From: Streptomyces sp. NBC_01465
Lineage (GTDB): Bacteria > Actinomycetota > Actinomycetes > Streptomycetales > Streptomycetaceae
Length of the DNA: 64,000 nt
Assembly: GCF_036227325.1 (NCBI RefSeq)
Contig: NZ_CP109467.1
Location: 4,588,001 to 4,652,000 of the forward strand
Reading direction: 5' to 3'
Numbering within the stretch: the first letter of the stretch is position 1; each line of letters begins with the position of its first letter. Both the position numbers and the translations under genes were made by a program. This document shows, piece by piece, positions 1 to 64,000 of the stretch. Below the pieces are notes generated by a model. That model searched no databases. It had not been told where the DNA came from and worked only from the letters and a program-made list of their open reading frames with translations.

Positions 1-17
1 CAAGGTGAGTGATGACC

Positions 18-2084
18 ATGGCTCAACTCCCGCGACGCAAGCGCAGATTCCCGGCAGTGGTGTCGCTGCTCCTCGCCGTGCTGGCCCTGCTCCTCGCCCC
101 GTTGCCCAGCTCCGCGGCGGAGTCCGACCCCGGCTGGTGGAACCCGACCGCACGGCCCACTCCCGACGCGCAGGTCAACGTCACGGGTGAGCCGTTCAAG
201 GGCACCGACTCCCAGGGCCGCGTACGGGGCTTCGTCGACGCCCACGACCACATCATGGCCAACGAGGGCTTCGGCGGCCGGCTGATCTGCGGCAAGCCGT
301 TCTCCGAGCAGGGCGTCGCCGACGCGCTCAAGGACTGTCCCGAGCACTACCCGGACGGGTCGCTCGCCATTTTCGACATGGTCACCAAGGGCGGCGACGG
401 CAAGCACGACCCCGTCGGCTGGCCCACCTTCAAGGACTGGCCCGCCCATGACTCGCTGACCCACCAGCAGAACTACTACGCCAACATCGAGCGGGCCTGG
501 CGCGGCGGCCAGCGTGTGCTCGTCAACGACCTGGTCACCAACGGGGTGATCTGCTCGGTCTACTTCTTCAAGGACCGCAGCTGCGACGAGATGACCGCGA
601 TCCGCCTCGAGGCGCAGAAGTCGTACGACATGCAGGCCTTCATCGACAAGATGTACGGCGGCCCCGGCAAGGGCTGGTTCCGCATCGTCACCAGCAGCGC
701 ACAGGCCCGCGCGGTGATCGAGCAGGGCAAGCTGGCCGTCGTCCTGGGGGTCGAGACCTCCGAGCCGTTCGGCTGCAAGCAGGTTCTGGACATCGCGCAG
801 TGCAGCAAGGCGGACATCGACAAGGGCCTTGACGAGCTGCACCAGCTCGGCGTGAGCAGCATGTTCCTGTGCCACAAGTTCGACAACGCCCTGTGCGGAG
901 TGCGCTACGACTCCGGCGCGCTCGGTACGGCCATCAACGTGGGCCAGTTCCTGTCGACCGGCACCTTCTGGAAGACGGAGGACTGCCGCGGCCCCGAGCA
1001 CGACAACCCCATCGGCAATGCGGTGGCGGCGCAGGCGGAGAGCCAGCTGCCGAAGGGGGTCTCCGTCCCCACGTACGCCTCGGGCGCGCAGTGCAACACC
1101 CGCGGACTGACCAGTCTCGGTGAGTACGCGGTGCGCGGAATGATGAAGCGTCACATGATGCTGGAAGTCGACCACATGAGCGTCAAGGCCGCCGACCAGG
1201 CCTTCGAGGTCCTGGAGTCCGAGGCGTACCCGGGCGTCATCTCCTCGCACAGCTGGATGGACTCGGGATGGACCGAGCGGCTCTACAAGCTCGGCGGGTT
1301 CGCCGCCCAGTACATGAGCGTCGCCGGGCCGTTCAGCGCCGAGGCCAAGGCCAAGGAGGCGCTGCGCGAGAAGTACCAGGTCGGCTACGGCTACGGCACC
1401 GACATGAACGGTGTCGGCGGCTGGCCGGCCCCGCGGGGCGCGGACGCCCCGAACCCGGTGAAGTACCCCTTCCGCTCCACGGACGGCGGCTCGGTCATCG
1501 ACAAGCAGGTCACCGGCGAGCGCACCTGGGACTTCAACACCGACGGCGCCGCTCACTACGGCATGGTCCCGGACTGGATCGAGGACATCCGCAACGTAGG
1601 CGGCCAGAAGGTCGTGGACGACCTCTTCGCAGGCGCCGAGTCCTACCTCCGCACCTGGGGGAACACCGAGAAGCACGAGTCGGGGAAGAACCTGGCCTCG
1701 GGTGCGGCCGCCTCGGCGTCCACGACCGAGTGGTGGAACCCGTTCGTCGGCTTCGCCCCTGCCAAGGCCGTGGACGGCGACAAGGACACCCGCTGGGCCA
1801 GCGAGTGGAAGGACGACCAGTGGCTGCAGGTCGACCTGGGCTCCACACAACCGGTCAAGCGGGTCACCGTCGACTGGGAGGCGGCGTACGCGAAGTCGTA
1901 CCGCATCGAGCTGTCGCAGGACGGCAGGACCTGGCAGACGGCCTGGTCCACGACCGCCGGCGACGGCGGCCTGGACACCGCGTGGTTCGCCCGGACCCCG
2001 GCGCGCTACGTACGCATCCACGGCCTGGAGCGCGGCACCAAGTGGGGCCTCTCGCTCCGCGAGGTCGGCGTCCACAGCGACTGA
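18..2084 (+). CDS. Secreted membrane-dipeptidase-like (M19-type) hydrolase with C-terminal discoidin domain
   Basis: The predicted protein is about 688 aa. It has a basic N-terminus (RRKRRF) and a long hydrophobic stretch ending SSAAES, so it is probably exported. The central ~500 residues show the spaced metal-ligand pattern of M19 renal-dipeptidase-like amidohydrolases: AHDH, LGVET, LEVDH, SSHSW and GYGTDMNG. The last ~115 residues look like an F5/8 type C (discoidin) fold (WWNPFVGF, AVDGDKDTRWASEW, WLQVDLG), which in secreted enzymes usually binds carbohydrate or cell surface. Starts at 9 (GTG), 12 and 18 are possible; ATG 18 sits best behind the AAGGTGAG Shine-Dalgarno. The gene ends before a strong bidirectional terminator. 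The substrate is unknown; peptide hydrolysis is inferred from the family. Confidence 0.75.
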   Translation: MAQLPRRKRRFPAVVSLLLAVLALLLAPLPSSAAESDPGWWNPTARPTPDAQVNVTGEPFKGTDSQGRVRGFVDAHDHIMANEGFGGRLICGKPFSEQGVADALKDCPEHYPDGSLAIFDMVTKGGDGKHDPVGWPTFKDWPAHDSLTHQQNYYANIERAWRGGQRVLVNDLVTNGVICSVYFFKDRSCDEMTAIRLEAQKSYDMQAFIDKMYGGPGKGWFRIVTSSAQARAVIEQGKLAVVLGVETSEPFGCKQVLDIAQCSKADIDKGLDELHQLGVSSMFLCHKFDNALCGVRYDSGALGTAINVGQFLSTGTFWKTEDCRGPEHDNPIGNAVAAQAESQLPKGVSVPTYASGAQCNTRGLTSLGEYAVRGMMKRHMMLEVDHMSVKAADQAFEVLESEAYPGVISSHSWMDSGWTERLYKLGGFAAQYMSVAGPFSAEAKAKEALREKYQVGYGYGTDMNGVGGWPAPRGADAPNPVKYPFRSTDGGSVIDKQVTGERTWDFNTDGAAHYGMVPDWIEDIRNVGGQKVVDDLFAGAESYLRTWGNTEKHESGKNLASGAAASASTTEWWNPFVGFAPAKAVDGDKDTRWASEWKDDQWLQVDLGSTQPVKRVTVDWEAAYAKSYRIELSQDGRTWQTAWSTTAGDGGLDTAWFARTPARYVRIHGLERGTKWGLSLREVGVHSD

Positions 2085-2110
2085 CGGCGCCGGCAGCGGC
2101 GCCCTGAACC

Positions 2111-2148
2111 GCGGCCGGCCGGATCGACGTTCCGATCCGGCCGGCCGC
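2111..2148. terminator. Bidirectional hairpin terminator
   Basis: A perfect 16-bp stem (2111-2126 with 2133-2148) and a 6-nt loop lie between two convergent genes. There is no U-tract, as is usual for Streptomyces intrinsic terminators. Confidence 0.8.
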
Positions 2149-2172
2149 GTGACGTCCGCCGGGCGCCCGGCC

Positions 2173-2670
2173 TCAGAGGCGGGGGAACTTCGCCTGAAGG
2201 GTCCAGATGGCCGGGTTGTCGCCCAGGCCCTCGTGCATGTCCGACAGGTCCGCGATCAGGTCGTGCAGGAAGTCCCGCGCCTCCCGCCGCAGCAACCGGT
2301 GCCCGAACGTCAGCGCCGGCTCGCCCTCCGCCATCCAGTCCGCCTCGACATCCACCCATCCGAAGCGCCGCTCGAAGATCATCCGGTCCGTGGACTCCGT
2401 GAAGTCGATCTCCGAGTACTGCCGGTTCGCCGACCGGTTGCCGCGCGGGTCCCGGTCGATCTCCTCCACGATGTCGCACAGCGCCCACGCGAAGTCGAGC
2501 ACGGGAACCCATCCCCAGGCTGTGGAAATCTCCCGGTCGGCCTTGGTGTCGGCGAGATACACGTCCCCGCAGAAGAGGTCGTGCCGCAGCGCCCGCACGT
2601 CCGCGCGGCGGTAGTCGGTCTGCGGGGGGTCGGGGAAGCGACGCGAGAGGGAGTAGCCGATGTCGAGCAC
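2173..2670 (-). CDS. Hypothetical acidic protein
   Basis: This is a 165-aa soluble protein starting at ATG 2670, rich in Asp, Glu and Trp, with no signal peptide or membrane segment. I do not recognise a family. Visible features are the stretches ALCDIVEEIDRDPRG and DFTESTDRMIFERRFGW. It lies downstream of the senS-senR pair on the same strand with only 34 bp between, so it may be read through from that operon. No function is proposed. Confidence 0.6.
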   Translation of the reverse strand: MLDIGYSLSRRFPDPPQTDYRRADVRALRHDLFCGDVYLADTKADREISTAWGWVPVLDFAWALCDIVEEIDRDPRGNRSANRQYSEIDFTESTDRMIFERRFGWVDVEADWMAEGEPALTFGHRLLRREARDFLHDLIADLSDMHEGLGDNPAIWTLQAKFPRL

Positions 2671-2704
2671 GTCATCGATGGTGTCACGACAACACGGGCC
2701 GCCC

Positions 2705-3349
2705 TTACGGCAGCAGCCGCTGCTCCTTCGCGACCGCCACCGCCCCCGCCCGCGTATCCACAGCGAGCTTGTCGTAGATCCGCCCCAGATGCGTCTTGAC
2801 CGTCGCCTCGCTGATGAACAGCGCCTTCGCGATCTCCCGGTTGCCGAGCCCGTGCGCGAGCTGCGCCAGGATGTCCCGCTCCCGGTCCGTCAGCGTCGGC
2901 CGCGGCTTGCGCATATTGGCCATGACCCGGCTGGCGACCGGCGCCGACAGCGTCGTACGGCCCTGCGCCGCCGCCTGGATCGCCGCGAACAGCTCCTCGG
3001 GCCGCTCCGCCTTCAGCAGATACCCCGTCGCCCCCGCCTCGATGGCCCGGGTGATGTCGGCATCGGTGTCGTACGTCGTCAGGACCAGTACATGCGGCAC
3101 GGGCTCAGGACCCGAGACGAGCCGCCGCGTCGTCTCCACGCCGTCGATGCCGTCCCCCAGCTGCAGGTCCATCAGCACCACGTCCGGCGTGAGCTTCGCG
3201 GCCAGCGCGATGGCCTCCTCGCCCGTGCCCGCCTCGCCGACCACCTCTATGGCGTCGGCGCTGTCCAGGAGCGCGAGCAGTCCGGCCCGTACGACCACGT
3301 GGTCGTCGCACAGCAGGATGCGGACGGGCTGCCCGGGGGTGTGCGTCAT
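2705..3349 (-). CDS. senR: NarL/LuxR-family response regulator SenR
   Basis: The 214-aa response regulator has an N-terminal receiver domain: the acidic pair in LLCDDH, a phospho-acceptor Asp in VLMDLQLG near residue 61, and the Lys in LLKAERPEE. A C-terminal LuxR-type helix-turn-helix follows (LTDRERDIL, GNREIAKALFISEATVKTHL). Its start overlaps the end of the sensor kinase by 4 nt (ATGA), indicating translational coupling. The kinase and the divergent HbpS-like gene give the SenR assignment: in S. reticuli, HbpS-SenS-SenR is a three-component system for haem and redox stress that controls hbpS and the furS-cpeB catalase-peroxidase locus. The family is certain; the symbol rests on context. 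Confidence 0.85.
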   Translation of the reverse strand: MTHTPGQPVRILLCDDHVVVRAGLLALLDSADAIEVVGEAGTGEEAIALAAKLTPDVVLMDLQLGDGIDGVETTRRLVSGPEPVPHVLVLTTYDTDADITRAIEAGATGYLLKAERPEELFAAIQAAAQGRTTLSAPVASRVMANMRKPRPTLTDRERDILAQLAHGLGNREIAKALFISEATVKTHLGRIYDKLAVDTRAGAVAVAKEQRLLP

Positions 3350-4554
3350 GCGCGGGGCTCCAAGGGGATCGCTGCGGAAAGGACCGTGCCCTCACCGGGC
3401 GCCGACTCGATGGTCAGCGTCCCACCGAGCTGCCGCACCCGGGCCCGGATCGCCGGGACCCCGTGCCCGCGTACGCCGGACGGGGAGTCGGGCAGCGTCG
3501 CCGGGTCGAAGCCGCGGCCGTCGTCGGTGACGTCCAGGAGGGCCTGGTCGTCGAGGAGCGTCAGGGTGAGTGCCGCGCTGGTGGCGCCGGAGTGCTCCCG
3601 TACGTTGGCGAGCGCGCCCTGCGCGATGCGCAGCAGCGCCGACTGGACCCGGTCGGGCAGCCGCGGCGTACGCCCGCCGTCGTCGACGTGTACGCGGACG
3701 GCGAGACGGTCGCCGGACTCGCGGACGGCGACGGCGCGCAGCCCCGCCTCCAGGCCGTGGGCGAGGTCGGCGGGGGCCAGGTCGTGCACGAACCGGCGGG
3801 CCTCGGTGAGGTTGTGCTCGGCGACCGACTCGGCGGTACGGACATGGACGCGCGCCTTGCCCGGGTCCGACTCCCACACCCGCTCGGCCGCCTGCAGCAG
3901 CATCTGCTGGCTGGACAGCCCCTGCGCGAGGGTGTCGTGGATCTCCATCGACAGCCGCTGGCGCTCGGCCAGGGTCCCCTCCCGCCGCTCGGACGCGGCG
4001 AGCTCACGGCGCGTACGGATCAGATCGTCGATGAGGGTGCGCTGCCGCGCCGCCTGCCGCTCCATCGTGAGGAACACGGCGGCCGCGATCACGGCGACCG
4101 CCGGCGGCCCGAGCACCAGGTCCAGGTCGAAGCGGCCGGAGAGCCGCAGCTGCGCGGCGACGACCAGCACGCTCAGCAGCGCGACGAGGGTCAGGGCGGC
4201 GCGGGTCGGCAGGGTCCGCAGGCCGGTGTAGAAGAGGGGCACCGCGCACCAGGCGTAGCTCGGCGCGAGCACGACGAGCACCACCCACACGGCGACCACC
4301 ACGGCCAGCCACACCCGCTGCCACGACGCGGGCCGCGCCCCCGGGTCGCGCACGATCCCGACGACGTACGCCACGGCCAGTACGGCGGTGAGCACGATGA
4401 TCCACGGGGTGCGGGCGCCGCCGGGGTGGCGCAGCAGGAAGCGGGCCAGGGAGACGGCCAGCAGCAGGAAGAACGCGGCGTGCATGACGGCGGCGAGGCG
4501 CCGGGTGTCCGCGTCGTAGCTCTCGTCGACGCGTGTGCGCTCTGTCTCCGGCAC
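3346..4554 (-). CDS. senS: Sensor histidine kinase SenS
   Basis: This is a 402-aa membrane histidine kinase. About five hydrophobic segments occupy the first ~160 residues. A HisKA_3 dimerisation region follows with the phospho-His in MEIHDTLAQG, and then a HATPase domain (DVTDDGRGFDP, VRGHGVPAIRARV). I chose GTG 4554 because a strong GGAGGAGGTG Shine-Dalgarno lies just upstream; a much longer open frame to 5346 is antisense to hbpS and rejected. The gene is divergent from hbpS and overlaps senR by 4 nt. In the SenS/SenR system, extracellular HbpS modulates SenS autophosphorylation in response to haem or iron-driven oxidation. Confidence 0.85.
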   Translation of the reverse strand: MPETERTRVDESYDADTRRLAAVMHAAFFLLLAVSLARFLLRHPGGARTPWIIVLTAVLAVAYVVGIVRDPGARPASWQRVWLAVVVAVWVVLVVLAPSYAWCAVPLFYTGLRTLPTRAALTLVALLSVLVVAAQLRLSGRFDLDLVLGPPAVAVIAAAVFLTMERQAARQRTLIDDLIRTRRELAASERREGTLAERQRLSMEIHDTLAQGLSSQQMLLQAAERVWESDPGKARVHVRTAESVAEHNLTEARRFVHDLAPADLAHGLEAGLRAVAVRESGDRLAVRVHVDDGGRTPRLPDRVQSALLRIAQGALANVREHSGATSAALTLTLLDDQALLDVTDDGRGFDPATLPDSPSGVRGHGVPAIRARVRQLGGTLTIESAPGEGTVLSAAIPLEPRA

Positions 4555-4627
4555 AGTCCCGCACCTCCTCCCGCTCCGGCTCCGATCTGGGCAAACACTC
4601 CCATTGTCGGGACCTTCGGCGCCCCCG

Positions 4628-4649
4628 GGGTCAACCGATCGGATGACCC
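4628..4649. promoter_or_regulatory. 22-bp near-perfect palindrome, candidate SenR operator
   Basis: GGGTCA at 4628-4633 mirrors TGACCC at 4644-4649 around a symmetric CCGATCGG centre. Only one base pair of the 22 bp is unmatched. It is in the divergent promoter region between senS (start 4554) and hbpS (start 4784). It is the strongest dyad there, so it is the best candidate for autoregulation by SenR. Confidence 0.55.
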
Positions 4650-4783
4650 GGAGGTCGACCGCTCGGCAGCCCGTGAGCAGCCGGAACGTCGACGGGTGGG
4701 CACCGGTTCCGGGCCCAGGCTTGAGAGCAGAAGGAAACACCGACCCACCCGCAGCACCACCGCATCGCACCGAGGAGTCCCCC

Positions 4784-5338
4784 ATGAAGAAGCTCACCCG
4801 CCGCTCGACCGTCATCACCAGCAGCGCCGTCCTCGCCGCTGTCGCCGCCGGCACCTTCGGTGCGGTCACCGCGAACGCCGAGGCCCCGGCCGCCGCCCCC
4901 GCCGCTGTCGCCGCCGACGCCAAGAACAAGAACACCACCGAGACCACGCACCTGACCCTGGACGCCGCGACCAAGGCCGCCCAGGCCGCGCTCGACGCCG
5001 CGAAGAAGGACAACCAGAAGGTCTCCGTCGCCGTCGTCGACCGCGACGGCCGCACCATCCTGACGCTGCGCGGCGACGGCGCGGGCCCGCAGGCGTACGA
5101 GGCCGCCGAGAAGAAGGCGTTCACCGCCGTCTCCTGGAACGCCCCGACCTCCGAGCTGGCCAAGCGCCTCGAGAACGCCCCGACGCTGAAGGACATCCCC
5201 GGCACCCTCTTCCTCGGCGGCGGCGCGCCCGTCACCGCCAAGGGCGCCCCGATCGCGGGCATCGGCGTCGCCGGTGCGCCCTCCGGCGACCAGGACGAGA
5301 AGTTCGCCCAGGCCGGTGTGGCCGAGCTCAACAAGTAG
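4784..5338 (+). CDS. hbpS: Extracellular haem-binding redox sensor HbpS (GlcG/HbpS family)
   Basis: The 184-aa protein has a classic signal peptide (MKKLTRRST..., hydrophobic core, cleavage near ANAEA) followed by a single GlcG/HbpS domain (LTLDAATKAAQAALDAA, VSVAVVDRDGR, EKKAFTAVSWNAPT, LFLGGGAPV, IAGIGVAG). ATG 4784 has a GAGGAG Shine-Dalgarno. HbpS of S. reticuli is secreted, forms octamers, binds haem and iron, and signals oxidative stress to SenS. The divergent senS-senR genes next door reproduce the S. reticuli arrangement, which makes the assignment strong. It is expected to be SenR-regulated through the dyad upstream. Confidence 0.88.
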   Translation: MKKLTRRSTVITSSAVLAAVAAGTFGAVTANAEAPAAAPAAVAADAKNKNTTETTHLTLDAATKAAQAALDAAKKDNQKVSVAVVDRDGRTILTLRGDGAGPQAYEAAEKKAFTAVSWNAPTSELAKRLENAPTLKDIPGTLFLGGGAPVTAKGAPIAGIGVAGAPSGDQDEKFAQAGVAELNK

Positions 5339-5475
5339 GGCCGCACCCTGACGTGACGGCGGCGCTGTTCTCAGCGCCCCGCACAGACCCCGGCGGCGCA
5401 TGGTTCCCCCCGTACCGTGTGCCGCCGGTCCGCGTTTCCCGGGCCCGCACCCCGAACCGTCCCTGGAGTACCGAC

Positions 5476-6081
5476 ATGCCCTCCCTCAGCGAAGCCGACC
5501 GCACCCTGCTCACCGCCGCCGAGCGCGGCGACGCCGACGCCGTGCGCGCGGCGCTCGCCGCCGGAGCCCGCGTGGAGGCCCGCGACACGGACCTGCGCAC
5601 CCCGCTGCTGCACGCCTCGCTCGGCGACCGCGTGGAGGCGGCCGCCGTCCTGGTCGCCGCCGGGGCCGACGTCAATGCCCAGGACAGCCGCGAGGACAGC
5701 GCCTGGCTGGTCACCGGAGTGACGGGCAGCGTCGCCATGATGCGGACGCTGCTCCCGGCAGGCCCGGACCTGACCCTGCGCAACCGGTTCGGCGGGGTCT
5801 CGGTCATCCCCGCGTCCGAGCGCGGTCATGTCGCGTACGTCAGGGCCGTCCTCGCCGAGACGGACATCGACGTGAACCACGTCAACCGCCTTGGCTGGAC
5901 CGCCCTGTTGGAGGCGGTGATCCTCGGCGACGGCGGCAGCGCACACCGCGAGATCGTGGAGATCCTGCTCGCCGCGGGGGCCACCCCCGGCCTCCCGGAC
6001 GCGGACGGCGTCACCCCCCTCGCCCACGCGGAACGGCGCGGCTTCGAGGAGATCGCCGTACTGCTGCGGGGCGCGGGATGA
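5476..6081 (+). CDS. Ankyrin-repeat protein
   Basis: This 201-aa cytoplasmic protein is built of about five ankyrin repeats across its length. Visible repeat signatures are LLTAAERGDADAVRAALAAG, TPLLHASLGDRVEAAAVLVA, GADVNAQD, GWTALLEAVILGDG and GVTPLAHAERRGFEEIAVLL. Such proteins are protein-interaction scaffolds; no partner can be read from the sequence. ATG 5476 follows a GGAG Shine-Dalgarno. Its stop overlaps the start of the following lipoprotein gene (ATGA), so the two are probably co-translated. Confidence 0.8.
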   Translation: MPSLSEADRTLLTAAERGDADAVRAALAAGARVEARDTDLRTPLLHASLGDRVEAAAVLVAAGADVNAQDSREDSAWLVTGVTGSVAMMRTLLPAGPDLTLRNRFGGVSVIPASERGHVAYVRAVLAETDIDVNHVNRLGWTALLEAVILGDGGSAHREIVEILLAAGATPGLPDADGVTPLAHAERRGFEEIAVLLRGAG

Positions 6082-7205
6082 TCCGCCGGATCGCGGGGGC
6101 CGTGCTGGTCGCGGCGGCCCTCGCGGGCTGCGCACAGGGCGCGGGGGAGTCCGCGCCCGAGAGCCCGCGGGTGTCGACGCTGAAGCCCGCGCCCGAATCT
6201 CCGCAGGCCTCCACCTCTCCCTCCACCGCCACGACGTCGACCGGCACGCTCCTCGTCGCCGACTTCGACAGCGACACCGTCACCTTCGTCGATCCGGCCC
6301 GCGGCCCCCTCGGCTCCGTCAAGGTCGGCCTCGCCCCGTACGGCATCGCTCTCGGCGACGACGGCCGCGCCTGGGTCTCCACCGCGGAGGGCGTCGCGGT
6401 GGTCGACACCGCCACGCGCACCCGCACGGCCCTCATCCCGTACGACACCGAAACCGGCCGCCCCACCCTCGGCGAGTACCGCGGCGGCGGCATGGGCATC
6501 GCGCTCGCCCCCGACGGACGCCACGTCTACGTAGGCGTCAACGTCCCTGACAAGACAGGGGTGTTGGAGGTCGTCGACACCTCCACCCGCACCGTGTCGG
6601 ACACCGTCCCCGTCGGCCGCCGCCCCTTCGACGTGGACGTCTCCGCGAACGGCCGCGAGGTCTACGCGACGAACCACGACTCTTTCTCCGTGACGGCGGT
6701 CAACACGGCCACCCTCGCCCCGCGCACCTACGAAGTCGCCCCGTACGGCACCGAGGGCGGCCTGGGCTCCTGGCTCAAGCCGCACTACGCCGCCGTACGC
6801 CCCTCCGACGGCGCCCTCCTCCTGCCCTTCGAGGGCGAACGCCTCGCCGTGCTCGACCCCCGTACGGGCAAGGTCACCATCGACCCCATGACCGCCGACA
6901 CCCACCAGCACGGCGTCACGATCACCCCCGACGGCACCCTCCTGGTCGTCGGCACGGGCCCCGTCACCGAGGGCGAACCCCCCTCGCTCACGGTCCGCAG
7001 CCCCGACGGCCGCGAGCGCGTCATCCCGCTGAAGGGCCCCCACGAGAACGTCGCGGTCTCGAAGGACGGCCGCACGGCGTACGTCACGGGCGGATTCACC
7101 CGCGACGGATTCTGGGACGGCATCACGGTCGTCGACCTCGACTCGGGCGACACCCGCCGACTGCCCGCAGGGGTACGCCCGTTGGGCATCGTCGTCCTCC
7201 CGTGA
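6078..7205 (+). CDS. YncE-like beta-propeller lipoprotein
   Basis: The 375-aa protein begins with a lipoprotein signal peptide whose lipobox is LAGC near residue 17. A Ser/Thr/Pro linker follows, then seven-bladed-propeller-type repeats (GTLLVADFDSDTVTFVD, VGLAPYGIALGDDGRAWV, APDGRHVYVGVN, VGRRPFDVDVSANGREVYATN, TPDGTLLVVG, SKDGRTAYVTGG). This is the pattern of YVTN/YncE surface propellers. It overlaps the ankyrin gene by 4 nt. A cell-surface binding role is inferred from the family; the ligand is unknown. Confidence 0.75.
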   Translation: MIRRIAGAVLVAAALAGCAQGAGESAPESPRVSTLKPAPESPQASTSPSTATTSTGTLLVADFDSDTVTFVDPARGPLGSVKVGLAPYGIALGDDGRAWVSTAEGVAVVDTATRTRTALIPYDTETGRPTLGEYRGGGMGIALAPDGRHVYVGVNVPDKTGVLEVVDTSTRTVSDTVPVGRRPFDVDVSANGREVYATNHDSFSVTAVNTATLAPRTYEVAPYGTEGGLGSWLKPHYAAVRPSDGALLLPFEGERLAVLDPRTGKVTIDPMTADTHQHGVTITPDGTLLVVGTGPVTEGEPPSLTVRSPDGRERVIPLKGPHENVAVSKDGRTAYVTGGFTRDGFWDGITVVDLDSGDTRRLPAGVRPLGIVVLP

Positions 7206-7311
7206 AGTCGCCAGTGACAGTGCTGTGACGGTTGGCGGCTGTTGGTGCGGTCAAAGATTGGGTAAATTCCCGAGGTCAGTACAAGGCCGATCCGCCGCAC
7301 CGGGAGGGCGT

Positions 7312-7719
7312 ATGAGCGAGGGCCCCGGGTCCCCAGAGCGATTCGACGACTCCGAATTGCTGGAGATGACCAGGCAGGACCCCGCGCAGGCACGTCTGCT
7401 GCGCAAGTCCCTGGAGGAGCTCGCCTCGGGGCGCGGCGGTGACGCGCTCAAGGAGATGGCCCAGGACGTACTCGCCGGGCGCTCCAGCCTGCGGGACGCG
7501 GCGCGGGTGACCGCGTACTCCGAGGAGATGCTCACGCAGGCGGCGCCGATGACCGAACGGTGGGCCGCACTCTCCGACGCGGAACGCGAGGCCCTGGCCG
7601 CCGAGGGCGAGCGCCAGATCGCCGCGGCGCAGGCCGAGATCGACGAGGAGCGCCGCAGCTCGCTCAAGGACGGCGGCAAGAAGTCCCGGCACGACGGCCG
7701 CGGCTGGTCGGCGTACTGA
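7312..7719 (+). CDS. Hypothetical helical charged protein upstream of a WXG-like gene
   Basis: This 135-aa, highly charged, Ala/Glu-rich and probably all-helical protein has no signal peptide or membrane segment. ATG 7312 is preceded by GGGAGG. I do not recognise the family. It stands 33 bp upstream of a large WXG/ESX-like protein and a small membrane protein on the same strand, so the three may form one unit. A chaperone-like or partner role to the downstream gene is possible but only inferred from position. Confidence 0.6.
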   Translation: MSEGPGSPERFDDSELLEMTRQDPAQARLLRKSLEELASGRGGDALKEMAQDVLAGRSSLRDAARVTAYSEEMLTQAAPMTERWAALSDAEREALAAEGERQIAAAQAEIDEERRSSLKDGGKKSRHDGRGWSAY

Positions 7720-7752
7720 CGGTGACCGACCAACACGGGGGGATGAGCTGAC

Positions 7753-8886
7753 ATGCCGGACTTTCAGGTCGAGCCGGGGGCGATCGACGGCTTCTCGAAG
7801 CTCGTGGCGCGCGCCGCGGAGAGCAGCACCAAGGCGGTCTCGTACGTGGACCAGGCCAAGATCGACAGAGCGGGCGGCGGCCACCTCTTCGACATGGTCG
7901 CGGGCGACCACGACCACTATGTGAGCGAGGCCAAGAAGGCGCTGGGCAAGGCGCAGAAGGTCCTCGACTCCTCGGGCCGCGAACTGGCCAAGGCGGCCAC
8001 GTACTACCGCTCGACGGACCACGACTCGGCGGCGAAGATCGACGCCACCTACCCGGGGTCCAAGGTGCCGGGCGGCCAGTCGGACGGCGGCGGCGCGGAC
8101 GACTTCTCCGACTCGAGCGACGCCGCGGACGTACTGAAGGCGCCGAGCGACCCCAGCAACCCGATCGTCAAGTACGCGATGGGGCACGTCGACGAGTACA
8201 AGATGAGCCCGGTCCAGAAGACCCTCGGCTCCATCCTCGACCTGGGAAGCCCCTCGGCCATGGCGGTGGAGGCCTCGAAGCTCCTCTTCGACTTCGACCC
8301 CTTCGGCGAGGTGACGAACTGGATCGTCGGGGACTGGAACAACTACAACGACTGCGCGGAGATCTGGAGCAATCTCGGCTCGTTCTGCGAATCGGTGTCC
8401 GCGAATGTGAAGAAGGGCACCAGCAACGTCGGCATCACCTGGGACGGAAACGCGGCGGACGCCGCGACCGTCTATTTCGACGAGTTCATGCAGAAGCTCG
8501 GCGAGTTCAAGGAGACGTTCGAGTCGCTTCGGCAGTGTTATGCCGAAGGGGCCCAACTGGCTTTCCAGTTCGCCGAGTTCCTGAAGTCCTTCATCGTGAT
8601 GTTCTCGGACATGCTGGTGATCTGGCTGGTGAACCTGGCGGCGGCGCAGGCCGTCAACCTGATCCCGGTCGGCGGCCAGGCGGCATCGATCGCCATGTTC
8701 GCGCTGTGCGCCGCGGAAGCGATCCGGATCATGCAGCTGTGGGCCGAGGCGGCGAAGGCGTTCGACACGATGGCGAGCGCCCTGAGCGCACTCGCCCTGG
8801 CCATGTCGGCGGCGGTCAACGGTTTCTCGGCGGCGGACGGTTTTCCCGAGGTGGACTCGGCCGGCTACGACCACAGGGCGGTCTGA
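7753..8886 (+). CDS. WXG100/ESX-like helical protein with C-terminal hydrophobic segment
   Basis: The 377-aa protein has no signal peptide. Residues ~1-90 are helical (AIDGFSKLVARAAESS, AKKALGKAQKVLDSSGRELA), a charged Asp/Ser linker follows, and a second helical module contains a W-D-G turn (NVGITWDGNAADAATVYF) typical of WXG100/ESX secreted proteins. Residues ~275-350 are hydrophobic (MFSDMLVIWLVNLAAAQAVN, AASIAMFALCAAEAIRIM), which could insert in a membrane. This resembles long type VII substrates, but no EccC or other secretion gene lies in the window. The start is at ATG 7753 after GGGGGGATGAG. Confidence 0.55.
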   Translation: MPDFQVEPGAIDGFSKLVARAAESSTKAVSYVDQAKIDRAGGGHLFDMVAGDHDHYVSEAKKALGKAQKVLDSSGRELAKAATYYRSTDHDSAAKIDATYPGSKVPGGQSDGGGADDFSDSSDAADVLKAPSDPSNPIVKYAMGHVDEYKMSPVQKTLGSILDLGSPSAMAVEASKLLFDFDPFGEVTNWIVGDWNNYNDCAEIWSNLGSFCESVSANVKKGTSNVGITWDGNAADAATVYFDEFMQKLGEFKETFESLRQCYAEGAQLAFQFAEFLKSFIVMFSDMLVIWLVNLAAAQAVNLIPVGGQAASIAMFALCAAEAIRIMQLWAEAAKAFDTMASALSALALAMSAAVNGFSAADGFPEVDSAGYDHRAV

Positions 8887-9159
8887 ATGCAGTTCATGGA
8901 CGTCAGCGACCTCGATCTCTGGCTCACGCGCGTCCGTAACCTCACCGTCGTAGCCGCAGTCGCCTATCCGGCGCTCGGTGTCTTCCTGGCCGTGGACGAG
9001 GGCTGGCGCTGGAGTTTCGTGGCGTTGTTCCTTTTGTCGCCGGTGGCGGCCGTCCTGGGAATCCGCGCTCAGCGCGAGATCCGCGGCGGCCTGTCGGCGG
9101 CGGCGATGGCGCTGGCCATCGCGCCCCTCCCTTTGATGGCCGCGGCGGAAGCCCTCTAG
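8887..9159 (+). CDS. Small membrane protein
   Basis: This 90-aa protein has three predicted membrane segments (VVAAVAYPALGVFLAV, FVALFLLSPVAAVLGI, AAAMALAIAPLPLMAA). It begins two bases after the stop of the WXG-like gene, so it is almost certainly co-transcribed and coupled to it. No family is recognised. The gene runs into a hairpin terminator at 9178-9203. Confidence 0.65.
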   Translation: MQFMDVSDLDLWLTRVRNLTVVAAVAYPALGVFLAVDEGWRWSFVALFLLSPVAAVLGIRAQREIRGGLSAAAMALAIAPLPLMAAAEAL

Positions 9160-9177
9160 GGGCGCCGACAACGAGCA

Positions 9178-9203
9178 GAGCCCCTGGCGACCGCCAGGGG
9201 CTC
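9178..9203. terminator. Hairpin terminator between convergent genes
   Basis: A 12-bp perfect stem (GAGCCCCTGGCG with its complement) lies between the small membrane protein gene and the convergent terD-like gene. Confidence 0.7.
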
Positions 9204-9230
9204 AGTGGTGCTCAGCGCTCAGTGCTGGAC

Positions 9231-9806
9231 TCAGACGTTGACGCCGAAGTCCTGCGCGATACCGACCAGGCCCGAGGCGTACCCCTGGCCGACGGCGCGG
9301 AACTTCCACTCCGCACCGTTGCGGTAGAGCTCGCCGAAGACCATGGCGGTCTCCGTGGCGGCGTCCTCGCTCAGGTCGTAGCGGGCGATCTCGGCGTCGC
9401 CGGCCTGGTTGATGATGCGAATGAAGGCGTTCCGCACCTGGCCGAAGTTCTGCGAGCGGTTCTCCGCGTCGTAGATCGAGACCGGGAAGACGATCTTCTC
9501 GATGTCGGCGGGCAGACCGGCCAGGTTGACCTTGATCTGCTCGTCGTCGCCCTCGCCCTGGCCCGTGACGTTGTCACCGGTGTGGACGATGGTCTGGTCC
9601 GGCGTCGCCTTGTTGTTGAAGAAGACGAAGTGGGCGTCGGAGTAGACCTTGCCGGCCGTGTTCACCGCGATGGCCGAGGCATCGAGGTCGAAGTCCGTGC
9701 CGGTGGTGGTGCGGACGTCCCAGCCGAGGCCGACCGTGACGGCGGTCAGGCCCGGGGCCTCCTTGGTGAGGGAGACGTTGCCGCCCTTGGACAGGCTTAC
9801 AGCCAT
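9231..9806 (-). CDS. terD: TerD-family stress protein
   Basis: This 191-aa cytosolic protein matches TerD/CABP1 family landmarks: [20 protein letters not shown] at the start, GWDVR, the Ca-binding acidic motif FDLDASA, FVFFNN, and the end FGVNV. The family takes part in tellurite and general stress resistance, with Ca2+ binding shown for some members. It stands as a single gene. Streptomyces carry many copies, so the symbol names the family, not a specific orthologue. Confidence 0.85.
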
Positions 9807-9964
9807 GGGATGGTCCCTTTCCGTCTTTGGTGTCGGGCTTCGTGCGGTCACGAAGCTACCGTCACCCCACATAACGCCGGGAGGGGACCCGGAGGTTCCT
9901 GACGGCCTTTACTTTCTTTACTCGAACGAAAAGAGGGTGACGGATCGGGCGCGCGCAGGCGACG

Positions 9965-10405
9965 ATGGACCACATGTCCGGTCGCGAACACGTCATCCGA
10001 GGCTCCGTCTCGCTCCCCGAGGCCGAGCTCATGTGGCGTTTCTCGCGTTCCTCGGGCCCCGGCGGTCAGCATGTGAACACGAGCGACTCGCAGGTGGAGC
10101 TCCGCTTCGACCTCGCGAAGACCGAGGCGCTGCCCCAGGTCTGGAAGGACCGGGCGCTGGAGCGGCTCGCCTCGAGGCTGGTCGGCGGAGTCATTTCCGT
10201 ACGGGCGTCCGAGCACCGCTCGCAGTGGCGCAACCGCGAGATGGCCATGGTCCGTCTCGCCTCGCTGCTCGCCGAGGCCACCGCACCGCCGCCCAAGCCG
10301 CGCCGCGCCACGAAGATCCCCCGGGGCATCAACGAGCGCCGGCTGCGCAACAAGAAGCAGCGCAGCGACACCAAGCGCGGCCGCGCCGGAAGCGGCTGGG
10401 ACTAG
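9965..10405 (+). CDS. arfB: Alternative ribosome-rescue factor ArfB (peptidyl-tRNA hydrolase)
   Basis: The 146-aa protein (143 aa if started at ATG 9974) carries the class-I release-factor catalytic GGQ loop (SSGPGGQHVNTSDSQV) and the basic C-terminal tail needed to enter the empty mRNA channel (RRATKIPRGINERRLRNKK...). These are hallmarks of ArfB/YaeJ, which hydrolyses peptidyl-tRNA on stalled, non-stop ribosomes. Length and domain layout are normal for the family. The Shine-Dalgarno is weak for both starts. Confidence 0.9.
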   Translation: MDHMSGREHVIRGSVSLPEAELMWRFSRSSGPGGQHVNTSDSQVELRFDLAKTEALPQVWKDRALERLASRLVGGVISVRASEHRSQWRNREMAMVRLASLLAEATAPPPKPRRATKIPRGINERRLRNKKQRSDTKRGRAGSGWD

Positions 10406-10424
10406 TTTCAGCGGGACTAGTTGC

Positions 10425-10979
10425 TCATCCCAGCTGCCGGTACTTCCCCCGGAAGTACGTCAGCGGCCCGCCCTCCGAGCTCGGCAGGTCCGCGGTCAGC
10501 ACCCGCCCTATGACCAGCGTGTGGTCCCCGGCCTCGACCCGCTGCTCCGTACGGCACTCCAGCGTCGCCAGCGCGCCCCCCACCAGCGGTGCCCCCGACT
10601 CCTTGCCCCGTACGTAGGGGATGTCCTCGAAGAGCAGCCGGTCGCTGATCCGCCCCTTCATCGCGAAGCGCCCCGCCACATGGCGCTGGCTCTCCGAGAG
10701 GAGCGAGGCCGCCCACAGCGGCTGCTCGGCCAGCAGGTCGTCCATGCGCGATCCGTTGCGTACGGAGACCATCACCAGCGGCGGATCCAGCGACACCGAC
10801 AGGAACGCGGTCGCCGTCATCCCGACGTCCTCGCCGCGCGGACCCTCGTCCTCGGCGCGCGCGGTCACCAGCACCACTCCGGCCGCGAGCCGGGACATGG
10901 CGGCGCGGAACTCCTCGTTGCTCACCCCCTCAGGATGGGGGACGGGCTCGGTTCGCGGGGCAGGGGTTGTCTGAAGCAC
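10425..10979 (-). CDS. Flavin reductase-like FMN-binding protein
   Basis: This 184-aa protein belongs to the flavin-reductase-like split-barrel family (FRAAMSRLAAGVVLVTA, GMTATAFLSVSLDPPLVMVS, ASLLSESQRHVAGRF, GDHTLVIGRV, PLTYFRGKYRQL). These enzymes reduce FMN with NAD(P)H, often for two-component monooxygenases; no monooxygenase lies beside it. It converges with arfB and is divergent from cdgB. Two dyads (GGTCCTAGGACC and GGTACC) sit 47-70 bp upstream of the start. Confidence 0.8.
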   Translation of the reverse strand: MLQTTPAPRTEPVPHPEGVSNEEFRAAMSRLAAGVVLVTARAEDEGPRGEDVGMTATAFLSVSLDPPLVMVSVRNGSRMDDLLAEQPLWAASLLSESQRHVAGRFAMKGRISDRLLFEDIPYVRGKESGAPLVGGALATLECRTEQRVEAGDHTLVIGRVLTADLPSSEGGPLTYFRGKYRQLG

Positions 10980-11037
10980 AAGGGGAACGCTAGTGCCGGG
11001 TGGTGTGCCGCCACATCGGGCTCCGGTACCGGTCCAA

Positions 11038-11049
11038 GGTCCTAGGACC
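11038..11049. promoter_or_regulatory. Perfect 12-bp palindrome upstream of the flavin reductase gene
   Basis: GGTCCTAGGACC is a perfect dyad. Reading towards the flavin reductase gene it is followed by TT, a repeated GGACC and then GGTACC. This looks like an operator cluster, but the regulator is unknown. Confidence 0.35.
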
Positions 11050-11139
11050 CGTTCATTTCCGGCCGTTTCTGAGCTGACTTGCGTTCAAGAAAGCGAAGGA
11101 GCGCTCCCACACATCGCCCTAAACCCTTCATCCCCTGAT

Positions 11140-11153
11140 GTGACTTGAGTCAC
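11140..11153. promoter_or_regulatory. Candidate BldD operator upstream of cdgB
   Basis: GTGACT-TG-AGTCAC is a perfect inverted repeat about 130 bp upstream of the chosen cdgB start. It resembles the BldD consensus TNAC...GTNA but with one base fewer between half-sites. cdgB is an established BldD target in S. coelicolor, so this is the best candidate site here. Confidence 0.5.
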
Positions 11154-11284
11154 GTAAGCCAATATTTGTTGACCCTGTGTACCGGGTGCACAGCTCCCTG
11201 TGATTCAGTGGCCGTGAAGCTGCAACAAGAGTGTCGATCAGATCCCAGGAGTTGCTGTCGAGGTCTCGGGGGGTGCGAGCAGTC

Positions 11285-12940
11285 ATGGAGACCGAGTCGG
11301 AACCGTACGTTCGCCTGGCGACCCTGCGGCAGCTCCACCAGGTCGTCACGGACCTCAACACGGCGCGGAGTCTGGCCGACACCCTGCAGACCGTCGCCGA
11401 CGGCATCACCGCCGGACTCGGATACGAACTGGCCTGCGTCAACCTCGTCCGCCCCGACGGTGACCTCGTCGTCGCCGCCTTCGCAGGATCCTCCGCCGCC
11501 GAGGCCCTGATCACAGGACGCGTCGGCACCCGCTCCTCCTGGGAGCGCAGGCTCGCGATGGGCGAGGCCTGGGGCGATCTCGTCTTCATCCCGCACACCG
11601 AGGGCTGGGTCCTCATCGAGGACGACGTACCGCAGTGGCACACCGACGGTCCCGAGCCGCGCTTCGAGGACGAGTGGCACCCGCGCGACCGCCTGTACGC
11701 GCCCATGTACGCGTCCGGGAGCGGCCGCGAGCTCCTCGGTGTCATCTCCGTCGACCGCCCGCGCGGCGGCCGCCGGCCAGGACCCTGGGGCCAGGAGGCG
11801 CTGCAGATGTACGCCTCGCAGGCCGCCATCGCCATCTCCAACGCCCGGCTGCGCGCCAACATGCAGCGCGCCCTGGTGCGCCTGGAGCGCGAGCAGCAGG
11901 CCCTGCGCGCCAGCGAGGAATCCTTCCGGCAGGCCTTCGAGTACGCACCGAGCGGCATGGCCATCGCGGAGATGGGCGGCGACCAGCACGGCCGCATCCT
12001 CCGCACCAACGACGCGCTCTGCCGCCTCCTGGCCCGTCCCGCCGCCGCGATGCGCCGCTACTCCTTCGCCGACCTCGTGCACCCCGAGGACGTCGGCACA
12101 CTGCTGCGCACCTCCGCCGAGGGCGGCCGCGCCGAGCTGCGGCTCGGGCGGCGCGACGGGACGTACGTCTGGGTCTCGCTCCGCAACTCCGTGGTCGCCG
12201 ACACCGCCGACGGCCCGCGCTTCCTCCTCACCCACGTCGAGGACATAGAGGAGCGCAAGCGCCACGAGCTGCACCTGGCCCACCGCGCCTCGCACGACGC
12301 GCTGACGGGCCTGCCCAACAGCGCCGAGCTGCGCTCGCGGCTGAGCTCCCGCCTCTGCGCGCGGCCGTATGCGGTGCGCGAGACGGCCATAGAGGCGCTG
12401 GACGCGGCGTACGAAGGGGGCGGCGAGGCCGCCCACCGGCACGAGCTGGGCTTCGACTTCGGGACGGGCCCGGCGGGCTCGGGACCGTACGACCACCACG
12501 TCCACACGGTCGCGCCCTCCACCGGCCTCCCCGACGACGGCACGAAGGGGCTCGCGGTCCTCTTCTGCGACCTCGACGGCTTCAAGTCCATCAACGACCG
12601 CTTCGGCCACCACACGGGCGACGCGGTCCTCATCGAGGTCGCCCGGCGCCTGACGACGGGCGTGCGCGACGGCGACACGGTGGCCCGCCTCGGCGGCGAC
12701 GAGTTCGTGGTCCTCGCGGACGGCCTGGGCGCGGCGGACGCGGCGGACCTGGCGGTCCGGCTGCGGAACGCGATCATTCCGCCGATCCGGGTGGACGGGC
12801 GCGCGGTCCGGGTCGGGGCGAGTTTCGGCATCGGATGGGCCGAGTGCGGAATGTCCGTGGAAGAGGTATTGCGCTCCGCTGACCAGCGGATGTATGTGGA
12901 GAAGCGCTCCCGGGCCAAGGTGCATCGTCGGGCGGGTTAA
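11285..12940 (+). CDS. cdgB: GAF-PAS-GGDEF diguanylate cyclase CdgB
   Basis: The 551-aa soluble protein (569 aa if the upstream GTG at 11231 is used) has a GAF domain at about residues 15-190, a PAS domain at ~200-320 (FRQAFEYAPSGMAIAEMG) and a GGDEF domain at ~330-545. The active site RLGGDEFV is intact, and an RDGD inhibitory I-site lies five residues before GGDEF, so an active, product-inhibited c-di-GMP synthase is expected. The order GAF-PAS-GGDEF and the context match CdgB of S. coelicolor, a BldD target affecting development and antibiotic production. A ~40-residue insert separates the DALTGLPN start of the GGDEF domain from LFCDLDGFK. Confidence 0.88.
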   Translation: METESEPYVRLATLRQLHQVVTDLNTARSLADTLQTVADGITAGLGYELACVNLVRPDGDLVVAAFAGSSAAEALITGRVGTRSSWERRLAMGEAWGDLVFIPHTEGWVLIEDDVPQWHTDGPEPRFEDEWHPRDRLYAPMYASGSGRELLGVISVDRPRGGRRPGPWGQEALQMYASQAAIAISNARLRANMQRALVRLEREQQALRASEESFRQAFEYAPSGMAIAEMGGDQHGRILRTNDALCRLLARPAAAMRRYSFADLVHPEDVGTLLRTSAEGGRAELRLGRRDGTYVWVSLRNSVVADTADGPRFLLTHVEDIEERKRHELHLAHRASHDALTGLPNSAELRSRLSSRLCARPYAVRETAIEALDAAYEGGGEAAHRHELGFDFGTGPAGSGPYDHHVHTVAPSTGLPDDGTKGLAVLFCDLDGFKSINDRFGHHTGDAVLIEVARRLTTGVRDGDTVARLGGDEFVVLADGLGAADAADLAVRLRNAIIPPIRVDGRAVRVGASFGIGWAECGMSVEEVLRSADQRMYVEKRSRAKVHRRAG

Positions 12941-12991
12941 TCCGTACGGGGTAGGCTCCCCCGGGTCAGCGATGTGTGAGGAGTACTAGGG

Positions 12992-13951
12992 ATGAGCACG
13001 CCCGAGGACGACGATCCGTTCGGCTACCTGTACGAGGACGGCCGTGCGGCAGGCGCCGTCCCGCCGCCAGGTGGCGGCGGCTACGGCTACCCGGGCCCGT
13101 CCGCGGGCGGGCAGCAGCAGCCGGGGGTGCCCCGGACCTCGTACAACCAGGTCCGCACGGTCGGCGAGCGCCAGTACGGCCAGCCGCAGCAGCCCCAGCA
13201 GCCCCAGCAGCAGGGCTACGGCCAGCAGCCCCAGCAGCAGTACACACAGCCGACCGCGCAGTACGCGGCCCCGGAGACGTACGGCAACGGCGCCCCGCCG
13301 CAGCAGCCGCGCTACCAGGATGACTACGACGACGGCGGCCGGGGCCCGAACCACAAGGGCATCCTGATCGGCGCGGTCGCGGTGGTCGCGGTCGTGGTGA
13401 TCGGCATCACGGTCGCGCTGATGAACGGCGGCGACGACACCAAGGACAACAAGGCGGGCGCGGGCAGCACGAGCTCCGCGGGCGCGGGCCAGTCCGTGAA
13501 GCCGAGCGACCCCGCGTCTGAGTCCCCCGAGGCCAAGCTGCCGAAGCAGGACGCGGCCACGCTCCAGCTCGGCGGCGGCGCGATCACCGACAAGACGGTG
13601 ACGGGCGCGCAGGGCCCCGGTGGCACGTACATCAACGGCTTCAACGCGGTGGGCTCCTCGGTCACCTGGCAGGCGAACGTCGAGCAGGCGGGCGAGTACA
13701 AGCTGTCCGTCCGGTACGCGATCCCGGCCGTGGACGCCAATGCCACCCTGACGGTCAACGACAAGGCCAACAACTCGCCCCTGGGCCTGAAGAACTTCAT
13801 AAAGTCCTCGGACACCGACTGGGCGAAGAACTGGCAGACCACCTGGGCGCCGGTGAACCTCAAGCAGGGCGAGAACACCATCAAGATCTCCTGCGAGCAG
13901 GGCAATCAGTGCAACGCCATCCTCGACTGGCTGGCGATCACGAAGAAGTGA
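12992..13951 (+). CDS. Single-pass membrane protein with extracytoplasmic CBM6/35-like domain
   Basis: This 319-aa protein has an acidic start, a Gly/Pro/Gln-rich cytoplasmic segment with QQPQQ-type repeats (residues ~25-110), one membrane helix (ILIGAVAVVAVVVIGITVAL, ~125-147), a low-complexity linker, and a C-terminal beta-sandwich that looks like a carbohydrate-binding module 6/35 (GGTYINGFNAVGSSVTWQAN, GEYKLSVRYA, INTI-like edge KQGENTIKISC, LDWLAI). Sugar or cell-wall binding outside the membrane is inferred. It follows cdgB by ~50 bp and may share its transcript. Its end overlaps the convergent sugar-kinase gene by 14 bp. Confidence 0.75.
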   Translation: MSTPEDDDPFGYLYEDGRAAGAVPPPGGGGYGYPGPSAGGQQQPGVPRTSYNQVRTVGERQYGQPQQPQQPQQQGYGQQPQQQYTQPTAQYAAPETYGNGAPPQQPRYQDDYDDGGRGPNHKGILIGAVAVVAVVVIGITVALMNGGDDTKDNKAGAGSTSSAGAGQSVKPSDPASESPEAKLPKQDAATLQLGGGAITDKTVTGAQGPGGTYINGFNAVGSSVTWQANVEQAGEYKLSVRYAIPAVDANATLTVNDKANNSPLGLKNFIKSSDTDWAKNWQTTWAPVNLKQGENTIKISCEQGNQCNAILDWLAITKK

Positions 13952-14888
13952 CCCCACCGGACACCGCGTCGAGGACCTGCACCTGAGGGAGCAGGTCCTC
14001 GTACGTTTTCCGGTCGAATTCCCCGGCCACCGGCGCCACCACCGTCGCCGCCGAAAGCGCCACCGCCCTCGACAGCCGCTCCGGCCACGGCAGTTGCTCC
14101 ACGACCCCCGACAGCAGCCCCGCCACCGCCGAGTCGCCGGCCCCCGTCGGATTCCCCTCCAGCCGCGCCGGCGGCAGCGCCTGCCAGCTGCCCTCCGGGG
14201 TGGCGGCCAGCATGCCCTCCGCCCCCAGCGAGGCGACCACCGTACGGGCGCCCCGTCGGCGTGCGTCGCTCGTGGCGCGCAACGGGTCGCGCGATCCCGT
14301 CAGTTGGGCCAGTTCGTCCGCGTTGGGCTTGACCAGGTCGGGGCGGGCCGCAATGCCCCGGCGCAGGGGTTCGCCGCTGGTGTCCAGGAGGACGGGGACG
14401 CCCGCCGTGCGGGCCGTGCGGACGAGTTGGGCGTACGCACCGACCGGCACCCCCGGCGGCAGCGAGCCGCACAGGGCGACCGCCGAGACGCTGCGCAGCA
14501 GCGTCTCGTACCGGGTCTGGAAGATCTCCCACTCCGTGGCGGAGATCAGCGGCCCGGCCTCGTTGAGCTGCGTCGTGTCGCCGGTCGCCGCGTCCACGAC
14601 GGCGATGGTGCGCCGGGTCGTCCCGCTGGAGTGGACGAGCGCGTCGGTCACGGGGGCGGCGGCCAGCAGGGACCGCAGCGTCTCGCCCGTGGTGCCGCCC
14701 GCGAAGCCGGTGACGACCGCCTCGTGGCCGAGCGCGGCCAGCACCCGGGCCACGTTGAGCCCCTTGCCGCCCGCGCGCTCTGTGACGGCTTCCACGCGGT
14801 GGCTCGCGTGCGGGACCAGGGCCGGGACGCGGTAGGTGATGTCGAGTGCGGTGTTCAGGGTGACGGTGAGAATCACGCAACTGATCAT
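13938..14888 (-). CDS. 1-phosphofructokinase-family (PfkB) hexose kinase
   Basis: The 316-aa PfkB kinase has the N-terminal signature TVTLNTALDITYRV, the substrate-side motif GGKGLNVARVLAALG and the C-terminal ATP/anion-hole motif NPTGAGDSAVAGLLSG with its catalytic Asp. FruK/LacC-type kinases phosphorylate fructose-1-P or tagatose-6-P. As the third gene on the nagK-nagA strand, separated from nagA by 70 bp with a hairpin, it may feed amino-sugar or related sugar phosphates into glycolysis. The substrate is not decidable from sequence. A downstream GTG at 14876 is an alternative start. Confidence 0.8.
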   Translation of the reverse strand: MISCVILTVTLNTALDITYRVPALVPHASHRVEAVTERAGGKGLNVARVLAALGHEAVVTGFAGGTTGETLRSLLAAAPVTDALVHSSGTTRRTIAVVDAATGDTTQLNEAGPLISATEWEIFQTRYETLLRSVSAVALCGSLPPGVPVGAYAQLVRTARTAGVPVLLDTSGEPLRRGIAARPDLVKPNADELAQLTGSRDPLRATSDARRRGARTVVASLGAEGMLAATPEGSWQALPPARLEGNPTGAGDSAVAGLLSGVVEQLPWPERLSRAVALSAATVVAPVAGEFDRKTYEDLLPQVQVLDAVSGGVTSS

Positions 14889-14896
14889 GTCAAAGC

Positions 14897-14935
14897 GGAA
14901 GCGGTTGTCCCAGTCCTCCGGGGCAACCGCTTTCC
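14897..14935 (-). terminator. Hairpin between nagA and the pfkB-like gene
   Basis: The arms GGAAGCGGTTGTCCC (14897-14911) and GGGGCAACCGCTTTCC (14920-14935) pair almost fully around an 8-nt loop. The hairpin lies between the nagA stop and the kinase start, 8 nt from the latter. It could be a partial terminator, a processing site or a translational block on the kinase. Confidence 0.5.
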
Positions 14936-14958
14936 GTCCAACTAACGCTCAATTCGGA

Positions 14959-16098
14959 CTACTTGGGGTCAATCACCCATTCGCCCTTGCGCATGACACC
15001 GACCAGATTGAACTCCGCGTCGAGCACGACGAGGTCCGCGTCCTTGCCCGGCTCCAGCGAGCCGACCTTGTCGTCGACGCCGAGCAGCCGTGCGGGGTTG
15101 GCCGAAATCGACCGTACGACGTCCTCGACCGGCAGCTTGTCGACCGTCACCGCGCGCTTGAAGGCGGTGTCCAGCGTCAGCGTCGAGCCCGCGATCGAGC
15201 CGCCCTCCACCAGCCGTGCGACGCCGTCCTTGACCTCGACCTCCAGCGGACCGAGGTGGTAGATCCCGTCGCCGAAGCCCGCCGCGTCCATCGCGTCCGT
15301 GATGAAGGCGACGCGCGAGGAGCCCGCCGTGCGGTACGCCAGCTCCAGCGAGGCCGGGTGCAGGTGCGTGCCGTCGTTGATGAGCTCGATCGTGACGCGC
15401 TCGTCCTCCAGGAGGGCGGCGATCGGACCGGGCTCGCGGTGGCCCAGCGGGGGCATCGCGTTGAAGAGGTGCGTGGCGACGGTGGCGCCCGCGTCGATGG
15501 CCTCCACCGTCTGCTCGTACGTGGCATCGGTGTGGCCGATGGCCGCGATGACACCGTTCTCGGCGAGCATCCGCACCGAGTCGAGGCCGCCGCGCATCTC
15601 CGTGGCCAGCGTGAACATCTTCGCCGTGCCCCGCGCCGCGTCCATGAGCTTGCGCACGTCGGCCGGGTCGGGGTCGCGCAGCAGCGCCTCGCTGTGCGCT
15701 CCCTTGCGGCAGGGGGAGATGAACGGGCCCTCGAAGTGGATGCCCGCCAGGTCGCCCTGCTCGACGATCTCGGAGAGCAGCCCGGCCCGTGCGGCCAGGA
15801 AGTCCATCTCGCCGGTCACGGTCGAGGCCACGATGGTCGTGGTGCCGTGCTCGCGGTGCGTCTGGACGCCCTTGAGCACGTCCTCCGGGGTGCCCGAGGT
15901 GAAGGACGCTCCGCCGCCGCCGTGGACGTGCATGTCGACGAAGCCGGGGACGATCCAGTGCCCGGTCAGGTCGATGGTCTCGGCGCCCTCGGGGGCCGCG
16001 CCCGCGATACGGGTGCCGTCGACGATGACCCGCCCGCCGTCGACCGTCCCGGTCGGCAGTACGACGCGAGCCCCGGAGAGAACCTTTTCAGCGGCCAT
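14959..16098 (-). CDS. nagA: N-acetylglucosamine-6-phosphate deacetylase
   Basis: This 379-aa amidohydrolase removes acetate from GlcNAc-6-P to give GlcN-6-P. Family landmarks are PGFVDMHVHGGGG (metal-binding HxH), HFEGPF, AIGHTDATYEQ, ATHLFNAMPPLGHR and the catalytic Asp in FITDAMDAAG. Its ATG overlaps the nagK stop by one base (TGATG), so the two are translationally coupled. In S. coelicolor, nagK-nagA is DasR-controlled and central to GlcNAc/chitin signalling; the dre site upstream of nagK fits that. Confidence 0.93.
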   Translation of the reverse strand: MAAEKVLSGARVVLPTGTVDGGRVIVDGTRIAGAAPEGAETIDLTGHWIVPGFVDMHVHGGGGASFTSGTPEDVLKGVQTHREHGTTTIVASTVTGEMDFLAARAGLLSEIVEQGDLAGIHFEGPFISPCRKGAHSEALLRDPDPADVRKLMDAARGTAKMFTLATEMRGGLDSVRMLAENGVIAAIGHTDATYEQTVEAIDAGATVATHLFNAMPPLGHREPGPIAALLEDERVTIELINDGTHLHPASLELAYRTAGSSRVAFITDAMDAAGFGDGIYHLGPLEVEVKDGVARLVEGGSIAGSTLTLDTAFKRAVTVDKLPVEDVVRSISANPARLLGVDDKVGSLEPGKDADLVVLDAEFNLVGVMRKGEWVIDPK

Positions 16099-17039
16099 CA
16101 GGCGGATACCTCCGTGGAGTCCGTGGAGAGAAGATCCCAGGCGAGCAGCCCTGCGCCCAGGCATCCGGCGGTGTCCCCGAGGGCCGCCGGCACGATGTGG
16201 GGCAGCTTCTGGAACGTCACGCGTTCCTCGACGGCCGCCCTCAGGGGTACGAACAAGGTTTCCCCGGCCTCGGCGAGTCCGCCACCGATGATCAGGGTCC
16301 TGGGGTCCAGCAGGGTGAGCGCGGTGACGAGGCCGTCGGCGAGCGCGTCGACCGCGTTCTGCCAGACCTCGACGGCCTTCGGATCACCGGATTCGACGGC
16401 CTTGGCGCAGTCGGCGGCGTCCGCGTCGGGGTCGCCGGAGGCCTCGGCCCAGGCGATGGAGACGGCCGATGCGGAGGCGTACCGCTCCAGGCAGCCGTAC
16501 TGTCCGCAGCTGCAGGGCACGCCTCCCTGCCGTACGACCACATGGCCGATCTCGCCCGCGAAACCGTGCGCGCCGGCCTCGATGCGCCCGTCGATGCCGA
16601 TGGCTCCGGCTATCCCCGTGCCGAGCGGCAGGAAGAGGAACCGGTCGGCGCCGTTGCCCGCCCCGATGCGCCCCTCGGCGAGGCCGCCGGTGCGCACGTC
16701 GTGGCCGAGCGCCACGGGTACGTCGCCGAGGCGGGCCGAGAGCAGGTCCCGCATGGGGACGTCGCGCCAGCCGAGGTTGGCCGCGTAGGCCGCGATGCCG
16801 TTCTCGGTGTCGACGATGCCGGGGACGGCGACGCCCGCCGCCGCCGCGGTCTCGCCGTAGTGCTCCTTGCCGTACGCCCGCAGGTCCTCGGCGAAGGCGA
16901 GGATCGACTCGACCACCGCCTCGGGCCCGCGCTCGCGGCCGGTCGCCCTCCGGGCAGTGTGCAGTAGGGTGCCGTCGACCCCGACCAGGGCGGCCTTCAT
17001 ACCGGTGCCGCCCACATCAAGGGCGATGACATGTCTCAC
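16098..17039 (-). CDS. nagK: ROK-family N-acetylglucosamine kinase
   Basis: The 313-aa ROK kinase starts at GTG 17039. It has the phosphate-binding motif ALDVGGTGMKAALV, the catalytic Asp region in ALGHDVRTGGLAE, the ROK signature with HVVVRQGG and the zinc-binding CSCGQYGCLERYAS, and DPRTLIIGGGLAEAG near the end. Coupling to nagA and the dre operator indicate GlcNAc kinase (NagK), although ROK glucokinases look similar. It is divergent from a sugar-binding lipoprotein gene across ~200 bp. Confidence 0.85.
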   Translation of the reverse strand: MRHVIALDVGGTGMKAALVGVDGTLLHTARRATGRERGPEAVVESILAFAEDLRAYGKEHYGETAAAAGVAVPGIVDTENGIAAYAANLGWRDVPMRDLLSARLGDVPVALGHDVRTGGLAEGRIGAGNGADRFLFLPLGTGIAGAIGIDGRIEAGAHGFAGEIGHVVVRQGGVPCSCGQYGCLERYASASAVSIAWAEASGDPDADAADCAKAVESGDPKAVEVWQNAVDALADGLVTALTLLDPRTLIIGGGLAEAGETLFVPLRAAVEERVTFQKLPHIVPAALGDTAGCLGAGLLAWDLLSTDSTEVSA

Positions 17040-17066
17040 CGGGCAAGTGTGGCCCGTAGACCCCGG

Positions 17067-17082
17067 AGAGGTCTAGTCCACT
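17067..17082. promoter_or_regulatory. DasR-responsive element (dre)
   Basis: AGAGGTCTAGTCCACT matches the 16-bp dre consensus ACTGGTCTAGACCACT at 13 positions. It lies 28 bp upstream of the nagK start, in the divergent gap with the sugar-binding lipoprotein gene. DasR represses GlcNAc genes until GlcN-6-P or GlcNAc-6-P accumulates. Confidence 0.85.
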
Positions 17083-17239
17083 GTGCTGGATTGTTGCGCT
17101 CCCATACAAACAAGGGGGGCGTTGCAGAAGCGATACGCGGGTGGTGTAGACCTCATAGCTTGCCGTGAGGGAAAATCGCAGCTCATTGCGACAGGACGTC
17201 ACGGGGGACCGACTGGAACTTTAAGGGTGGGAAAGAGCT

Positions 17240-18511
17240 GTGGTGCAGCGGCGCTTTGTGGGTCTGACGGCGGCTGTTGCCGCGCTCGGCATGACGGTGA
17301 CGCTGGCGGGCTGCGGTGTCGGTACGGGATCCGGTGACGTCACCCTGAAGGTGGTCGCGGCCAACTACGACCCGAACGACGGCCCCAGCACGAAGCAGTA
17401 CTGGGACAAGGTGGCCTCCGCCTTCGAGGCGAAGAACCCGGGCATCAAGATCGACGTCACGGTCTACTCCTGGACGGTCGTCGACGCCAAGGTCGCCGAG
17501 ATGGTCAAGGCGGGCAACGCCCCCGACATCGCGCAGATCGGCGCCTACTCCGACTACGCGTCCCAGGGCAAGCTCTACAGCGCCGACGATCTTCTCTCCA
17601 TCCCGGTCCAGGCGAATTTCCTCTCCAACCTGACGGACGCGGGCGAGCAGAACCGCACCCAGTACGGAATGCCTTTTGTGGCCTCCACCCGGCTGCTCTT
17701 CTACAACAAGGCACTGTTCGGCAACGCGGGCATATCCAAGGCGCCGACGTCCTGGGACGAGCTCAAGACGGACGCCAAGCTGCTGAAGCAGAAGGGCGTG
17801 AAGTTCCCCTACGCGCTGCCGCTCGGCACCGAAGAGGCGCAGGCCGAGACCATGCAGTGGCTGCTCAGCGGCGGCGACAACTACACGGACAGCGTCGGTA
17901 CGTACACGATCGACTCCGCGCCCAACATCAAGACCTTCACCTGGCTGAAGAACAACCTGGTGGGCGCGGGCCTGACCGGCCCGACCGCCCCCGGCAAGCT
18001 CAACCGCGCCGTGGCGTACAAGGCGTTCATCAACGGCCAGGTCGGCATGCTCAACGGCCACCCCACACTGGTGAAGCAGGCGAAGGCCAAGGGCATCGAC
18101 CTCGGGATGGTGCCGATGCCGGGAGCCGACGGTCCGACCAAGTCGACCATGGGCGTCGCCGACTGGATCATGGGCTTCAAGCAGAACGGTCACCGGGCGG
18201 AGATCGGCAAGTTCCTCGACGACGTCTTCAGCGATAAGAACGTCCTGGACTTCACGGGCCAGTACGACCTGCTCCCGGCCACCACCTCCGCCTCGGAGAC
18301 GATGGCCGACGACCCCAAGTACAAGTACCTCAAGGCCTTCCTGAACGCTCTGCCCACCTCGCAGCTGCCCCCGGTCGACAAGACGTCCTGGCCGACGGTG
18401 GCCGACGCGGTGAAGAAGAACATCGGCAAGGCGGTGTCGCCCACGAGTCAGCCGGCGACGATCCTGAGCCAGCTCCAGACGACGGCGACGACCGCGCAGA
18501 ACGCGGAATAG
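17240..18511 (+). CDS. ABC-transporter sugar-binding lipoprotein
   Basis: This 423-aa extracytoplasmic solute-binding protein (family 1) starts at GTG 17240. It has a lipobox LAGC near residue 26, then the two-lobe fold with KVVAANYDPNDG, FEAKNPGIKIDV, MVKAGNAPDIAQIG, FYNKALF, WDELKTDAKLLKQKGV and MGVADWIMGFK. It is divergent from nagK across the dre region, suggesting carriage of an amino sugar or chitin-derived sugar. No permease or ATPase gene follows, so it must borrow a transporter encoded elsewhere. Confidence 0.85.
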   Translation: MVQRRFVGLTAAVAALGMTVTLAGCGVGTGSGDVTLKVVAANYDPNDGPSTKQYWDKVASAFEAKNPGIKIDVTVYSWTVVDAKVAEMVKAGNAPDIAQIGAYSDYASQGKLYSADDLLSIPVQANFLSNLTDAGEQNRTQYGMPFVASTRLLFYNKALFGNAGISKAPTSWDELKTDAKLLKQKGVKFPYALPLGTEEAQAETMQWLLSGGDNYTDSVGTYTIDSAPNIKTFTWLKNNLVGAGLTGPTAPGKLNRAVAYKAFINGQVGMLNGHPTLVKQAKAKGIDLGMVPMPGADGPTKSTMGVADWIMGFKQNGHRAEIGKFLDDVFSDKNVLDFTGQYDLLPATTSASETMADDPKYKYLKAFLNALPTSQLPPVDKTSWPTVADAVKKNIGKAVSPTSQPATILSQLQTTATTAQNAE

Positions 18512-18541
18512 CGCGGCGGAGTCGGGAGTACGTTGACGGGC

Positions 18542-18772
18542 ATGACCGGAGACCGAGACGACGAGGTGGAGTCCGTCCTCGCGGTGGAACGGGAGTCGTG
18601 GCCCGGCCCCGGCGCGAAGGAGCGGGCCATAAGGGAGCGCCTGGGCATCTCCCCGACGCGCTACTACCAGCTCCTGAACGCCCTGCTGGACGACGAACGG
18701 GCCCTGGCCCACGACCCGGTGACGGTGAACCGCCTGCGCCGGGTCCGCGACGCGAGGCGCGGGAGCAGGTAG
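18542..18772 (+). CDS. DUF3263 small putative DNA-binding protein
   Basis: The 76-aa protein (79 aa if started at TTG 18533) contains the DUF3263 pattern: VLAVERESWPGPGAKERAIR, then an HTH-like stretch IRERLGISPTRYYQLLNALL and a basic end. The family is widespread in actinobacteria and its role is undefined. The helix-turn-helix appearance suggests DNA binding. The gene lies 30 bp after the sugar-binding lipoprotein and may be on its transcript. Confidence 0.75.
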   Translation: MTGDRDDEVESVLAVERESWPGPGAKERAIRERLGISPTRYYQLLNALLDDERALAHDPVTVNRLRRVRDARRGSR

Positions 18773-18908
18773 GCGCCGGGGCGGGTCGTCGGGGCCGGGG
18801 TGCAGGCCGCCGCCCGCTGTCGCGTTGCGGACCGTTACATCTCGTCACAGACTGTCAAGCAGGGTCGACCCGCCTCCATCCCCATCACCATGGAAGAGGA
18901 CCCTGCAC

Positions 18909-19481
18909 ATGAACCTGCACAAGCCTGCCGCCGCGCTGGTTGCCGCGGCCCTCGCCGGTGCCCTCGTCGTCGGAGTCTCCGGCGCCGCCGCTGCCTCCGG
19001 CGCCCCCGCCGTACTGCACCCGGCGAGCGCCGCCTCCTTCTCCGCCTCCGAGAAGGAGGCGTACAAGGACGCGCTGCGCTCCGTGCTCAGCACCGCCGAC
19101 CGGCTGGTCGGCGACGCCCAGCAGGGTCCGGTCGACGAGGCGGCCTACCGGGCCGACTTCGACCGGGCGCTGACCGCGGCGCCCGCGGACGCCGGCGGGA
19201 TCCTCGCCGAGGCGCTCGCGTCCCTCAAGGTCCAGGCCGACGCCCTCCTGCAGGTGGTCGCGGCCGGACCGGCGGGCGTCGGTCAGCTGCCCGCCGCCGC
19301 GCTCGGTGTGGCGCTGGCGATCCAGAACGTCCTCACCGTCGGCAACCTGGGCGCCTCCATCACGGCCCTGGCCAAGCCGCTGGACCTCAAGACGCTCGAC
19401 CTCGGCAAGCTCGACCTGAACAACCTGCCGGGCGGCAACAAGCTGCCGGCGCTGCCGTCGTTCGGCGACCTGTTCAAGTAA
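18909..19481 (+). CDS. Secreted Ala/Leu-rich protein
   Basis: This 190-aa protein has a clear signal peptide (MNLHKPAAALVAAALAGALV..., cleavage near AAAASGA) and a helical Ala-rich body. A short repeat-like end contains leucine every few residues (LDLKTLDLGKLDLNNLPGG). No enzymatic motif is visible and the family is not recognised. ATG 18909 was chosen because it begins the signal peptide; the GGAAGAGGA Shine-Dalgarno is 10 nt upstream. A GC-rich hairpin follows the gene. Confidence 0.7.
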   Translation: MNLHKPAAALVAAALAGALVVGVSGAAAASGAPAVLHPASAASFSASEKEAYKDALRSVLSTADRLVGDAQQGPVDEAAYRADFDRALTAAPADAGGILAEALASLKVQADALLQVVAAGPAGVGQLPAAALGVALAIQNVLTVGNLGASITALAKPLDLKTLDLGKLDLNNLPGGNKLPALPSFGDLFK

Positions 19482-19490
19482 CACCGGTCG

Positions 19491-19524
19491 GCCGGTGGCG
19501 AGGCAGCTCCGCCTCGTCGCCGGC
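19491..19524 (+). terminator. Hairpin terminator after the secreted protein gene
   Basis: A 14-bp stem pairs 19491-19504 with 19511-19524, including two G-U wobbles, around a 6-nt loop. It lies just after the stop codon at 19481. Confidence 0.6.
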
Positions 19525-19567
19525 CGCGGCCGTGCCGGGCCGCTGCGGGTCCGGATAGGGTCGGGCC

Positions 19568-20419
19568 ATGGGCAGCCACTCGCACACCCTTCCGGTCCCA
19601 GGTACCGCCGCAGGCCGTGAAGGCCTGGCCGCGATTCTCTCCGCCCCGCAGAAGGCCGTCGTCGCGCTCGACTTCGACGGGACCCTGGCCGAGATCGTCC
19701 CCGACCCCGAACAGGCCCGCGCCCACCCCGGCGCCGTCCCCGCGCTCGCCGCGCTCGCGCCGTGCGTGGCCTCCGTCGCCGTCGTCACCGGGCGGCCGGC
19801 CGGAGTCGCCGTACGGTACGGGGGCTTCGCCCGGGTTCCCGGTCTGGAGCACCTCACCGTGCTCGGGCACTACGGGGCCGAGCGGTGGGACGCCGTCACC
19901 GGGACCGTGAGCGCCCCCGCCCCGCATCCGGGCGTCGCCGCCGCACGGGCCGAACTCCCCGGTGTGCTGGAGGAGTTCGGGGCGTGGCGCGGTACCTGGA
20001 TCGAGGAGAAGGGGCAGGCCCTCGCCGTACACACGCGACGCGCTTCCGATCCGCAGGCCGCCTTCGACGCCCTCCGCACACCCCTCGGCGAGCTCGCCGC
20101 CCGCCACGGGCTGATCGTCGAGCCCGGGCGCATGGTCCTGGAGCTGCGGCCGCCCGGCATGGACAAGGGGGTCGCGCTGGGGGAGTACGTACGCGAAGTC
20201 GGCGCCGAAGCCGTGCTCTACGCCGGTGACGACCTCGGTGACCTCCCCGCTTTCGCCGCCGTCGAGAAGCTCCGGTCCGACGGCCTTCCGGGGCTGCTCG
20301 TCTGCAGTGGCAGCAACGAGGTGCCCGAACTCGCCTCGCGCGCCGACCTGTTGGTCCCCGGGCCCGCCGCCGTCGTCGGCTTCCTGGCCGCGCTCGCGGA
20401 GGCGGTCGCCGAGGGGTGA
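19568..20419 (+). CDS. otsB: Trehalose-6-phosphate phosphatase
   Basis: The 283-aa HAD-superfamily phosphatase has motif I VVALDFDGTLAEIVPDPEQA (nucleophile Asp), motif II VVTGRP, the trehalose-phosphatase stretches LGHYGAERW and WIEEKGQALAVHTRRA, and motif IV YAGDDLGDLPAF. It converts trehalose-6-P, made by OtsA, to trehalose. otsA lies ~0.5 kb away on the opposite strand, separated by a small lipoprotein gene, so the two steps are encoded together but convergently. Confidence 0.9.
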   Translation: MGSHSHTLPVPGTAAGREGLAAILSAPQKAVVALDFDGTLAEIVPDPEQARAHPGAVPALAALAPCVASVAVVTGRPAGVAVRYGGFARVPGLEHLTVLGHYGAERWDAVTGTVSAPAPHPGVAAARAELPGVLEEFGAWRGTWIEEKGQALAVHTRRASDPQAAFDALRTPLGELAARHGLIVEPGRMVLELRPPGMDKGVALGEYVREVGAEAVLYAGDDLGDLPAFAAVEKLRSDGLPGLLVCSGSNEVPELASRADLLVPGPAAVVGFLAALAEAVAEG

Positions 20420-20445
20420 TGACGGCGTCGTACGATCACTGCCTT

Positions 20446-20946
20446 ATGCGACCCGTACCCGCCGTTCTCGCCGCCGTAGCCCTTGCCGCCCTGCTCACAG
20501 GCTGTGGAGGAAGTTCCGGCGCGTCCGGAAGCAGCTCCGGGTCCGACGACTACACCGTCACCGGCCTCCGCGACGACCTCCGCCACACCGCGCAGCAGAC
20601 CACCCGCGCCACCCGCCCGCACATGGTGAAGGAGTGCAGCGGCAGCCACACCCGGCGGGTCAAGCACACCTCCAGGAGCGGCAGCGGCAAGAAGCGCAAG
20701 ACGCGCACCTGGTACACCAACGAGACCGTCCAGGACTGCAAGAAGGTCCAGCACGGCACCGAGACGTACAACCGCGTCCTGCGCCAGGCCCGCTGGTGCG
20801 TCGAGCTCGACAACGTCAACGGCAAGGCCAAGCAGGACGACGTCTGGTACGAGGTCTCCTCGGGCGACTACCGCCGGGCGACCGGCATCGACGAGGGCAA
20901 GAAGATCTCCTTCGAGCCCCTGAGCAACGGCTGCCGCAATCGATGA
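20446..20946 (+). CDS. Small Cys-containing lipoprotein
   Basis: This 166-aa protein starts with a lipoprotein signal peptide with lipobox LTGC near residue 19, then a Gly/Ser linker and a basic mature domain with four further Cys (VKECSGSHT, VQDCKKV, RWCVEL, SNGCRN) that could form two disulphides. The function is unknown. ATG 20446 was chosen because it begins the signal peptide; a longer frame from 20416 overlaps otsB by 4 nt. It ends only 7 bp from the convergent otsA stop. Confidence 0.7.
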   Translation: MRPVPAVLAAVALAALLTGCGGSSGASGSSSGSDDYTVTGLRDDLRHTAQQTTRATRPHMVKECSGSHTRRVKHTSRSGSGKKRKTRTWYTNETVQDCKKVQHGTETYNRVLRQARWCVELDNVNGKAKQDDVWYEVSSGDYRRATGIDEGKKISFEPLSNGCRNR

Positions 20947-20953
20947 CCGGTAA

Positions 20954-22321
20954 CTAGGCGCGCAGATCGCCCAGTTGCTCCAGGAACCACTGCTGCGGCG
21001 GCAGCGCCGTCGCCGCCACCGCCAGTCGCTTCGTGCGCTCCGCGCGCTCGTCCTCCGGCATCGTCAGCGCCTCGTGGAGCCCGTCCGCCGTGCCCGTCAC
21101 GTCGTACGGGTTCACCGTGATCGCGTCCTCGGACAGCTCCTCCCAGGCCCCCGCCTCCCGGGACAGGACCAGCGCGCAGCCGTCGTCCGAGACGACCGGG
21201 ACCTCCTTGGCCACCAGGTTCATGCCGTCCCTGATCGGGTTGACCAGCGCCACGTCCGCGAGGCGGTACGCGGCCAGCGAGCGCGCGAAGTCGTCCTTCA
21301 CGTGCAGGACCACGGGGGTCCAATCCGGCGTTCCGTACGCCGAGTTGATGGCATCCGCGGTCCGCTGCACCTCCGCCGTGTACTCCCGGTACACCGCCAG
21401 GTCCTGCCGCGACGGGTACGCGAACGCCACGTGCACCACCCGCTCCCGCCACTCCGGACGCGTGTCGAGCAGCTCCCGGTACGCGTGCATCCCGCGCACG
21501 ATGTTCTTCGACAGCTCCGTGCGGTCCACGCGCACGATCGTCTTCCGCCCCGCGCCCACCTGCTCCCGCAGCGCCGCCATCCGCTCCTCCACGTCCGCCT
21601 CCCGCGACCGCGCCCGCAGGAAGTCGGCGTCGGCCCCGAGTCCGTACACGGAGACCTCCGTGGACCCGAGCCGGCCGGCCGCGCACGCCTCGAAGGCGTC
21701 CGCCCAGCGGCGCGTCAGGAAGCCGAGGCGGTCCGCGCCGAGCATCCCGGTCAGGAGCTCGTCGGCGATCGCGTCGGGGAGCATCCGGAAGTAGTCGACC
21801 GGCGCCCACGGGGTGTGCGAGAAGTGGCCGATCCGTACGTCGGGGCGCAGCTCGCGCAGCATCCCCGGCACCAGCGCCAGGTGGTAGTCCTGCACCAGCA
21901 CCGCCGCCCCCTCGCCCGCCTCCTCGGCGAGCGCCTCCGCGAAGGCCTGGTTGTACGCGCGGTACGCCTCCCACCGGCTGCGGAACTCCGCGTCGAAGAC
22001 CGGCTCCAGCGGCGTCTGGTAGAGCATGTGGTGCACGAACCAGAGCACCGAGTTGGCGATGTCGTTGTACGCGGCCGCATGCACGGCCGGGTCGATGTCC
22101 AGCATCCGCACCCCGGCCTCGCCCACCCCGCGCCGTACCGCCTCGCGGTCGCCGTCGCCGAGCGCCGCGCACACCCAGAGTTTGTCGTCGACGGCGCTGA
22201 GCCCGGAGACGAGCCCGCCCCCGCCGCGCCGGGCGTCGAGCGAACCGTCGTCGCGACGCGTGTAGGAGACGGGGCCCCGGTTGGAGGCGACGAGGACCTG
22301 GGCACCGTGCTGATTGGCCAT
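20954..22321 (-). CDS. otsA: Trehalose-6-phosphate synthase
   Basis: The 455-aa GT20 glycosyltransferase joins UDP- or GDP-glucose to glucose-6-P. Landmarks are VLVASNRGPVSYT, the glucose-6-P site NSVLWFVHHMLYQTP, VLVQDYHLALVPGML, GHFSHTPWAP, VDRTELSKNIVRGMHAY and DGMNLVAKEVPVVSDD near the C-terminus. The length is normal for the catalytic domain without a fused phosphatase. The partner OtsB is encoded convergently nearby. It lies after a terminator that closes the sortase-substrate gene. Confidence 0.93.
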   Translation of the reverse strand: MANQHGAQVLVASNRGPVSYTRRDDGSLDARRGGGGLVSGLSAVDDKLWVCAALGDGDREAVRRGVGEAGVRMLDIDPAVHAAAYNDIANSVLWFVHHMLYQTPLEPVFDAEFRSRWEAYRAYNQAFAEALAEEAGEGAAVLVQDYHLALVPGMLRELRPDVRIGHFSHTPWAPVDYFRMLPDAIADELLTGMLGADRLGFLTRRWADAFEACAAGRLGSTEVSVYGLGADADFLRARSREADVEERMAALREQVGAGRKTIVRVDRTELSKNIVRGMHAYRELLDTRPEWRERVVHVAFAYPSRQDLAVYREYTAEVQRTADAINSAYGTPDWTPVVLHVKDDFARSLAAYRLADVALVNPIRDGMNLVAKEVPVVSDDGCALVLSREAGAWEELSEDAITVNPYDVTGTADGLHEALTMPEDERAERTKRLAVAATALPPQQWFLEQLGDLRA

Positions 22322-22355
22322 GACGCGAACCTAGCCCGTCGCGTAAACGCTCAAA

Positions 22356-22392
22356 CGTACGGCCGGACTCCGCGTGGGAGTCCGGCCGTACG
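22356..22392 (-). terminator. Hairpin terminator after the sortase-substrate gene
   Basis: A perfect 16-bp stem (22356-22371 with 22377-22392) and a 5-nt loop separate the sortase-substrate gene from otsA. Confidence 0.8.
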
Positions 22393-22409
22393 ACATCAGC
22401 TGTCAGGGG

Positions 22410-24167
22410 TTACTCGCGGCGGCTCCGGACGGCTGCCATGACGAGTGCGCCGAGGCCGCACAGGACGACCGCGAGCCCGGAGAAGAGCAGGGTCTGCGAG
22501 TCGCTGCCGGTGTCGGCCAGCTCCGGGCCGCTGGGCGGGTTCGGGCCCGGCGGGACGGGGCGCGGCTGCGTGGTGGTGGTCGGCGTCGGAGTCGGGGTGG
22601 GCGTCGGCGTGGGAGTCGGCGTCGGGGTGGGCGTGGGCGTCGGCGTCGGAGTCGGGTCCGGCTCCAGCACCGGCTCGAACCCGCACGCCGGGTCCGTGCT
22701 GCCGTCCTCGCAGTTGGTGCGGGGCGAGTCGGCGATGACGTTGTTGGTCAGCTTCCCGTCACCGGTCAGCGGCTTGTTGATGACGACCTTGTACGTGATC
22801 GTCGCGGTCGCGCCCACGGGCACGTCCCCGGTCCACGAGATCTTCGGCGCGGCATACGTCGCCGTGCCGATGCTCGCCTGCACGTCACCGTCGAACGTCG
22901 TGTCGTCGAGGAGCTCGGTGAGATCGTCGGCGAGCTTGGCGTTCGGATAGCTGAGCTTGCTGATGTTCTTGGCCGTCAGCGTGTACGTCACCGTGTCGCC
23001 GGGTTCCACCTTCGTCGGCGTGGCCGACTTCGTGATCTCCAGGTCGGGCACCGGCACGGAGAGCGCCAGCTGCGAGACGACATAGGTGTCGCCCCGCGTC
23101 CTGAACGTGAGATCGGCCGAGGTGGCACCGGCGGGGATGGTGCCGGTGGGCAGCTCCAGCTGGTGGACGTCGATGCTCAGGTTGTTGGAGTGGTTCGGGG
23201 TCTCCGAACCGTGTGCGTTGCTGCTGAAGAAGTTGTTGGTGGAGCCGGTGTGCGGGTTGGTGATGTTCGTTCCGTTGACCCGGAACTGGTCGCCCGGGGT
23301 GTTCAGGTCGCCCTCGTACGCGGTCATGCTCACGCGCGGCTGCCCGTCCCCCGAGTTGTAGAAGCCGTCCACGGTGACCGTGGTGTCGGGGCTGGTGGAG
23401 CGCTGCAGGACGTGGCCGCCGTAGATGTAGACGTTCTGGCGGTCCGGGGCGTAGGTGGCGTTCGGGGCGTCGTACTTGTAGACGACCGTGATCGACCAGC
23501 CGCCGACGCAGCCGAGGCCGTCGGGCGCCCAGACGTTGCCGACGGCGATGGAGACGGGGGAGCCGGTGGTGACGCCCGCGAAGGCGGAGGTCACCTCGCC
23601 CTCACCGGTGTAGTACTGCGGGCCGCTGGTGGTCGGCGGGTCCTCGACCATGTCTTCGAGCGGGACGTCGGCCTGCGCGCCGCCGCCCACCGAGATGACG
23701 GGCTGGGTGGTGAGCGGCTCACCGGGGGCGCGGGTGACGTTCGCGCCGGACACGTCGCACCGCTGCAGGAGGTTTCTGCCGAATCGATACTTCCCGTTGT
23801 TGCCGCCCCAGAAGAGCCGCGCGTACGCGACCTTGGCGCCGGGGGGAATCGTCAGCGACGCGGTGCTGGACGTTCCGGTGGCCGTGCCCATCCCCGCCGC
23901 GTCGATGCGCTGCTCGACGTAGTTGTTGTTGTTCTTGGTGCCGCCGCCGGCCTGGGTCTCCGCGCAGTCCGTGACGTCGGCCGGCGGGGCGGTCGGGCAG
24001 CCGAGGACCGCGTTGCCGACCGTGACGAAGTCGCCGTAGAGCGCTTCGTCGTAGCGCTTGCCGAAGGGCTCGATCACGTCGGCCGAAGCGGACGTGGTGG
24101 GAGCGATGACGGTGGCGAGGAGCAGACCCGCGAGAATGCGGGCACCCCAGCGATGTCTGAGACTCAT
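22410..24167 (-). CDS. Sortase-anchored surface protein with DUF11-like domain and Pro-Thr stalk
   Basis: The 585-aa precursor has a signal peptide (cleavage near TSASADV) and a large N-terminal beta-rich domain (VGNAVLGCPTAP, ARLFWGGNNGKYRF, VNIYGG-like VYIYGGHVL). One DUF11/Ig-like domain follows (LEITKSATPTKVEPGDTVTY), then ~16 Pro-Thr repeats forming a wall-spanning stalk, the sorting motif LADTG, a hydrophobic helix and a basic tail RSRRE. LAxTG fits the class E sortases of Streptomyces. ATG 24167 is chosen because it begins the signal peptide. No sortase gene lies nearby. Confidence 0.82.
   Translation of the reverse strand: MSLRHRWGARILAGLLLATVIAPTTSASADVIEPFGKRYDEALYGDFVTVGNAVLGCPTAPPADVTDCAETQAGGGTKNNNNYVEQRIDAAGMGTATGTSSTASLTIPPGAKVAYARLFWGGNNGKYRFGRNLLQRCDVSGANVTRAPGEPLTTQPVISVGGGAQADVPLEDMVEDPPTTSGPQYYTGEGEVTSAFAGVTTGSPVSIAVGNVWAPDGLGCVGGWSITVVYKYDAPNATYAPDRQNVYIYGGHVLQRSTSPDTTVTVDGFYNSGDGQPRVSMTAYEGDLNTPGDQFRVNGTNITNPHTGSTNNFFSSNAHGSETPNHSNNLSIDVHQLELPTGTIPAGATSADLTFRTRGDTYVVSQLALSVPVPDLEITKSATPTKVEPGDTVTYTLTAKNISKLSYPNAKLADDLTELLDDTTFDGDVQASIGTATYAAPKISWTGDVPVGATATITYKVVINKPLTGDGKLTNNVIADSPRTNCEDGSTDPACGFEPVLEPDPTPTPTPTPTPTPTPTPTPTPTPTPTTTTQPRPVPPGPNPPSGPELADTGSDSQTLLFSGLAVVLCGLGALVMAAVRSRRE
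22580..22656. repeat. GTCGGC/GTGGGC-type tandem microsatellite coding a Pro-Thr stalk
   Basis: Tandem 6-bp units on the + strand (variants of GTCGGC, GTGGGC and GTCGGA) encode the (PT)n stalk of the sortase substrate on the - strand. Copy-number change would alter stalk length without shifting the frame. Confidence 0.8.
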
Positions 24168-24204
24168 GCCGCGCAATTTATGCAATTCGGGTGAAATTGT
24201 ACGA

Positions 24205-25155
24205 TTAGGCCGCGCGCCGCGCCGCGTATTCACTGATTTCGCGCATTGGCGGCCGCTCCTCCGTGTCCACCGCATAGGTCCGGGGCACGAAGCCGTTCTC
24301 GCCCCGCTCGAACTGCGTCAGCGACGGCCGCACCAAGTGCCCGCGGGAGAGCCGGAGTTGGGCGGTCCGGTAGATCGCCGCCGCCATCCGGCCGAGCGCC
24401 CGGCCGTCCTGGTGGCGATGTTTCCGTACGCCCACGTCGACCTGGGCCAGCGCGTCCAGACCCACCGTGTGCAGCGCGTCGACGAGCAGCCCCAGCTCCA
24501 CTCCGTAACCGACGGGGAAGGGCAGCTGCTCCAGGAGCGTGCGGCGGGCCGCGTACTCGCCGCCGAGCGGCTGGACGAAACCGGCCAGCTGCGGCCAGTG
24601 CAGATTGAGCAGCGGGCGGGCCACGAGCTCCGTGACGCGACCGCCCTGACCTGCTGCATCGCCGAGCGGTCGGTCGTACATCGCCTTGACGAGCTGGACC
24701 TCGGGGTCGGTGAGGAGCGGGCCGACGATGCCCGAGACGAAGTCGGCCGAGAAGTCCTTCAGATCGGCGTCGACGAAACAGACGATGTCCCCGGTGGTGA
24801 CGAGGAGTGAGCGCCAGAGGACCTCGCCCTTGCCGGGCAGGGCGGGCATCCGGGGCAGGATCGAGTCCCGGTGCACCACCCGCGCACCGGCCGCCTCCGC
24901 GACCTCGGCGGTGCGGTCCGTGGAGCCGGAGTCGATCACCACGAGCTCGTCGACGAGGGGCACGGAGGCGGACATCAGCTCGCGGCGGATGACCGAGACG
25001 ATCTCCCCGACCGTCTCCTCCTCGTTCAGCGCGGGCAGGACGACGCTCACCGAGGTGCCGTGTTTCTCACGTTTGGCGGCCACCAGGCGCTCCAGCGGGC
25101 GATCGGCGGCAGCCCAGGAACGCCTGCTCAGCCAGCGCTCCACCTCATCCAGCAC
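24205..25155 (-). CDS. gpgS: Glucosyl-3-phosphoglycerate synthase (GT81-type)
   Basis: The 316-aa GT-A glycosyltransferase has VSVVLPALNEEETVGEIV, VVIDSGSTDRTAEVAE, the DxD-like VDADLKDF, QPLGGEYAARR and a C-terminal HRHQDGRALGRMA. This pattern is typical of GpgS, which makes glucosyl-3-phosphoglycerate, the first step to glucosylglycerate or methylglucose lipopolysaccharide. GTG 25155 was chosen because AAGGAGA stands 9 nt upstream; a longer open frame runs back into the thrC leader and is rejected. It is divergent from thrC. Confidence 0.8.
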   Translation of the reverse strand: MLDEVERWLSRRSWAAADRPLERLVAAKREKHGTSVSVVLPALNEEETVGEIVSVIRRELMSASVPLVDELVVIDSGSTDRTAEVAEAAGARVVHRDSILPRMPALPGKGEVLWRSLLVTTGDIVCFVDADLKDFSADFVSGIVGPLLTDPEVQLVKAMYDRPLGDAAGQGGRVTELVARPLLNLHWPQLAGFVQPLGGEYAARRTLLEQLPFPVGYGVELGLLVDALHTVGLDALAQVDVGVRKHRHQDGRALGRMAAAIYRTAQLRLSRGHLVRPSLTQFERGENGFVPRTYAVDTEERPPMREISEYAARRAA

Positions 25156-25311
25156 GGGTGTCTCTCCTTGGTAGCGGCCATCTCGCGGTTCGGACGGGCC
25201 CTCTCCACGATCCGGGGCTTCGGTTACAGTCTTGAACAACGCGGATGACTGTCGCATGTCGGGGTCACCGCGCGGACAAACACCCGGGCCCTGGGGCCTG
25301 TGGTCATAGCG

Positions 25312-25434
25312 CTCATCCAGAGGGACTGAGGGAACGGCCCGTTGAAGTCCCGGCAACCATCCCGCCGACCGCGAGGTCAGGTGGGGACGGTGCCAATTCC
25401 GTCTTGCGGCGAACTGCGCCGTGAGGAAGATGAG
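25312..25434 (+). ncRNA. SAM-I (S-box) riboswitch
   Basis: The closing stem P1 pairs CTCATC (25312-25317) with GATGAG (25429-25434). Inside are S-box landmarks in order: AGAGGGACTGAGGGAACGGC, then CCCGTTGAAGTCCCGGCAACC, then GGTGCCAATTCC. The aptamer ends 19 nt before the thrC start and its last P1 strand runs into the purine-rich Shine-Dalgarno region. There is no room for a terminator, so translational control by SAM is likely. Confidence 0.9.
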
Positions 25435-25453
25435 GAGAAAGGGCCTCGCCATC

Positions 25454-26743
25454 ATGGCTGTAGAGACAGTTGAAGCCGTAACCGCCGCACCGTCCGTCGA
25501 TCTCGGACCCGCCGCCGCACTTTCCTGCCGCGAATGCTCCGCACGCTTCCCCCTGGGCCCCAGCTTCGTCTGCGCCGAGTGTTTCGGGCCGCTCGAAGTG
25601 GCGTACGACCTCCCGAGCGGCGACCCCGAAGGTCTGCGCAAGCAGATCGAGGCGGGCCCCAACAACATCTGGCGTTACGCGCCCCTGCTGCCCGTCCCCG
25701 CCGACGTGGCCACCAAGCCGAACCTCGAGCCCGGCTTCACCAAGCTGATCAAGGCCGACCGCCTGGCCGCCGAGCTCGGCGTCACCGGCGGCCTGTACGT
25801 CAAGGACGACTCCGGCAACCCGACGCACTCCTTCAAGGACCGCGTCGTCGCGATCGCCGTCGAGGCCGCCCGCGCCTTCGGCTTCACGACCCTCTCCTGC
25901 TCCTCCACCGGCAACCTGGCCGGTGCGGTGGGCGCCGCGGCCGTACGCGCAGGCCTCAAGTCCTGCGTCTTCATCCCGCACGATCTGGAGCCCGCGAAGA
26001 TCATCACCGCCGCGGTCTACGGCGGCGAGCTGGTCGGCATCGAGGGCAACTACGACGACGTCAACCGCTTCTGCTCGGAGCTCATCGGCGACCCGGCCGG
26101 CGAGGGCTGGGGCTTCACCAACATCAACCTGCGCCCGTACTACGGCGAGGGTTCGAAGACCCTCGCCTACGAGATCTGCGAGCAGCTCGGCTGGAAGCTC
26201 CCGGACAACCTGATCATCCCGATCGGTTCCGGATCCCAGCTGACGAAGATCGACAAGGGTCTGCAGGAGCTGATCAAGCTCGGCCTCGTCGAGGACAAGC
26301 CGTACAAGATCTTCGGTGCCCAGGCGAAGGGCTGCGACCCGGTCTCGGCCGCGTACAAGGCCGGTCATGACGTGATCCGCCCGGTGAAGCCGGACACCAT
26401 CGCCAAGTCGATCGCGATCGGGAACCCGGCCGACGGCCCGTACGTCATCGACATCGCGCGCCGCACGGGCGGTGCGGTCGAGGACGTCACCGACCCCGAG
26501 ATCGTCGACGCGATCAAGCTCCTCGCGCGTACGGAGGGCGTCTTCGCGGAGACGGCCGGCGGCACCACCTTCGCCGTCCTGCGCAAGCTCCTGAAGGCCG
26601 GTCTCATCGACCCCGCCGAGACCACGGTCGCCATCAACACCGGCGACGGCCTCAAGACCCTGGACGGCCTCGCCGACTCCACGGGTCTCTCCGCCACCAT
26701 CCGCCCCACCCTGGATTCCTTCCGAGAGGCTGGCCTCGTATGA
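25454..26743 (+). CDS. thrC: Threonine synthase
   Basis: This 429-aa fold-type II PLP enzyme converts O-phospho-homoserine to threonine. The PLP lysine is in THSFKDRVVAIA, the glycine-rich phosphate loop region is SSTGNLAGAVGAA, and an N-terminal zinc-ribbon-like pair (CREC, CAEC) is present. Later motifs are PIGSGSQLTKIDKGL and AIGNPADGPYV. ATG 25454 is preceded by GAGGAGAAAGGG. A SAM riboswitch precedes it, linking threonine synthesis to the competing methionine/SAM branch. Its stop overlaps the next gene (ATGA). Confidence 0.93.
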   Translation: MAVETVEAVTAAPSVDLGPAAALSCRECSARFPLGPSFVCAECFGPLEVAYDLPSGDPEGLRKQIEAGPNNIWRYAPLLPVPADVATKPNLEPGFTKLIKADRLAAELGVTGGLYVKDDSGNPTHSFKDRVVAIAVEAARAFGFTTLSCSSTGNLAGAVGAAAVRAGLKSCVFIPHDLEPAKIITAAVYGGELVGIEGNYDDVNRFCSELIGDPAGEGWGFTNINLRPYYGEGSKTLAYEICEQLGWKLPDNLIIPIGSGSQLTKIDKGLQELIKLGLVEDKPYKIFGAQAKGCDPVSAAYKAGHDVIRPVKPDTIAKSIAIGNPADGPYVIDIARRTGGAVEDVTDPEIVDAIKLLARTEGVFAETAGGTTFAVLRKLLKAGLIDPAETTVAINTGDGLKTLDGLADSTGLSATIRPTLDSFREAGLV

Positions 26744-27015
26744 GCGTCAAGGTCCGTATCCCGACCATTCTCCGTACGTACACCGGCGGCCAGGCCGAGG
26801 TCCCGGCGGAGGGCGCGACCCTCGCCGAGGTCATCGCCGACCTGGAGAAGAACCACACGGGCATCGCGGCCCGCGTCCTGGACGACCAGGGCAAGCTGCG
26901 CCGCTTCGTGAACGTGTACGTGAACGACGACGACGTCCGCTTCGAGGGCGGCCTGGACGCGGCGACCCCCGACGGCGCCGGCGTCTCGATCATCCCGGCG
27001 GTCGCGGGAGGCTGA
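26740..27015 (+). CDS. ThiS/MoaD-family sulfur-carrier protein
   Basis: This 91-aa beta-grasp protein begins VRIPTILRTYTGGQ and ends AVAGG, the exposed Gly-Gly that is thiocarboxylated in sulfur carriers. Its length and the motif VNVYVNDDDVRF resemble CysO and MoaD-like proteins of actinobacteria. It overlaps thrC by 4 nt, so the two are co-translated. CysO of mycobacteria serves O-phosphoserine-dependent cysteine synthesis; whether this copy works in cysteine, molybdopterin or siderophore sulfur transfer cannot be told here. Confidence 0.82.
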   Translation: MSVKVRIPTILRTYTGGQAEVPAEGATLAEVIADLEKNHTGIAARVLDDQGKLRRFVNVYVNDDDVRFEGGLDAATPDGAGVSIIPAVAGG

Positions 27016-27047
27016 TCCAGCCCCAACACCTCTCAGCGTCACCACAG

Positions 27048-27080
27048 TTGCCCTCTCCGCGATAGAAGCGGAGGGGGCAA
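27048..27080 (+). terminator. Hairpin terminator after the thrC operon
   Basis: TTGCCCTCTCCGC (27048-27060) pairs with GCGGAGGGGGCAA (27068-27080), with one wobble, around a 7-nt loop. Confidence 0.75.
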
Positions 27081-27405
27081 TTCTGCAGGGTTAAGAGAGG
27101 TACAGTTGGGGCAGCCCCCTTGGTCGCCCGTGCCACGTGCATATGAGAACGCGACAAGGTGAGGGCAAAGTGTTCGAGTCTTTCGCGCCGTAAGTGCCCT
27201 TTGCCTGGCCCGACTTGCCCCGTGATCTGTGGGAATCCGCCCATTCTTCCGTTCGGCCGTGCACAGAATTCTCGTCCGATTGACCTGTTGCAGACGGCAG
27301 TTGGGCAGATACATTCAGCCGCGGTCGACGCGTTACGGCGCAAGGTCTGACCCGGGTCCGCGAAGTGCGGGTCCTGTGTAAGGGCCAGTAATAGGGGAGT
27401 TAGGC
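27081..27405 (+). promoter_or_regulatory. Leader/promoter region of the cold-shock gene
   Basis: This ~325-bp stretch holds no convincing gene. It has a lower GC content than its surroundings and ends in AGTAATAGGGGAGTTAGGC just before the ATG. Long 5' untranslated leaders are typical of cold-shock genes, so part of it is probably transcribed. No further structure was certain. Confidence 0.4.
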
Positions 27406-27609
27406 ATGGCTCAGGGCACCGTCAAGTGGTTCAACGCGGAGAAGGGGTACGGCTTCATCGCGGTCGACGGTGGTGCGGATGTTTTCGTCCACTACAGCGC
27501 GATCCAGATGGACGGTTACCGCACCCTTGAAGAAGGTCAGCGAGTGGAGTTCGAGATCTCGCAGGGCCAGAAGGGTCCGCAGGCGGACATGGTCAAGCTC
27601 GCCGTCTGA
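27406..27609 (+). CDS. Cold-shock protein (CspA/ScoF type)
   Basis: This 67-aa single cold-shock domain has intact RNA-binding motifs: [15 protein letters not shown] (RNP-1) and VFVHYSAI (RNP-2). It acts as an RNA chaperone in the cytoplasm. It has a strong GGGGAG Shine-Dalgarno 7 nt from ATG and is monocistronic, closed by a 23-bp perfect hairpin. ScoF-type genes are among the most highly expressed in Streptomyces. Confidence 0.93.
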
Positions 27610-27645
27610 TCTCGGCGCGATCGACCAGCGACGCATTCAGCACTC

Positions 27646-27693
27646 ACGCACGAAGGGCTCGCATCCCACCTGGGATGCGAGCCCTTCGTGCGT
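27646..27693. terminator. 23-bp perfect hairpin terminator
   Basis: Arms 27646-27668 and 27671-27693 are exact reverse complements separated by only CC. It is the longest perfect stem noticed in the window and ends the cold-shock transcript upstream of the groEL2 promoter. Confidence 0.85.
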
Positions 27694-27735
27694 ACCGGGA
27701 GACGTACGGGGGACAGGGTGGATGTGGGAGACCCG

Positions 27736-27762
27736 CTTGCACTCGCATGGGTCGAGTGCTAA
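27736..27762. promoter_or_regulatory. CIRCE element 1 (HrcA operator)
   Basis: CTTGCACTC-N9-GAGTGCTAA matches CIRCE (TTAGCACTC-N9-GAGTGCTAA) with only two mismatches in the left arm. It overlaps a probable TTGCAC -35 box of the groEL2 promoter. HrcA represses through CIRCE. Confidence 0.9.
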
Positions 27763-27771
27763 TCATTGGCG

Positions 27772-27798
27772 TTAGCACTCTCCAGGTGAGAGTGACAG
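27772..27798. promoter_or_regulatory. CIRCE element 2 (degenerate right arm)
   Basis: A perfect left arm TTAGCACTC (27772-27780) is followed after 9 nt by GAGTGACAG, which matches the consensus right arm at 6 of 9 bases. It lies 9 bp after CIRCE 1. Confidence 0.65.
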
Positions 27799-27818
27799 AA
27801 CTTGGACCGAGTCAGTGA

Positions 27819-29549
<1,731 letters not shown>

Positions 29550-29589
29550 TCCCCTTAGGAGGATCGGCAGTTCAGCACGCTGTACGGAC

Positions 29590-29626
29590 CGAGGGCGGCA
29601 CCCCCATTGCGGGGGTGCCGCCCTCG
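29590..29626 (+). terminator. Hairpin terminator after groEL2
   Basis: A 16-bp perfect stem (29590-29605 with 29611-29626) with loop ATTGC stands 40 bp after the groEL2 stop. Confidence 0.85.
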
Positions 29627-29716
29627 GCGCGTACCGGGAATGCGTAGGGTGTGCTTGATGTTCGCCATTAATGCATACGCACACATCTAAGCGCCCCCTT
29701 TCCAAGGAGCCCCCAC

Positions 29717-30847
29717 GTGACCGTCGCCGCCGATGCCACCCGTGCCGCCCGGATACTCTCCCGCCCGGTCCAGCTCAACGGCCTCACCGTCCCCAACCGG
29801 ATCGTCATGGCGCCCATGACCCGGCAGTTCTCCCCGGGCGGCATTCCCGGCGAGGATGTCGTCTCGTACTACGCGCGCCGTGCCGCCGCGGGCGTCGGCC
29901 TCATCGTCACCGAGGGCACCTACGTCGGCCACGACTCGGCCGGCGACAGCGGTCGCGTCCCGCGCTTCCACGGCGAGGAGCAGCTCGCGGGGTGGAAGAA
30001 GGTCGTGGACGCGGTGCACGCGGCGGGCGGCACGATCGTTCCGCAGCTGTGGCACATCGGCATGGTGCGCAAGGCGGGTGCGCCGCCGTACGCGGAGGCC
30101 CCCGCCGTCGGCCCCTCCGGTGTCACCTCCGCCGACGCCGAGGTCACCGGCAAGGCGATGACGCAGCAGGACCTGGACGACGTGGTCGCCGCGTTCGCGC
30201 AGGCCGCCGCGGACGCCGAGCGCCTGGGCTTCGACGGGGTCGAGCTGCACGGGGCGCACGGCTACCTGGTCGACCAGTTCTTCTGGGAGGGCACCAACCG
30301 GCGTACGGACGCGTACGGGGGCTCCGCCGTCGCCCGTACGAAGTTCGCCGCCGAGATCGTGGCCGCGGTGCGCGCCGCCGTCTCCCCGGAGTTCCCGATC
30401 CTCTTCCGCTACTCGCAGTGGAAGCAGCAGGACTACGACGCGCGCCTCGCCGAGACCCCCGAGGAGCTCGAAGCGATCCTGGCCCCGCTCGCCGCGGCCG
30501 GTGTGGACGCCTTCCACGCTTCCACCCGCCGCTACTGGGTCCCCGAGTTCGAGGGCTCCGACCTGAACCTGGCGGGCTGGACGAAGAAGCTCACGGGCAA
30601 GCCCACCATCTCGGTCGGCTCGGTGGGTCTCGACGGCGGCGACTTCCTGCGCTCCTTCGCGGGCGAGGGCGCCACGGCCAAGGGCATCGACGATCTGCTG
30701 GACCGTCTGGAGAGCGACGAGTTCGAGATGGTCGCGGTCGGCCGTGCGCTGCTGCAGGATCCGGAGTGGGCGGCGAAGGTGCTGGACGGCCGGACGGACG
30801 AGCTGGCTGCGTACGACGCGCAGTCGGCGCTGAAGTCGCTGAGCTGA
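29717..30847 (+). CDS. NADH:flavin oxidoreductase / old yellow enzyme family
   Basis: The 376-aa FMN TIM-barrel enzyme starts at GTG 29717 after AAGGAG. OYE landmarks are LTVPNRIVMAPMTRQFSPGG, PQLWHIGMVRK, the substrate/FMN motif GVELHGAHGYLVDQFFW and VGRALLQDPEWAAKV. These enzymes reduce activated C=C bonds with NAD(P)H; the physiological substrate is unknown. It is a single gene between two terminators. Confidence 0.88.
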   Translation: MTVAADATRAARILSRPVQLNGLTVPNRIVMAPMTRQFSPGGIPGEDVVSYYARRAAAGVGLIVTEGTYVGHDSAGDSGRVPRFHGEEQLAGWKKVVDAVHAAGGTIVPQLWHIGMVRKAGAPPYAEAPAVGPSGVTSADAEVTGKAMTQQDLDDVVAAFAQAAADAERLGFDGVELHGAHGYLVDQFFWEGTNRRTDAYGGSAVARTKFAAEIVAAVRAAVSPEFPILFRYSQWKQQDYDARLAETPEELEAILAPLAAAGVDAFHASTRRYWVPEFEGSDLNLAGWTKKLTGKPTISVGSVGLDGGDFLRSFAGEGATAKGIDDLLDRLESDEFEMVAVGRALLQDPEWAAKVLDGRTDELAAYDAQSALKSLS

Positions 30848-30869
30848 CCTGACCGTCTGCTGAACACGA

Positions 30870-30902
30870 GAGGGCGGCTCCCCGCAGCGGGGAGCCGCCC
30901 TC
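30870..30902. terminator. Hairpin terminator between convergent genes
   Basis: A 14-bp perfect stem (GAGGGCGGCTCCCC with its complement) with loop GCAGC lies between the old-yellow-enzyme gene and a convergent small membrane-protein gene. Confidence 0.8.
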
Positions 30903-30920
30903 GTCGTTCCGGGCGCGGCC

Positions 30921-31208
30921 TCAGCCCTGGTTGCGCCAGGCGTCGCGCCCGGCCTGGGCTGCGCTCTGCGCGGCGTTCTGGGCCTGGTGCAGGGTGCGGG
31001 AGGCGAGCTCGGTGGGCGGGACGTCCCAGGTGCCGGTCCAGTTGCGCCCGGCGCGGGCGAGCTCGTAGACGAGGACGCCGATGCCCACGGTCGCGGTCAG
31101 CGCACCCAGCGCGGTGAGCGCGGCGCCGGTGGCGAGGGTGCGCTGCTGGGGGCGGAACTCGGTCCAGGAGATCTTGGACATGCTCGTGTTCATGTTCGTG
31201 TCAGCCAT
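30921..31208 (-). CDS. Small single-pass membrane protein
   Basis: This 95-aa protein has a polar N-terminus, one membrane helix (ALTALGALTATVGIGVLVYE, about residues 30-50) and a Gln/Ala-rich amphipathic C-terminal helix (TLHQAQNAAQSAAQAGRDAW). The family is not recognised. ATG 31208 is used. It lies 46 bp downstream of a Uma2-type gene on the same strand and may share its transcript. Confidence 0.65.
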   Translation of the reverse strand: MADTNMNTSMSKISWTEFRPQQRTLATGAALTALGALTATVGIGVLVYELARAGRNWTGTWDVPPTELASRTLHQAQNAAQSAAQAGRDAWRNQG

Positions 31209-31254
31209 GGTTCCACCATGGGGGCGGGGGGACGGGGGCGCACGCGGAGAGGGG

Positions 31255-31833
31255 TCAGGAGGCGTAGTCCTTGAGTTCCTCGGTGTCCAGGGTGATGCCG
31301 ACGGGGTCGGGGAGCGCGACTTCGGCGCCGAAGGGGTAGGACGGGTGCTGCTGGTACGTACCGTCCTTCGGCTCGCTGTACACGGTGAGGGTGTCGTCGT
31401 CGCGGTCGATGAGGAGGTAGACGGGGATGTCGGCTTCGGCGTAACCGATGGGCTTGTCGATGCGGTCTCGCTGGTTGGTGTCGGCGTCACGGGAAGTGAT
31501 CTCGACGGCCATCAGAATCCCCTCGGTGTCGGACCACTCGCCGTGCCCACGGAAGTGCCGACGGGGTGCGAGGACCGCGTCCGCGCGAGCGCGACCCTTG
31601 CGGTAAGCCTCTGCCTTGACGCCGCGCTCAGGCATGAGATTCAGCTCGGGCCGCTGCTGCATGCACTGCCGCACCAGCCACATGAGCATCTCACTGTGAT
31701 TGCCGTCGGGCATTGCCTTGACCACGAGCCTTCCGTTGATGAATTCAAGCCTCACCGTCTCCGGGGCGTGGTGAGCGATCTGCTCGAACTCCTCGACGGT
31801 CATCTGGGCGTGCTCGGCGGTGCTGGGGGTCAT
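31255..31833 (-). CDS. Uma2-family PD-(D/E)XK-like protein
   Basis: The 192-aa protein matches the Uma2/DUF820 family: MTVEEFEQIAHHAPETVRLE, FINGRLVV, HSEMLMWLVRQC, ARADAVLAPRR, ILMAVEITSRDADTNQRDR and GYAEADIPVYLLIDRDD. The Asp...Glu-x-Thr/Ser layout is that of a restriction-endonuclease-like core. Many copies occur in Streptomyces, with a DNA-related role suspected but unproven. ATG 31833 follows a GGGGAGGAGG Shine-Dalgarno. Confidence 0.82.
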   Translation of the reverse strand: MTPSTAEHAQMTVEEFEQIAHHAPETVRLEFINGRLVVKAMPDGNHSEMLMWLVRQCMQQRPELNLMPERGVKAEAYRKGRARADAVLAPRRHFRGHGEWSDTEGILMAVEITSRDADTNQRDRIDKPIGYAEADIPVYLLIDRDDDTLTVYSEPKDGTYQQHPSYPFGAEVALPDPVGITLDTEELKDYAS

Positions 31834-32462
31834 GGCGTCGCCTCCTCCCCTACATCGTGCCCCGCTTCGGGCGCGAGTGAGCTGAACTGACATGTGCGGG
31901 TCCTCTCGGGCGCGGGCAGGGGTGCCCCAAGGCGTGGATGGGGAGCTGCGTGGAAATGGCAGCCGGGGCCGACTTGCGGCGGGGCCGCGCACGCCGCCCG
32001 GAAGTGTCGCGGGCGGGGCGAGCAGAGGTGTTCGTTAACCGGACACGCTAGAGGGTCGCGACGGTGGGTGGCAACCCCGTCGCGGTAAGTCAACTGGGTT
32101 GGGGTGGGCCTGGGTTGAGGTGGTGGGCTTCGGGTGGGTGGTTGCGTGGCGGGCTCGTCTCGCGCCTTCGGCGCAAGGAGGCTGGCTACAGCGAACAGGT
32201 GGGGGGGGGCGCGGGTCGGTTGCCGGTCGCGCGGCTCGGCGGGTTGTTGGTGTTTCAGGATGTACGACGCTGCGCGTCGTAGGTCTCGCCCTGGGGGCGA
32301 GTCCGGCTGGCTGCTGCCGCGTGGTGGTTGCGGTTTCGTGGACACCGCGATGCTCGTGCGGACCGGTAGGGCTGATCGGTTCGGCTGCGGGGCACTTCGG
32401 CGGGGGGTGACCGTTACAGCTTCCGGGGTGGAGCTCCGCTCCCCGCGCCGGTGGCACAGGTC
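31834..32462. other. Non-coding structured stretch
   Basis: No open frame here has convincing codon bias. The stretch contains a cluster of seven G-runs at 32096-32138 and a run of nine G at 32201-32209. Small hairpins are GCGCC-TTC-GGCGC (32162-32174), TACGACGC-TGC-GCGTCGTA (32263-32281) and a CTCGCCC stem up to 32301. It borders the accessory IS region. Confidence 0.6.
32096..32138 (+). other. G-quadruplex motif cluster
   Basis: Runs of three or more G begin at 32096, 32101, 32106, 32112, 32125, 32132 and 32136. The first four have loops of 2, 1 and 3 nt and meet the canonical G4 pattern. Confidence 0.6.
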
Positions 32463-32876
32463 GCACCACCTGAATGGGGCTGCTGGCCTCGGCTCGGCGT
32501 CAACGGGCCGCCGCCGGGCGGGACTTCATGCCCGGCTGGTCGCCGCCCGGTGGGTGAGGTGGGGGCGGGGGCCTGTTACCCCGGGTTACTGTCGGAAACG
32601 GACAGGCATAGCGGACATATGGGCCCGCCTGGTGTCCGCTTCCGGCCGCAACGGGGCAACTGGCGTCGACTCCGACTACTCCGAGATGCGGAGGTCCGGT
32701 CCCACCGGACCTCCGTATCTCGCAGTGGCAGCCACACCGCCCAAACCGGGCAAAGGGTGCACTGTGGGTGTCGCCGCCCCACCACCCACCGGGCGGTGAC
32801 CAGCGGGGCATGAAGTCGAGCCAACGGACCGGCGGTTGACGCTGAGCCGGGAGCAACTGCCCCATGCCAAGGGTGC
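32463..32876. repeat. Large imperfect inverted-repeat element
   Basis: Arms 32463-32557 and 32782-32876 align as reverse complements without gaps at roughly 70% identity. The inner 35 bp (32523-32557) are nearly identical, containing GACTTCATGCCC and ACCGCCCGGTGGGTG or close variants. The centre is a 19-bp hairpin, 32682-32700 with 32704-32722, with one mismatch and a CCC loop. The left inner spacer is ~60 bp longer than the right. It looks like two head-to-head copies of one unit. No protein is convincingly encoded. Confidence 0.7.
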
Positions 32877-33070
32877 GCGAACCGGCCGCCCCGCACCCAC
32901 CCCGCCCCGGACCACATCCCGGCCGGGGTGCTGTTGCGGGCGCAGCCCGCACCCCGACCCCGGCTCACCGCTCGCAGCCCCGGGCCCATCCCGGCACCCG
33001 CCCTTCCGGTCCGGGCCACACCCCACCCCAGGTCCCCTTGCCACTGTGGCCAGGCCTCCCTGCCGATGGC

Positions 33071-34483
33071 GTCCCGCTGAGTGGTGTAGCCGATCCGGGT
33101 CTTGGAATGCGCGGGTGTCTGCCCGGGGCGTGCGCCCGCTGGTGGTGACTGCTCCCTGACCAAGGGGCAGGCCATCGCGTAAGTCTCCCTGGTGAACGGC
33201 CAGTTCAACCGAGGAGGACGCGATGGCCTTGTCCCAGTCTGACCTGATGCGGCTACTGGAGTCACTACGTACGGCCGATGGAATCGAGTCGATCAGGGTG
33301 TTGTGCGAGCGGATCCTGCAAGAACTCATCGAAGCCGAAGCAACCGAAGCCATCGGGGCTGCCCCCGGTGAGCACTCGAGCGACCGTGTGGCCTGGCGCA
33401 ATGGCCATCGCGACCGGCTGCTGACCTCGCAGGCCGGCGACTTGGACCTGAAGATTCCCAAGGTGCGGAGCGGGTCGTTCTTCCCCTCGTTGCTGGAACG
33501 CCGACGGCGTATCGACCGGGCCCTGTTCGCCGTGGTGATGGAGGCATACGTGCACGGTGTCTCCACCCGGTCGGTCGATGACCTGGTCAAAGCACTCGGT
33601 GCGGACAGCGGGATCTCGAAGTCCGAGGTGTCGCGGATCTGCGGCGAACTCGACGCGGAACTCACCGCGTTCAAGGAACGGCCTCTGGACCACACGGTCT
33701 TCCCCTACGTCTTCCTGGACGCGACGTACTGCAAGGCGCGGGTGAACCACCGGATCGTCTCGCAGGCGGTGGTCATCGCGACCGGGATCTCGGCGAGCGG
33801 GCACCGCGAGGTCCTTGGACTGATGGTCGGCGACAGCGAGTCAAAGCCGTTCTGGACCACGTTCCTTCGCAGCCTGCGCTCCCGCGGCCTGGACAACGTC
33901 CAGCTGGTGATTTCCGATTCGCACAGCGGTCTGGTGGCCGCGATCCGCACCGTGTTCCTCGGATCGGCCTGGCAAAGGTGCCGCGTCCACTTCGTGCGCG
34001 ACGTCTTCTCGGTGATCGAGAAGGGCTCCGGGGAGATGGTCGCGGCAACGATCCGTACCATCTTCGCGCAGACGACCGCCGAGACCGTCCGCGCCCAGCT
34101 CAACGTGGTGGCCGACATGCTCGGACGCCAGTTTCCCAAGGTCAAGGCCATGTTGCTGGAAGCCGCACCGGACATCACCGCGTTCGCGGACTTCCCGCCC
34201 GCGCACTGGAAGAAGATCTGGTCCACGAACCCGCTGGAGCGGCTGAACCGAGAGATCAAACGCAGGACCGATGTCGTCCAAGTCTTCCCCAACCCCGCCG
34301 CCCTCGACCGCCTCGCCGCCGCGGTCCTGGCCGAACTCCACGACGAGTGGCAGGTCTTCGACCGCCGCTACCTCTCCGAAGGCTCCATGGCCGAACTCTT
34401 CACCGACAAGCCCACACCGCAACGAAAGATCCCCACACAACCGGAACCCAACAAGCTCGACTGACTACACCACTCGGCGGGAC
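33071..34483 (+). mobile_element. IS256-family insertion sequence
   Basis: The 1,413-bp element is bounded by 19-bp terminal inverted repeats: GTCCCGCTGAGTGGTGTAG at 33071-33089 and its complement with one mismatch at 34465-34483. It holds one intact transposase gene. No exact 8-9-bp target duplication flanks it; an imperfect match (CCGATGGC on the left, CCGATAGC a few bases out on the right) is all that is seen. Confidence 0.85.
33223..34464 (+). CDS. IS256-family transposase (Mutator type)
   Basis: This full-length 413-aa DDE transposase has the N-terminal ESLRTADGIESIRVLCERIL, catalytic Asp regions in VFLDATYCKARVN and ISDSHSGLVAAI, the CRVHFVRD motif, and the catalytic Glu in WSTNPLERLNREIKRRTDVV. 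Length and motifs are complete, so it is probably active. It is the only gene inside the inverted repeats, with 133 bp of leader and its stop at the right repeat. Confidence 0.95.
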   Translation: MALSQSDLMRLLESLRTADGIESIRVLCERILQELIEAEATEAIGAAPGEHSSDRVAWRNGHRDRLLTSQAGDLDLKIPKVRSGSFFPSLLERRRRIDRALFAVVMEAYVHGVSTRSVDDLVKALGADSGISKSEVSRICGELDAELTAFKERPLDHTVFPYVFLDATYCKARVNHRIVSQAVVIATGISASGHREVLGLMVGDSESKPFWTTFLRSLRSRGLDNVQLVISDSHSGLVAAIRTVFLGSAWQRCRVHFVRDVFSVIEKGSGEMVAATIRTIFAQTTAETVRAQLNVVADMLGRQFPKVKAMLLEAAPDITAFADFPPAHWKKIWSTNPLERLNREIKRRTDVVQVFPNPAALDRLAAAVLAELHDEWQVFDRRYLSEGSMAELFTDKPTPQRKIPTQPEPNKLD

Positions 34484-34944
34484 ATGACCGATAGCCGCCA
34501 ACCCCAGCGCTGGAGGGGTCGGAGTCAAGGGTGGAGCGCAGCGGAATCGCGCAGCGACGGCCGAAGGCCGCCCTTTACTCCGGACCCGGAAGCGCGCACA
34601 CTCCCGGCGTCGGTTGACAGGGAGACCCACCCAACGAAGCCCCCGACCAGGGGAAACGGGTAGGAGCCCCACCAACCCCCGCCCCCGCCCCCGGCAAGGG
34701 GCGACGGCAGGCGTGCCGGGTGGCGCGGTGCCGTGGGGGTCGGGCTCATGCGGCTGGGCGCCGCGTAAATCGGTGGTGCCGCGCCGCTGGGCTCAATTAT
34801 CTTGCTGGCGGACCGAGTCGGCTGAGTAGAGGACGTGCCGTTGTACACCAAGTGAGACACCCCGAGCGATGAATCGTCGCGCGTCGCACCTGTGCGCCGT
34901 GCCCCTTTTTGCTGCGGATTTCTCACTGAAACCGGTGTACTGCT
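34484..34944. other. Intergenic region with a palindromic repeat
   Basis: No gene is seen in these 461 bp. It contains the GGAGTCAAGGG dyad listed separately, C-rich tracts near 34675-34700, and the probable promoter of the DUF1062 gene near its right end (TCAATTATCTTGC and TTGTACACC). Sequence of this type recurs between Streptomyces genes, from recall. Confidence 0.5.
34521..34581. repeat. Palindromic intergenic repeat
   Basis: GGAGTCAAGGG (34521-34531) and CCCTTTACTCC (34571-34581) are inverted with one mismatch. They enclose a smaller hairpin, CGGCC-GAA-GGCCG, near 34558-34570. The unit resembles a repeat seen between many Streptomyces genes (recall, not searched). Confidence 0.55.
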
Positions 34945-35493
34945 GTGCTCGAAACCTGGGTGGTCATGCCCACCTGCCTTCCTCTTGTCCTCCGCCGCTG
35001 TCATGCGTGCGCGTCCGAACGCTTCCGGGCGAACGGCAAGTTCCGTATCAACGCCAATCACAAGCTCCTCGACGCCTGGCTCCTCGTGCTCTGCACGACG
35101 TGCGGGGACACGGCGAAGCTCACGGTCTTCGAGCGGACGAACGTCCGCTCCGTACCGCCTGAGCTGCTCGACCGGATGCATGCCAACGACCCTTCGCTGG
35201 CAGCCGAGTTGCTCCAGGACCCGGTGCTTCAGCGCCGCAATCGCATCGCCCTCGACTGGGACGGTGCGTGGCGTCTCGACACCGGAGGGACTGACCTTGC
35301 GGACCGTGAGGTGATCGACGTGTCGGTGCGCTTCGCCGCGCGGATCCCCGTCCGGCCGGAGCGGCTCATCGCCGAAGGGTTCGGTCTTTCGCGGGCCGAG
35401 GTCAAGAGGCTGATGAAGGAGGAGAAGGTCATGTCGGCGGTCCGGCTGAGCGGCAAGCTCTCCGGCGACTTCGCCTTCATGCTCAAGCGCTGA
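34945..35493 (+). CDS. DUF1062 domain protein
   Basis: This 182-aa protein starts at GTG 34945. It has a zinc-ribbon-like pair (CHAC at ~20, CTTC at ~51) and the DUF1062 pattern RRCHACASERFRANGKFR, NHKLLDAWLLVLC and RRNRIALDWDGAW. A C-terminal half follows with VRFAARIPVRPERLIAEGFG, resembling a small S4/HTH-like nucleic-acid-binding motif (LSRAEVKRLMKEEK). The function is unknown; RNA or DNA binding is inferred from these motifs. It stands alone. Confidence 0.82.
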   Translation: MLETWVVMPTCLPLVLRRCHACASERFRANGKFRINANHKLLDAWLLVLCTTCGDTAKLTVFERTNVRSVPPELLDRMHANDPSLAAELLQDPVLQRRNRIALDWDGAWRLDTGGTDLADREVIDVSVRFAARIPVRPERLIAEGFGLSRAEVKRLMKEEKVMSAVRLSGKLSGDFAFMLKR

Positions 35494-35577
35494 GGGGATG
35501 CGCCGAGTCGCCGGAGCCCCTCCGCCGTGTGAGATTCGATCCGGTGGAGGGGTTCTGGCTGACGGGAGTGCGGTGGC

Positions 35578-36885
35578 ATGGCTGACGATCTTGACGGTCT
35601 GGCGGCGGAGGCGTGGCTGTTCGGCTATCCGCTGCTGCTGATGGACGCCACGCGACGGGTGATGACGTCCGGTCCGCAGGCGACGCCGGTCAATGCCTTC
35701 TCTCACCTGCGGGAGTTTCCGGACGCGTCGTTCACCAAGGTCGTGTCGCCCAACGCGGACACGTTGTACTCCATCGCGTGGCTGGACCTGCGGGCGGAGC
35801 CGATGCTGATCAGCATGGCGGACAGCGGCGGCCGGTACTGGATGCTGCCCCTGCTCTCCGCCTGGACCGACGTCATCGCCTCCCCCGGCAGCCGTACCAC
35901 CGGGGGAGGCGCCGGCACCTTCGCGGTGTGCGGTCCCGGGTGGGACGGCAGCCTGCCCGACGGGGTCGAGCGCATCGACGCACCCACCGCCCTGACCTGG
36001 GTGATCGGCCGGACCAATACCGCCGGTCCGGCGGACTACCCGGCTGTGCACGCCCTCCAGGACCGGATGCGCCTGGAGCCGCTGTCCCGCTTCGACCCGA
36101 CAGCCCCGCAGCCCGTGTCCGTACCCCCGCTGCCCGACGACATCCCGGGCGCGGCCCCGGTGGAGTACGTCGAGGCGCTGAGCGGTGAAGCGTTCTTCAC
36201 CGCGCTGGGCGAACTGCTCGTCGACAACCCGCCCACTGCCGCCGATGCCCCGGCGATGGAGCGTTTCGCCGCTCTCGGTCTCACCACCGGGCAGCCCTGG
36301 AACCCGGACGCGCTGAGCCCGGCAGCCCGCCAAGCCGTCCTCGACGCCCCCGCAGCCGGCCGCGCGGCCGTCGCGCGCGCCAAGGCGGCGCAGTTCGCCG
36401 ACAGCCCCGGCGGCTGGTCCACGCTGCGGGGCAACGGCGACTTCGGTACGGACTACACCCGGCGGGCCTTCGTCGCGCAGATCGGCCTGGGCGCCAACCT
36501 GGACGCCGACGCGATCTACCCCGGCGCCCGCAGCGACGACCAGGGGCGCCCGCTGACGGGCGCGTACCGCTACCGCATCCATTTCACCGCCGATCAACTG
36601 CCCCCGGTGGACGGCTTCTGGTCGCTGACCCTCTACAACGAGCGCCAGGCCTTCGCCGACAACCCGCTCAACCGGTACGCCATCGGCGACCGCGACCCCC
36701 TCGTCTTCGCCGCCGACGGCTCGCTGACGCTCCACATCCAGCACGACAGCCCCGGCCCGGAGCAGGAGGCGAACTGGCTGCCCGCCCCCGCCGACGCCTT
36801 CAACCTCTTCTTCCGGCTCTACTGGCCCAGGCCGTCCGTCGTTGACGGCACTTGGGCTCTGCCGCCCCTCCAGCGCGTCGACTGA
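35578..36885 (+). CDS. DUF1254/DUF1214 domain protein
   Basis: The 435-aa protein has the DUF1254 N-terminal half (AEAWLFGYPLLLMDATRRVM, VVSPNADTLYSIAWLDLRAEP, RYWMLPLLSAWTDV, VIGRTNTAG). The DUF1214 C-terminal half contains YRYRIHFTADQLPPVDGFWS, LTLYNERQAF, LTLHIQHDSPG and WLPAPADAFNLFFRLYWP. No export signal is visible, unlike many family members. The biochemical function of the family is not settled. ATG 35578 is preceded by a weak Shine-Dalgarno. Confidence 0.85.
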   Translation: MADDLDGLAAEAWLFGYPLLLMDATRRVMTSGPQATPVNAFSHLREFPDASFTKVVSPNADTLYSIAWLDLRAEPMLISMADSGGRYWMLPLLSAWTDVIASPGSRTTGGGAGTFAVCGPGWDGSLPDGVERIDAPTALTWVIGRTNTAGPADYPAVHALQDRMRLEPLSRFDPTAPQPVSVPPLPDDIPGAAPVEYVEALSGEAFFTALGELLVDNPPTAADAPAMERFAALGLTTGQPWNPDALSPAARQAVLDAPAAGRAAVARAKAAQFADSPGGWSTLRGNGDFGTDYTRRAFVAQIGLGANLDADAIYPGARSDDQGRPLTGAYRYRIHFTADQLPPVDGFWSLTLYNERQAFADNPLNRYAIGDRDPLVFAADGSLTLHIQHDSPGPEQEANWLPAPADAFNLFFRLYWPRPSVVDGTWALPPLQRVD

Positions 36886-37038
36886 TGCACCGCAGAGCGA
36901 AAACACTCGCCCAGTAGAAGCAATGAGGGGGTAGGCGAAACGTTTTGGTATGCCTGAAATGGTAGGCGTGTGCCGAGTGTCCCTCGGCTGACCGTGAGTG
37001 GGGGACCATCACATCGGCTGACACAAGGAGATGCATTG

Positions 37039-38523
37039 ATGCGTGCTCAGAGAAGCACGTCGGTGCTGGTCGCATTCGCTGCGGCCGGCTTTCTGGCGGT
37101 AGGTGCACAGCCCGCGACGGCCGCGCAGACAGCGGGGGGCGGCACGGACACACTGCGGGCGAGCGCGGCGAGTTGCACGCCGACCGCGCCGTTCACGGGC
37201 TGCCAGCAGTTCGCGTACACCGGCTCCAGCCAGACCTTCACCGCGCCTGCTCGTGCCATCGAGATCAAGGCAGTGATCAAGGGGGGTGGCGGAGGAGGCA
37301 GTGATGCGGCGATCGCCAGTCAGCAGGGTGGCGCGGGCGGTACGACGACCGCGACCATGCCGGTCGAACCGGGCGAGAGCCTGACGGTGACCGTCGCAGG
37401 CGGCGGCAAGGCGGGCAGTGAGTCCAGCCTGGGCGGCTACAAGGGCGGTGGCCATGGTGGGCGCGGCACCCGTTCGGGCGGCGGCGGCGGCGGGATGAGC
37501 GGCCTGTGGAAGGGACAGACCGCGCTGGCCATCGCCGGTGGCGGTGGTGGTGCGGGCGGTGGCACCGGCCAGGCCGGAGCGGCCGGTGGCGCGGGCGGCG
37601 GCACGGCCGGCGCCGAGGGAACGGTCGCCGCATCCGGCGGTGGCGGTACGCAGAGTGCGGGCGGCGTGGGCGGTACGGGCACTACGTGCACCACCGACGC
37701 TGAGGACGGTGTGCAGTTCAAGGGCGGGAAGGCTGCGTTCGGCGGTGACTCCGACGCCGGTGGTGGCGGCGGTGCCGGCTGGTACGGCGGCGGCGGTGGC
37801 GGTTGCGCCGTGCACCAGGGGGTCGGCGACGCGGGCGGCGGCGGCGGCTCCGGCTATGTCAATCACAGTGCCCACGTCACCGGCTCCACCCAGGAGGGTG
37901 GCGGCGGTACCGCGGGCACCAACCAGACCGCGGGCGGAAACGGTTCTGTAAAGATCCAGTGGCGCCTGCTCGAGCCCCCGAAGATCACCGGACCGGCCGA
38001 CGGCGGTTCTGCGCCCGGTGACGGCCCGATCAAGGGCACCGGTGAGCCGGACGCCACGGTCACGGTGAAGGACAAGGACGGCAACACCCTCTGCACCGCC
38101 AAGGTCGACGCGCACGGCAACTGGCACTGCACGCCGACCAAGCTCCTGCCGTGCGGTCCGAACGAGCTGACCGCCACGCAGAAGCTCGGTGACGTCACCT
38201 CGGAGCCCGAGAAGATCACCTTCACGGTCACCAAGCCGTGCATCGAGGCCCCGAAGATCATCAGTGCGCCCCCGGCCTCCTCGCCCAAGGCGCCGGTGAA
38301 GGGCACCAGCCCCGTCCACCACGGCACGGTGACCGTCCGCGACGAGAACGGCAACGTCGTCTGCACCGCCAAGGTGCCGGCGAGCGGGAAGTGGTCCTGC
38401 ACGCCGAAGAAGAAGCTCCCGTACTGCACGGAGCTGACGGCGACCCTCACCGTCAATGGCGTCACGTCGCGGCCGTCGAAGCCGTTCCGTACCTACTGCC
38501 CGCCCAAGTGGGGCATGAAGTAA
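37039..38523 (+). CDS. Secreted glycine-rich protein with two bacterial Ig-like domains
   Basis: The 494-aa precursor has a signal peptide (LVAFAAAGFLAVG, cleavage near ATAAQT). A Cys-containing head precedes a very Gly-rich domain (residues ~90-310, blocks such as GGGGGAGGGTGQ) with the pattern of extracellular glycine-rich proteins. Two C-terminal ~85-residue Ig-like repeats (GEPDATVTVKDKDGNTLCTA and HHGTVTVRDENGNVVCTA) follow, each with conserved Cys and Trp. It has no sorting signal. The start follows AAGGAG. A structural or adhesive surface role is inferred. Confidence 0.8.
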   Translation: MRAQRSTSVLVAFAAAGFLAVGAQPATAAQTAGGGTDTLRASAASCTPTAPFTGCQQFAYTGSSQTFTAPARAIEIKAVIKGGGGGGSDAAIASQQGGAGGTTTATMPVEPGESLTVTVAGGGKAGSESSLGGYKGGGHGGRGTRSGGGGGGMSGLWKGQTALAIAGGGGGAGGGTGQAGAAGGAGGGTAGAEGTVAASGGGGTQSAGGVGGTGTTCTTDAEDGVQFKGGKAAFGGDSDAGGGGGAGWYGGGGGGCAVHQGVGDAGGGGGSGYVNHSAHVTGSTQEGGGGTAGTNQTAGGNGSVKIQWRLLEPPKITGPADGGSAPGDGPIKGTGEPDATVTVKDKDGNTLCTAKVDAHGNWHCTPTKLLPCGPNELTATQKLGDVTSEPEKITFTVTKPCIEAPKIISAPPASSPKAPVKGTSPVHHGTVTVRDENGNVVCTAKVPASGKWSCTPKKKLPYCTELTATLTVNGVTSRPSKPFRTYCPPKWGMK

Positions 38524-38559
38524 CCCTGCACGTATAGGAGTTACGGCAGTACGCATGCC

Positions 38560-38595
38560 TGTGGGGCCCGACCGATGTTCCGGTCGGGCCCCACA
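38560..38595. terminator. Hairpin terminator between convergent genes
   Basis: A 15-bp perfect stem (38560-38574 with 38581-38595) has loop ATGTTC. Confidence 0.8.
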
Positions 38596-38602
38596 GTGTG
38601 TG

Positions 38603-39292
38603 TCAGCTGGGCTTGTGGCCGTAGACGTACACGGTGTCGCCGACCTGGAGCACGTTCCACAGCCGGGCCGCGTCCGCCGGGCGCAGGTTCACGCATCCTG
38701 CGGAGCCGGGGCCGGTGAACAGGTTCGTCAGCGAACCGTGGAGGGCCTGGCCGCCGGCGAAGTACTGGGAGTGGGGCATGGGCGTGTTGTGGTAGAGCGT
38801 CGAGATCTCGTCCCGCTTCTTGCGGGTGATGCTGTGCCATCCGCCCCGGGTCTCAAGTCCCTTGCGGCCACTGCGGATCGGGACCGCACCGTAGATCACC
38901 TTGCGGCCGCGCTGCACCCACATCAGCTGCCGGCTCAGGTCCACGCAGGCCACCCGCCACGAGCGGACGGGGCACTTCCCCGCGGCGTTCGGATTCTTGC
39001 GGGCCGATGCGACGGTCAGGAGGTGGAGCGTGGCCGGACTCGCGTAACCGTTGGCGGGGCTCAGGCCCTCGCGGCGCTGGAACTTCTGGATCGCCTTGCA
39101 GTCCGCCGGGGACTGGCTCCCGTCGGCACGCAGCCGCAGCTGCTTCTCGACCTGTTTCTGGTACGGGCTGGGGACCGTGACGCAGCCCCCCTGGCCCGAG
39201 GTGGCGAAGGCCGCAGGGGCCATGCCTGTCATGGCCACCGTCAACCCGACGAGAACCCCCAGCGCACCTCCCCGTACACGACTGAATTCCAT
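38603..39292 (-). CDS. Secreted L,D-transpeptidase (YkuD) with peptidoglycan-binding domain
   Basis: The 229-aa precursor has a signal peptide (cleavage near AAFATSG), a peptidoglycan-binding-like helix region (CKAIQKFQRREGLSPANG), and a YkuD catalytic domain with the motif H-G-S...S-A-G-C-V-N-L (ALHGSLTNLFTGPGSAGCVN) holding the active-site Cys. Such enzymes form 3-3 cross-links in peptidoglycan outside the membrane. Several extra Cys suggest disulphides. ATG 39292 begins the signal peptide. It converges with the glycine-rich protein gene. Confidence 0.88.
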   Translation of the reverse strand: MEFSRVRGGALGVLVGLTVAMTGMAPAAFATSGQGGCVTVPSPYQKQVEKQLRLRADGSQSPADCKAIQKFQRREGLSPANGYASPATLHLLTVASARKNPNAAGKCPVRSWRVACVDLSRQLMWVQRGRKVIYGAVPIRSGRKGLETRGGWHSITRKKRDEISTLYHNTPMPHSQYFAGGQALHGSLTNLFTGPGSAGCVNLRPADAARLWNVLQVGDTVYVYGHKPS

Positions 39293-39363
39293 GGTGCAGC
39301 CTCTCGTGCAGCCGAAATGACTTTGCGCCCTTACGCTTATCCGCGCCGATGCGTGACGCACCG

Positions 39364-40587
39364 TCAGATGAGCCGATAGAGGGCCGGAATCCAGCGAATG
39401 GCTCTAGGCCTGCACAGGAGTGCGACGGCGGTGAGCGCGGCTGCGGCGGCAGGGGCTGCCAGGAGGATGTGCGGGACGGCGTCCGAGTACATGATCCTGG
39501 CCGCCGCGTCGCTCATCCGCGTCAGGGCCGATGACGGGGCGCTGATCCCCGGGTGGTCGTTGATCGCGATCACCGCCGTCTCGATGAAGGCGGCTGTCGC
39601 GTAGCCGGCCCAGTGCCGGACCAGCAGGCCGGCCGGGGTCAGCGGGCGGGCCCGGGGGCCGAGCAGTGCGTCCAGGGCGTAGTAGACGTACGCGCCGACG
39701 ACGAAGGCCGCGAGGTAGGCGAAGAGGGTCAGATAGCGCGCACCGACGGTGCCGAACTCCGGGTTGAACAGCGTGCTGATACGGAGCGGCAGGGGGCCGA
39801 GCGCGGCCTCGCCGAGGTTGTACGCGCAGATGTCCGCCCGGGTGTCGATGCCGGAGCACCACAGCCGGGCCGTGGCCCGCGCGGCATCCGACAGGGCCGA
39901 CGAGCTGAGCACCGTGAACAGGGCGCAGTAGGCGGCGCCCGCCAGCAGCGCCTTGCCGATGCGGCGCCACAGGGTGCGCCGGTCGCCTCGTAGCGTCGCC
40001 AGGGCGAAGAGCAGCACTCTGCGTCCCGACGGGCGCGAGGAGTTGGGCGTACCGGGTGATGTGCGGAACAGCAGCGCGGTCAGCGCGGCGGCTGCGCCGA
40101 GCAGGGCCGCGTGGAGCGTGCCCGTGTGCGCGTCCTTCAGGGCCGTGGTCAGGACGTCGCCGTTGTCCGTCGCGTTGATCAGGTCCGGTGAGCGCATCAC
40201 CAGCAGGGCGATGAAGTGGGCGAGTGGCGCGAGGAGGAAGAGCGCCGCCGGGTAGTGGAGGAGGACGAACCGGCCGCCGCCCAGCCGCCGGGACACGAAC
40301 CCGGCCGTCGTGCAGAGCACGGTAAGGAACAGGGCCAGCCAGAGCGCCTCGTGCAGTACGGCGCTGATGCCGGTGTTCCCTCCGTACAGCCAGGTGGGAG
40401 AGACGGTCGGCAGGCGCAGCGCGTCCAGGATGCCCGTGGAGTCGGCGGGCAGGGGGTTGTTGTTGCCGCCGCCGTACAGGGCGAGGTCGTCGGCCCAGTG
40501 GATCTGCACCGGCAGTACGCCGCAGAGCTGCACCAGGGCGACGGCGGCGCACACGATCAGCAGGCGGGGTGGGCGCGTGGCGGTCAC
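39364..40587 (-). CDS. Multi-pass membrane protein
   Basis: This 407-aa protein starts at GTG 40587 and has about eight hydrophobic segments (LIVCAAVALVQLCGVLPVQI, ALWLALFLTVLCTTAGF, AALFLLAPLAHFIALLV, YLTLFAYLAAFVVGAYVYYA, ILLAAPAAAAALTAVALL). No transporter signature is recognised. Its start overlaps the stop of the upstream gene (GTGA), so both are co-translated and probably act together. Confidence 0.7.
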   Translation of the reverse strand: MTATRPPRLLIVCAAVALVQLCGVLPVQIHWADDLALYGGGNNNPLPADSTGILDALRLPTVSPTWLYGGNTGISAVLHEALWLALFLTVLCTTAGFVSRRLGGGRFVLLHYPAALFLLAPLAHFIALLVMRSPDLINATDNGDVLTTALKDAHTGTLHAALLGAAAALTALLFRTSPGTPNSSRPSGRRVLLFALATLRGDRRTLWRRIGKALLAGAAYCALFTVLSSSALSDAARATARLWCSGIDTRADICAYNLGEAALGPLPLRISTLFNPEFGTVGARYLTLFAYLAAFVVGAYVYYALDALLGPRARPLTPAGLLVRHWAGYATAAFIETAVIAINDHPGISAPSSALTRMSDAAARIMYSDAVPHILLAAPAAAAALTAVALLCRPRAIRWIPALYRLI

Positions 40588-41417
40588 GGGGCCGCCGTGA
40601 CGAGGAACGGGCGGCCGTTGTTGTCCAGCGTTGTGTACTGGGTCTTCTCGCCGTCCCACCAGGTGAGGCGGGCCTGCCACGTGCAGGAGGACGATTTTGT
40701 CTGGCCGATGAGGTAGAGCGAGTAGTAGTCGTCGTCGGTGACGGTACGGGGCAGCTGGACCGGAACCCCGAACGGCAGGGCGGCCTTGGCCGCCTCCTTC
40801 TGGTGGGGGCTCGATTGGAGGCGGAGCAGGGAGACCTCTCTGCCGACGGCCATCGCATCGAGGTTGATGCCGAGGGCCTCGGGCGGCGTATCACCGCCGC
40901 AGCCACGGGTGTTGGGGGACGGGGTGCCCGCGAGAGGCGCGGAACGGCTCGTGACGGTGACGGTCAGGTCCTGGATGCGTACGGGGTTGTCCGTGTTGCC
41001 GCGCACGGTGACCAGGGCGGCCACGAAATCGCGGTGCGCGATGCGGCCCTCGCGCTCCCAGCGGGCGAACTGCCGTTCGTCGCCGTGTTCCAGGCCTTTG
41101 ACGTATCCCGTGCTGCTGCCGCGGACCAGCCAGTCGGACGAGCAGGGGTCGTCGAGCTGATGCACCTGCAGCTTCACCGCGTCGTCGGGGAAGAGCTTGT
41201 TGGCCGCGGTGCAGCCGAGCGGCACCGCGGCGATGAGCAGGGCGACGACTGCGGCCGTCCGTGTCGGGTTCGCCTCGATCCGGGCGCCCAGGCGGCGGGT
41301 TGCTGCCCACAGCTGTCGGATGCGTTGTGATGTCGGCGTAGGGCTCGGTGTGGGATCGGGGTCCGGTGGGGTGGCCGGGTCGCCTGGTGTGGTGGTCGTG
41401 CCTGGCTCGCTGCTCAA
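40584..41417 (-). CDS. Single-pass membrane protein with extracytoplasmic domain
   Basis: This 277-aa protein starts at TTG 41417 behind GGGAGG. It has a Pro/Thr-rich cytoplasmic start (PTPSPTPTSQ), one membrane helix (TAAVVALLIAAVPLGCTAA, ~52-72) and an outer beta-rich domain with paired Cys (DDPCSSDWLV, TRGCGGD, SSSCTWQARL). The outer domain may bind something for the coupled multi-pass partner gene. No family is recognised. Confidence 0.65.
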   Translation of the reverse strand: MSSEPGTTTTPGDPATPPDPDPTPSPTPTSQRIRQLWAATRRLGARIEANPTRTAAVVALLIAAVPLGCTAANKLFPDDAVKLQVHQLDDPCSSDWLVRGSSTGYVKGLEHGDERQFARWEREGRIAHRDFVAALVTVRGNTDNPVRIQDLTVTVTSRSAPLAGTPSPNTRGCGGDTPPEALGINLDAMAVGREVSLLRLQSSPHQKEAAKAALPFGVPVQLPRTVTDDDYYSLYLIGQTKSSSCTWQARLTWWDGEKTQYTTLDNNGRPFLVTAAP

Positions 41418-41503
41418 CTTCCCTCCCCGTGGTTCGCGAGAAACAGTTTAGGGAGTGAATGGTGGTGCGGACGCGGGGAGTTGGGGTGGAGTGTGAGGAG
41501 GGG

Positions 41504-41875
41504 CTAGCGGATGAGGGTCTGCTTCGGGCGGACCACGCAGAATTCGTTCCCCTCGGGGTCGGCCAGTACGGTCCATGATTCGTCGCCGCGCTGGCCCACG
41601 TCCGCCCGGCGGGCGCCGAGCGCGATGATCCGCTCGATCTCGGCCTCGCGGTCCTCGGCGGCCGACGTCAGGTCGAAGTGCAGGCGGTTCTTGACGGCTT
41701 TGCGGTCCGTTACGGGCATGAAGCAGATGCCGGTCGGGGCGGTCTCGTCCGGGCCGATCACGATCTCGCGCTCGCGTACGGAGAGGATGCGCCAGCGCAG
41801 CACTTCGGACCAGAACCGGGCCTGGGCGGGCAGGTCGTGGGCGTCGATGACGATGTGGTGCAGGGCGAGGGGCAC
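41504..41875 (-). CDS. VOC-superfamily (glyoxalase-like) protein
   Basis: The 123-aa protein has paired beta-alpha-beta-beta-beta modules with metal-site positions: LHHIVIDAHDLPAQARFW, NRLHFDLT, and DPEGNEFCVV near the C-terminus. These define the glyoxalase/dioxygenase VOC fold. The substrate is unknown; members include resistance and detoxification proteins. It lies just downstream of the DUF397 gene (6 bp) on the same strand. Confidence 0.82.
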   Translation of the reverse strand: MPLALHHIVIDAHDLPAQARFWSEVLRWRILSVREREIVIGPDETAPTGICFMPVTDRKAVKNRLHFDLTSAAEDREAEIERIIALGARRADVGQRGDESWTVLADPEGNEFCVVRPKQTLIR

Positions 41876-41881
41876 GGCCGG

Positions 41882-42091
41882 TCAGGGCTGCTTGAGGTGG
41901 GCGACGAACGCGGCCCAGGCGGGGGCGCGGAAGGTGAGCGCGGGGCCTTGGGGGTTCTTGGAGTCGCGGACGGGGACGAGGCCGGGGAGGTCGGCAGCGA
42001 CCTCCAGGCAGTCGCCGCCGTCGCCGCCGCTGTACGTGGACTTGCGCCAGGTGGCCGAGGTCAGGTCAGGCTTCGGGCTCGTGATCTTCAT
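41882..42091 (-). CDS. DUF397 protein, partner of the upstream XRE regulator
   Basis: This 69-aa protein shows the DUF397 signature (WRKSTYSGGDGGDCLEVA, VPVRDSKNPQGPALTF, WAAFVAHLK). Such small proteins are encoded beside WhiJ-like XRE/DUF5753 regulators and modulate them, in some pairs behaving like an antitoxin-style partner. Its start lies inside the end of the regulator gene (26-nt overlap), so the two are coupled. Confidence 0.88.
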   Translation of the reverse strand: MKITSPKPDLTSATWRKSTYSGGDGGDCLEVAADLPGLVPVRDSKNPQGPALTFRAPAWAAFVAHLKQP

Positions 42092-42911
42092 GCGCGTAAT
42101 CCTCCGCCACTGATGCGATCAGGGCCAGGGATTGTTTCGGGGTGTGCGCGGTGGCCCTGAGCAGATCGTAAGACAGGTGGTGGCGGGCGACCGTGGCCGG
42201 ATCGTCCATCAACTGCCCTACGCCGGAAGCCTCGATGAAAGCGAGTGGGGGCGCGTCGTCGAAGTGCATGAGCTTGAGGGGGCCGTTCATGGAGGCGTGC
42301 GCCCCGGCCGTGAACGGCAGCACCTGCACCATCACACGGCGTTTGCGCGCGAGGTCCGCGACGTGGCGCAGCGCCTCGGCCATCACCGCCGGGCTGCCGA
42401 CCTGCCGACGGAGGACCGCCTCGTCCAGAACCGCCCACAACAACGGCTTTGTTGGGTCGTCCAGGAGGTGCGCGCGTTCTGTGCGGGCGGCCACCAGCTT
42501 GTCGATGACCTCCTCCGTGGCCGTTGGCTGGTAGGCGAGGAAGACCTCGCGCGCGTAGTCGGGGGTCTGGAGCAGGCCGGGGATCAGGAGGGACTCGTAC
42601 TGCCTGATCTCGATCGCGATGGCCTCCGCCTCGGCCGCCTCCGCGAAGTGCTCCGGGTGCTTGGACCGGTTCGCCTTCGTGCAGTGCCGTACGAAGAACC
42701 CGCCCGCGCCCAGGATCTCGTCGAGCTTGTGCGCCATGTCGGGCAGGATGCGGCGCGTGCCCGCCTCCATCTGGCCCACGTAGGAGCCGCTGACGAACAG
42801 GAGCTCGCCCAGGGCCTGTTGGGTGAGCCCTGCTCGTTCGCGGGCGTGGTGGAGTTCTTCGCCGATCATGATGCGGCGGGACGAGGGGTCGAGGTCCTTC
42901 GGGCCGGTCAT
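42066..42911 (-). CDS. WhiJ-like XRE regulator (HTH + DUF5753)
   Basis: The 281-aa protein has an N-terminal XRE helix-turn-helix (ELHHARERAGLTQQALGELL, VSGSYVGQMEAGTRR) and the long DUF5753 C-terminal domain (IEIRQYESLLIPGLLQTPDY, AVLDEAVLRRQVGSPAVM, VQVLPFTAGAHASMNGPL). This is the WhiJ family, linked in Streptomyces to the timing of development and antibiotic production. ATG 42911 gives the best spacing to GGGGAG. It is divergent from two small genes at 43028 onward. Confidence 0.88.
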   Translation of the reverse strand: MTGPKDLDPSSRRIMIGEELHHARERAGLTQQALGELLFVSGSYVGQMEAGTRRILPDMAHKLDEILGAGGFFVRHCTKANRSKHPEHFAEAAEAEAIAIEIRQYESLLIPGLLQTPDYAREVFLAYQPTATEEVIDKLVAARTERAHLLDDPTKPLLWAVLDEAVLRRQVGSPAVMAEALRHVADLARKRRVMVQVLPFTAGAHASMNGPLKLMHFDDAPPLAFIEASGVGQLMDDPATVARHHLSYDLLRATAHTPKQSLALIASVAEDYAHEDHEPEA

Positions 42912-43027
42912 GCACATCAACTCCCCTTACAGCAACGCGCTTTGTTGGGCTGGTGCCCCTGGAAAGCGTAGAGCGGCTTGACCACGCTGTGTGGTGAAAG
43001 CGAACACTCTGCGTGGAGGAATGTGTG

Positions 43028-43246
43028 ATGGCAATGACGGTGCAGGAGCGGGTGCGGGCCACGGAGGAGGCCGTGCGGCAACTCCGGGCGGGGCTCGGGG
43101 CGTTGGGAATCGCGCTGCCCTCGCTGCGGATGGACCCTGTGTCGGCGGCGGGTGGCGGGGCGGAGCCGCCGCTGGTCGATCTGGGGCGGTGCAGCGTGGA
43201 TGTGGCGCTGCGGCTCGTGGCCGTACTGGACGGGGTGGCGTCGTGA
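43028..43246 (+). CDS. Small hypothetical protein divergent from the WhiJ-like gene
   Basis: This 72-aa protein starts with a helical stretch (QERVRATEEAVRQLRAGLG) and has no signal or membrane segment. ATG 43028 has a strong GGAGG Shine-Dalgarno. The next gene starts inside its stop codon (GTGA), so the pair is co-translated. Small proteins of this type often accompany WhiJ-like loci. The function is unknown. Confidence 0.6.
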   Translation: MAMTVQERVRATEEAVRQLRAGLGALGIALPSLRMDPVSAAGGGAEPPLVDLGRCSVDVALRLVAVLDGVAS

Positions 43247-43446
43247 AGGTCGGTACGTATGCCGTGGATGCGCGGAACGGGAAGGTGGGGCGGGTCATGG
43301 CGCGCGAGGGCGGCTTCGTACAGCTGCGGCCGCCGGGCGGGGGCGTGGAGTGGGACTGCCCGCCGGAGGTGCTGACCGCGGTGGAGGCGGGGGAGGCGCT
43401 GCGGGGGCTGGTGCGGGAGGTCAATCAGGAGAGGCGACTGCCGTGA
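43243..43446 (+). CDS. Small hypothetical protein with SH3-like beta content
   Basis: The 67-aa protein begins KVGTYAVDARNGKVGRVM and contains FVQLRPPGGGVEWDCP, the look of a small beta-barrel. It overlaps the upstream gene by 4 nt. No family assignment is made. It may be the second partner in the small-protein set beside the WhiJ-like regulator. Confidence 0.6.
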   Translation: MKVGTYAVDARNGKVGRVMAREGGFVQLRPPGGGVEWDCPPEVLTAVEAGEALRGLVREVNQERRLP

Positions 43447-43496
43447 GCTCTGGCCAGACGTTGCGTAGCGGGTGTAGCGATGGCTACGTTCGCTGT

Positions 43497-43748
43497 ATGA
43501 AGCAGCTCAACATTCGCCTCGACGATGAGATGTACGCCGAACTGGAGCAGCGCGCGGCGGGAGCGCACATGACGCCTGCGGACTACGCCCGCGCCTTGCT
43601 CGCCGACGATGTCAATGAACAGCGGACCCGTTTCCTTGCGTATGCGGCGCACTTCTCGAAGAAGTGGGCAGCGTCCTTCGAGGCCGAGTTCGGGCCGTAC
43701 CCGGTCAAGGAGCGGAAGGGCAAAGCCGGCGGGGGCAAGGCTGCATGA
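43497..43748 (+). CDS. Antitoxin-like protein of a Fic/Doc-type TA module
   Basis: The 83-aa protein has an N-terminal ribbon-helix-helix-like segment (MKQLNIRLDDEMYAELEQRA, TPADYARALLADD) expected for DNA-binding antitoxins, and a charged C-terminal half (FEAEFGPYPVKERKG) that would wrap the toxin. Its stop overlaps the toxin start (ATGA), the usual TA arrangement. Autorepression by the complex is inferred. Confidence 0.75.
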   Translation: MKQLNIRLDDEMYAELEQRAAGAHMTPADYARALLADDVNEQRTRFLAYAAHFSKKWAASFEAEFGPYPVKERKGKAGGGKAA

Positions 43749-44116
43749 TCGTGCACATCGACCGGGCGTGGCTGCTCGATGCCGCCGCCCAGCACCTTCC
43801 GTCCGACCCGGACATCACGGACTACGGCTCGCTGGCCGCAGCCGTTGCCCGGCATGCCGATGCGGTCATCGACGTGCCGGTCTACGTGGAGCCGCACCAT
43901 CGTGCGGCTGCGCTCCTTCACCAGCTGGTTCGCATACCGGCTCTGGAGTTCGCCAACGAACACTTCGCTGTCGTGGTCGCCGTTTCGTACTTGGCGCTGA
44001 GCGGGCTGCAGATGGATGTGGAGGACAAGCAGGCCATTGAGCTCGTTCACCGTGTTGCCGCAGGACTGGATGTGCGGGCGACGGCAGCTGAGATCCGGTC
44101 ATGGGTGGCTGGGTGA
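43745..44116 (+). CDS. Fic/Doc-like toxin of a TA module
   Basis: This 123-aa protein (MIVHIDRAWLLDAAAQHL, DYGSLAAAVARHADAV, RAAALLHQLVRIPALEFANE, AVVVAVSYLALSG) resembles the short Doc-like toxins of Streptomyces TA pairs. The canonical Fic motif HPFxxGNGR is not present: the equivalent place reads EFANEHFAVVVA. Adenylylation or phosphorylation activity is therefore doubtful. It overlaps the antitoxin gene by 4 nt and is followed by a hairpin. Confidence 0.65.
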   Translation: MIVHIDRAWLLDAAAQHLPSDPDITDYGSLAAAVARHADAVIDVPVYVEPHHRAAALLHQLVRIPALEFANEHFAVVVAVSYLALSGLQMDVEDKQAIELVHRVAAGLDVRATAAEIRSWVAG

Positions 44117-44131
44117 ACGACGCGTGGAACG

Positions 44132-44166
44132 CCAGGTAGGAGGATTCGCGGAATCCTCCGGACCTG
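44132..44166 (+). terminator. Hairpin terminator after the TA module
   Basis: GGAGGATTC pairs with GAATCCTCC around GCG, and the stem is extended by CAGGT with ACCTG across a small internal bulge. Confidence 0.6.
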
Positions 44167-44175
44167 TCGGGGGGA

Positions 44176-44673
44176 TCACACGGCGGGCGGCAGTGCGAGC
44201 CAGTCCTGCCAGGTGAGGTCGCGGCCCACGTAACGGGGCTGCTGCAAAGGCCAGTCGGCGGCGATCCACCGCGGCACCAGCGTGTCGAGCGCGCGCTCGG
44301 CCTCGCTGTCGGCGAGGTCGTCCACCACCCACCAGGAGATCTCGCCGTCGGAGCCGGCGCGCTCGGGCGGGTCGATGTAGACGCATCCGAGGAGCGCGGT
44401 CTCGTCGGAGTTCAGCAGCGCGTAGTTGAACGACTGGTGGGCCGCTATCTCCTTCTCGTGTCGCAGCAGGTCGACACGGTCCCCTTCATAGGTCATGGTC
44501 TCCGCGGGCCAGCCCCAGGCCGGTCCGTAGATCTCCCACAGGCGCTCCCGGGAACCCATCACGGCGGGGTAGTCGATCGCGGTGTCGGCCTCCCGGATGG
44601 GGCGCAGGTGGAGCGGGGTGCCGGGTACGGGCACGTGGACGGGGTGGACGAAGTCCTCAGGCAGCCAGGTCAT
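44176..44673 (-). CDS. Probable GNAT-type N-acetyltransferase
   Basis: The 165-aa soluble protein has LHLRPIREADTAIDYPAVMG at the start, a core strand ALLGCVYIDPPE and EISWWVVDDLADSEAERALD. The overall layout resembles GNAT acetyltransferases, but the acetyl-CoA loop (Q/R-x-x-G-x-G/A) is degenerate, so activity is uncertain. It is a single gene, convergent with the TA module and divergent from a cold-shock gene. Confidence 0.6.
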   Translation of the reverse strand: MTWLPEDFVHPVHVPVPGTPLHLRPIREADTAIDYPAVMGSRERLWEIYGPAWGWPAETMTYEGDRVDLLRHEKEIAAHQSFNYALLNSDETALLGCVYIDPPERAGSDGEISWWVVDDLADSEAERALDTLVPRWIAADWPLQQPRYVGRDLTWQDWLALPPAV

Positions 44674-44795
44674 GGGGGTTGAGGGTACGGGGGAGAGGAC
44701 CTACGTCTGCCGGAATATTGCCCGGGCCCCCTCCGCGGAGTAGACGGACAGGAGGCCTCGGATTTGTGCCGCGGCCTCGACGAGGGGGGACGGCC

Positions 44796-45002
44796 ATGGT
44801 TCAGGGCTCGGTGAAGATGTTCAACCAGGAGAAGGGGTACGGGTACATCACGCCGGACGAGGGCGGGCCCGATGTGTTCGTCCACTACACGGCCGTCGTG
44901 GGTACCGGCTACCGGAACCTGGAGGCGGGCCAGCAGGTCGAGTACGAGGTCGTCCCGGGGCCGAAGGGCCCGACCGCGGCGTCCGTTCGCGTCATCGGCT
45001 GA
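44796..45002 (+). CDS. Cold-shock protein, divergent variant
   Basis: The 68-aa cold-shock domain has two conserved aromatic changes: VKMFN where VKWFN is usual and KGYGYI where KGYGFI is usual. RNP-2 (VFVHY) is intact. The protein should still bind single-stranded nucleic acid, but with altered stacking. ATG 44796 is preceded by GAGGGGGGA. A hairpin terminator follows at once. Confidence 0.9.
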   Translation: MVQGSVKMFNQEKGYGYITPDEGGPDVFVHYTAVVGTGYRNLEAGQQVEYEVVPGPKGPTAASVRVIG

Positions 45003-45010
45003 CGCAACGC

Positions 45011-45041
45011 GGCCCCCACTGCCGGGCAGGCAGTGGGGGCC
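45011..45041. terminator. Hairpin terminator between convergent genes
   Basis: A 13-bp perfect stem (GGCCCCCACTGCC with its complement) with loop GGGCA lies between the cold-shock gene and the murP-like gene. Confidence 0.8.
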
Positions 45042-45056
45042 GAGGGTGTGGGTCGG

Positions 45057-46571
45057 TCAGACCGCCGCCGGTTCCTTCTTGTCGTCGTGCGCCAGCGAGG
45101 CCGACGGGTCCGCCGCCGGGAGGCCTTCCGCCGCTGCCTCCTCCGCCGTCACGTTGAACTCCGTCAGCATCTGCTTCGTGAAGCCGAAGTAGTACGTGGC
45201 GAGGAAGCCCGCGAGGTAGCCGACCAGCAGGCCGCCCGCGTAGATCGCGATCGTCGTGCCCAGGCCGTGGTTGCCCTGGAGCAGCGGGAACAGTGCCCAG
45301 CCCGAGGGGCCGATCGCCGTGGAGCCGACCGTGTCGCCGAGCTGGTTGAAGAGGCCTACGAAGCCGCCGCCGAACGCGCCGCCGATGCAGGCCGTGATGA
45401 ACGGGCGGCCCAGGGGGAGGGACACGCCGTAGATCAGGGGTTCGCCCACGCCCAGGAAGCCCGCGGGGAGCGCCGACTTGATGGTCTTGCGGATCGACTG
45501 GTTGCGGGGGAGGCGGAAGTAGACCGCGATCGCCGAGCCGACCTGGCCCGCGCCCGCCATCGCCAGGATGGGGAGGAGGACCGTGTAGCCCTGCTGCTCG
45601 ATGAGCGTGGTGTGGATCGGGATCAGCGCCTGGTGCAGGCCCAGCATGACGACCGGGAGGAACAGGCCGCCGAGCAGGAAGCCCGCGCCCGCGCCGCCGT
45701 GGGCGAGGAGCCAGGTGGCGGAGGTGCCGATCGCGGTGGAGATTTCGCCCGCCACGTACATCAGGCCGAACAGCGTGACCAGGCCGGTGATGAGGATGGT
45801 GATCGTGGGGGTGAGCAGGACGTCCAGGGACTCCGGCACCCACTTGCGGCACCACTTCTCGATGTACACCGCGAGGACCGCCGCACCCAGTGCGCCCAGC
45901 ACACCGCCCTGTCCGGGCGAGAGCTTCTCGCCGAAGGCCGTGACGTTGGCTACGCCGGGGAACACGATGATCGCCGCCGCCGCACCGCCCAGGATCGCCG
46001 TACCGCCGAACTCCTTCGCCGTGTTGTAGCCGACGAACACCGCGATCAGCGCCATGAAGCCGGACGCGATCGACGCCAGGGCGGGGGTGATGCCCGGGAG
46101 CCAACCCGCGTTGATCAGCAGGCCGTTGATGCCGGCGATGATGCCGCAGCCGATCAGGGCCGGGATCAGCGGGACGAAGATGTTCGAGATCTTGCGGAGG
46201 AAGAGCTTGAACGGCGTGGCGTTCTTCGCCTTCTGCGCTGCCTTGATCGCTGCGCCCTGCGCTGCGAGTTCGTCGGCCGAGACCGGCTTGGCGGGCGCGG
46301 GGGCCGCTGCCTTGGCCTCGGCCACCAGGGCCTCGAACTCCGGGGTGACCCGGGCGACGGTGCCCGGGCCGAGGACGATCTGGTACGTGTCGTCCTCCAC
46401 GACGCCCATCACTGCGGGGAGCGCCTTGAGCGCCTCGTCCTGGACCAGGGAGCGGTCGGCCAGGTTGAGGCGGAGGCGGGTCATGCAGTGGGCGATGGAG
46501 GTGACGTTCTCTGCACCGCCGACGAGGGGGAGGATCGCGGCGGCGGTGGCGCGGTTCTTGTCAGTAGCCAT
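45057..46571 (-). CDS. murP: PTS EIIBC permease, N-acetylmuramate type
   Basis: The 504-aa protein carries an N-terminal EIIB domain with the phospho-Cys in SIAHCMTRLRLNL (residue 29). It is followed by a ten-helix EIIC domain with VFVGYNTAKEFGG, GLHQALIPIHT and the GxGEP-type motif FLGVGEPLIYGVSLP. It has no EIIA domain and must use a general EIIA. The murR-murQ genes upstream on the same strand indicate uptake and phosphorylation of MurNAc. The GlcNAc-type EIIBC enzymes are split differently in Streptomyces, which supports MurNAc. Confidence 0.85.
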   Translation of the reverse strand: MATDKNRATAAAILPLVGGAENVTSIAHCMTRLRLNLADRSLVQDEALKALPAVMGVVEDDTYQIVLGPGTVARVTPEFEALVAEAKAAAPAPAKPVSADELAAQGAAIKAAQKAKNATPFKLFLRKISNIFVPLIPALIGCGIIAGINGLLINAGWLPGITPALASIASGFMALIAVFVGYNTAKEFGGTAILGGAAAAIIVFPGVANVTAFGEKLSPGQGGVLGALGAAVLAVYIEKWCRKWVPESLDVLLTPTITILITGLVTLFGLMYVAGEISTAIGTSATWLLAHGGAGAGFLLGGLFLPVVMLGLHQALIPIHTTLIEQQGYTVLLPILAMAGAGQVGSAIAVYFRLPRNQSIRKTIKSALPAGFLGVGEPLIYGVSLPLGRPFITACIGGAFGGGFVGLFNQLGDTVGSTAIGPSGWALFPLLQGNHGLGTTIAIYAGGLLVGYLAGFLATYYFGFTKQMLTEFNVTAEEAAAEGLPAADPSASLAHDDKKEPAAV

Positions 46572-46616
46572 GGTGCGAGGTGCCTTGCTGTGCGGGGGGT
46601 TGGAGCGTGCGGTGGG

Positions 46617-47561
46617 TCAGGAGGTGAGGGCCGCGCGGAGGTGGCCCTTGGTGGTGGTGAGGCGGGATTCCGCCGTGGGGGCGTCGATCTCGGCCAGGAT
46701 CATGAGGATCGCGGTCTTGACCTCGCCGTCGGCTGCGGTGAGCGCCGTCTCGATCTCGGCGTCCTCGGCGCCCGTCGCCAGGGCGACGATGCGGCGCGAG
46801 CGGGCGCGGAGCTTCTCGTTGGACGCGCGGACGTCGACCATGAGGTTTCCGTACGTCTTGCCGAGCCGGATCATCGTGATCGTCGAGATCATGTTGAGGA
46901 CCAGCTTCTGGGCCGTGCCCGCCTTCAACCGCGTTGAACCGGTGAGGAGTTCGGGTCCGGTCACGACCTCGATGCCGTGGTCCGCGGCCGCCGCGAGCGC
47001 GCTGTCCGCGTTGCAGGACAGGCCTACGGAGAGGGCGCCCTTCGCGCGGGCGTGCTCGACCGCGCCGATCGCGTACGGGGTGCGGCCCGACGCCGAGATG
47101 CCGATCACCGTGTCGTCGGCGGTCAGCGCGAGCGCGTCCAGGTCCTCGGCCGCGAGGATCTTGGAGTCCTCCGCGCCCTCGACCGCCTTGACCATCGCGG
47201 ACGGGCCGCCCGCGATCAGGCCGACGACCTCGGCCGGGTCGGTGTTGAAGGTGGGCGGGCACTCGGACGCGTCCAGGACGCCCATGCGGCCGGCCGTGCC
47301 GGCGCCCGCGTAGATCAGGCGTCCGCCGCGCGACATCCGGGCGGCGATGTCGTCGATCGCCGCCGCGATGGCCGGGAGCTGGCCGGCGACCGTCGTGGGG
47401 ACCGTCGCGTCCTCGCCGTTCATCAGTCGGGCGATGTCGAGCGTGGGAAGCGTGTCGATCTCGGCGAGCTCGGGGCGGTACGCCTCGGTGGCCATGGTGG
47501 CCAGCTGGGCGCGGAGCTCGCCGTAGTTGTCGGAGGCGGAGGTGGTGGAGGTCGAGGTCAT
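46617..47561 (-). CDS. murQ: N-acetylmuramic acid 6-phosphate etherase
   Basis: This 314-aa SIS-domain lyase cleaves D-lactate from MurNAc-6-P to give GlcNAc-6-P. Landmarks are LMNGEDATVPTTVAGQLP, the SIS motif RLIYAGAGTAGRMGVLDASE, IGISASGRTPY, and the family signature GPELLTGSTRLKAGTAQKLV. GlcNAc-6-P then enters through nagA, encoded elsewhere in this window. It lies between murR and the EIIBC gene, likely one operon for cell-wall sugar recycling. Confidence 0.93.
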   Translation of the reverse strand: MTSTSTTSASDNYGELRAQLATMATEAYRPELAEIDTLPTLDIARLMNGEDATVPTTVAGQLPAIAAAIDDIAARMSRGGRLIYAGAGTAGRMGVLDASECPPTFNTDPAEVVGLIAGGPSAMVKAVEGAEDSKILAAEDLDALALTADDTVIGISASGRTPYAIGAVEHARAKGALSVGLSCNADSALAAAADHGIEVVTGPELLTGSTRLKAGTAQKLVLNMISTITMIRLGKTYGNLMVDVRASNEKLRARSRRIVALATGAEDAEIETALTAADGEVKTAILMILAEIDAPTAESRLTTTKGHLRAALTS

Positions 47562-47573
47562 GGTCGTGCGGCT

Positions 47574-48497
47574 CTACTTCCTTGTGCGGGGGGCGTGACG
47601 GTGTGCGAGGGCCTCGTACGAAGCGGCGAGGGCAGGGGCCGCCGTCTCGTACGTACGCTGGGTGACGCCGATGAACAGGCAGTCCACGACGAGGAGTTGG
47701 GACGTACGGGACGACATCGCGGCGGGGCGCAGTTCGCTCTCGCGGGCCGTGGCGGTGGTCAGTATGTGGTCCGCGTACTGGCTGACCGGGCCGTCGGGGC
47801 GGCCGGTGATCGCGATCGTCGTCGCCCCGTGCTCGAAGGCGGCGTGCAGCGGCTCGATGACGTCGCCCGTCGATCCCGAGTGGGTGATGGCGATGGCCAC
47901 GTCGCCGGAGCGCAGCTGCACGGCGTTGGTGACGGCGAGGTGCGGGTCGTTGTGCGCGTGGGCGACGAGGCCGATGCGGAGCAGCTTCTGCGCGAGGTCC
48001 TGGCCGACCAGGGACGAGGCGCCGACGCCGTAGATGTCGATGCGGCGGGCGCCCGCGAGGGCGGAGACCGCGGCGCCCAGCTGGACGGTGTCGAGGCCGG
48101 CCGCCGTGTCGGCGAGGGTCTGCTGCTCGTCGTACGCGAGCTTGGCGACGACGTCCGCGATCGGGTCGTCCACGGCGATGTCGGCGGTCACGGCGGGCGC
48201 CCGGCCCGACTGCTGCTGGGCGGCGAGCCCGGCGAGCGCGAGGCGCAGATCGCGGTATCCGGGGTACCCCAGGAGGCGGGCCGTGCGGACCACGGTGGCC
48301 TCGCTCGTGCCCGTGAGCTCCGCGAGACCGGTGACGGTGAGGGCGGCGCAGCCGGCCGGGTCGGCGGCCACGGCTTCGGCGACCCGCTGCATGGAGCGGG
48401 TCATGGACGGCGCGAGCGTGCGCACCTTGGCCGCGAGGGCGGCCGGGGCGGGCGGGGCGCTGTCGCCGGTGAAAATTTCCTTCACTCGATTGGTCAC
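47574..48497 (-). CDS. murR: RpiR/MurR-family regulator
   Basis: The 307-aa protein has an HTH_6 domain (LAELTGTSEATVVRTARLLG) and a SIS sugar-phosphate-binding domain (RIDIYGVGASSLVGQDLAQK, AIAITHSGSTGDVIEPLHAA). It is 12 bp upstream of murQ and in the same operon, so it should respond to MurNAc-6-P. It starts at GTG 48497 with no Shine-Dalgarno. A TATCTT -10 box ends 6 nt upstream, implying a leaderless message, and is covered by a TGAAA-N5-TTTCA operator. Confidence 0.88.
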   Translation of the reverse strand: MTNRVKEIFTGDSAPPAPAALAAKVRTLAPSMTRSMQRVAEAVAADPAGCAALTVTGLAELTGTSEATVVRTARLLGYPGYRDLRLALAGLAAQQQSGRAPAVTADIAVDDPIADVVAKLAYDEQQTLADTAAGLDTVQLGAAVSALAGARRIDIYGVGASSLVGQDLAQKLLRIGLVAHAHNDPHLAVTNAVQLRSGDVAIAITHSGSTGDVIEPLHAAFEHGATTIAITGRPDGPVSQYADHILTTATARESELRPAAMSSRTSQLLVVDCLFIGVTQRTYETAAPALAASYEALAHRHAPRTRK

Positions 48498-48500
48498 ATC

Positions 48501-48515
48501 TGAAAGATATTTTCA
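48501..48515. promoter_or_regulatory. Probable MurR operator over the murR -10 box
   Basis: TGAAAGATATTTTCA is a perfect TGAAA-N5-TTTCA dyad. On the minus strand its centre contains TATCTT, 6 nt before the murR GTG, so bound repressor would cover the -10 box. Confidence 0.7.
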
Positions 48516-48575
48516 AAGCGGGTGTGCGTCAAGACCCCAAAAGTCCCGATCGCGCGACCGGCGACAATGGGACAC

Positions 48576-48932
48576 ATGGAACCCATGTCCCCCTTGGAAC
48601 AGTCGCTGCACACCGCCCGCGCCCTGGTGCTCGCCGACCTCGCCGCCCGCGACGTGGCCGAGGCCGACGTCGTCTCGCTGGTCGAGGACGCGGTGACGCA
48701 GCGGCGGTGGTGGGTGGAGCAGTGGCCGGCCGGGGTGGAATTTGTCCTCGGGCTCGTGGCTCAGGACGTACAGGACGCGCTGCTGGAGAAGTACGGGCGC
48801 TGGCCGCTCTGCCCGGTGTGCGCGGACGAGGACCCGCACGCGCTGGAGGTCGAGCCGGAGCTCGGCGCCGACCCGCACTGGGTGTGCGCGAAGCAGGCCG
48901 TGATCGTGGCGCCGGTCGGGTCCTTGTCGTGA
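48576..48932 (+). CDS. Hypothetical protein with C-terminal zinc-binding-like motif
   Basis: The 118-aa protein has a helical N-terminal half (LEQSLHTARALVLADLAARD, VEDAVTQRRWWVEQW) and a C-terminal CPVC...HALEVEP...HWVC arrangement that could bind zinc. No family is recognised. The gene is divergent from murR and overlaps the following DUF4031 gene by 4 nt (GTGA). Confidence 0.7.
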   Translation: MEPMSPLEQSLHTARALVLADLAARDVAEADVVSLVEDAVTQRRWWVEQWPAGVEFVLGLVAQDVQDALLEKYGRWPLCPVCADEDPHALEVEPELGADPHWVCAKQAVIVAPVGSLS

Positions 48933-49198
48933 CCGTGTTCATCGATCCGCCGACCTGGCCGGGGCACGGGCGGATGTGGTCGCACCTGGTCAGCGACGCG
49001 AGCTTCGAGGAGCTGCACGCCTTCGCGGCGGGCATCGGCTGCCCGCCGCGCGCCTTCGAGCGCGATCACTACGACGTGCCCTCGCACCGCTACGACGACG
49101 CCGTGCGCGCCGGTGCGGTCGAGATCGGCTCCAAGGAGCTCGTGCGGCGGATTACCGAGGCGGGGCTGCGACGGCCGAAGGGGCGTCCGTCGGCGTAA
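48929..49198 (+). CDS. DUF4031 domain protein
   Basis: The 89-aa protein matches DUF4031: VFIDPPTWPGHGRMWSHLVS, SFEELHAFAAGIGCPPRAF, HYDVPSHRYDDAVRAGA. The function is unknown. GTG 48929 overlaps the previous stop. Its last 47 bp lie antisense to the end of the convergent MFS gene. Confidence 0.85.
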   Translation: MTVFIDPPTWPGHGRMWSHLVSDASFEELHAFAAGIGCPPRAFERDHYDVPSHRYDDAVRAGAVEIGSKELVRRITEAGLRRPKGRPSA

Positions 49199-50420
49199 GC
49201 GCTGAAACGGACTTCGCGATCACGCGCGATGCGCTCTGGCGCTGGAAGCGCAGCGACACCGCCGCGAGCGCGATGGCGCCCGCCGTCATCGCCGCACCGG
49301 CCCAGGCGGTCGCCGCGTAACCCAGGCCCGCGCTGATGACGATGCCGCCGAGCCACGGGCCGCCCGTGTTGCCGAGGTTGAACGCCGACGTCGTGGTCGC
49401 GCCCGCGAGCGTGGGGGCGGCGCCCGCCACGTTGAACATCCGGGCGTTCAGGGCGGGGGCCGTGTAGAAGGCCGACGTACCGAGGAGGAAGGCGAGGACG
49501 ATCACGGCCGGGGTGCTGTGCGCGAAGAGCGCCAGCGCGATCAGGAAGATCGTGGAGGCGGCGGTTCCGGTGAGCAGTACGCCGAAGAGGTGCGCGTCCG
49601 CCACGCGTCCGCCGACCGTCGTACCGACGAGCGCACCGAAGCCGAAGAGCGCGAGCACGCCCGGGACCCAGCTCTCGGAGAGGCCCGCGGTGTCCGTGAG
49701 CAGCGGCGCGAGGTAGCTGAACGCGCAGAAGACGCCGCCCGCGGCGAGCGCGGTGATCGCGATCGAGAGCCAGACCTGGCGGTCGCGGTAGATGCTCAGC
49801 TCCCGCTTGAGCTGCGGCTTCTCGGCCGGGAGCGGGATGCGCGGGATGAGCGTTGTCACGCCCACGAGCGCGATCGCCGAGGCCGCGCCGACCGCCCAGA
49901 ACGCCGAACGCCAGCCGAGGCTGTCGCCGAGGAACGCGCCCGCCGGGACGCCGAGAACGTTCGCGATGGAGAGCCCGCCGATCATGACCGCCATCGCGCG
50001 GGCGCGGGCGTTGACCGGGACCATCGCGATGGCGACTGCCGCGCCGACCGCCCAGAAGCCCGCGCAGGCCAGCGCGCTGACGACGCGCGACGCGAAGAGC
50101 AGGGCGTAGTTCGGGGCGAGCGCGCCCGCGACCTGGCCCAGGCCGAAGACGGTGATCAGGGAGATGAGAGTGGTGCGTCGGGGGAGCCGGAGGGTGGCCA
50201 CCGCGAGCAGCGGGGCGCCCACCACCATGCCGATCGCGAAGGCCGAGATCAGGAGGCCGGCCCGGGGGATCGAGACGTTCATGTCGTCGGCGATGTCCGG
50301 GAGCAGGCCGGAGAGCATGAACTCGGACGTGCCCAGGGCGAAGACCGACAGGCCCAGGATGTAGACGGCGAGCGGCATACGGGCGCCGGCGGATGCGGGC
50401 GCGGGTGTGGTGGCGGGCAT
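49152..50420 (-). CDS. MFS exporter of the CmlR/DHA12 type
   Basis: The 422-aa twelve-helix transporter has LSVFALGTSEFMLSGLLPDI in helix 1, GMVVGAPLLAVATLRLPRRT in the loop 2-3 region, and NVLGVPAGAFLG and GWRSAFW around helix 5. This pattern is that of the chloramphenicol-resistance/arabinose-exporter MFS group. The substrate is unknown. The start codon lies inside a 26-bp palindrome, suggesting control by a repressor. The 3' end overlaps the DUF4031 gene by 47 bp. Confidence 0.85.
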   Translation of the reverse strand: MPATTPAPASAGARMPLAVYILGLSVFALGTSEFMLSGLLPDIADDMNVSIPRAGLLISAFAIGMVVGAPLLAVATLRLPRRTTLISLITVFGLGQVAGALAPNYALLFASRVVSALACAGFWAVGAAVAIAMVPVNARARAMAVMIGGLSIANVLGVPAGAFLGDSLGWRSAFWAVGAASAIALVGVTTLIPRIPLPAEKPQLKRELSIYRDRQVWLSIAITALAAGGVFCAFSYLAPLLTDTAGLSESWVPGVLALFGFGALVGTTVGGRVADAHLFGVLLTGTAASTIFLIALALFAHSTPAVIVLAFLLGTSAFYTAPALNARMFNVAGAAPTLAGATTTSAFNLGNTGGPWLGGIVISAGLGYAATAWAGAAMTAGAIALAAVSLRFQRQSASRVIAKSVSALTPTDAPSAVAAPPR

Positions 50421-50443
50421 GACAGGTGTTAACGCCTGTCATG
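50418..50443. promoter_or_regulatory. 26-bp palindrome over the MFS start codon
   Basis: CATGACAGG...GTTAAC...CCTGTCATG is a dyad with one unmatched base pair. The start codon of the exporter forms its left end on the minus strand. A repressor bound here would block initiation. Confidence 0.65.
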
Positions 50444-50459
50444 GGCGTGGCATTCCTGG

Positions 50460-50939
50460 TCAGCGTGTGAGTTCGTACACCCGGAGTCCGTCTTCGTCGG
50501 TTGTGTACGTGAAGCCCGCGCGGGTCAGGACGTCCTGGGACGGCTTGTTGTCGGGGTCCGTCTTCGCCAACACCGTGGTCACGTCACGGTGTTGGAGGGT
50601 GCGGTCCGCCAGGGCGCGGACGGCCTCGGTGGCGTAGCCGTGGCCGCGGGCCGCTTCGGCGAGGTCGTAGCCGATCTCGACGTGTCCTTCGGCGGGCGCG
50701 CCGTGGAAGCCCATGCCGCCGATGGCCCTGCCGTCCTGGTTGCGGATGAGCGCGTACATGCCCCAGGCCGGTGTGTAGACCCCGGCGACCGCCGCCCTGA
50801 CCACCCCGCCGGCCGCGCGCCGGGTGCCGTCGAAGGGGCCGCCCTCGATCCAGGGCAGACCGCCGGTGCCGCCGTCGGCGAGGTTGGCGGCCTCCTCGGG
50901 GGTGACGGGGCGGAGGGTGAGGCGTTCTGTGGAGATCAT
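50460..50939 (-). CDS. GNAT-family N-acetyltransferase
   Basis: The 159-aa RimJ/RimL-like acetyltransferase begins STERLTLRPVTPEEA and has EIGYDLAEAARGHGYATEAV, where RGHGYA is the acetyl-CoA pyrophosphate loop, then NKPSQDVLTRAGF near the C-terminus. It may acetylate a protein N-terminus or small molecule. It lies 7 bp from the HD-domain gene upstream and 39 bp from the MFS gene downstream, all on the same strand. Confidence 0.85.
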   Translation of the reverse strand: MISTERLTLRPVTPEEAANLADGGTGGLPWIEGGPFDGTRRAAGGVVRAAVAGVYTPAWGMYALIRNQDGRAIGGMGFHGAPAEGHVEIGYDLAEAARGHGYATEAVRALADRTLQHRDVTTVLAKTDPDNKPSQDVLTRAGFTYTTDEDGLRVYELTR

Positions 50940-50946
50940 CGGGCGA

Positions 50947-51612
50947 TTATGCGCGGAGGAGGTCGAGCTCGGTAGCGATATTCGAGCGGGCCCTGTCCTG
51001 CCAGTGCGCGATTCCGTACGGGGTGCGGAACAGGGCGGGGAGGGCGAGGAGTTGGGCGAGAACGGCTGAGCGGCCCGTACGGAAGGCCTCGTCGGGGACG
51101 AAGGCGTACTCCTCGCGCACGGAGGCGGCGTACGCGGCGTAGTCCTCGGGCGAGGCGGCGAGGATCGCGAGATCCGCGTCGCAGAGGACCTCGCCGTTGG
51201 TGTCGTCGGGGTCGGGGTCGTGCGTGGTGGTCAGGCGGACCAGGCGGGCGACCTCGGCGGTGAGCGGGGCGGGGAGGCCGAGCTCGGGGAGGGCGCGCTC
51301 GGCGAGGGCGGCGCTGCGTTCCTCGTTCTCGGTGCGGTCGGGGCGGTAGACGGCGTCGTGGAACCAGGCGGCGAGGCGGACGGCGGAGGGGTCGTCGGCG
51401 TGCTCGGCGAGGGTGTCGACGTGGGTGAGGACGGTGAGGAGGTGGGTGGGGGTGTGATAGCGGCGCTGAGGCTCTGACCAGCGGGTGAGGAGGTTTTCCG
51501 CGTAGGGGGTGGTGGTGTCGGCGGGGGTCGGTTGTCCGGCGCGGGCTTCGAGGACGGTGCGGTGCCAGCGGGCGCGGAGGTCTTGACGGAGCTCTTGAAG
51601 GTCGTCGGGCAT
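50947..51612 (-). CDS. HD-domain metal-dependent phosphohydrolase-like protein
   Basis: The 221-aa protein has a conserved core YHTPTHLLTVLTHVD, then the HD-type metal pair AAWFHDAVYRPDRTENEERS, and DADLAILAASPEDYAAYAAS. This matches the predicted HD superfamily hydrolases of unknown substrate. ATG 51612 was chosen; a longer frame back to 51843 runs over the divergent gene. It is 17 bp from the divergent mycothiol-isomerase-like gene. Confidence 0.8.
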   Translation of the reverse strand: MPDDLQELRQDLRARWHRTVLEARAGQPTPADTTTPYAENLLTRWSEPQRRYHTPTHLLTVLTHVDTLAEHADDPSAVRLAAWFHDAVYRPDRTENEERSAALAERALPELGLPAPLTAEVARLVRLTTTHDPDPDDTNGEVLCDADLAILAASPEDYAAYAASVREEYAFVPDEAFRTGRSAVLAQLLALPALFRTPYGIAHWQDRARSNIATELDLLRA

Positions 51613-51629
51613 GGGGACATTGTGCTGGC

Positions 51630-52283
51630 ATGACAGTTGATGAGCGTGATGCGGAGCTTCCCGGGCGGCTGTTGCGGGTCGGGCGCGATGAACTGATTCC
51701 GCTGCTGCGGGGGCGGGCGGATGCGGACTTCGACGTACGGACGTCGGGGTGTCCGGAGTGGACGGTGCGGGAGGTGCTCGCGCACTGCGGGGCGGTGCTG
51801 ACGCGGGTGCGGGAGGAGCGGTACGAGAAGGGGGTCTTCTCACCGGAGTCGAACGACCGGGACATCGCCGAGCGGGCGGAGTGGTCGGTGAAGGAGATCG
51901 TGGACGAGGTGGAACGGGGGCTGACGGACGCGGGCCCGACGATCGCCGCGGCCACGCACGGGCTGTTCGACGGGATCGGGCTGGGGGAGTGGGTGCACGT
52001 GGGGGACGTGCGGGTGGCTTGGGGGCTGCCGGGGGCGTATGGCGGGGCGGGGCTCGGGGATGCGCTGTCGTTGTTGGGGGTGTTCGCGCGGGGGAAGTTG
52101 CTGGTGCGGGCCGAACTGACCGATGGGCGTGGGGAGTTGACGCTCGGGTCGGAGGGTGGGGTGGAGGCTCGGTATGTGGGGGACGGGCCGACGCTGATTC
52201 GGCTGTGCTCCGGGAGGTCGGTGGAGGGGGCGGAGTTCGAGCTGGTGGGGGCGGAGGTCGGGGAGCTGAACTTGTTCGGGTGA
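51630..52283 (+). CDS. Maleylpyruvate isomerase-family, mycothiol-dependent (DinB-like) protein
   Basis: The 217-aa protein has the MDMPI N-terminal four-helix pattern (RGRADADFDVRTSGCPEWTV, REVLAHCGAVLTRVREER, GEWVHVGDVRVAWGLPGAYG). The family includes mycothiol-dependent isomerases of actinobacteria. Its exact reaction cannot be told from sequence. Its promoter must lie within or beside the 17-bp gap to the divergent HD gene, so the transcript may be leaderless. Confidence 0.75.
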   Translation: MTVDERDAELPGRLLRVGRDELIPLLRGRADADFDVRTSGCPEWTVREVLAHCGAVLTRVREERYEKGVFSPESNDRDIAERAEWSVKEIVDEVERGLTDAGPTIAAATHGLFDGIGLGEWVHVGDVRVAWGLPGAYGGAGLGDALSLLGVFARGKLLVRAELTDGRGELTLGSEGGVEARYVGDGPTLIRLCSGRSVEGAEFELVGAEVGELNLFG

Positions 52284-52628
52284 CGGTGGGGGTGGCGGGG
52301 GCGGGTGAGGGTGCGGGTGCGGGTACGTGCGGAGGGCTACCCCAACCCCGCCCCTTCCCGAAACTGTGGGCTTCGCCCCCAGACCCCCTGGCGGGGGTGG
52401 GGCGAACGGGGGCTGCGCGCCCCGGACCCCGCTTGCGGGGGCTTCGCCCCCTGCACCCCCGTAAGCGACCTTCGGCCGCTTGTCCTCAATCGCCGGACGG
52501 GCTTGATTTGCCTCGGTGTCGCATCCGAACGACCGCAAGCGGCCATTGAGCAACCCCCACCCACGCCAACCACCTCCGCGAGAGCGGCGCCGGTTTAGGC
52601 GCAAAACCAGGCGGAGCCCCGGAGGAGG
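52284..52628. repeat. Intergenic region with palindromic Streptomyces-type repeats
   Basis: No gene is seen in these 345 bp. It holds several GC-rich hairpins (GGCTTCGCCCCC blocks, GCGACCTTCGGCCGC) and the sequence TCAATCGCCGGACGGGCTTGA, which from recall recurs between many Streptomyces genes. It may end both neighbouring transcripts. Confidence 0.55.
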
Positions 52629-54896
52629 TCAACCACCCGTCGGTCGGAAGCCCCGCAGCCGCAGGCTGTTGCCCACCACGAACACCGACGAGAACGCCAT
52701 CGCCGCACCCGCGATCATCGGGTTCAGCAGCCCCGCCGCCGCCAACGGCAGCGCCGCCACGTTGTACGCGAACGCCCAGAACAGGTTCACCCTGATCGTC
52801 CCCAGCGTCCGGCGCGACAGGCGGATCGCGTCCGCCGCCGATCGCAGGTCACCTCGTACGAGCGTCAGGTCGCCCGCCTCGATCGCCGCGTCCGTGCCCG
52901 TGCCCATCGCCAGGCCCAGGTCCGCCTGGGCGAGGGCCGCCGCGTCGTTGACGCCGTCGCCGACCATCGCCACCGAACGGCCCTCCTCCTGCAGGCGCTT
53001 GACCACTGCCACCTTGTCCTCCGGCATGACCTCCGCGATCACCTCGTCGATCCCGACTTCCGCCGCGACCGACTCCGCCACCGCCTTGTTGTCGCCGGTC
53101 AGGAGGATCGGGGTGAGGCCGAGTGCGCGCAGCCGGCGGATCGCTTCGGGGCTCGTCTCCTTCACCGCGTCCGCCACCTCCAGGACCGCCCGCGCCTCGC
53201 CGTCCCAGGCCACCGCGATCGCCGTACGGCCGGCCGATTCCGCCTGCGCCTTGGCCCGTGCCAGGTCCGCCGGGAGTTCGATCGACCAGTCGGAGAGGAA
53301 CTGTGTGCGGCCCACCAGGACCGCGTGGCCCTCGACGATTCCCTGGACTCCCAGGCCCGTCACGTTCTTGAAGTCCTCCGGGGTGGGCAGTGCGCCCGTC
53401 TTCGCCGTCGCTCCCGCCGCCACCGCCTGCGCGATCGGGTGCTCCGACGCGTGCTCCAAAGACCCTGCCAGGCGCAGGACTTCACGCTCGGAGGTGGTCG
53501 TCGTCGTGTGGGTCGCCAGCAGTGTCATGCGGCCCGTCGTCACCGTTCCCGTCTTGTCCAGGACGATCGTGTCCACCTTGCGGGTCGTCTCCAGGACCTC
53601 GGGCCCCTTGATCAGGATGCCCAGCTGGGCCCCGCGGCCCGTCCCCACCATCAGCGCCGTCGGCGTGGCCAGGCCCAGTGCGCAGGGGCAGGCGATGATC
53701 AGGACCGACACCGCCGCTGTGAAGGCCGCCGTCAGGCCGGCTCCGTTGCCCAGCCAGAAGCCGAGCGTCGCCACCGCCAGGGCGATGACCACCGGGACGA
53801 ACACCGCCGAGATCCTGTCGGCGAGGCGCTGTGCTGCCGCCTTGCCGTTCTGGGCGTCCTCCACCAGCTTGGCCATACGGGCCAGTTGGGTGTCCGTGCC
53901 GACCCGCGTCGCCTCGACCACCAGGCGGCCGCCCGCGTTGAGCGTGGCTCCGGTGACCGTGTCGCCGGGGGCGACCTCCACCGGTACCGACTCGCCGGTG
54001 AGCATCGAGGCGTCCACCGCCGAGGAGCCCTCCACCACCGTGCCGTCCGTGGCGATCTTCTCGCCGGGGCGGACCAGGAAGCGGTCGCCGGTCTTCAACT
54101 CCGCGGTGGGGATGCGGTGTTCGGCCCCGGACGGGGTGATGAGCGTGACTTCCTTCGCGCCCAGCTCCAGGAGCGCCTTCAGCGCCGCCCCCGCCTTCCT
54201 CTTCGAGCGCGCCTCGAAGTAGCGGCCCGCCAGGATGAACGCGGTGACTCCGGCCGCGGCCTCCAGATAGATGTTGCCCGCGCCGTCGCTCCGGCCGATG
54301 GTCAGCTCGAAGGGGTGCGTCATGCCGGTCATCCCGGCCGTACCGAAGAAGAGCGCCCAGAGCGACCAGAGGAACGCCGCCGACGTTCCGACGGAGATCA
54401 GGGTGTCCATCGTCGCGGCGCCGTGCCGCGCGTTCGTCCACGCCGCCTTGTGGAAGGGGAGCGCGCCCCACACCACGACGGGCGCGGCCAGCGTGAGCGA
54501 GAGCCACTGCCAGTTGTCGAACTGCAGCGCCGGGACCATCGCCATCGCGATCACCGGGACCGCGAGCAGTGTGGAGACGATCAGGCGCTGGCGCAGGGCG
54601 GCGAGTGCGGGGTCCGCGGGCTCGGGTGCGTCGTCCTCCCCCTGTACGGGAGCCGGGGGCAGCGGTTCCTCCGCTGTGTAGCCCGTCTTCACCACCGTCG
54701 CGATCAGGTCGGAGACCTCGACCCCGTCCTCGTAGCTGACCTTCGCCTTCTCGGTGGCGTAGTTGACCGTGGCGGTCACGCCCTCCATGCGGTTCAGCTT
54801 TTTCTCGATACGGGCCGCGCACGAGGCGCAGGTCATGCCGCCGATTGCGAGCTCGACCTCGGCCCCGGTCCCGGTCGTGGAAGTGGGCGACGGCAT
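52629..54896 (-). CDS. copA: Copper-translocating P-type ATPase
   Basis: The 755-aa P1B-ATPase has an N-terminal heavy-metal domain with [15 protein letters not shown] and eight membrane helices. The intramembrane metal site is [14 protein letters not shown], with [13 protein letters not shown] in the A-domain, the phospho-Asp in [13 protein letters not shown], the [12 protein letters not shown]-site His and [15 protein letters not shown]. It exports Cu(I). A perfect CsoR operator lies 20 bp upstream, supporting copper induction. No copper chaperone gene adjoins it. Confidence 0.93.
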
Positions 54897-54916
54897 GGTC
54901 TCCTCCTCTGCTTTTC

Positions 54917-54933
54917 ATACCCCCAGGGGGTAT
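54917..54933. promoter_or_regulatory. CsoR operator
   Basis: ATACCCCC-A-GGGGGTAT is a perfect 17-bp dyad matching the Streptomyces CsoR site. A second half-like ATACCCCCC lies about 18 bp further upstream. CsoR releases when Cu(I) binds. Confidence 0.88.
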
Positions 54934-55082
54934 CTCGTACAGCCCCATGTATACCCCCCATCCGTATCAAGGTCAAGGGTGGGTGTTCAGAGTGCAAGCT
55001 GCGAAGGAGTACTGCTGGGCCGTAGGCTGGCCATTGGACTAGACCAAGCCCCGTAGCCGACTCCCTGAAGGATTGGGATCTG

Positions 55083-55784
55083 ATGAGCAACCGCGCAGTG
55101 CTGGAGGTGATCGCCCTCACCGCGCAGGACGCGATCGCGGCCCAGGCCGGAGGGGCCGACCGCCTCGAGCTGGTCACCGACATGGCGGCCGACGGGCTCA
55201 CGCCCTCACGGGAGACGTATCGGGAGATCCGCGCCGCTGTCTCCATCGACCTGCGCGTGATGCTGCGGCTGGCCGACGGCTTCGACGCCGGAGATGTCGA
55301 CGCGCTCGTACGGGTCGCCCGTGAGCTGCGTGCCGAGGGCGCGGACCAGTTCGTGCTCGGGTTCCTGGACGCGGACGGCAATCCCGACCTGGTCGCCGTC
55401 GAGCGCCTCGTCGCCGAGATCGAGGGCTGCCGCTGGACCTTCCACCGGGCCATCGACCGCGCCGCCGACCGCGACGCTCTGCGCAAGCAGCTCGCCGACC
55501 TGCCCGGTCTGGACACCTACCTCACCGCGGGCTCCGCGGCCGGCGTCGACGACGGCATGGAGACCCTGCTCGCCGAGGCGGCCCGCAAGGGCGAGCCCGG
55601 CTACGAGCCGCAGATCCTCGTCGGCGGCGGGCTGCACCTCGAACACCTGCCGCGCCTCACGGCCGCCGGCATCGATGCCGTGCACATCGGCGGCGCGGCC
55701 CGCCCCCAGGGCTGGGACGGCCCGGTGGACGCCGCTGCCGTACGCGAGTGGCGTACCACCCTGGACAGCCTGACCGCGTCCTGA
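55083..55784 (+). CDS. cutC: CutC-family protein
   Basis: The 233-aa TIM-barrel protein has the CutC signatures VLEVIALTAQDAIAAQAGGA, DRLELVTDMAADGLTPS, WTFHRAIDRAADR, YLTAGSAAGVDDGM and LVGGGLHLEHLPRLTAAGID. The family was once linked to copper homeostasis; its enzymatic role remains unproven. It is divergent from copA across the CsoR region, which keeps a copper link open. Confidence 0.88.
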   Translation: MSNRAVLEVIALTAQDAIAAQAGGADRLELVTDMAADGLTPSRETYREIRAAVSIDLRVMLRLADGFDAGDVDALVRVARELRAEGADQFVLGFLDADGNPDLVAVERLVAEIEGCRWTFHRAIDRAADRDALRKQLADLPGLDTYLTAGSAAGVDDGMETLLAEAARKGEPGYEPQILVGGGLHLEHLPRLTAAGIDAVHIGGAARPQGWDGPVDAAAVREWRTTLDSLTAS

Positions 55785-55815
55785 GCCGGGGTGGTGCCGA
55801 CGGGCGGCGTACGTC

Positions 55816-56784
55816 TCAGCGCGGGACGACCAGCGAGGTCACTGTCGCGGTGAACGGCACCTGGTCGCCCTGACGGGCGGTGATGCGCACGGTCTCGTGG
55901 CCGGGCGCGGAGGCGGCGGCCGGCTCGGCCTCGATCCAGCACGGGGCGTCGAACTCGACGAAGCGCGTGAACTTGGCGTCGATGCCGGTCATGACGGTCT
56001 GCCGGGGGTGCAGCGTGGAGTGGGCCGCCTGCCGGGCCGCCTCCAGGAGCACCATGCCGGGGATGTGGTCGACCGCGTGGTCGAACAGGACGGGGTGCGC
56101 CACGTCGACGCGCAGCTGCCAGTGGCGGTCCGATCTCCCCGGCGCGAGCACGACGTCCTGCGGGTTGATCCGGCCTGCCTGATCGGGGGCGATCGGCGCC
56201 GGCAGCGGGACGGCCTGGTCCATCGCGCGGGCGGCGTCGCAGCGCGGACCGCGCAGTCGCCGGTAGATCGCGGGAGCCTGGTTGGCGAACCGGGTCTCGG
56301 TGACCCCCATGCGCTGCGTGCCCCGCATCGCCGTGGCCCGCAGCGTCATACCGCCGAGGCGCCCTGCGCGCCGGACCACATCGACGCCCGTCAGGTGCAA
56401 GTCGGAGTCCGCGGGCAGCCTTCCGTAGAGAAGCGCTTCGGGGGAGACCGTGCAGCGGAAGTAGTCCCATATCTGACGGTGGTCCATGGGTGCCCCGTAG
56501 CCGACGTGGCTGACCAGCGGGATGGCCTGGCGGACACTCTCGGCGAAGAGCATCGGGTCGTACAGGCCGTGCGCCGGGGTGTAGAAACTGTGCGACCGCG
56601 GCCATTGGGCAGGAGCGACGAAGGAGTCCTCGCCGTTCTCCTGCCAGCCGCAGAGCAGGACTTCGGCCTGGGCGGCCTTGTGCACGTACTGGCGAGGGAT
56701 GGCCATCAGCAGCGGGGACGGCGAGGCGATGACTGCCTTGAGGGGAGACTCGGGACGAGCGGTTTCAACGGTGGTGGCAGTCAC
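55816..56784 (-). CDS. AfsA/ScbA-family gamma-butyrolactone biosynthesis protein
   Basis: This 322-aa protein has two tandem hotdog-like AfsA domains. The first contains QYVHKAAQAEVLLCGWQ and PAQWPRSHSFYTPAHGLYDP, the second RVDVAHPVLFDHAVDHIPGM with LLEAARQAAH. AfsA-type enzymes join a beta-ketoacyl chain to dihydroxyacetone phosphate, the first step to butyrolactone hormones. It is divergent from an ArpA-type receptor across 106 bp holding a shared operator, the standard signalling pair layout. The compound made cannot be predicted. Confidence 0.9.
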   Translation of the reverse strand: MTATTVETARPESPLKAVIASPSPLLMAIPRQYVHKAAQAEVLLCGWQENGEDSFVAPAQWPRSHSFYTPAHGLYDPMLFAESVRQAIPLVSHVGYGAPMDHRQIWDYFRCTVSPEALLYGRLPADSDLHLTGVDVVRRAGRLGGMTLRATAMRGTQRMGVTETRFANQAPAIYRRLRGPRCDAARAMDQAVPLPAPIAPDQAGRINPQDVVLAPGRSDRHWQLRVDVAHPVLFDHAVDHIPGMVLLEAARQAAHSTLHPRQTVMTGIDAKFTRFVEFDAPCWIEAEPAAASAPGHETVRITARQGDQVPFTATVTSLVVPR

Positions 56785-56855
56785 GAAAGGCCTCTCTGAG
56801 GTTCACGAGCTGGCGTCGCGCAGCGGTGGGCTCCGCTGCCGGGAGGGCATAATCT

Positions 56856-56869
56856 AGAGAGCGCTCTGT
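56856..56869. promoter_or_regulatory. Butyrolactone-receptor-type operator
   Basis: AGAGAGCGCTCTGT contains a perfect AGAGCGCTCT dyad and runs into GTTTGTTTG, like the right side of autoregulatory elements. A TAATCT -10 box (56850-56855) ends where the motif begins, so it would cover the receptor-gene transcription start. Confidence 0.6.
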
Positions 56870-56890
56870 TTGTTTGTCGAGGGAGGAAGC

Positions 56891-57517
56891 ATGGCACGCC
56901 CGCAGCAGGACCGTGCGGTAAAGACGAGGGCGGCACTCGTCAGGGCCGCCGCAGAGGAGTTTGACCTGCACGGATACTCGGGAACGAGTACAACCAAGAT
57001 CGTGAAGCGGGCCAGTTCCACTATGGGAGCTCTTTACTTTCACTTTGACTCCAAGGACGACCTGGCCCGCGCCGTCATGGCGGAACAGGCGGCCGACCTC
57101 CCGGAGTTGGCACCCGGGAGCGGGCTGCAGCACCTCATCGACCTCACCCTCGCCCTGGCGCGGGAGCTGCAGCGAAACGTCCTGTTCCGTGCCGGTGTGC
57201 AACTGGCCGTCGAGCAGGGCGCCTTCGGGCTGCAGGACGATGCCGCCTACCAGCTGTGGATCAGCAACTTCAAGGACGAGCTCATCGCCGCCCAGGCGCT
57301 CGGTGAGCTGCGCGCGGGCGTGGACCCCGCGAGTTTCGCCCGCGTCCTCGTCGGCTCCTACAGCGGAACGCAGCTGTTGTCCCAGATCAGTTCGGGGCGC
57401 ACGGATCTGCCGGAGCGCATCGCGGAGCTGTGGTCGTACTTCCTGCCCGCCGTTGCCGCGCCGGAGATCATCGATGGCCTGGACGTCACGGGCAGTACGC
57501 CGGAGTCGGCCGGATGA
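56891..57517 (+). CDS. ArpA/ScbR-family butyrolactone receptor (TetR fold)
   Basis: The 208-aa TetR-family regulator starts at ATG 56891 after GGGAGGAAG. Its HTH (TSTTKIVKRASSTMGALYFH FDSKDDLARAVM, read continuously) is the ArpA/ScbR pattern. The ligand domain follows to PEIIDGLDVTG. It is divergent from the AfsA homologue and overlaps the epimerase gene by 4 nt, so the receptor and the reductase-like enzyme are co-translated. Autorepression through the operator at 56856-56869 is expected. Confidence 0.87.
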   Translation: MARPQQDRAVKTRAALVRAAAEEFDLHGYSGTSTTKIVKRASSTMGALYFHFDSKDDLARAVMAEQAADLPELAPGSGLQHLIDLTLALARELQRNVLFRAGVQLAVEQGAFGLQDDAAYQLWISNFKDELIAAQALGELRAGVDPASFARVLVGSYSGTQLLSQISSGRTDLPERIAELWSYFLPAVAAPEIIDGLDVTGSTPESAG

Positions 57518-58524
57518 GACCGTGGACCGTCGCCCTCACCGGGGCCACGGGATTCATCGGCTCCGCCGTACTGCGTGAGCTGGCCGTCCGGGAGGCCCCT
57601 GGCGGCCGGCCGGTGCGGGTGCGCGCACTGGTGCGCCGGGCGGACGTCGTGCTGCCGGGCGGGGGAGCGGTGGAGGCCGTCCGCGCCGACATCACCGATA
57701 TCACCGACATCGGCGACATGGCCGGCCTGGCGTCGCTGACGAGGTGCCTCACGGGAGTTGACGCTCTCGTCCATGCCGTCTCGTACGTCGGCAAGGACGA
57801 GGAGCAGTGCGAGGCGGTGAATCTGCGGGGCACCACCGCGGTCATGGCGGCGGCCCGGGCCGCAGGGGTGGGGCGGATCACCCACCTGTCGACGGCCGCC
57901 GTCTACGGCGCGGGTCCGCACCGCGCCGTGGACGTCGACGGCGTCGTCCCCGCGCCGGTCTCCGCGGCAAGCCGCAGCCGGCTCGCCGCGGAGGGCCCCG
58001 CCCTGGAAGCGGGGGCGCTCGTGCTGCGGCCGAACCTTGTGCTCGGCGAGGGTGACCGCTGGGTCGTCCCGGCGTTCGCCGAACTCGCCGAGCGGGTCGG
58101 GCCCGAGTGGCTCGGCGGCACGGGGCTGCAGTCCCTCGTCGACGTGGGCGACCTGGCCCGCCTCGTCGCGGTCTCCGTGACCGCCGCCGGCGCGGTGCGG
58201 GGTGTGCACCACGCCGTGCACCCGGTCCCGGTGTCCACCGGACGTCTCAGGGCCGCGCTGAGCGGTCACGGCCTGGTGGCGCCTGCCACGGGAAGCAGCG
58301 ACTGGGAGCAGTGCCGCGCGCTTCTGGAGCGGACCCAAGGCCGGTACGGGGAGCGGCACTTGGAGCTGCTCGCGCGGGACCATCACTACCTGGGCGACCG
58401 TATCTGGAAGCTGCTTGCCGCAGATCCCGGTCCCGGCCCGCTGGTCCGGCTCGACCGGGCGGCGGCCTGGTATCGCGGGGCGCTTTCGCTGAACCGTCAG
58501 GACGCGCTGACGGGGCTGTCCTGA
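57514..58524 (+). CDS. NAD(P)-dependent epimerase/dehydratase, probable butyrolactone-pathway reductase
   Basis: The 336-aa extended SDR protein has the nucleotide motif TGATGFIGSAVLREL, HLSTAAVYGAG in the active-site region and VLRPNLVLGEGDRW. The classical YxxxK is replaced by AASRSRLAAE around the expected position, so catalysis may be unusual. JadW2-type reductases in butyrolactone loci have this fold, and coupling to the receptor gene supports such a role. A short D-I-T tandem repeat (DITDITDIGDM) is present. It overlaps the convergent TetR gene by 28 bp. Confidence 0.78.
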   Translation: MRPWTVALTGATGFIGSAVLRELAVREAPGGRPVRVRALVRRADVVLPGGGAVEAVRADITDITDIGDMAGLASLTRCLTGVDALVHAVSYVGKDEEQCEAVNLRGTTAVMAAARAAGVGRITHLSTAAVYGAGPHRAVDVDGVVPAPVSAASRSRLAAEGPALEAGALVLRPNLVLGEGDRWVVPAFAELAERVGPEWLGGTGLQSLVDVGDLARLVAVSVTAAGAVRGVHHAVHPVPVSTGRLRAALSGHGLVAPATGSSDWEQCRALLERTQGRYGERHLELLARDHHYLGDRIWKLLAADPGPGPLVRLDRAAAWYRGALSLNRQDALTGLS

Positions 58525-59123
58525 GACGCGCCGATGCCCTGAAGGGCGGTCTGCCACAGCTCGGCGAAGTGCTCCTCCACCGTGGGTGAGGGCAGGAGTG
58601 CTCCGCCGAGCTGCGGGAGCAGTCCCGCTTCCACGGCGGCCACCAGACTGCCCACCATGAGAGCGGCCGACTCCGGCCGGGCGCCGGGGCGCAGGAGGTC
58701 GAGGACCTCCGCCTGGTGCAGCCGGGTGCGTACGAGAGGCAGCCAGCTGCCCCGCCAGTCCATGGCGAGGGGTGGCTGTTCACGGGAGAGTCTGGCGGCC
58801 GCTCGTGCCACGGCGTCCGCGCTCAGCAACTCGGCGAGCGCCCCGGTGATTTTGCCGACGGACTGCAGGGGCCCCTGCCCCTTCCGGTCGGCCTCGTCGA
58901 CCCTGGCCTGCGTGGCCCGGATCCCGGCGGTGCACACGGCCTGCGCCAGGGATGCCTTGCTGGGGTAGTGGAAGGTGAGCGCTCCCATGGTCGCGCCGGC
59001 GGCCTTGCAGACGCGGGAGAGCGACGTGCCGTCGTAACCGTGCAGTGCGAACTCCGCCGCCGCGCTCCGCACGAGCCGTTCGCGGGTCAGCGCCCCTCGT
59101 ACCTGCCCGGTGTGCTCCGTCAT
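58497..59123 (-). CDS. Second TetR-family regulator (pseudo-receptor type)
   Basis: The 208-aa TetR protein has the HTH TSLSRVCKAAGATMGALTFH and a ligand domain with RLSREQPPLAMDWRGSWLPL. It is similar in length and HTH to the ArpA-type receptor but less canonical, which fits a pseudo-receptor that answers to pathway products. It is divergent from the IS701-like gene across 257 bp and convergent with, and overlapping, the epimerase gene. Confidence 0.82.
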   Translation of the reverse strand: MTEHTGQVRGALTRERLVRSAAAEFALHGYDGTSLSRVCKAAGATMGALTFHYPSKASLAQAVCTAGIRATQARVDEADRKGQGPLQSVGKITGALAELLSADAVARAAARLSREQPPLAMDWRGSWLPLVRTRLHQAEVLDLLRPGARPESAALMVGSLVAAVEAGLLPQLGGALLPSPTVEEHFAELWQTALQGIGASQDSPVSAS

Positions 59124-59325
59124 GCCGTTCTTCCCTCCTGCCGCAGTGCCCCCGTACGCGACCTGATCCCATCTGGCTTCCCTGCATCCTGTGGCATCGC
59201 GTTCCGAGAGGTCAGGCCAACTTGCCTAAGCCGTATACGAGTTCTTGGCGGGGTCGGGTCCGCGGCGCCGCCTCGCGGCAACGTGCCAAAGTCGCTCGGT
59301 CTCGCGGGGGTCCCTGGACCGCAAA

Positions 59326-59339
59326 AGAGAGTACTCTCT
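59326..59339. promoter_or_regulatory. Second receptor-type operator
   Basis: AGAGAGTACTCTCT is a perfect 14-bp palindrome matching the operator at 56856-56869 at 11 of 14 bases. A TATGTT -10-like box begins at its last base, 37 bp before the IS701-like gene start. Confidence 0.6.
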
Positions 59340-59380
59340 ATGTTTGTGGCTGGAAGAACGGACCGAGAAGAGTCAGGGGA

Positions 59381-60592
59381 ATGGCTGTGCGCGACATCGC
59401 CGACATCGCCGACATCCGCCGTCACGCGCGTGGCCCGAGGGGCAGCGATGAACTCCTCCAGGAGTTCGTGGGCCGTCTCTTCGGTGACCTGCCGCGAGCA
59501 GACCAACTCAACCGTGCACGCGAGTACGTGACGGGCCTTCTCGTGACGCCGGGGAAGAAGTCGCTGCGCCGCATGGCCGCCGCGGTCTCCGAGTCCCCGC
59601 ACACGTCCCAGGCCCTGCAGCAGTTCCTCAACTCCAGCCCGTGGGCCTGGCACCCGGTGCGGCGCGCACTCGCCGGCTGGACCGAGGAGCACCGTCCCAC
59701 CCTCACCTGGAGCCTGGGCCTCGCCGTTCTCCCCAAGCGCGGCGACCACTCTGCGGGTGTCCACCGGCGCTTCGTCCAGGACGCCGACCGTACGGTCAAC
59801 TGCCAGCTGGGCGTGGGACTCTTCCTGGGTTCGGGCGACGACTGCATCCCCGTCGACTGGCGCCTCGTGCTGCCCGGGCACTGGCAGACCGACAGCGCAC
59901 GGCGCGCGGCCGTCCGGATCCCCGAGGGCGAGCCGACTCCCGCGGAGGGCGCCTGCGCCCTCGACCTGGTGCGCACACAGACCGCGGCCACCGGCCGCAC
60001 GGACGTGCCGCTCGTCGCCGACCTCACGCAGCTTCCGCACGACGCGTCGTTCCTGCCCGGTCTCGCCGCGCTCGGTACGGGGTTCGTCGTGCGGATCCCC
60101 GCGAGCACCGCCCTGCGCCTGCCGGCCGGGCCGGGAAGGCCGGTCCCCGCGCGCCAACTGCTGCACAGCGTCACGGCCGTGACGGGCATCGGCTCCGGGG
60201 TCGTCCCCGACGCCGGCGGGCGCGGCCACTCACGGGTGCGGACCTGCGCGGTGCGCCTGGGGCACGCTGCGCCGCCCTCGCCGCAGCGGCCCTGCGTGCT
60301 GATCGTCGAGTACCCGGCGGGCGAGCACAGCTCCCCGCGGTACTACGTCACCGACCTCACGCACCACCGGCCCGGCGAGATCCTCCGGCTCGCGGGCGCG
60401 GCGTACCGCACCCGGGAAGCCGTACGGGAGATGCAGGACCACTACGGGCTGCTGGACTACGAGGGCCGCTCCTATCCGGGCTGGCACCGCCACATGACTC
60501 TGGTGTCGGCGGCCCATGCCTTCCGGCAGCTGTCCGGCCGGGAGCCGGGCGCCGAGATGCCCGGCCGGGCGGGGACGGCGAAAGCCGCCTGA
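59381..60592 (+). CDS. IS701-type DDE transposase-like protein, apparently domesticated
   Basis: The 403-aa protein has the IS701/DDE-4 style layout: a helical start (LLQEFVGRLFGDLPRADQLN), QALQQFLNSSPWAWHPVRRA, the first Asp in IPVDWRLVLPG, a second in LVADLTQLP, and a C-terminal YRTREAVREMQDHYGLLDYE with candidate Glu, then YPGWHRHMTLVSAAH. No terminal inverted repeats are visible, and it sits inside a signalling locus behind a receptor-type operator. This suggests a resident gene rather than an insertion sequence. Its start carries a DIADIADI repeat. The present role is unknown. Confidence 0.7.
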   Translation: MAVRDIADIADIRRHARGPRGSDELLQEFVGRLFGDLPRADQLNRAREYVTGLLVTPGKKSLRRMAAAVSESPHTSQALQQFLNSSPWAWHPVRRALAGWTEEHRPTLTWSLGLAVLPKRGDHSAGVHRRFVQDADRTVNCQLGVGLFLGSGDDCIPVDWRLVLPGHWQTDSARRAAVRIPEGEPTPAEGACALDLVRTQTAATGRTDVPLVADLTQLPHDASFLPGLAALGTGFVVRIPASTALRLPAGPGRPVPARQLLHSVTAVTGIGSGVVPDAGGRGHSRVRTCAVRLGHAAPPSPQRPCVLIVEYPAGEHSSPRYYVTDLTHHRPGEILRLAGAAYRTREAVREMQDHYGLLDYEGRSYPGWHRHMTLVSAAHAFRQLSGREPGAEMPGRAGTAKAA

Positions 60593-60596
60593 GTCC

Positions 60597-60989
60597 TCAC
60601 TGGTGGGTGGTGTGGCGGGGCGTCAGGCCGATCAGCACCCGGTTGTCGTCCGCGCCGCCCGCGGGGCGGTCCAGGTCGAGGCCGTAGCGGCGGGCGAGAC
60701 GCAGATATCCGGCCGTCGACGGGTCGGGTTCCGTACGGTCGACGACTCCGCGCACCTCAAGGTAGCGATAGGGCTGCTCGGGGTCGTTGACGGACAGGGA
60801 GACATGCGGATTCCCGGCCACATTGCGGTACTTGAACCGGTCCGTGGTGGTCGTGAACCAGAGCCGCTCGCCGTCCCATTCGAACCAGACCGGGTTCACG
60901 TGCGGCGTGCCGTCGGGCCTGATGGTGGCCAGGTGCCCGAACAGCGGGCGCTCCAGCAGGTCGACGTGGCTGGCGGGGATGAGGGACAT
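60597..60989 (-). CDS. PPOX-class (pyridoxamine-phosphate-oxidase-like) flavin/F420 protein
   Basis: The 130-aa split-barrel protein has LFGHLATIRPDGTPHVNPVW, FEWDGERLWFTTTTDRFKYR and PHVSLSVNDPEQPYRYLEVRG. This is the pattern of F420- or FMN-dependent PPOX-class reductases of actinobacteria. ATG 60989 was chosen because a longer frame from 61091 has no Shine-Dalgarno. It converges with the IS701-like gene at 5 bp and is divergent from the UbiA gene. Confidence 0.82.
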   Translation of the reverse strand: MSLIPASHVDLLERPLFGHLATIRPDGTPHVNPVWFEWDGERLWFTTTTDRFKYRNVAGNPHVSLSVNDPEQPYRYLEVRGVVDRTEPDPSTAGYLRLARRYGLDLDRPAGGADDNRVLIGLTPRHTTHQ

Positions 60990-61073
60990 GACTGCTCCTG
61001 TGGGTGTGTGCGGTCCGTTCTCGCCTCTCATGGTGGAGGCCGCCGGGGCTCGCGCACGGCCCGTCGCCGCCCG

Positions 61074-61089
61074 CTGCACCCAAGGGCCC
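61074..61089. promoter_or_regulatory. Degenerate TGCACCC box
   Basis: TGCACCCAAGGGCCCA matches the palindromic box at 61110-61125 at 12 of 16 bases and lies 36 bp before it, centre to centre. Confidence 0.35.
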
Positions 61090-61109
61090 ATGGGCGGCGG
61101 ACGCGGCTC

Positions 61110-61125
61110 TGCACCCTAGGGTGCA
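61110..61125. promoter_or_regulatory. TGCACCC-TA-GGGTGCA activator-type box before the UbiA gene
   Basis: This is a perfect 16-bp palindrome. After it come ATT and 36 further bases, then a TACCTT -10 box (61165-61170), then 6 nt, then GTG 61177. The box centre is 59.5 bp before the start codon, exactly as at 63096-63111. Confidence 0.7.
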
Positions 61126-61176
61126 ATTACGGGGCTCGGCCGCCCGGTTGGGCTCCGTAACTCGTACCTTGCTGAT

Positions 61177-62118
61177 GTGGCCGACATCAGCAGCGCGATC
61201 CTCATCCCTCAGACACCGACCCGCATCCGGCTGCGCCCGCGCCATGCACGTCTCGCGCTGCTCGAGGCGCGCCCCGTCGTGCAGGTCGTCTTCCTCATGC
61301 GGTACGTCATAGGCGTCGCGGCCTCGTCCGCGCACCACCTCCTGGCGCACCCGGTGCGGCTGGTCGCGGGGGTGATCTCCTGGTGGCTGGCCGTGGTCGC
61401 CGCCTACCTGATCAACGGCGTGATGGACGTCAAGGAGGACCGGGCCAACGGGTCCGACCGGCCCATCGCCAGGGGCGATCTGCCCGAGCGGGTGGCAGCC
61501 CTCCTCACCGGGGGCGCCGCCGTGGGGGCGCTCGCCCTCGCGGCCTTCGTCCCCGGCCTCCTCGTCTGGGTGGCGGCGTTCCTGCTGCTCGGCTGGGTCT
61601 ACTCGGCTCCGCCCCTGCCCGCCAAGCGCTGGAGCACGGCGTGCGCGGTGGTGGTGTTCGGGCTCGGATGGACCTCGTTCGCCGGCGGAGCGGCCACGAC
61701 GGGCGGCCGGCTCAGCACCGCGGGCCTGGTGTTCGCCACCGTGATGAGTGCCTGGATGGCCCTGGTGGGGTCAGTGGTCAAGGACCTGAGCGACGTCGAC
61801 GGGGATGCCACCGGGGGACGCCGTACGGTGGCCGTGCGCTACGGGGCTCACCTGGCACGCGCGCTCGGTGCGACCGGAGCACTCCTGGTCGGCGTGGGCG
61901 CAGTGCTCTCCTGGCTGCTCTGGGCCCCGTACATGCTGCCTGCCATGGCCCCCGTCGCGATCGGCGCCGTCTGTGTGGTCGTCCAGATCGTGCGCACCAC
62001 CCGGATCGCGGGCGGGGACAGGCGGATGCGCCGCGGCGCCTACCGCGTGTTCATGCGCACCCAGTACGCGGCCAACATCGCCATGCTGTTCGTGCTGGCC
62101 TTCCACGGAGCGGCGTGA
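61177..62118 (+). CDS. UbiA-family prenyltransferase
   Basis: The 313-aa membrane protein has about eight helices and both Asp-rich prenyl-diphosphate motifs: LINGVMDVKEDRANGSDRPI (N-x-x-x-D-x-x-x-D type) and KDLSDVDGDATGGRRTVAV. It should transfer a prenyl chain to an aromatic or quinone-like acceptor. It starts at GTG 61177 with no Shine-Dalgarno, and a -10 box ends 6 nt upstream, so the message is probably leaderless. It is preceded by a TGCACCC box and closed by a strong hairpin. Confidence 0.88.
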   Translation: MADISSAILIPQTPTRIRLRPRHARLALLEARPVVQVVFLMRYVIGVAASSAHHLLAHPVRLVAGVISWWLAVVAAYLINGVMDVKEDRANGSDRPIARGDLPERVAALLTGGAAVGALALAAFVPGLLVWVAAFLLLGWVYSAPPLPAKRWSTACAVVVFGLGWTSFAGGAATTGGRLSTAGLVFATVMSAWMALVGSVVKDLSDVDGDATGGRRTVAVRYGAHLARALGATGALLVGVGAVLSWLLWAPYMLPAMAPVAIGAVCVVVQIVRTTRIAGGDRRMRRGAYRVFMRTQYAANIAMLFVLAFHGAA

Positions 62119-62139
62119 GGGCGGTGGGAACACGGCGAA

Positions 62140-62186
62140 GTCCCGGCGGGAGCAGGCGGCGTGAGTGCCGCCGCTCCCACCGGGAC
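62140..62186. terminator. Long hairpin terminator between convergent genes
   Basis: GTCCCGGCGGGAGC (62140-62153) pairs with GCTCCCACCGGGAC (62173-62186) with one wobble, and inside GGCGGC pairs with GCCGCC around GTGAGT. This makes a ~20-bp stem. Confidence 0.8.
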
Positions 62187-62219
62187 CGGGTTCGTGTGCC
62201 ACCGCCGAGGCGGAACGGA

Positions 62220-62903
62220 TCAGACGCGTCCGAAGGCCTTGTTGACCGCGTCGATACGGGAGCCGGCCTGCAACTTCCCGTAGATGTTGCAGAGATGGCG
62301 CTTCACCGTGGCGGTCTCGATGCCGAGCTCCCGGGCGATCTGGACGTTGGTCCGCGCCAGAGCGACCCGTTCCAGGATCTCCCTCTCCCGCCGCGACAAC
62401 TCGGAGTGCTCCGCGGTCTGCCCCGTACCCGGGGAGGCGGGTGCACGTACGCGCGACGACTGCGCGGCGACGGCGTCGTATCCGCGAGCGCCCGCGTAGA
62501 GCCGTTGGCCCGCACTGGTCCGGAAGACGGTGCTGACCAGCAGTAGCGCGGCGGTGCGCCGTGCCGACGCCTCGTACTGCACGGCGGTGCGCAGGGCGGG
62601 CTGCAGCGCACTCCACAGGACGTCCACGGCGCGCACCGACTCCGCCACCGCGATGCCCTGCTGGGCGCGATCGGTCCCGACCTGGTGCGAGTAGCTCCGG
62701 GCGTCGGACGGCTCCGGCAGCGGCTGACCCGCCAGTGCCGCGATGCAGTCCTCCACGATCGCCTGCGCCTGGTCACGGCATCTGGGCCAGGCCTCAGGAT
62801 GCGTCACCAGCGGACTGCGGACCGTGCGCAGGGTGTACTGGTAGGTGCGGATGATGTCGGGAAGCGCGCTTCTCAGAAACGCTCCCGCCGCCGGATAGTG
62901 CAT
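62220..62903 (-). CDS. LuxR-type transcriptional regulator
   Basis: The 227-aa protein has a C-terminal LuxR/NarL HTH (LSRREREILERVALARTNVQ, IARELGIETATVKRHLCNIY). Its N-terminal helical domain (LPDIIRTYQYTLRTVRSPLV, WPRCRDQAQAIVEDCIAALA) is found in Streptomyces regulators of secondary metabolism and has no receiver Asp motif. It lies between two genes with identical TGCACCC promoters, so it is the obvious candidate activator. Inverted TTGCC/GGCAA motifs lie in its own upstream region. Confidence 0.85.
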   Translation of the reverse strand: MHYPAAGAFLRSALPDIIRTYQYTLRTVRSPLVTHPEAWPRCRDQAQAIVEDCIAALAGQPLPEPSDARSYSHQVGTDRAQQGIAVAESVRAVDVLWSALQPALRTAVQYEASARRTAALLLVSTVFRTSAGQRLYAGARGYDAVAAQSSRVRAPASPGTGQTAEHSELSRREREILERVALARTNVQIARELGIETATVKRHLCNIYGKLQAGSRIDAVNKAFGRV

Positions 62904-62984
62904 GTTTCCCTCCCTTGCTCTCCTTCAACGAAGGAGCGGCTGTACGTCCCAAGCTAGCCAAGGGGGCGGCTGTTTCCCCGTGCT

Positions 62985-63041
62985 ACTTGCCGAAATCCGG
63001 ATGAGTTCCCGGACGGACAATCCGCACCTGCTTTGGCAAGT
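62985..63041. promoter_or_regulatory. Inverted TTGCC/GGCAA motifs upstream of the LuxR gene
   Basis: ACTTGCCGAA (62985-62994) and TTTGGCAAGT (63032-63041) are inverted copies with one mismatch, 37 bp apart. A further TTTGCC follows the second copy, making a local GGCAA-N7-TTTGCC dyad. They may serve the LuxR gene promoter. The regulator is unknown. Confidence 0.4.
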
Positions 63042-63095
63042 TCCCCTTTGCCGGTACGGGTGCGGTCTGCCTGCCGGATGTGATGTTCAACTCGC

Positions 63096-63111
63096 TGCAC
63101 CCTTGGGTGCA
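63096..63111. promoter_or_regulatory. TGCACCC-TT-GGGTGCA activator-type box before the thioesterase gene
   Basis: This 16-bp palindrome differs from 61110-61125 only in the central base. ATT follows in both. The -10 box TAATCT (63151-63156) lies 39 bp after the box and 6 nt before GTG 63163, the same spacing as at the UbiA gene. Confidence 0.7.
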
Positions 63112-63162
63112 ATTGGTCCTCCGGCGGCCGGTGCAGAGCCGGGCTCGACCTAATCTCCATTC

Positions 63163-63606
63163 GTGAGCACACACTCGGCAATGGAACTGGAAGGCACCCG
63201 GATCGGGAGGCCGTCATCGGTCGAAGTCGCCCTCAGGTGGGGCGATGTGGATTCCTACGGTCACGTCAACAATTGCGAGATCGTACGGATCATCGAGGAA
63301 GCCCGTATGCGTTGGCTCATGTCGAGCGGCGTCTTCGACGGAGAGACCGCAGTGGTCGCGGCCCATGACATCGGATATCTCAGGCCGCTTCAGTACTCGT
63401 TGGAGCCGGTCCCTGTAGAGGTGTGGACGTCGAACGTCCGGCGTTCCAGCTTCGAGTTCAATTTTCAGCTCCTCGACGCGTCGCGGAGAGTCAGCGTCAA
63501 AGCCGTCAGCCGGATGGTGATGTTCGACCTCACCACGCAGGAGAGCTACCGCATCGGCCCGGAGTTCCGCGCGTACCTGGAGGAATTCTCCGGCGAACGC
63601 CTGTGA
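63163..63606 (+). CDS. Acyl-CoA thioesterase-like hotdog protein (4HBT family)
   Basis: The 147-aa single-hotdog protein has the catalytic-region motif RWGDVDSYGHVNNCEIVRII, where the Asp is the usual 4HBT nucleophile or base, and EEARMRWL after it. It hydrolyses acyl thioesters; the substrate is unknown. GTG 63163 has no Shine-Dalgarno and a -10 box 6 nt upstream, so a leaderless transcript is likely. It precedes the serine hydrolase gene by ~50 bp and probably shares a message with it. Confidence 0.85.
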   Translation: MSTHSAMELEGTRIGRPSSVEVALRWGDVDSYGHVNNCEIVRIIEEARMRWLMSSGVFDGETAVVAAHDIGYLRPLQYSLEPVPVEVWTSNVRRSSFEFNFQLLDASRRVSVKAVSRMVMFDLTTQESYRIGPEFRAYLEEFSGERL

Positions 63607-63658
63607 ATCGCCCGGAAGTCCGTGACCAGAAGTAACCCGATACGAAAGAGAGTTATTC

Positions 63659-64000
63659 ATGCAGCTCGACACCAAGCGGCTTTCCGCCCTCGGCGACTAT
63701 TTCGACCGACTGGTCCTCGACGGGCAGATATCCGGCTGGACGGGCATGGTCTCCCAGCACGGTGAGGTGGCGTACGCGTCGGCCGGCGGCCTGGCGAACA
63801 TCGCCGACGGCGTCCCGATGAAGACGGACAGCATCTTCCGCGCGTGGTCGCTGAGCAAGGCGATGACCTCGGTCGCCTTCATGACCCTGGTGGAGAAGGG
63901 CCTGATCGCGCTGAGCGACCCGGTTGCCGACTACCTCCCCTCCTACGCCGACCTGCGGGTCTACCGCGCCGGCATGGCCGAGTCGCCCATCACCGAGGGG
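63659..64000 (+). CDS. Serine hydrolase / beta-lactamase-family protein (truncated by window end)
   Basis: Only the first 114 residues are inside the window (MQLDTKRLSALGDYFDRLVL, WTGMVSQHGEVAYASAGG, the SxxK nucleophile motif in FRAWSLSKAMTSVAFM, then ALSDPVADYLPSYA). This is the class C beta-lactamase/esterase fold (EstB, LovD-like), without a signal peptide, so a cytosolic esterase or acyltransferase is more likely than a cell-wall enzyme. It follows the thioesterase gene on the same strand. The gene continues past 64000. Confidence 0.85.
   Translation, partial: MQLDTKRLSALGDYFDRLVLDGQISGWTGMVSQHGEVAYASAGGLANIADGVPMKTDSIFRAWSLSKAMTSVAFMTLVEKGLIALSDPVADYLPSYADLRVYRAGMAESPITEG

Follow-up and report, generated by a model that had tools for sequence, protein, structure and literature searches.

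The DNA analysed here, a window of 64,000 nucleotides at positions 4588001-4652000 of a 9.14-Mb Streptomyces genome (G000), holds two genes whose promoters look alike, and the question is which protein reads the shared design and to what effect. A preliminary description of the window had placed two 16-bp palindromic boxes upstream of a prenyltransferase gene and a thioesterase gene, and exact sequence matching found both as described, TGCACCCTAGGGTGCA at 61110-61125 and TGCACCCTTGGGTGCA at 63096-63111, on the plus strand. Each is followed after 39 nt by a predicted -10 element (TACCTT, 61165-61170, and TAATCT, 63151-63156, respectively, both on the plus strand) and, 6 nt further on, by a GTG (at 61177 and 63163), with 59.5 bp between box centre and GTG at both genes, all as claimed. 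The trinucleotide ATT, which had been counted ahead of the 39 nt, is in fact included in them, and it is not conserved in the promoters of relatives; the observation of a common blueprint is nevertheless correct and far from chance. Neither promoter has a recognizable -35 element (best match 2 of 6). No in-frame ATG, GTG or TTG lies upstream of either open reading frame start, and leaderless GTG starts are predicted for both the UbiA-family prenyltransferase gene (61177-62118, plus strand; Pfam UbiA, 94.9 bits) and the 4HBT-type thioesterase gene (63163-63606, plus strand; Pfam 4HBT_2, 62.4 bits). In S. coelicolor, TAnnnT is reported as the common -10 motif (80.4% of 3,570 starts), and 21% of primary starts are reported to give leaderless mRNAs (PMC4895711).

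Between the two promoters lies a gene for a LuxR/NarL-type regulator (62220-62903, minus strand; identified by a Pfam GerE match and structure models), which is convergent with the UbiA gene and divergent from the thioesterase gene; TGCACCCTTGGGTGCA is also 193 bp upstream of its start. The thioesterase gene is the first of a downstream cluster, and is followed by a gene for a beta-lactamase-like serine hydrolase (63659-64000 and on to 64864 outside the window, plus strand). This cluster, most of which is outside the window, further encodes an MFS transporter, KSIII, an FAD monooxygenase, ACP, KS, a CLF-like protein, an AfsA-like gene product, HAD, KR, an acyltransferase, a carboxyltransferase and two FabA-like proteins, one of them below its cutoff. 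Two ScbR-type genes are situated 2-5 kb upstream.

The exact palindrome, TGCACCCWWGGGTGCA, occurs twice in the 9.14-Mb genome, both times at this locus and with fixed spacing, rather than being scattered at random, and the reversed pattern used as a control does not occur in it at all. When up to two mismatches were allowed, seven sites were found for the box and likewise seven for the control, so only exact sites are informative; none of the four imperfect sites outside the locus has a TAnnnT within 70 nt on either side. Three overlapping genome scans (100, 392 and 249 genomes) together covered 638 genomes, G000 to G637, of which six contain the exact box. It is present twice in each of G000, G151, G282 and G564, and once in each of G145 and G449. 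The genomes with two copies all carry a close relative of the LuxR protein and have both boxes at that locus, and G151, G282 and G564 have the exact box nowhere else. Among the 392 Streptomyces genomes, the exact box was found in three of the four genomes with a close LuxR protein (E below 1e-110) versus one of the 388 others (Fisher p 1.6e-6), although the four exact-box LuxR genomes share one homologous cluster and are not independent, so that this value, like the permutation value given below, overstates the case. In the 249-genome family set, the exact box is present in two of the six LuxR carriers found and in one of 243 others, the latter including G471, which gave a weak LuxR match in a deeper search; with 7-150 candidates scored per genome, and G471 missed in the 249-genome search, the LuxR counts are lower bounds. 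The reversed control matched one of the 392 genomes (G152), from which one or two stray exact sites are to be expected by chance. The two boxes without a detected LuxR partner have AT at their centre, whereas those of the four carriers have TA or TT/AA. G145 gave no LuxR match at E 1e-30 (7 candidates scored per genome) and G449 gave none either (11 candidates scored per genome). At the G145 site a TAnnnT stands 28 nt behind the box in one orientation, with the next ATG or GTG 84 nt away and a local GC content of 53%; at the G449 site it stands at 20 nt, again in one orientation. Neither equals the geometry of the carriers exactly, while the 28 nt of G145 is also the spacing of G361 (see below). 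The G145 box may be due to chance in locally AT-richer DNA or may be the target of something else.

The geometry of the box recurs in related loci. G151, G282 and G564 also have the exact box before UbiA, and have the second one before the thioesterase gene (G151) or before the gene for the beta-lactamase-like protein (G282 and G564). In ten promoters of own and related loci a single TAnnnT was found within 110 nt after the box. The distance to it is 39 nt for UbiA and the thioesterase in both G000 and G151, 29 nt for UbiA and the beta-lactamase-like gene in both G282 and G564, and, for UbiA, 28 nt in G361 and 30 nt in G548; no TAnnnT was found behind the second boxes of G361 and G548, which face divergently, over the same 110 nt. 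The spacing is thus identical for both boxed promoters within each of the four two-promoter genomes, and the two spacings, 39 and 29 nt, differ by approximately one helical turn. If TAnnnT is taken to occupy -12 to -7, the box centre would be at -59.5 or -49.5, and the two GTGs in our genome would be at +1. None of the ten promoters has a -35 match better than 3 of 6. The UbiA start codon comes 6-7 nt after TAnnnT in G000, G151, G282, G564, G361 and G548, as well as in six loci with D-cycloserine-type genes. The proposal of leaderless transcripts, as a prediction, therefore holds for both genes in the window and for UbiA of relatives; it does not extend to the second boxed promoter of the relatives, given that a leader precedes the beta-lactamase-like gene in both G282 and G564, and that a frame of about 26 codons, judged by eye, begins at the GTG behind the second box of G151, with the thioesterase gene about 200 nt further downstream.

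A stronger point than the p values is that box and spacing have been preserved although much of the DNA around them has changed. The boxes agree at 15-16 of 16 positions in nine of ten promoter pairs (13 of 16 in G361/G548). Over the next 26 nt, 8-13 positions agree between the two promoters of one genome, and 17-19 between the orthologous promoters of G282 and G564. In 200,000 composition shuffles of the four two-promoter genomes, a shared TAnnnT offset never appeared in three or four genomes and appeared once in two; it is observed in four.

The third, weaker copy that had been noted upstream of UbiA is present as well, with its start at 61075 rather than 61074 (TGCACCCAAGGGCCCA, 61075-61090, plus strand). 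It lies 35 bp upstream of the primary UbiA box and, with a PWM score of 16.0, ranks third in the 64 kb. A weak copy recurs in several relatives: before the UbiA box it is found at 35 bp in G282 (score 10.3), as in G000, and at 46 bp in G564 (10.9), whereas G151 and G401 have none near that box. For comparison, 95% of random 260-bp pieces contain no site above 1.8 (the top quantiles of this background include true boxes, and it was applied at the 95% level only), and sites scoring 10 or more numbered 19 of 314,158, true boxes included. The order of strength is reversed in G388, G304 and G117, where the upstream copy scores higher (17.6, 11.2 and 11.2) than the proximal one 34 bp away (6.3), and in G602 and G594 the upstream copy, likewise 34 bp away, scores 3.8 and 4.5. 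The third copy is thus probably real, yet not universal.

The regulator gene and UbiA stay together across a wider range of loci than the exact box. We compared 13 loci from the genome searches, leaving out the weak extra match in G471, and in all 13 the LuxR gene adjoins and converges on UbiA (in G151 the UbiA gene is split over two contigs, with its end beside LuxR and its boxed start on the other contig). Four loci are of the KS-cluster type (G000, G151, G282 and G564), three contain a cupin/isomerase/monooxygenase cluster (G361, G548 and G490) and six a D-cycloserine-type cluster (G401, G117, G388, G304, G602 and G594), the DcsG match in G388 scoring 535 bits against a cutoff of 360. When 20 genes of our locus were searched for, LuxR and UbiA were the only ones with relatives in all 13 loci, and the distances of the two proteins are correlated (r 0.97; 0 of 5000 permutations, a value that overstates the case), a parallel that is evidence of co-inheritance, not of binding. 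Further LuxR carriers were found neither among relatives of G388, nor in a second draw from the genus, nor in the genus of G548; the genus of G490 gave one weak match, G471. The six D-cycloserine-type loci have a common diverged proximal box, TACGCCGATGGTTGTA (TACGCCCATGGTTGTA in G401), with TAnnnT 24 nt away in five loci and 23 nt away in G304, out of helical phase with the 29- and 39-nt spacings. In an alignment, the recognition helices of the LuxR proteins from these loci have His where those of the KS-cluster proteins have Cys, Ser or Asn, a difference that would fit altered half-sites. G490 has LuxR and UbiA, with no box scoring above 0.1.

The C-terminal part of the LuxR protein is a GerE-type HTH (PF00196, 54.2 bits; cutoff 23.5), matched in all 19 relatives scanned, and its N-terminal domain (residues 1-150) is predicted from structure models to be all-helical with a globin-like fold, joined to the HTH by a linker of low confidence. 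Identity of this domain to the pXO chains is 6-11%, and the Z values are within the tool's warning range for helical bundles. No His column exceeds 5 of 13 sequences, that is, no conserved proximal His for haem was found, and the sensor domain is apparently non-haem. The RsbR/pXO1-118-type non-haem globin sensor domains and the N-domain of MabR are among the nearest known systems, from which it differs in its fusion to an HTH of the LuxR/GerE type. Among the Pfam families listed (25 of 49 for the relatives), no phospho-receiver or PAS domain was matched in the protein or its relatives, and no autoinducer-binding N-domain was matched. On the families listed we rejected a NarL/FixJ response regulator (no receiver match, all-helical N-domain predicted), a quorum-sensing regulator of the AHL type and a PAS-LuxR protein of the PimM type. 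Searching for related proteins gave 29 relatives, all at E 4e-57 or better, with no match in the interval from there to 1e-10; members from the D-cycloserine-type loci, 42% identical and found later in genomes, are missing among them, so the 29 matches are not the whole family, which is wider. A scan of genome contigs with the single LuxR protein matched only two Microbacterium HTH proteins.

A close known parallel concerns the PimM type, for which a 16-bp operator, CTVGGGAWWTCCCBAG, with a central WW is described (PMC9774167). As far as that source describes it, the PimM type shares with our regulator the linkage to Streptomyces clusters, the LuxR-type HTH and a 16-bp palindrome with central WW; it has a PAS domain instead of the predicted globin-like domain, its operator differs by eye from our box, and its site is reportedly in the -35 region rather than at about -60 or -50. 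The two exact sites per genome seen here are a further difference. BldM, of the NarL type and termed an orphan atypical response regulator, also has a 16-bp palindromic site (PMC4125116), but is presented there as a developmental regulator with a ChIP-defined regulon, whereas our protein has no receiver-domain match. RevU of reveromycin is likewise a cluster-linked LuxR-family regulator from Streptomyces, according to PMC7311520, where its sites were sought with the lux-box CTG-N10-CAG, unlike our palindrome. In our searches of the open-licence literature, neither the box nor the pairing of LuxR with UbiA nor a regulator of globin-LuxR type was found described, in line with the preliminary description, which knew of no regulator with this box.

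From the boxes, their spacing and conservation, the co-occurrence with LuxR and the gene order, we infer who binds, the sign of regulation, the transcription starts and any ligand as follows. In our view both boxes are likely to be operators read by the product of the intervening gene (62220-62903). This one-component LuxR/NarL-type regulator, situated in the cluster and equipped with a predicted globin-fold sensor, would probably activate the -35-less promoters; its candidacy, at the outset a guess from position, has gained support from the comparative sequence data. A LuxR dimer would bind the 16-bp palindrome on one helical face, at about -59.5 with the 39-nt spacer or -49.5 with the 29-nt spacer, and most likely recruit RNA polymerase to the -10-only promoter. 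It would thereby switch on UbiA, with a transcript predicted to begin at the GTG or beside it, together with the biosynthetic operon downstream, whose first gene is that for the thioesterase here and that for the beta-lactamase-like protein in G282 and G564. Several observations weigh against this reading: the lack of a recognizable box in G490 despite its LuxR and UbiA genes, the exact box of G145 with no LuxR match, the diverged and out-of-phase boxes of the D-cycloserine-type loci, and the second boxes of G361 and G548 with no TAnnnT behind them. Since luxR and the thioesterase gene diverge from around the thioesterase box in G000 and G151, this box could regulate luxR too; in G282 and G564 no site with up to three mismatches was found just upstream of LuxR.

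That the boxes are bound by another protein, either a nearby ScbR-like TetR receptor or an unlinked regulator such as BldM, seems quite unlikely to us. The two ScbR-type genes upstream, the 16-bp palindrome bound by BldM, TCACcCgnncGgGTGA (PMC4125116), and the exact box of G145, with its TAnnnT at 28 nt and no LuxR detected, would speak for it. However, no match at E 1e-4 was obtained for three neighbouring butyrolactone genes, including both ScbR-like TetR genes, in the 13 stretches from relatives, so we rejected an ScbR-type site; of nine further neighbouring proteins scanned in the relatives, none showed a DNA-binding domain. A BldM site was rejected as well, given that a hand alignment of our box with the BldM consensus gives matches at 4 of 10 capital-letter positions, and that for a regulator of wide action more exact sites would be expected than the two, at one locus, seen in each of four genomes. 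Hardly credible is a similarity without regulatory meaning, arising from recent promoter duplication or from chance: the two copies do lie within 2 kb, but the flanks of the two promoters agree at only 7 of 40, 14 of 40 and 8 of 26 positions, in G282 and G564 the pattern is found again at another spacing, and shuffles do not reproduce it.

Binding by LuxR could also serve repression, with UbiA and the operon kept silent until a ligand releases the protein. One-component regulators with ligand domains are frequently repressors, and the present evidence is all about the site and not about the sign. The box, however, is upstream of the -10 element, at about -60 or -50, and not over it, and the promoters lack a -35, both of which would suit an activator, and we regard repression as unlikely.

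The locus offers a candidate pair of regulator and operator, with target promoters that probably number only two per genome, and thereby a handle for controlling an uncharacterised cluster. Box positions in relatives differ by about one helical turn, a natural experiment on the spacing of activators at -10-only promoters, and the presence of the LuxR-UbiA pair beside D-cycloserine-type genes in 6 of 13 loci may bear on the control of a medically used antibiotic. A more far-reaching reading, which we find doubtful, is that LuxR and UbiA form a portable signalling module, in which UbiA would make a prenylated or lipid-like signal sensed by the globin-fold domain of LuxR, and which would have been plugged into at least three cluster types (KS/CLF, cupin/monooxygenase and D-cycloserine-type). 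If true, this would represent a type of hormone circuit for which we have seen no description in Streptomyces. The named homologues of LuxR and UbiA from our locus are mostly from Streptomyces.

Within the predicted globin-like sensor domain of the LuxR-type regulator, Trp39, Cys42, Cys53 and Trp97 are invariant in 13 of 13 relatives. These residues (within 39–97, window 62613–62789) may form a ligand or redox site. The LuxR–UbiA gene pair also occurs in six genomes next to D-cycloserine-type genes (stretches L023, L024, L025, L026, L040 and L041), which encode arginase-like, CysK-like and MetX-like proteins, DcsG and an EamA-like transporter. The plasmid records NZ_CP015236.1 and NC_021080.1 of Rhodococcus fascians D188 are listed as carrying a LuxR homologue with 40% identity.

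Exact copies of the 16-bp palindromic box were found in two genomes without a LuxR match: G145 (L027:1501–1516; 7 candidates scored per genome), where a TAnnnT element lies 28 nt behind the box, and G449 (L061:1501–1516; 11 candidates scored per genome). In G151, the boxed promoter (L022, around 8770–9030) is, by eye, followed by a short reading frame of some 26 codons that lies about 200 nt ahead of the thioesterase gene.

Beyond the window, the KS/CLF cluster contains a second AfsA/ScbA-like gene (L008:13337–14287, window-scale 71337–72287; 137 bits, cutoff 200) followed by a HAD gene, an arrangement that suggests a butenolide- or furan-forming step. The KS at L008:10969–12228 matched cispentacin AmcF with 185 bits and FabF with 361 bits, both under the respective cutoffs of 325 and 494.

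A gamma-butyrolactone signalling set lies at window 55816–59123, comprising genes for a ScbA-like protein (55816–56784), a ScbR-like receptor (56870–57517), an NAD epimerase (57430–58524) and a second ScbR-like TetR protein (58497–59123; score under its model cutoff). An IS701-type transposase gene (window 59201–60592) adjoins the LuxR–UbiA locus, and a relative of it is present in G151 (L031:1557–2348), beside the contig with the UbiA promoter.
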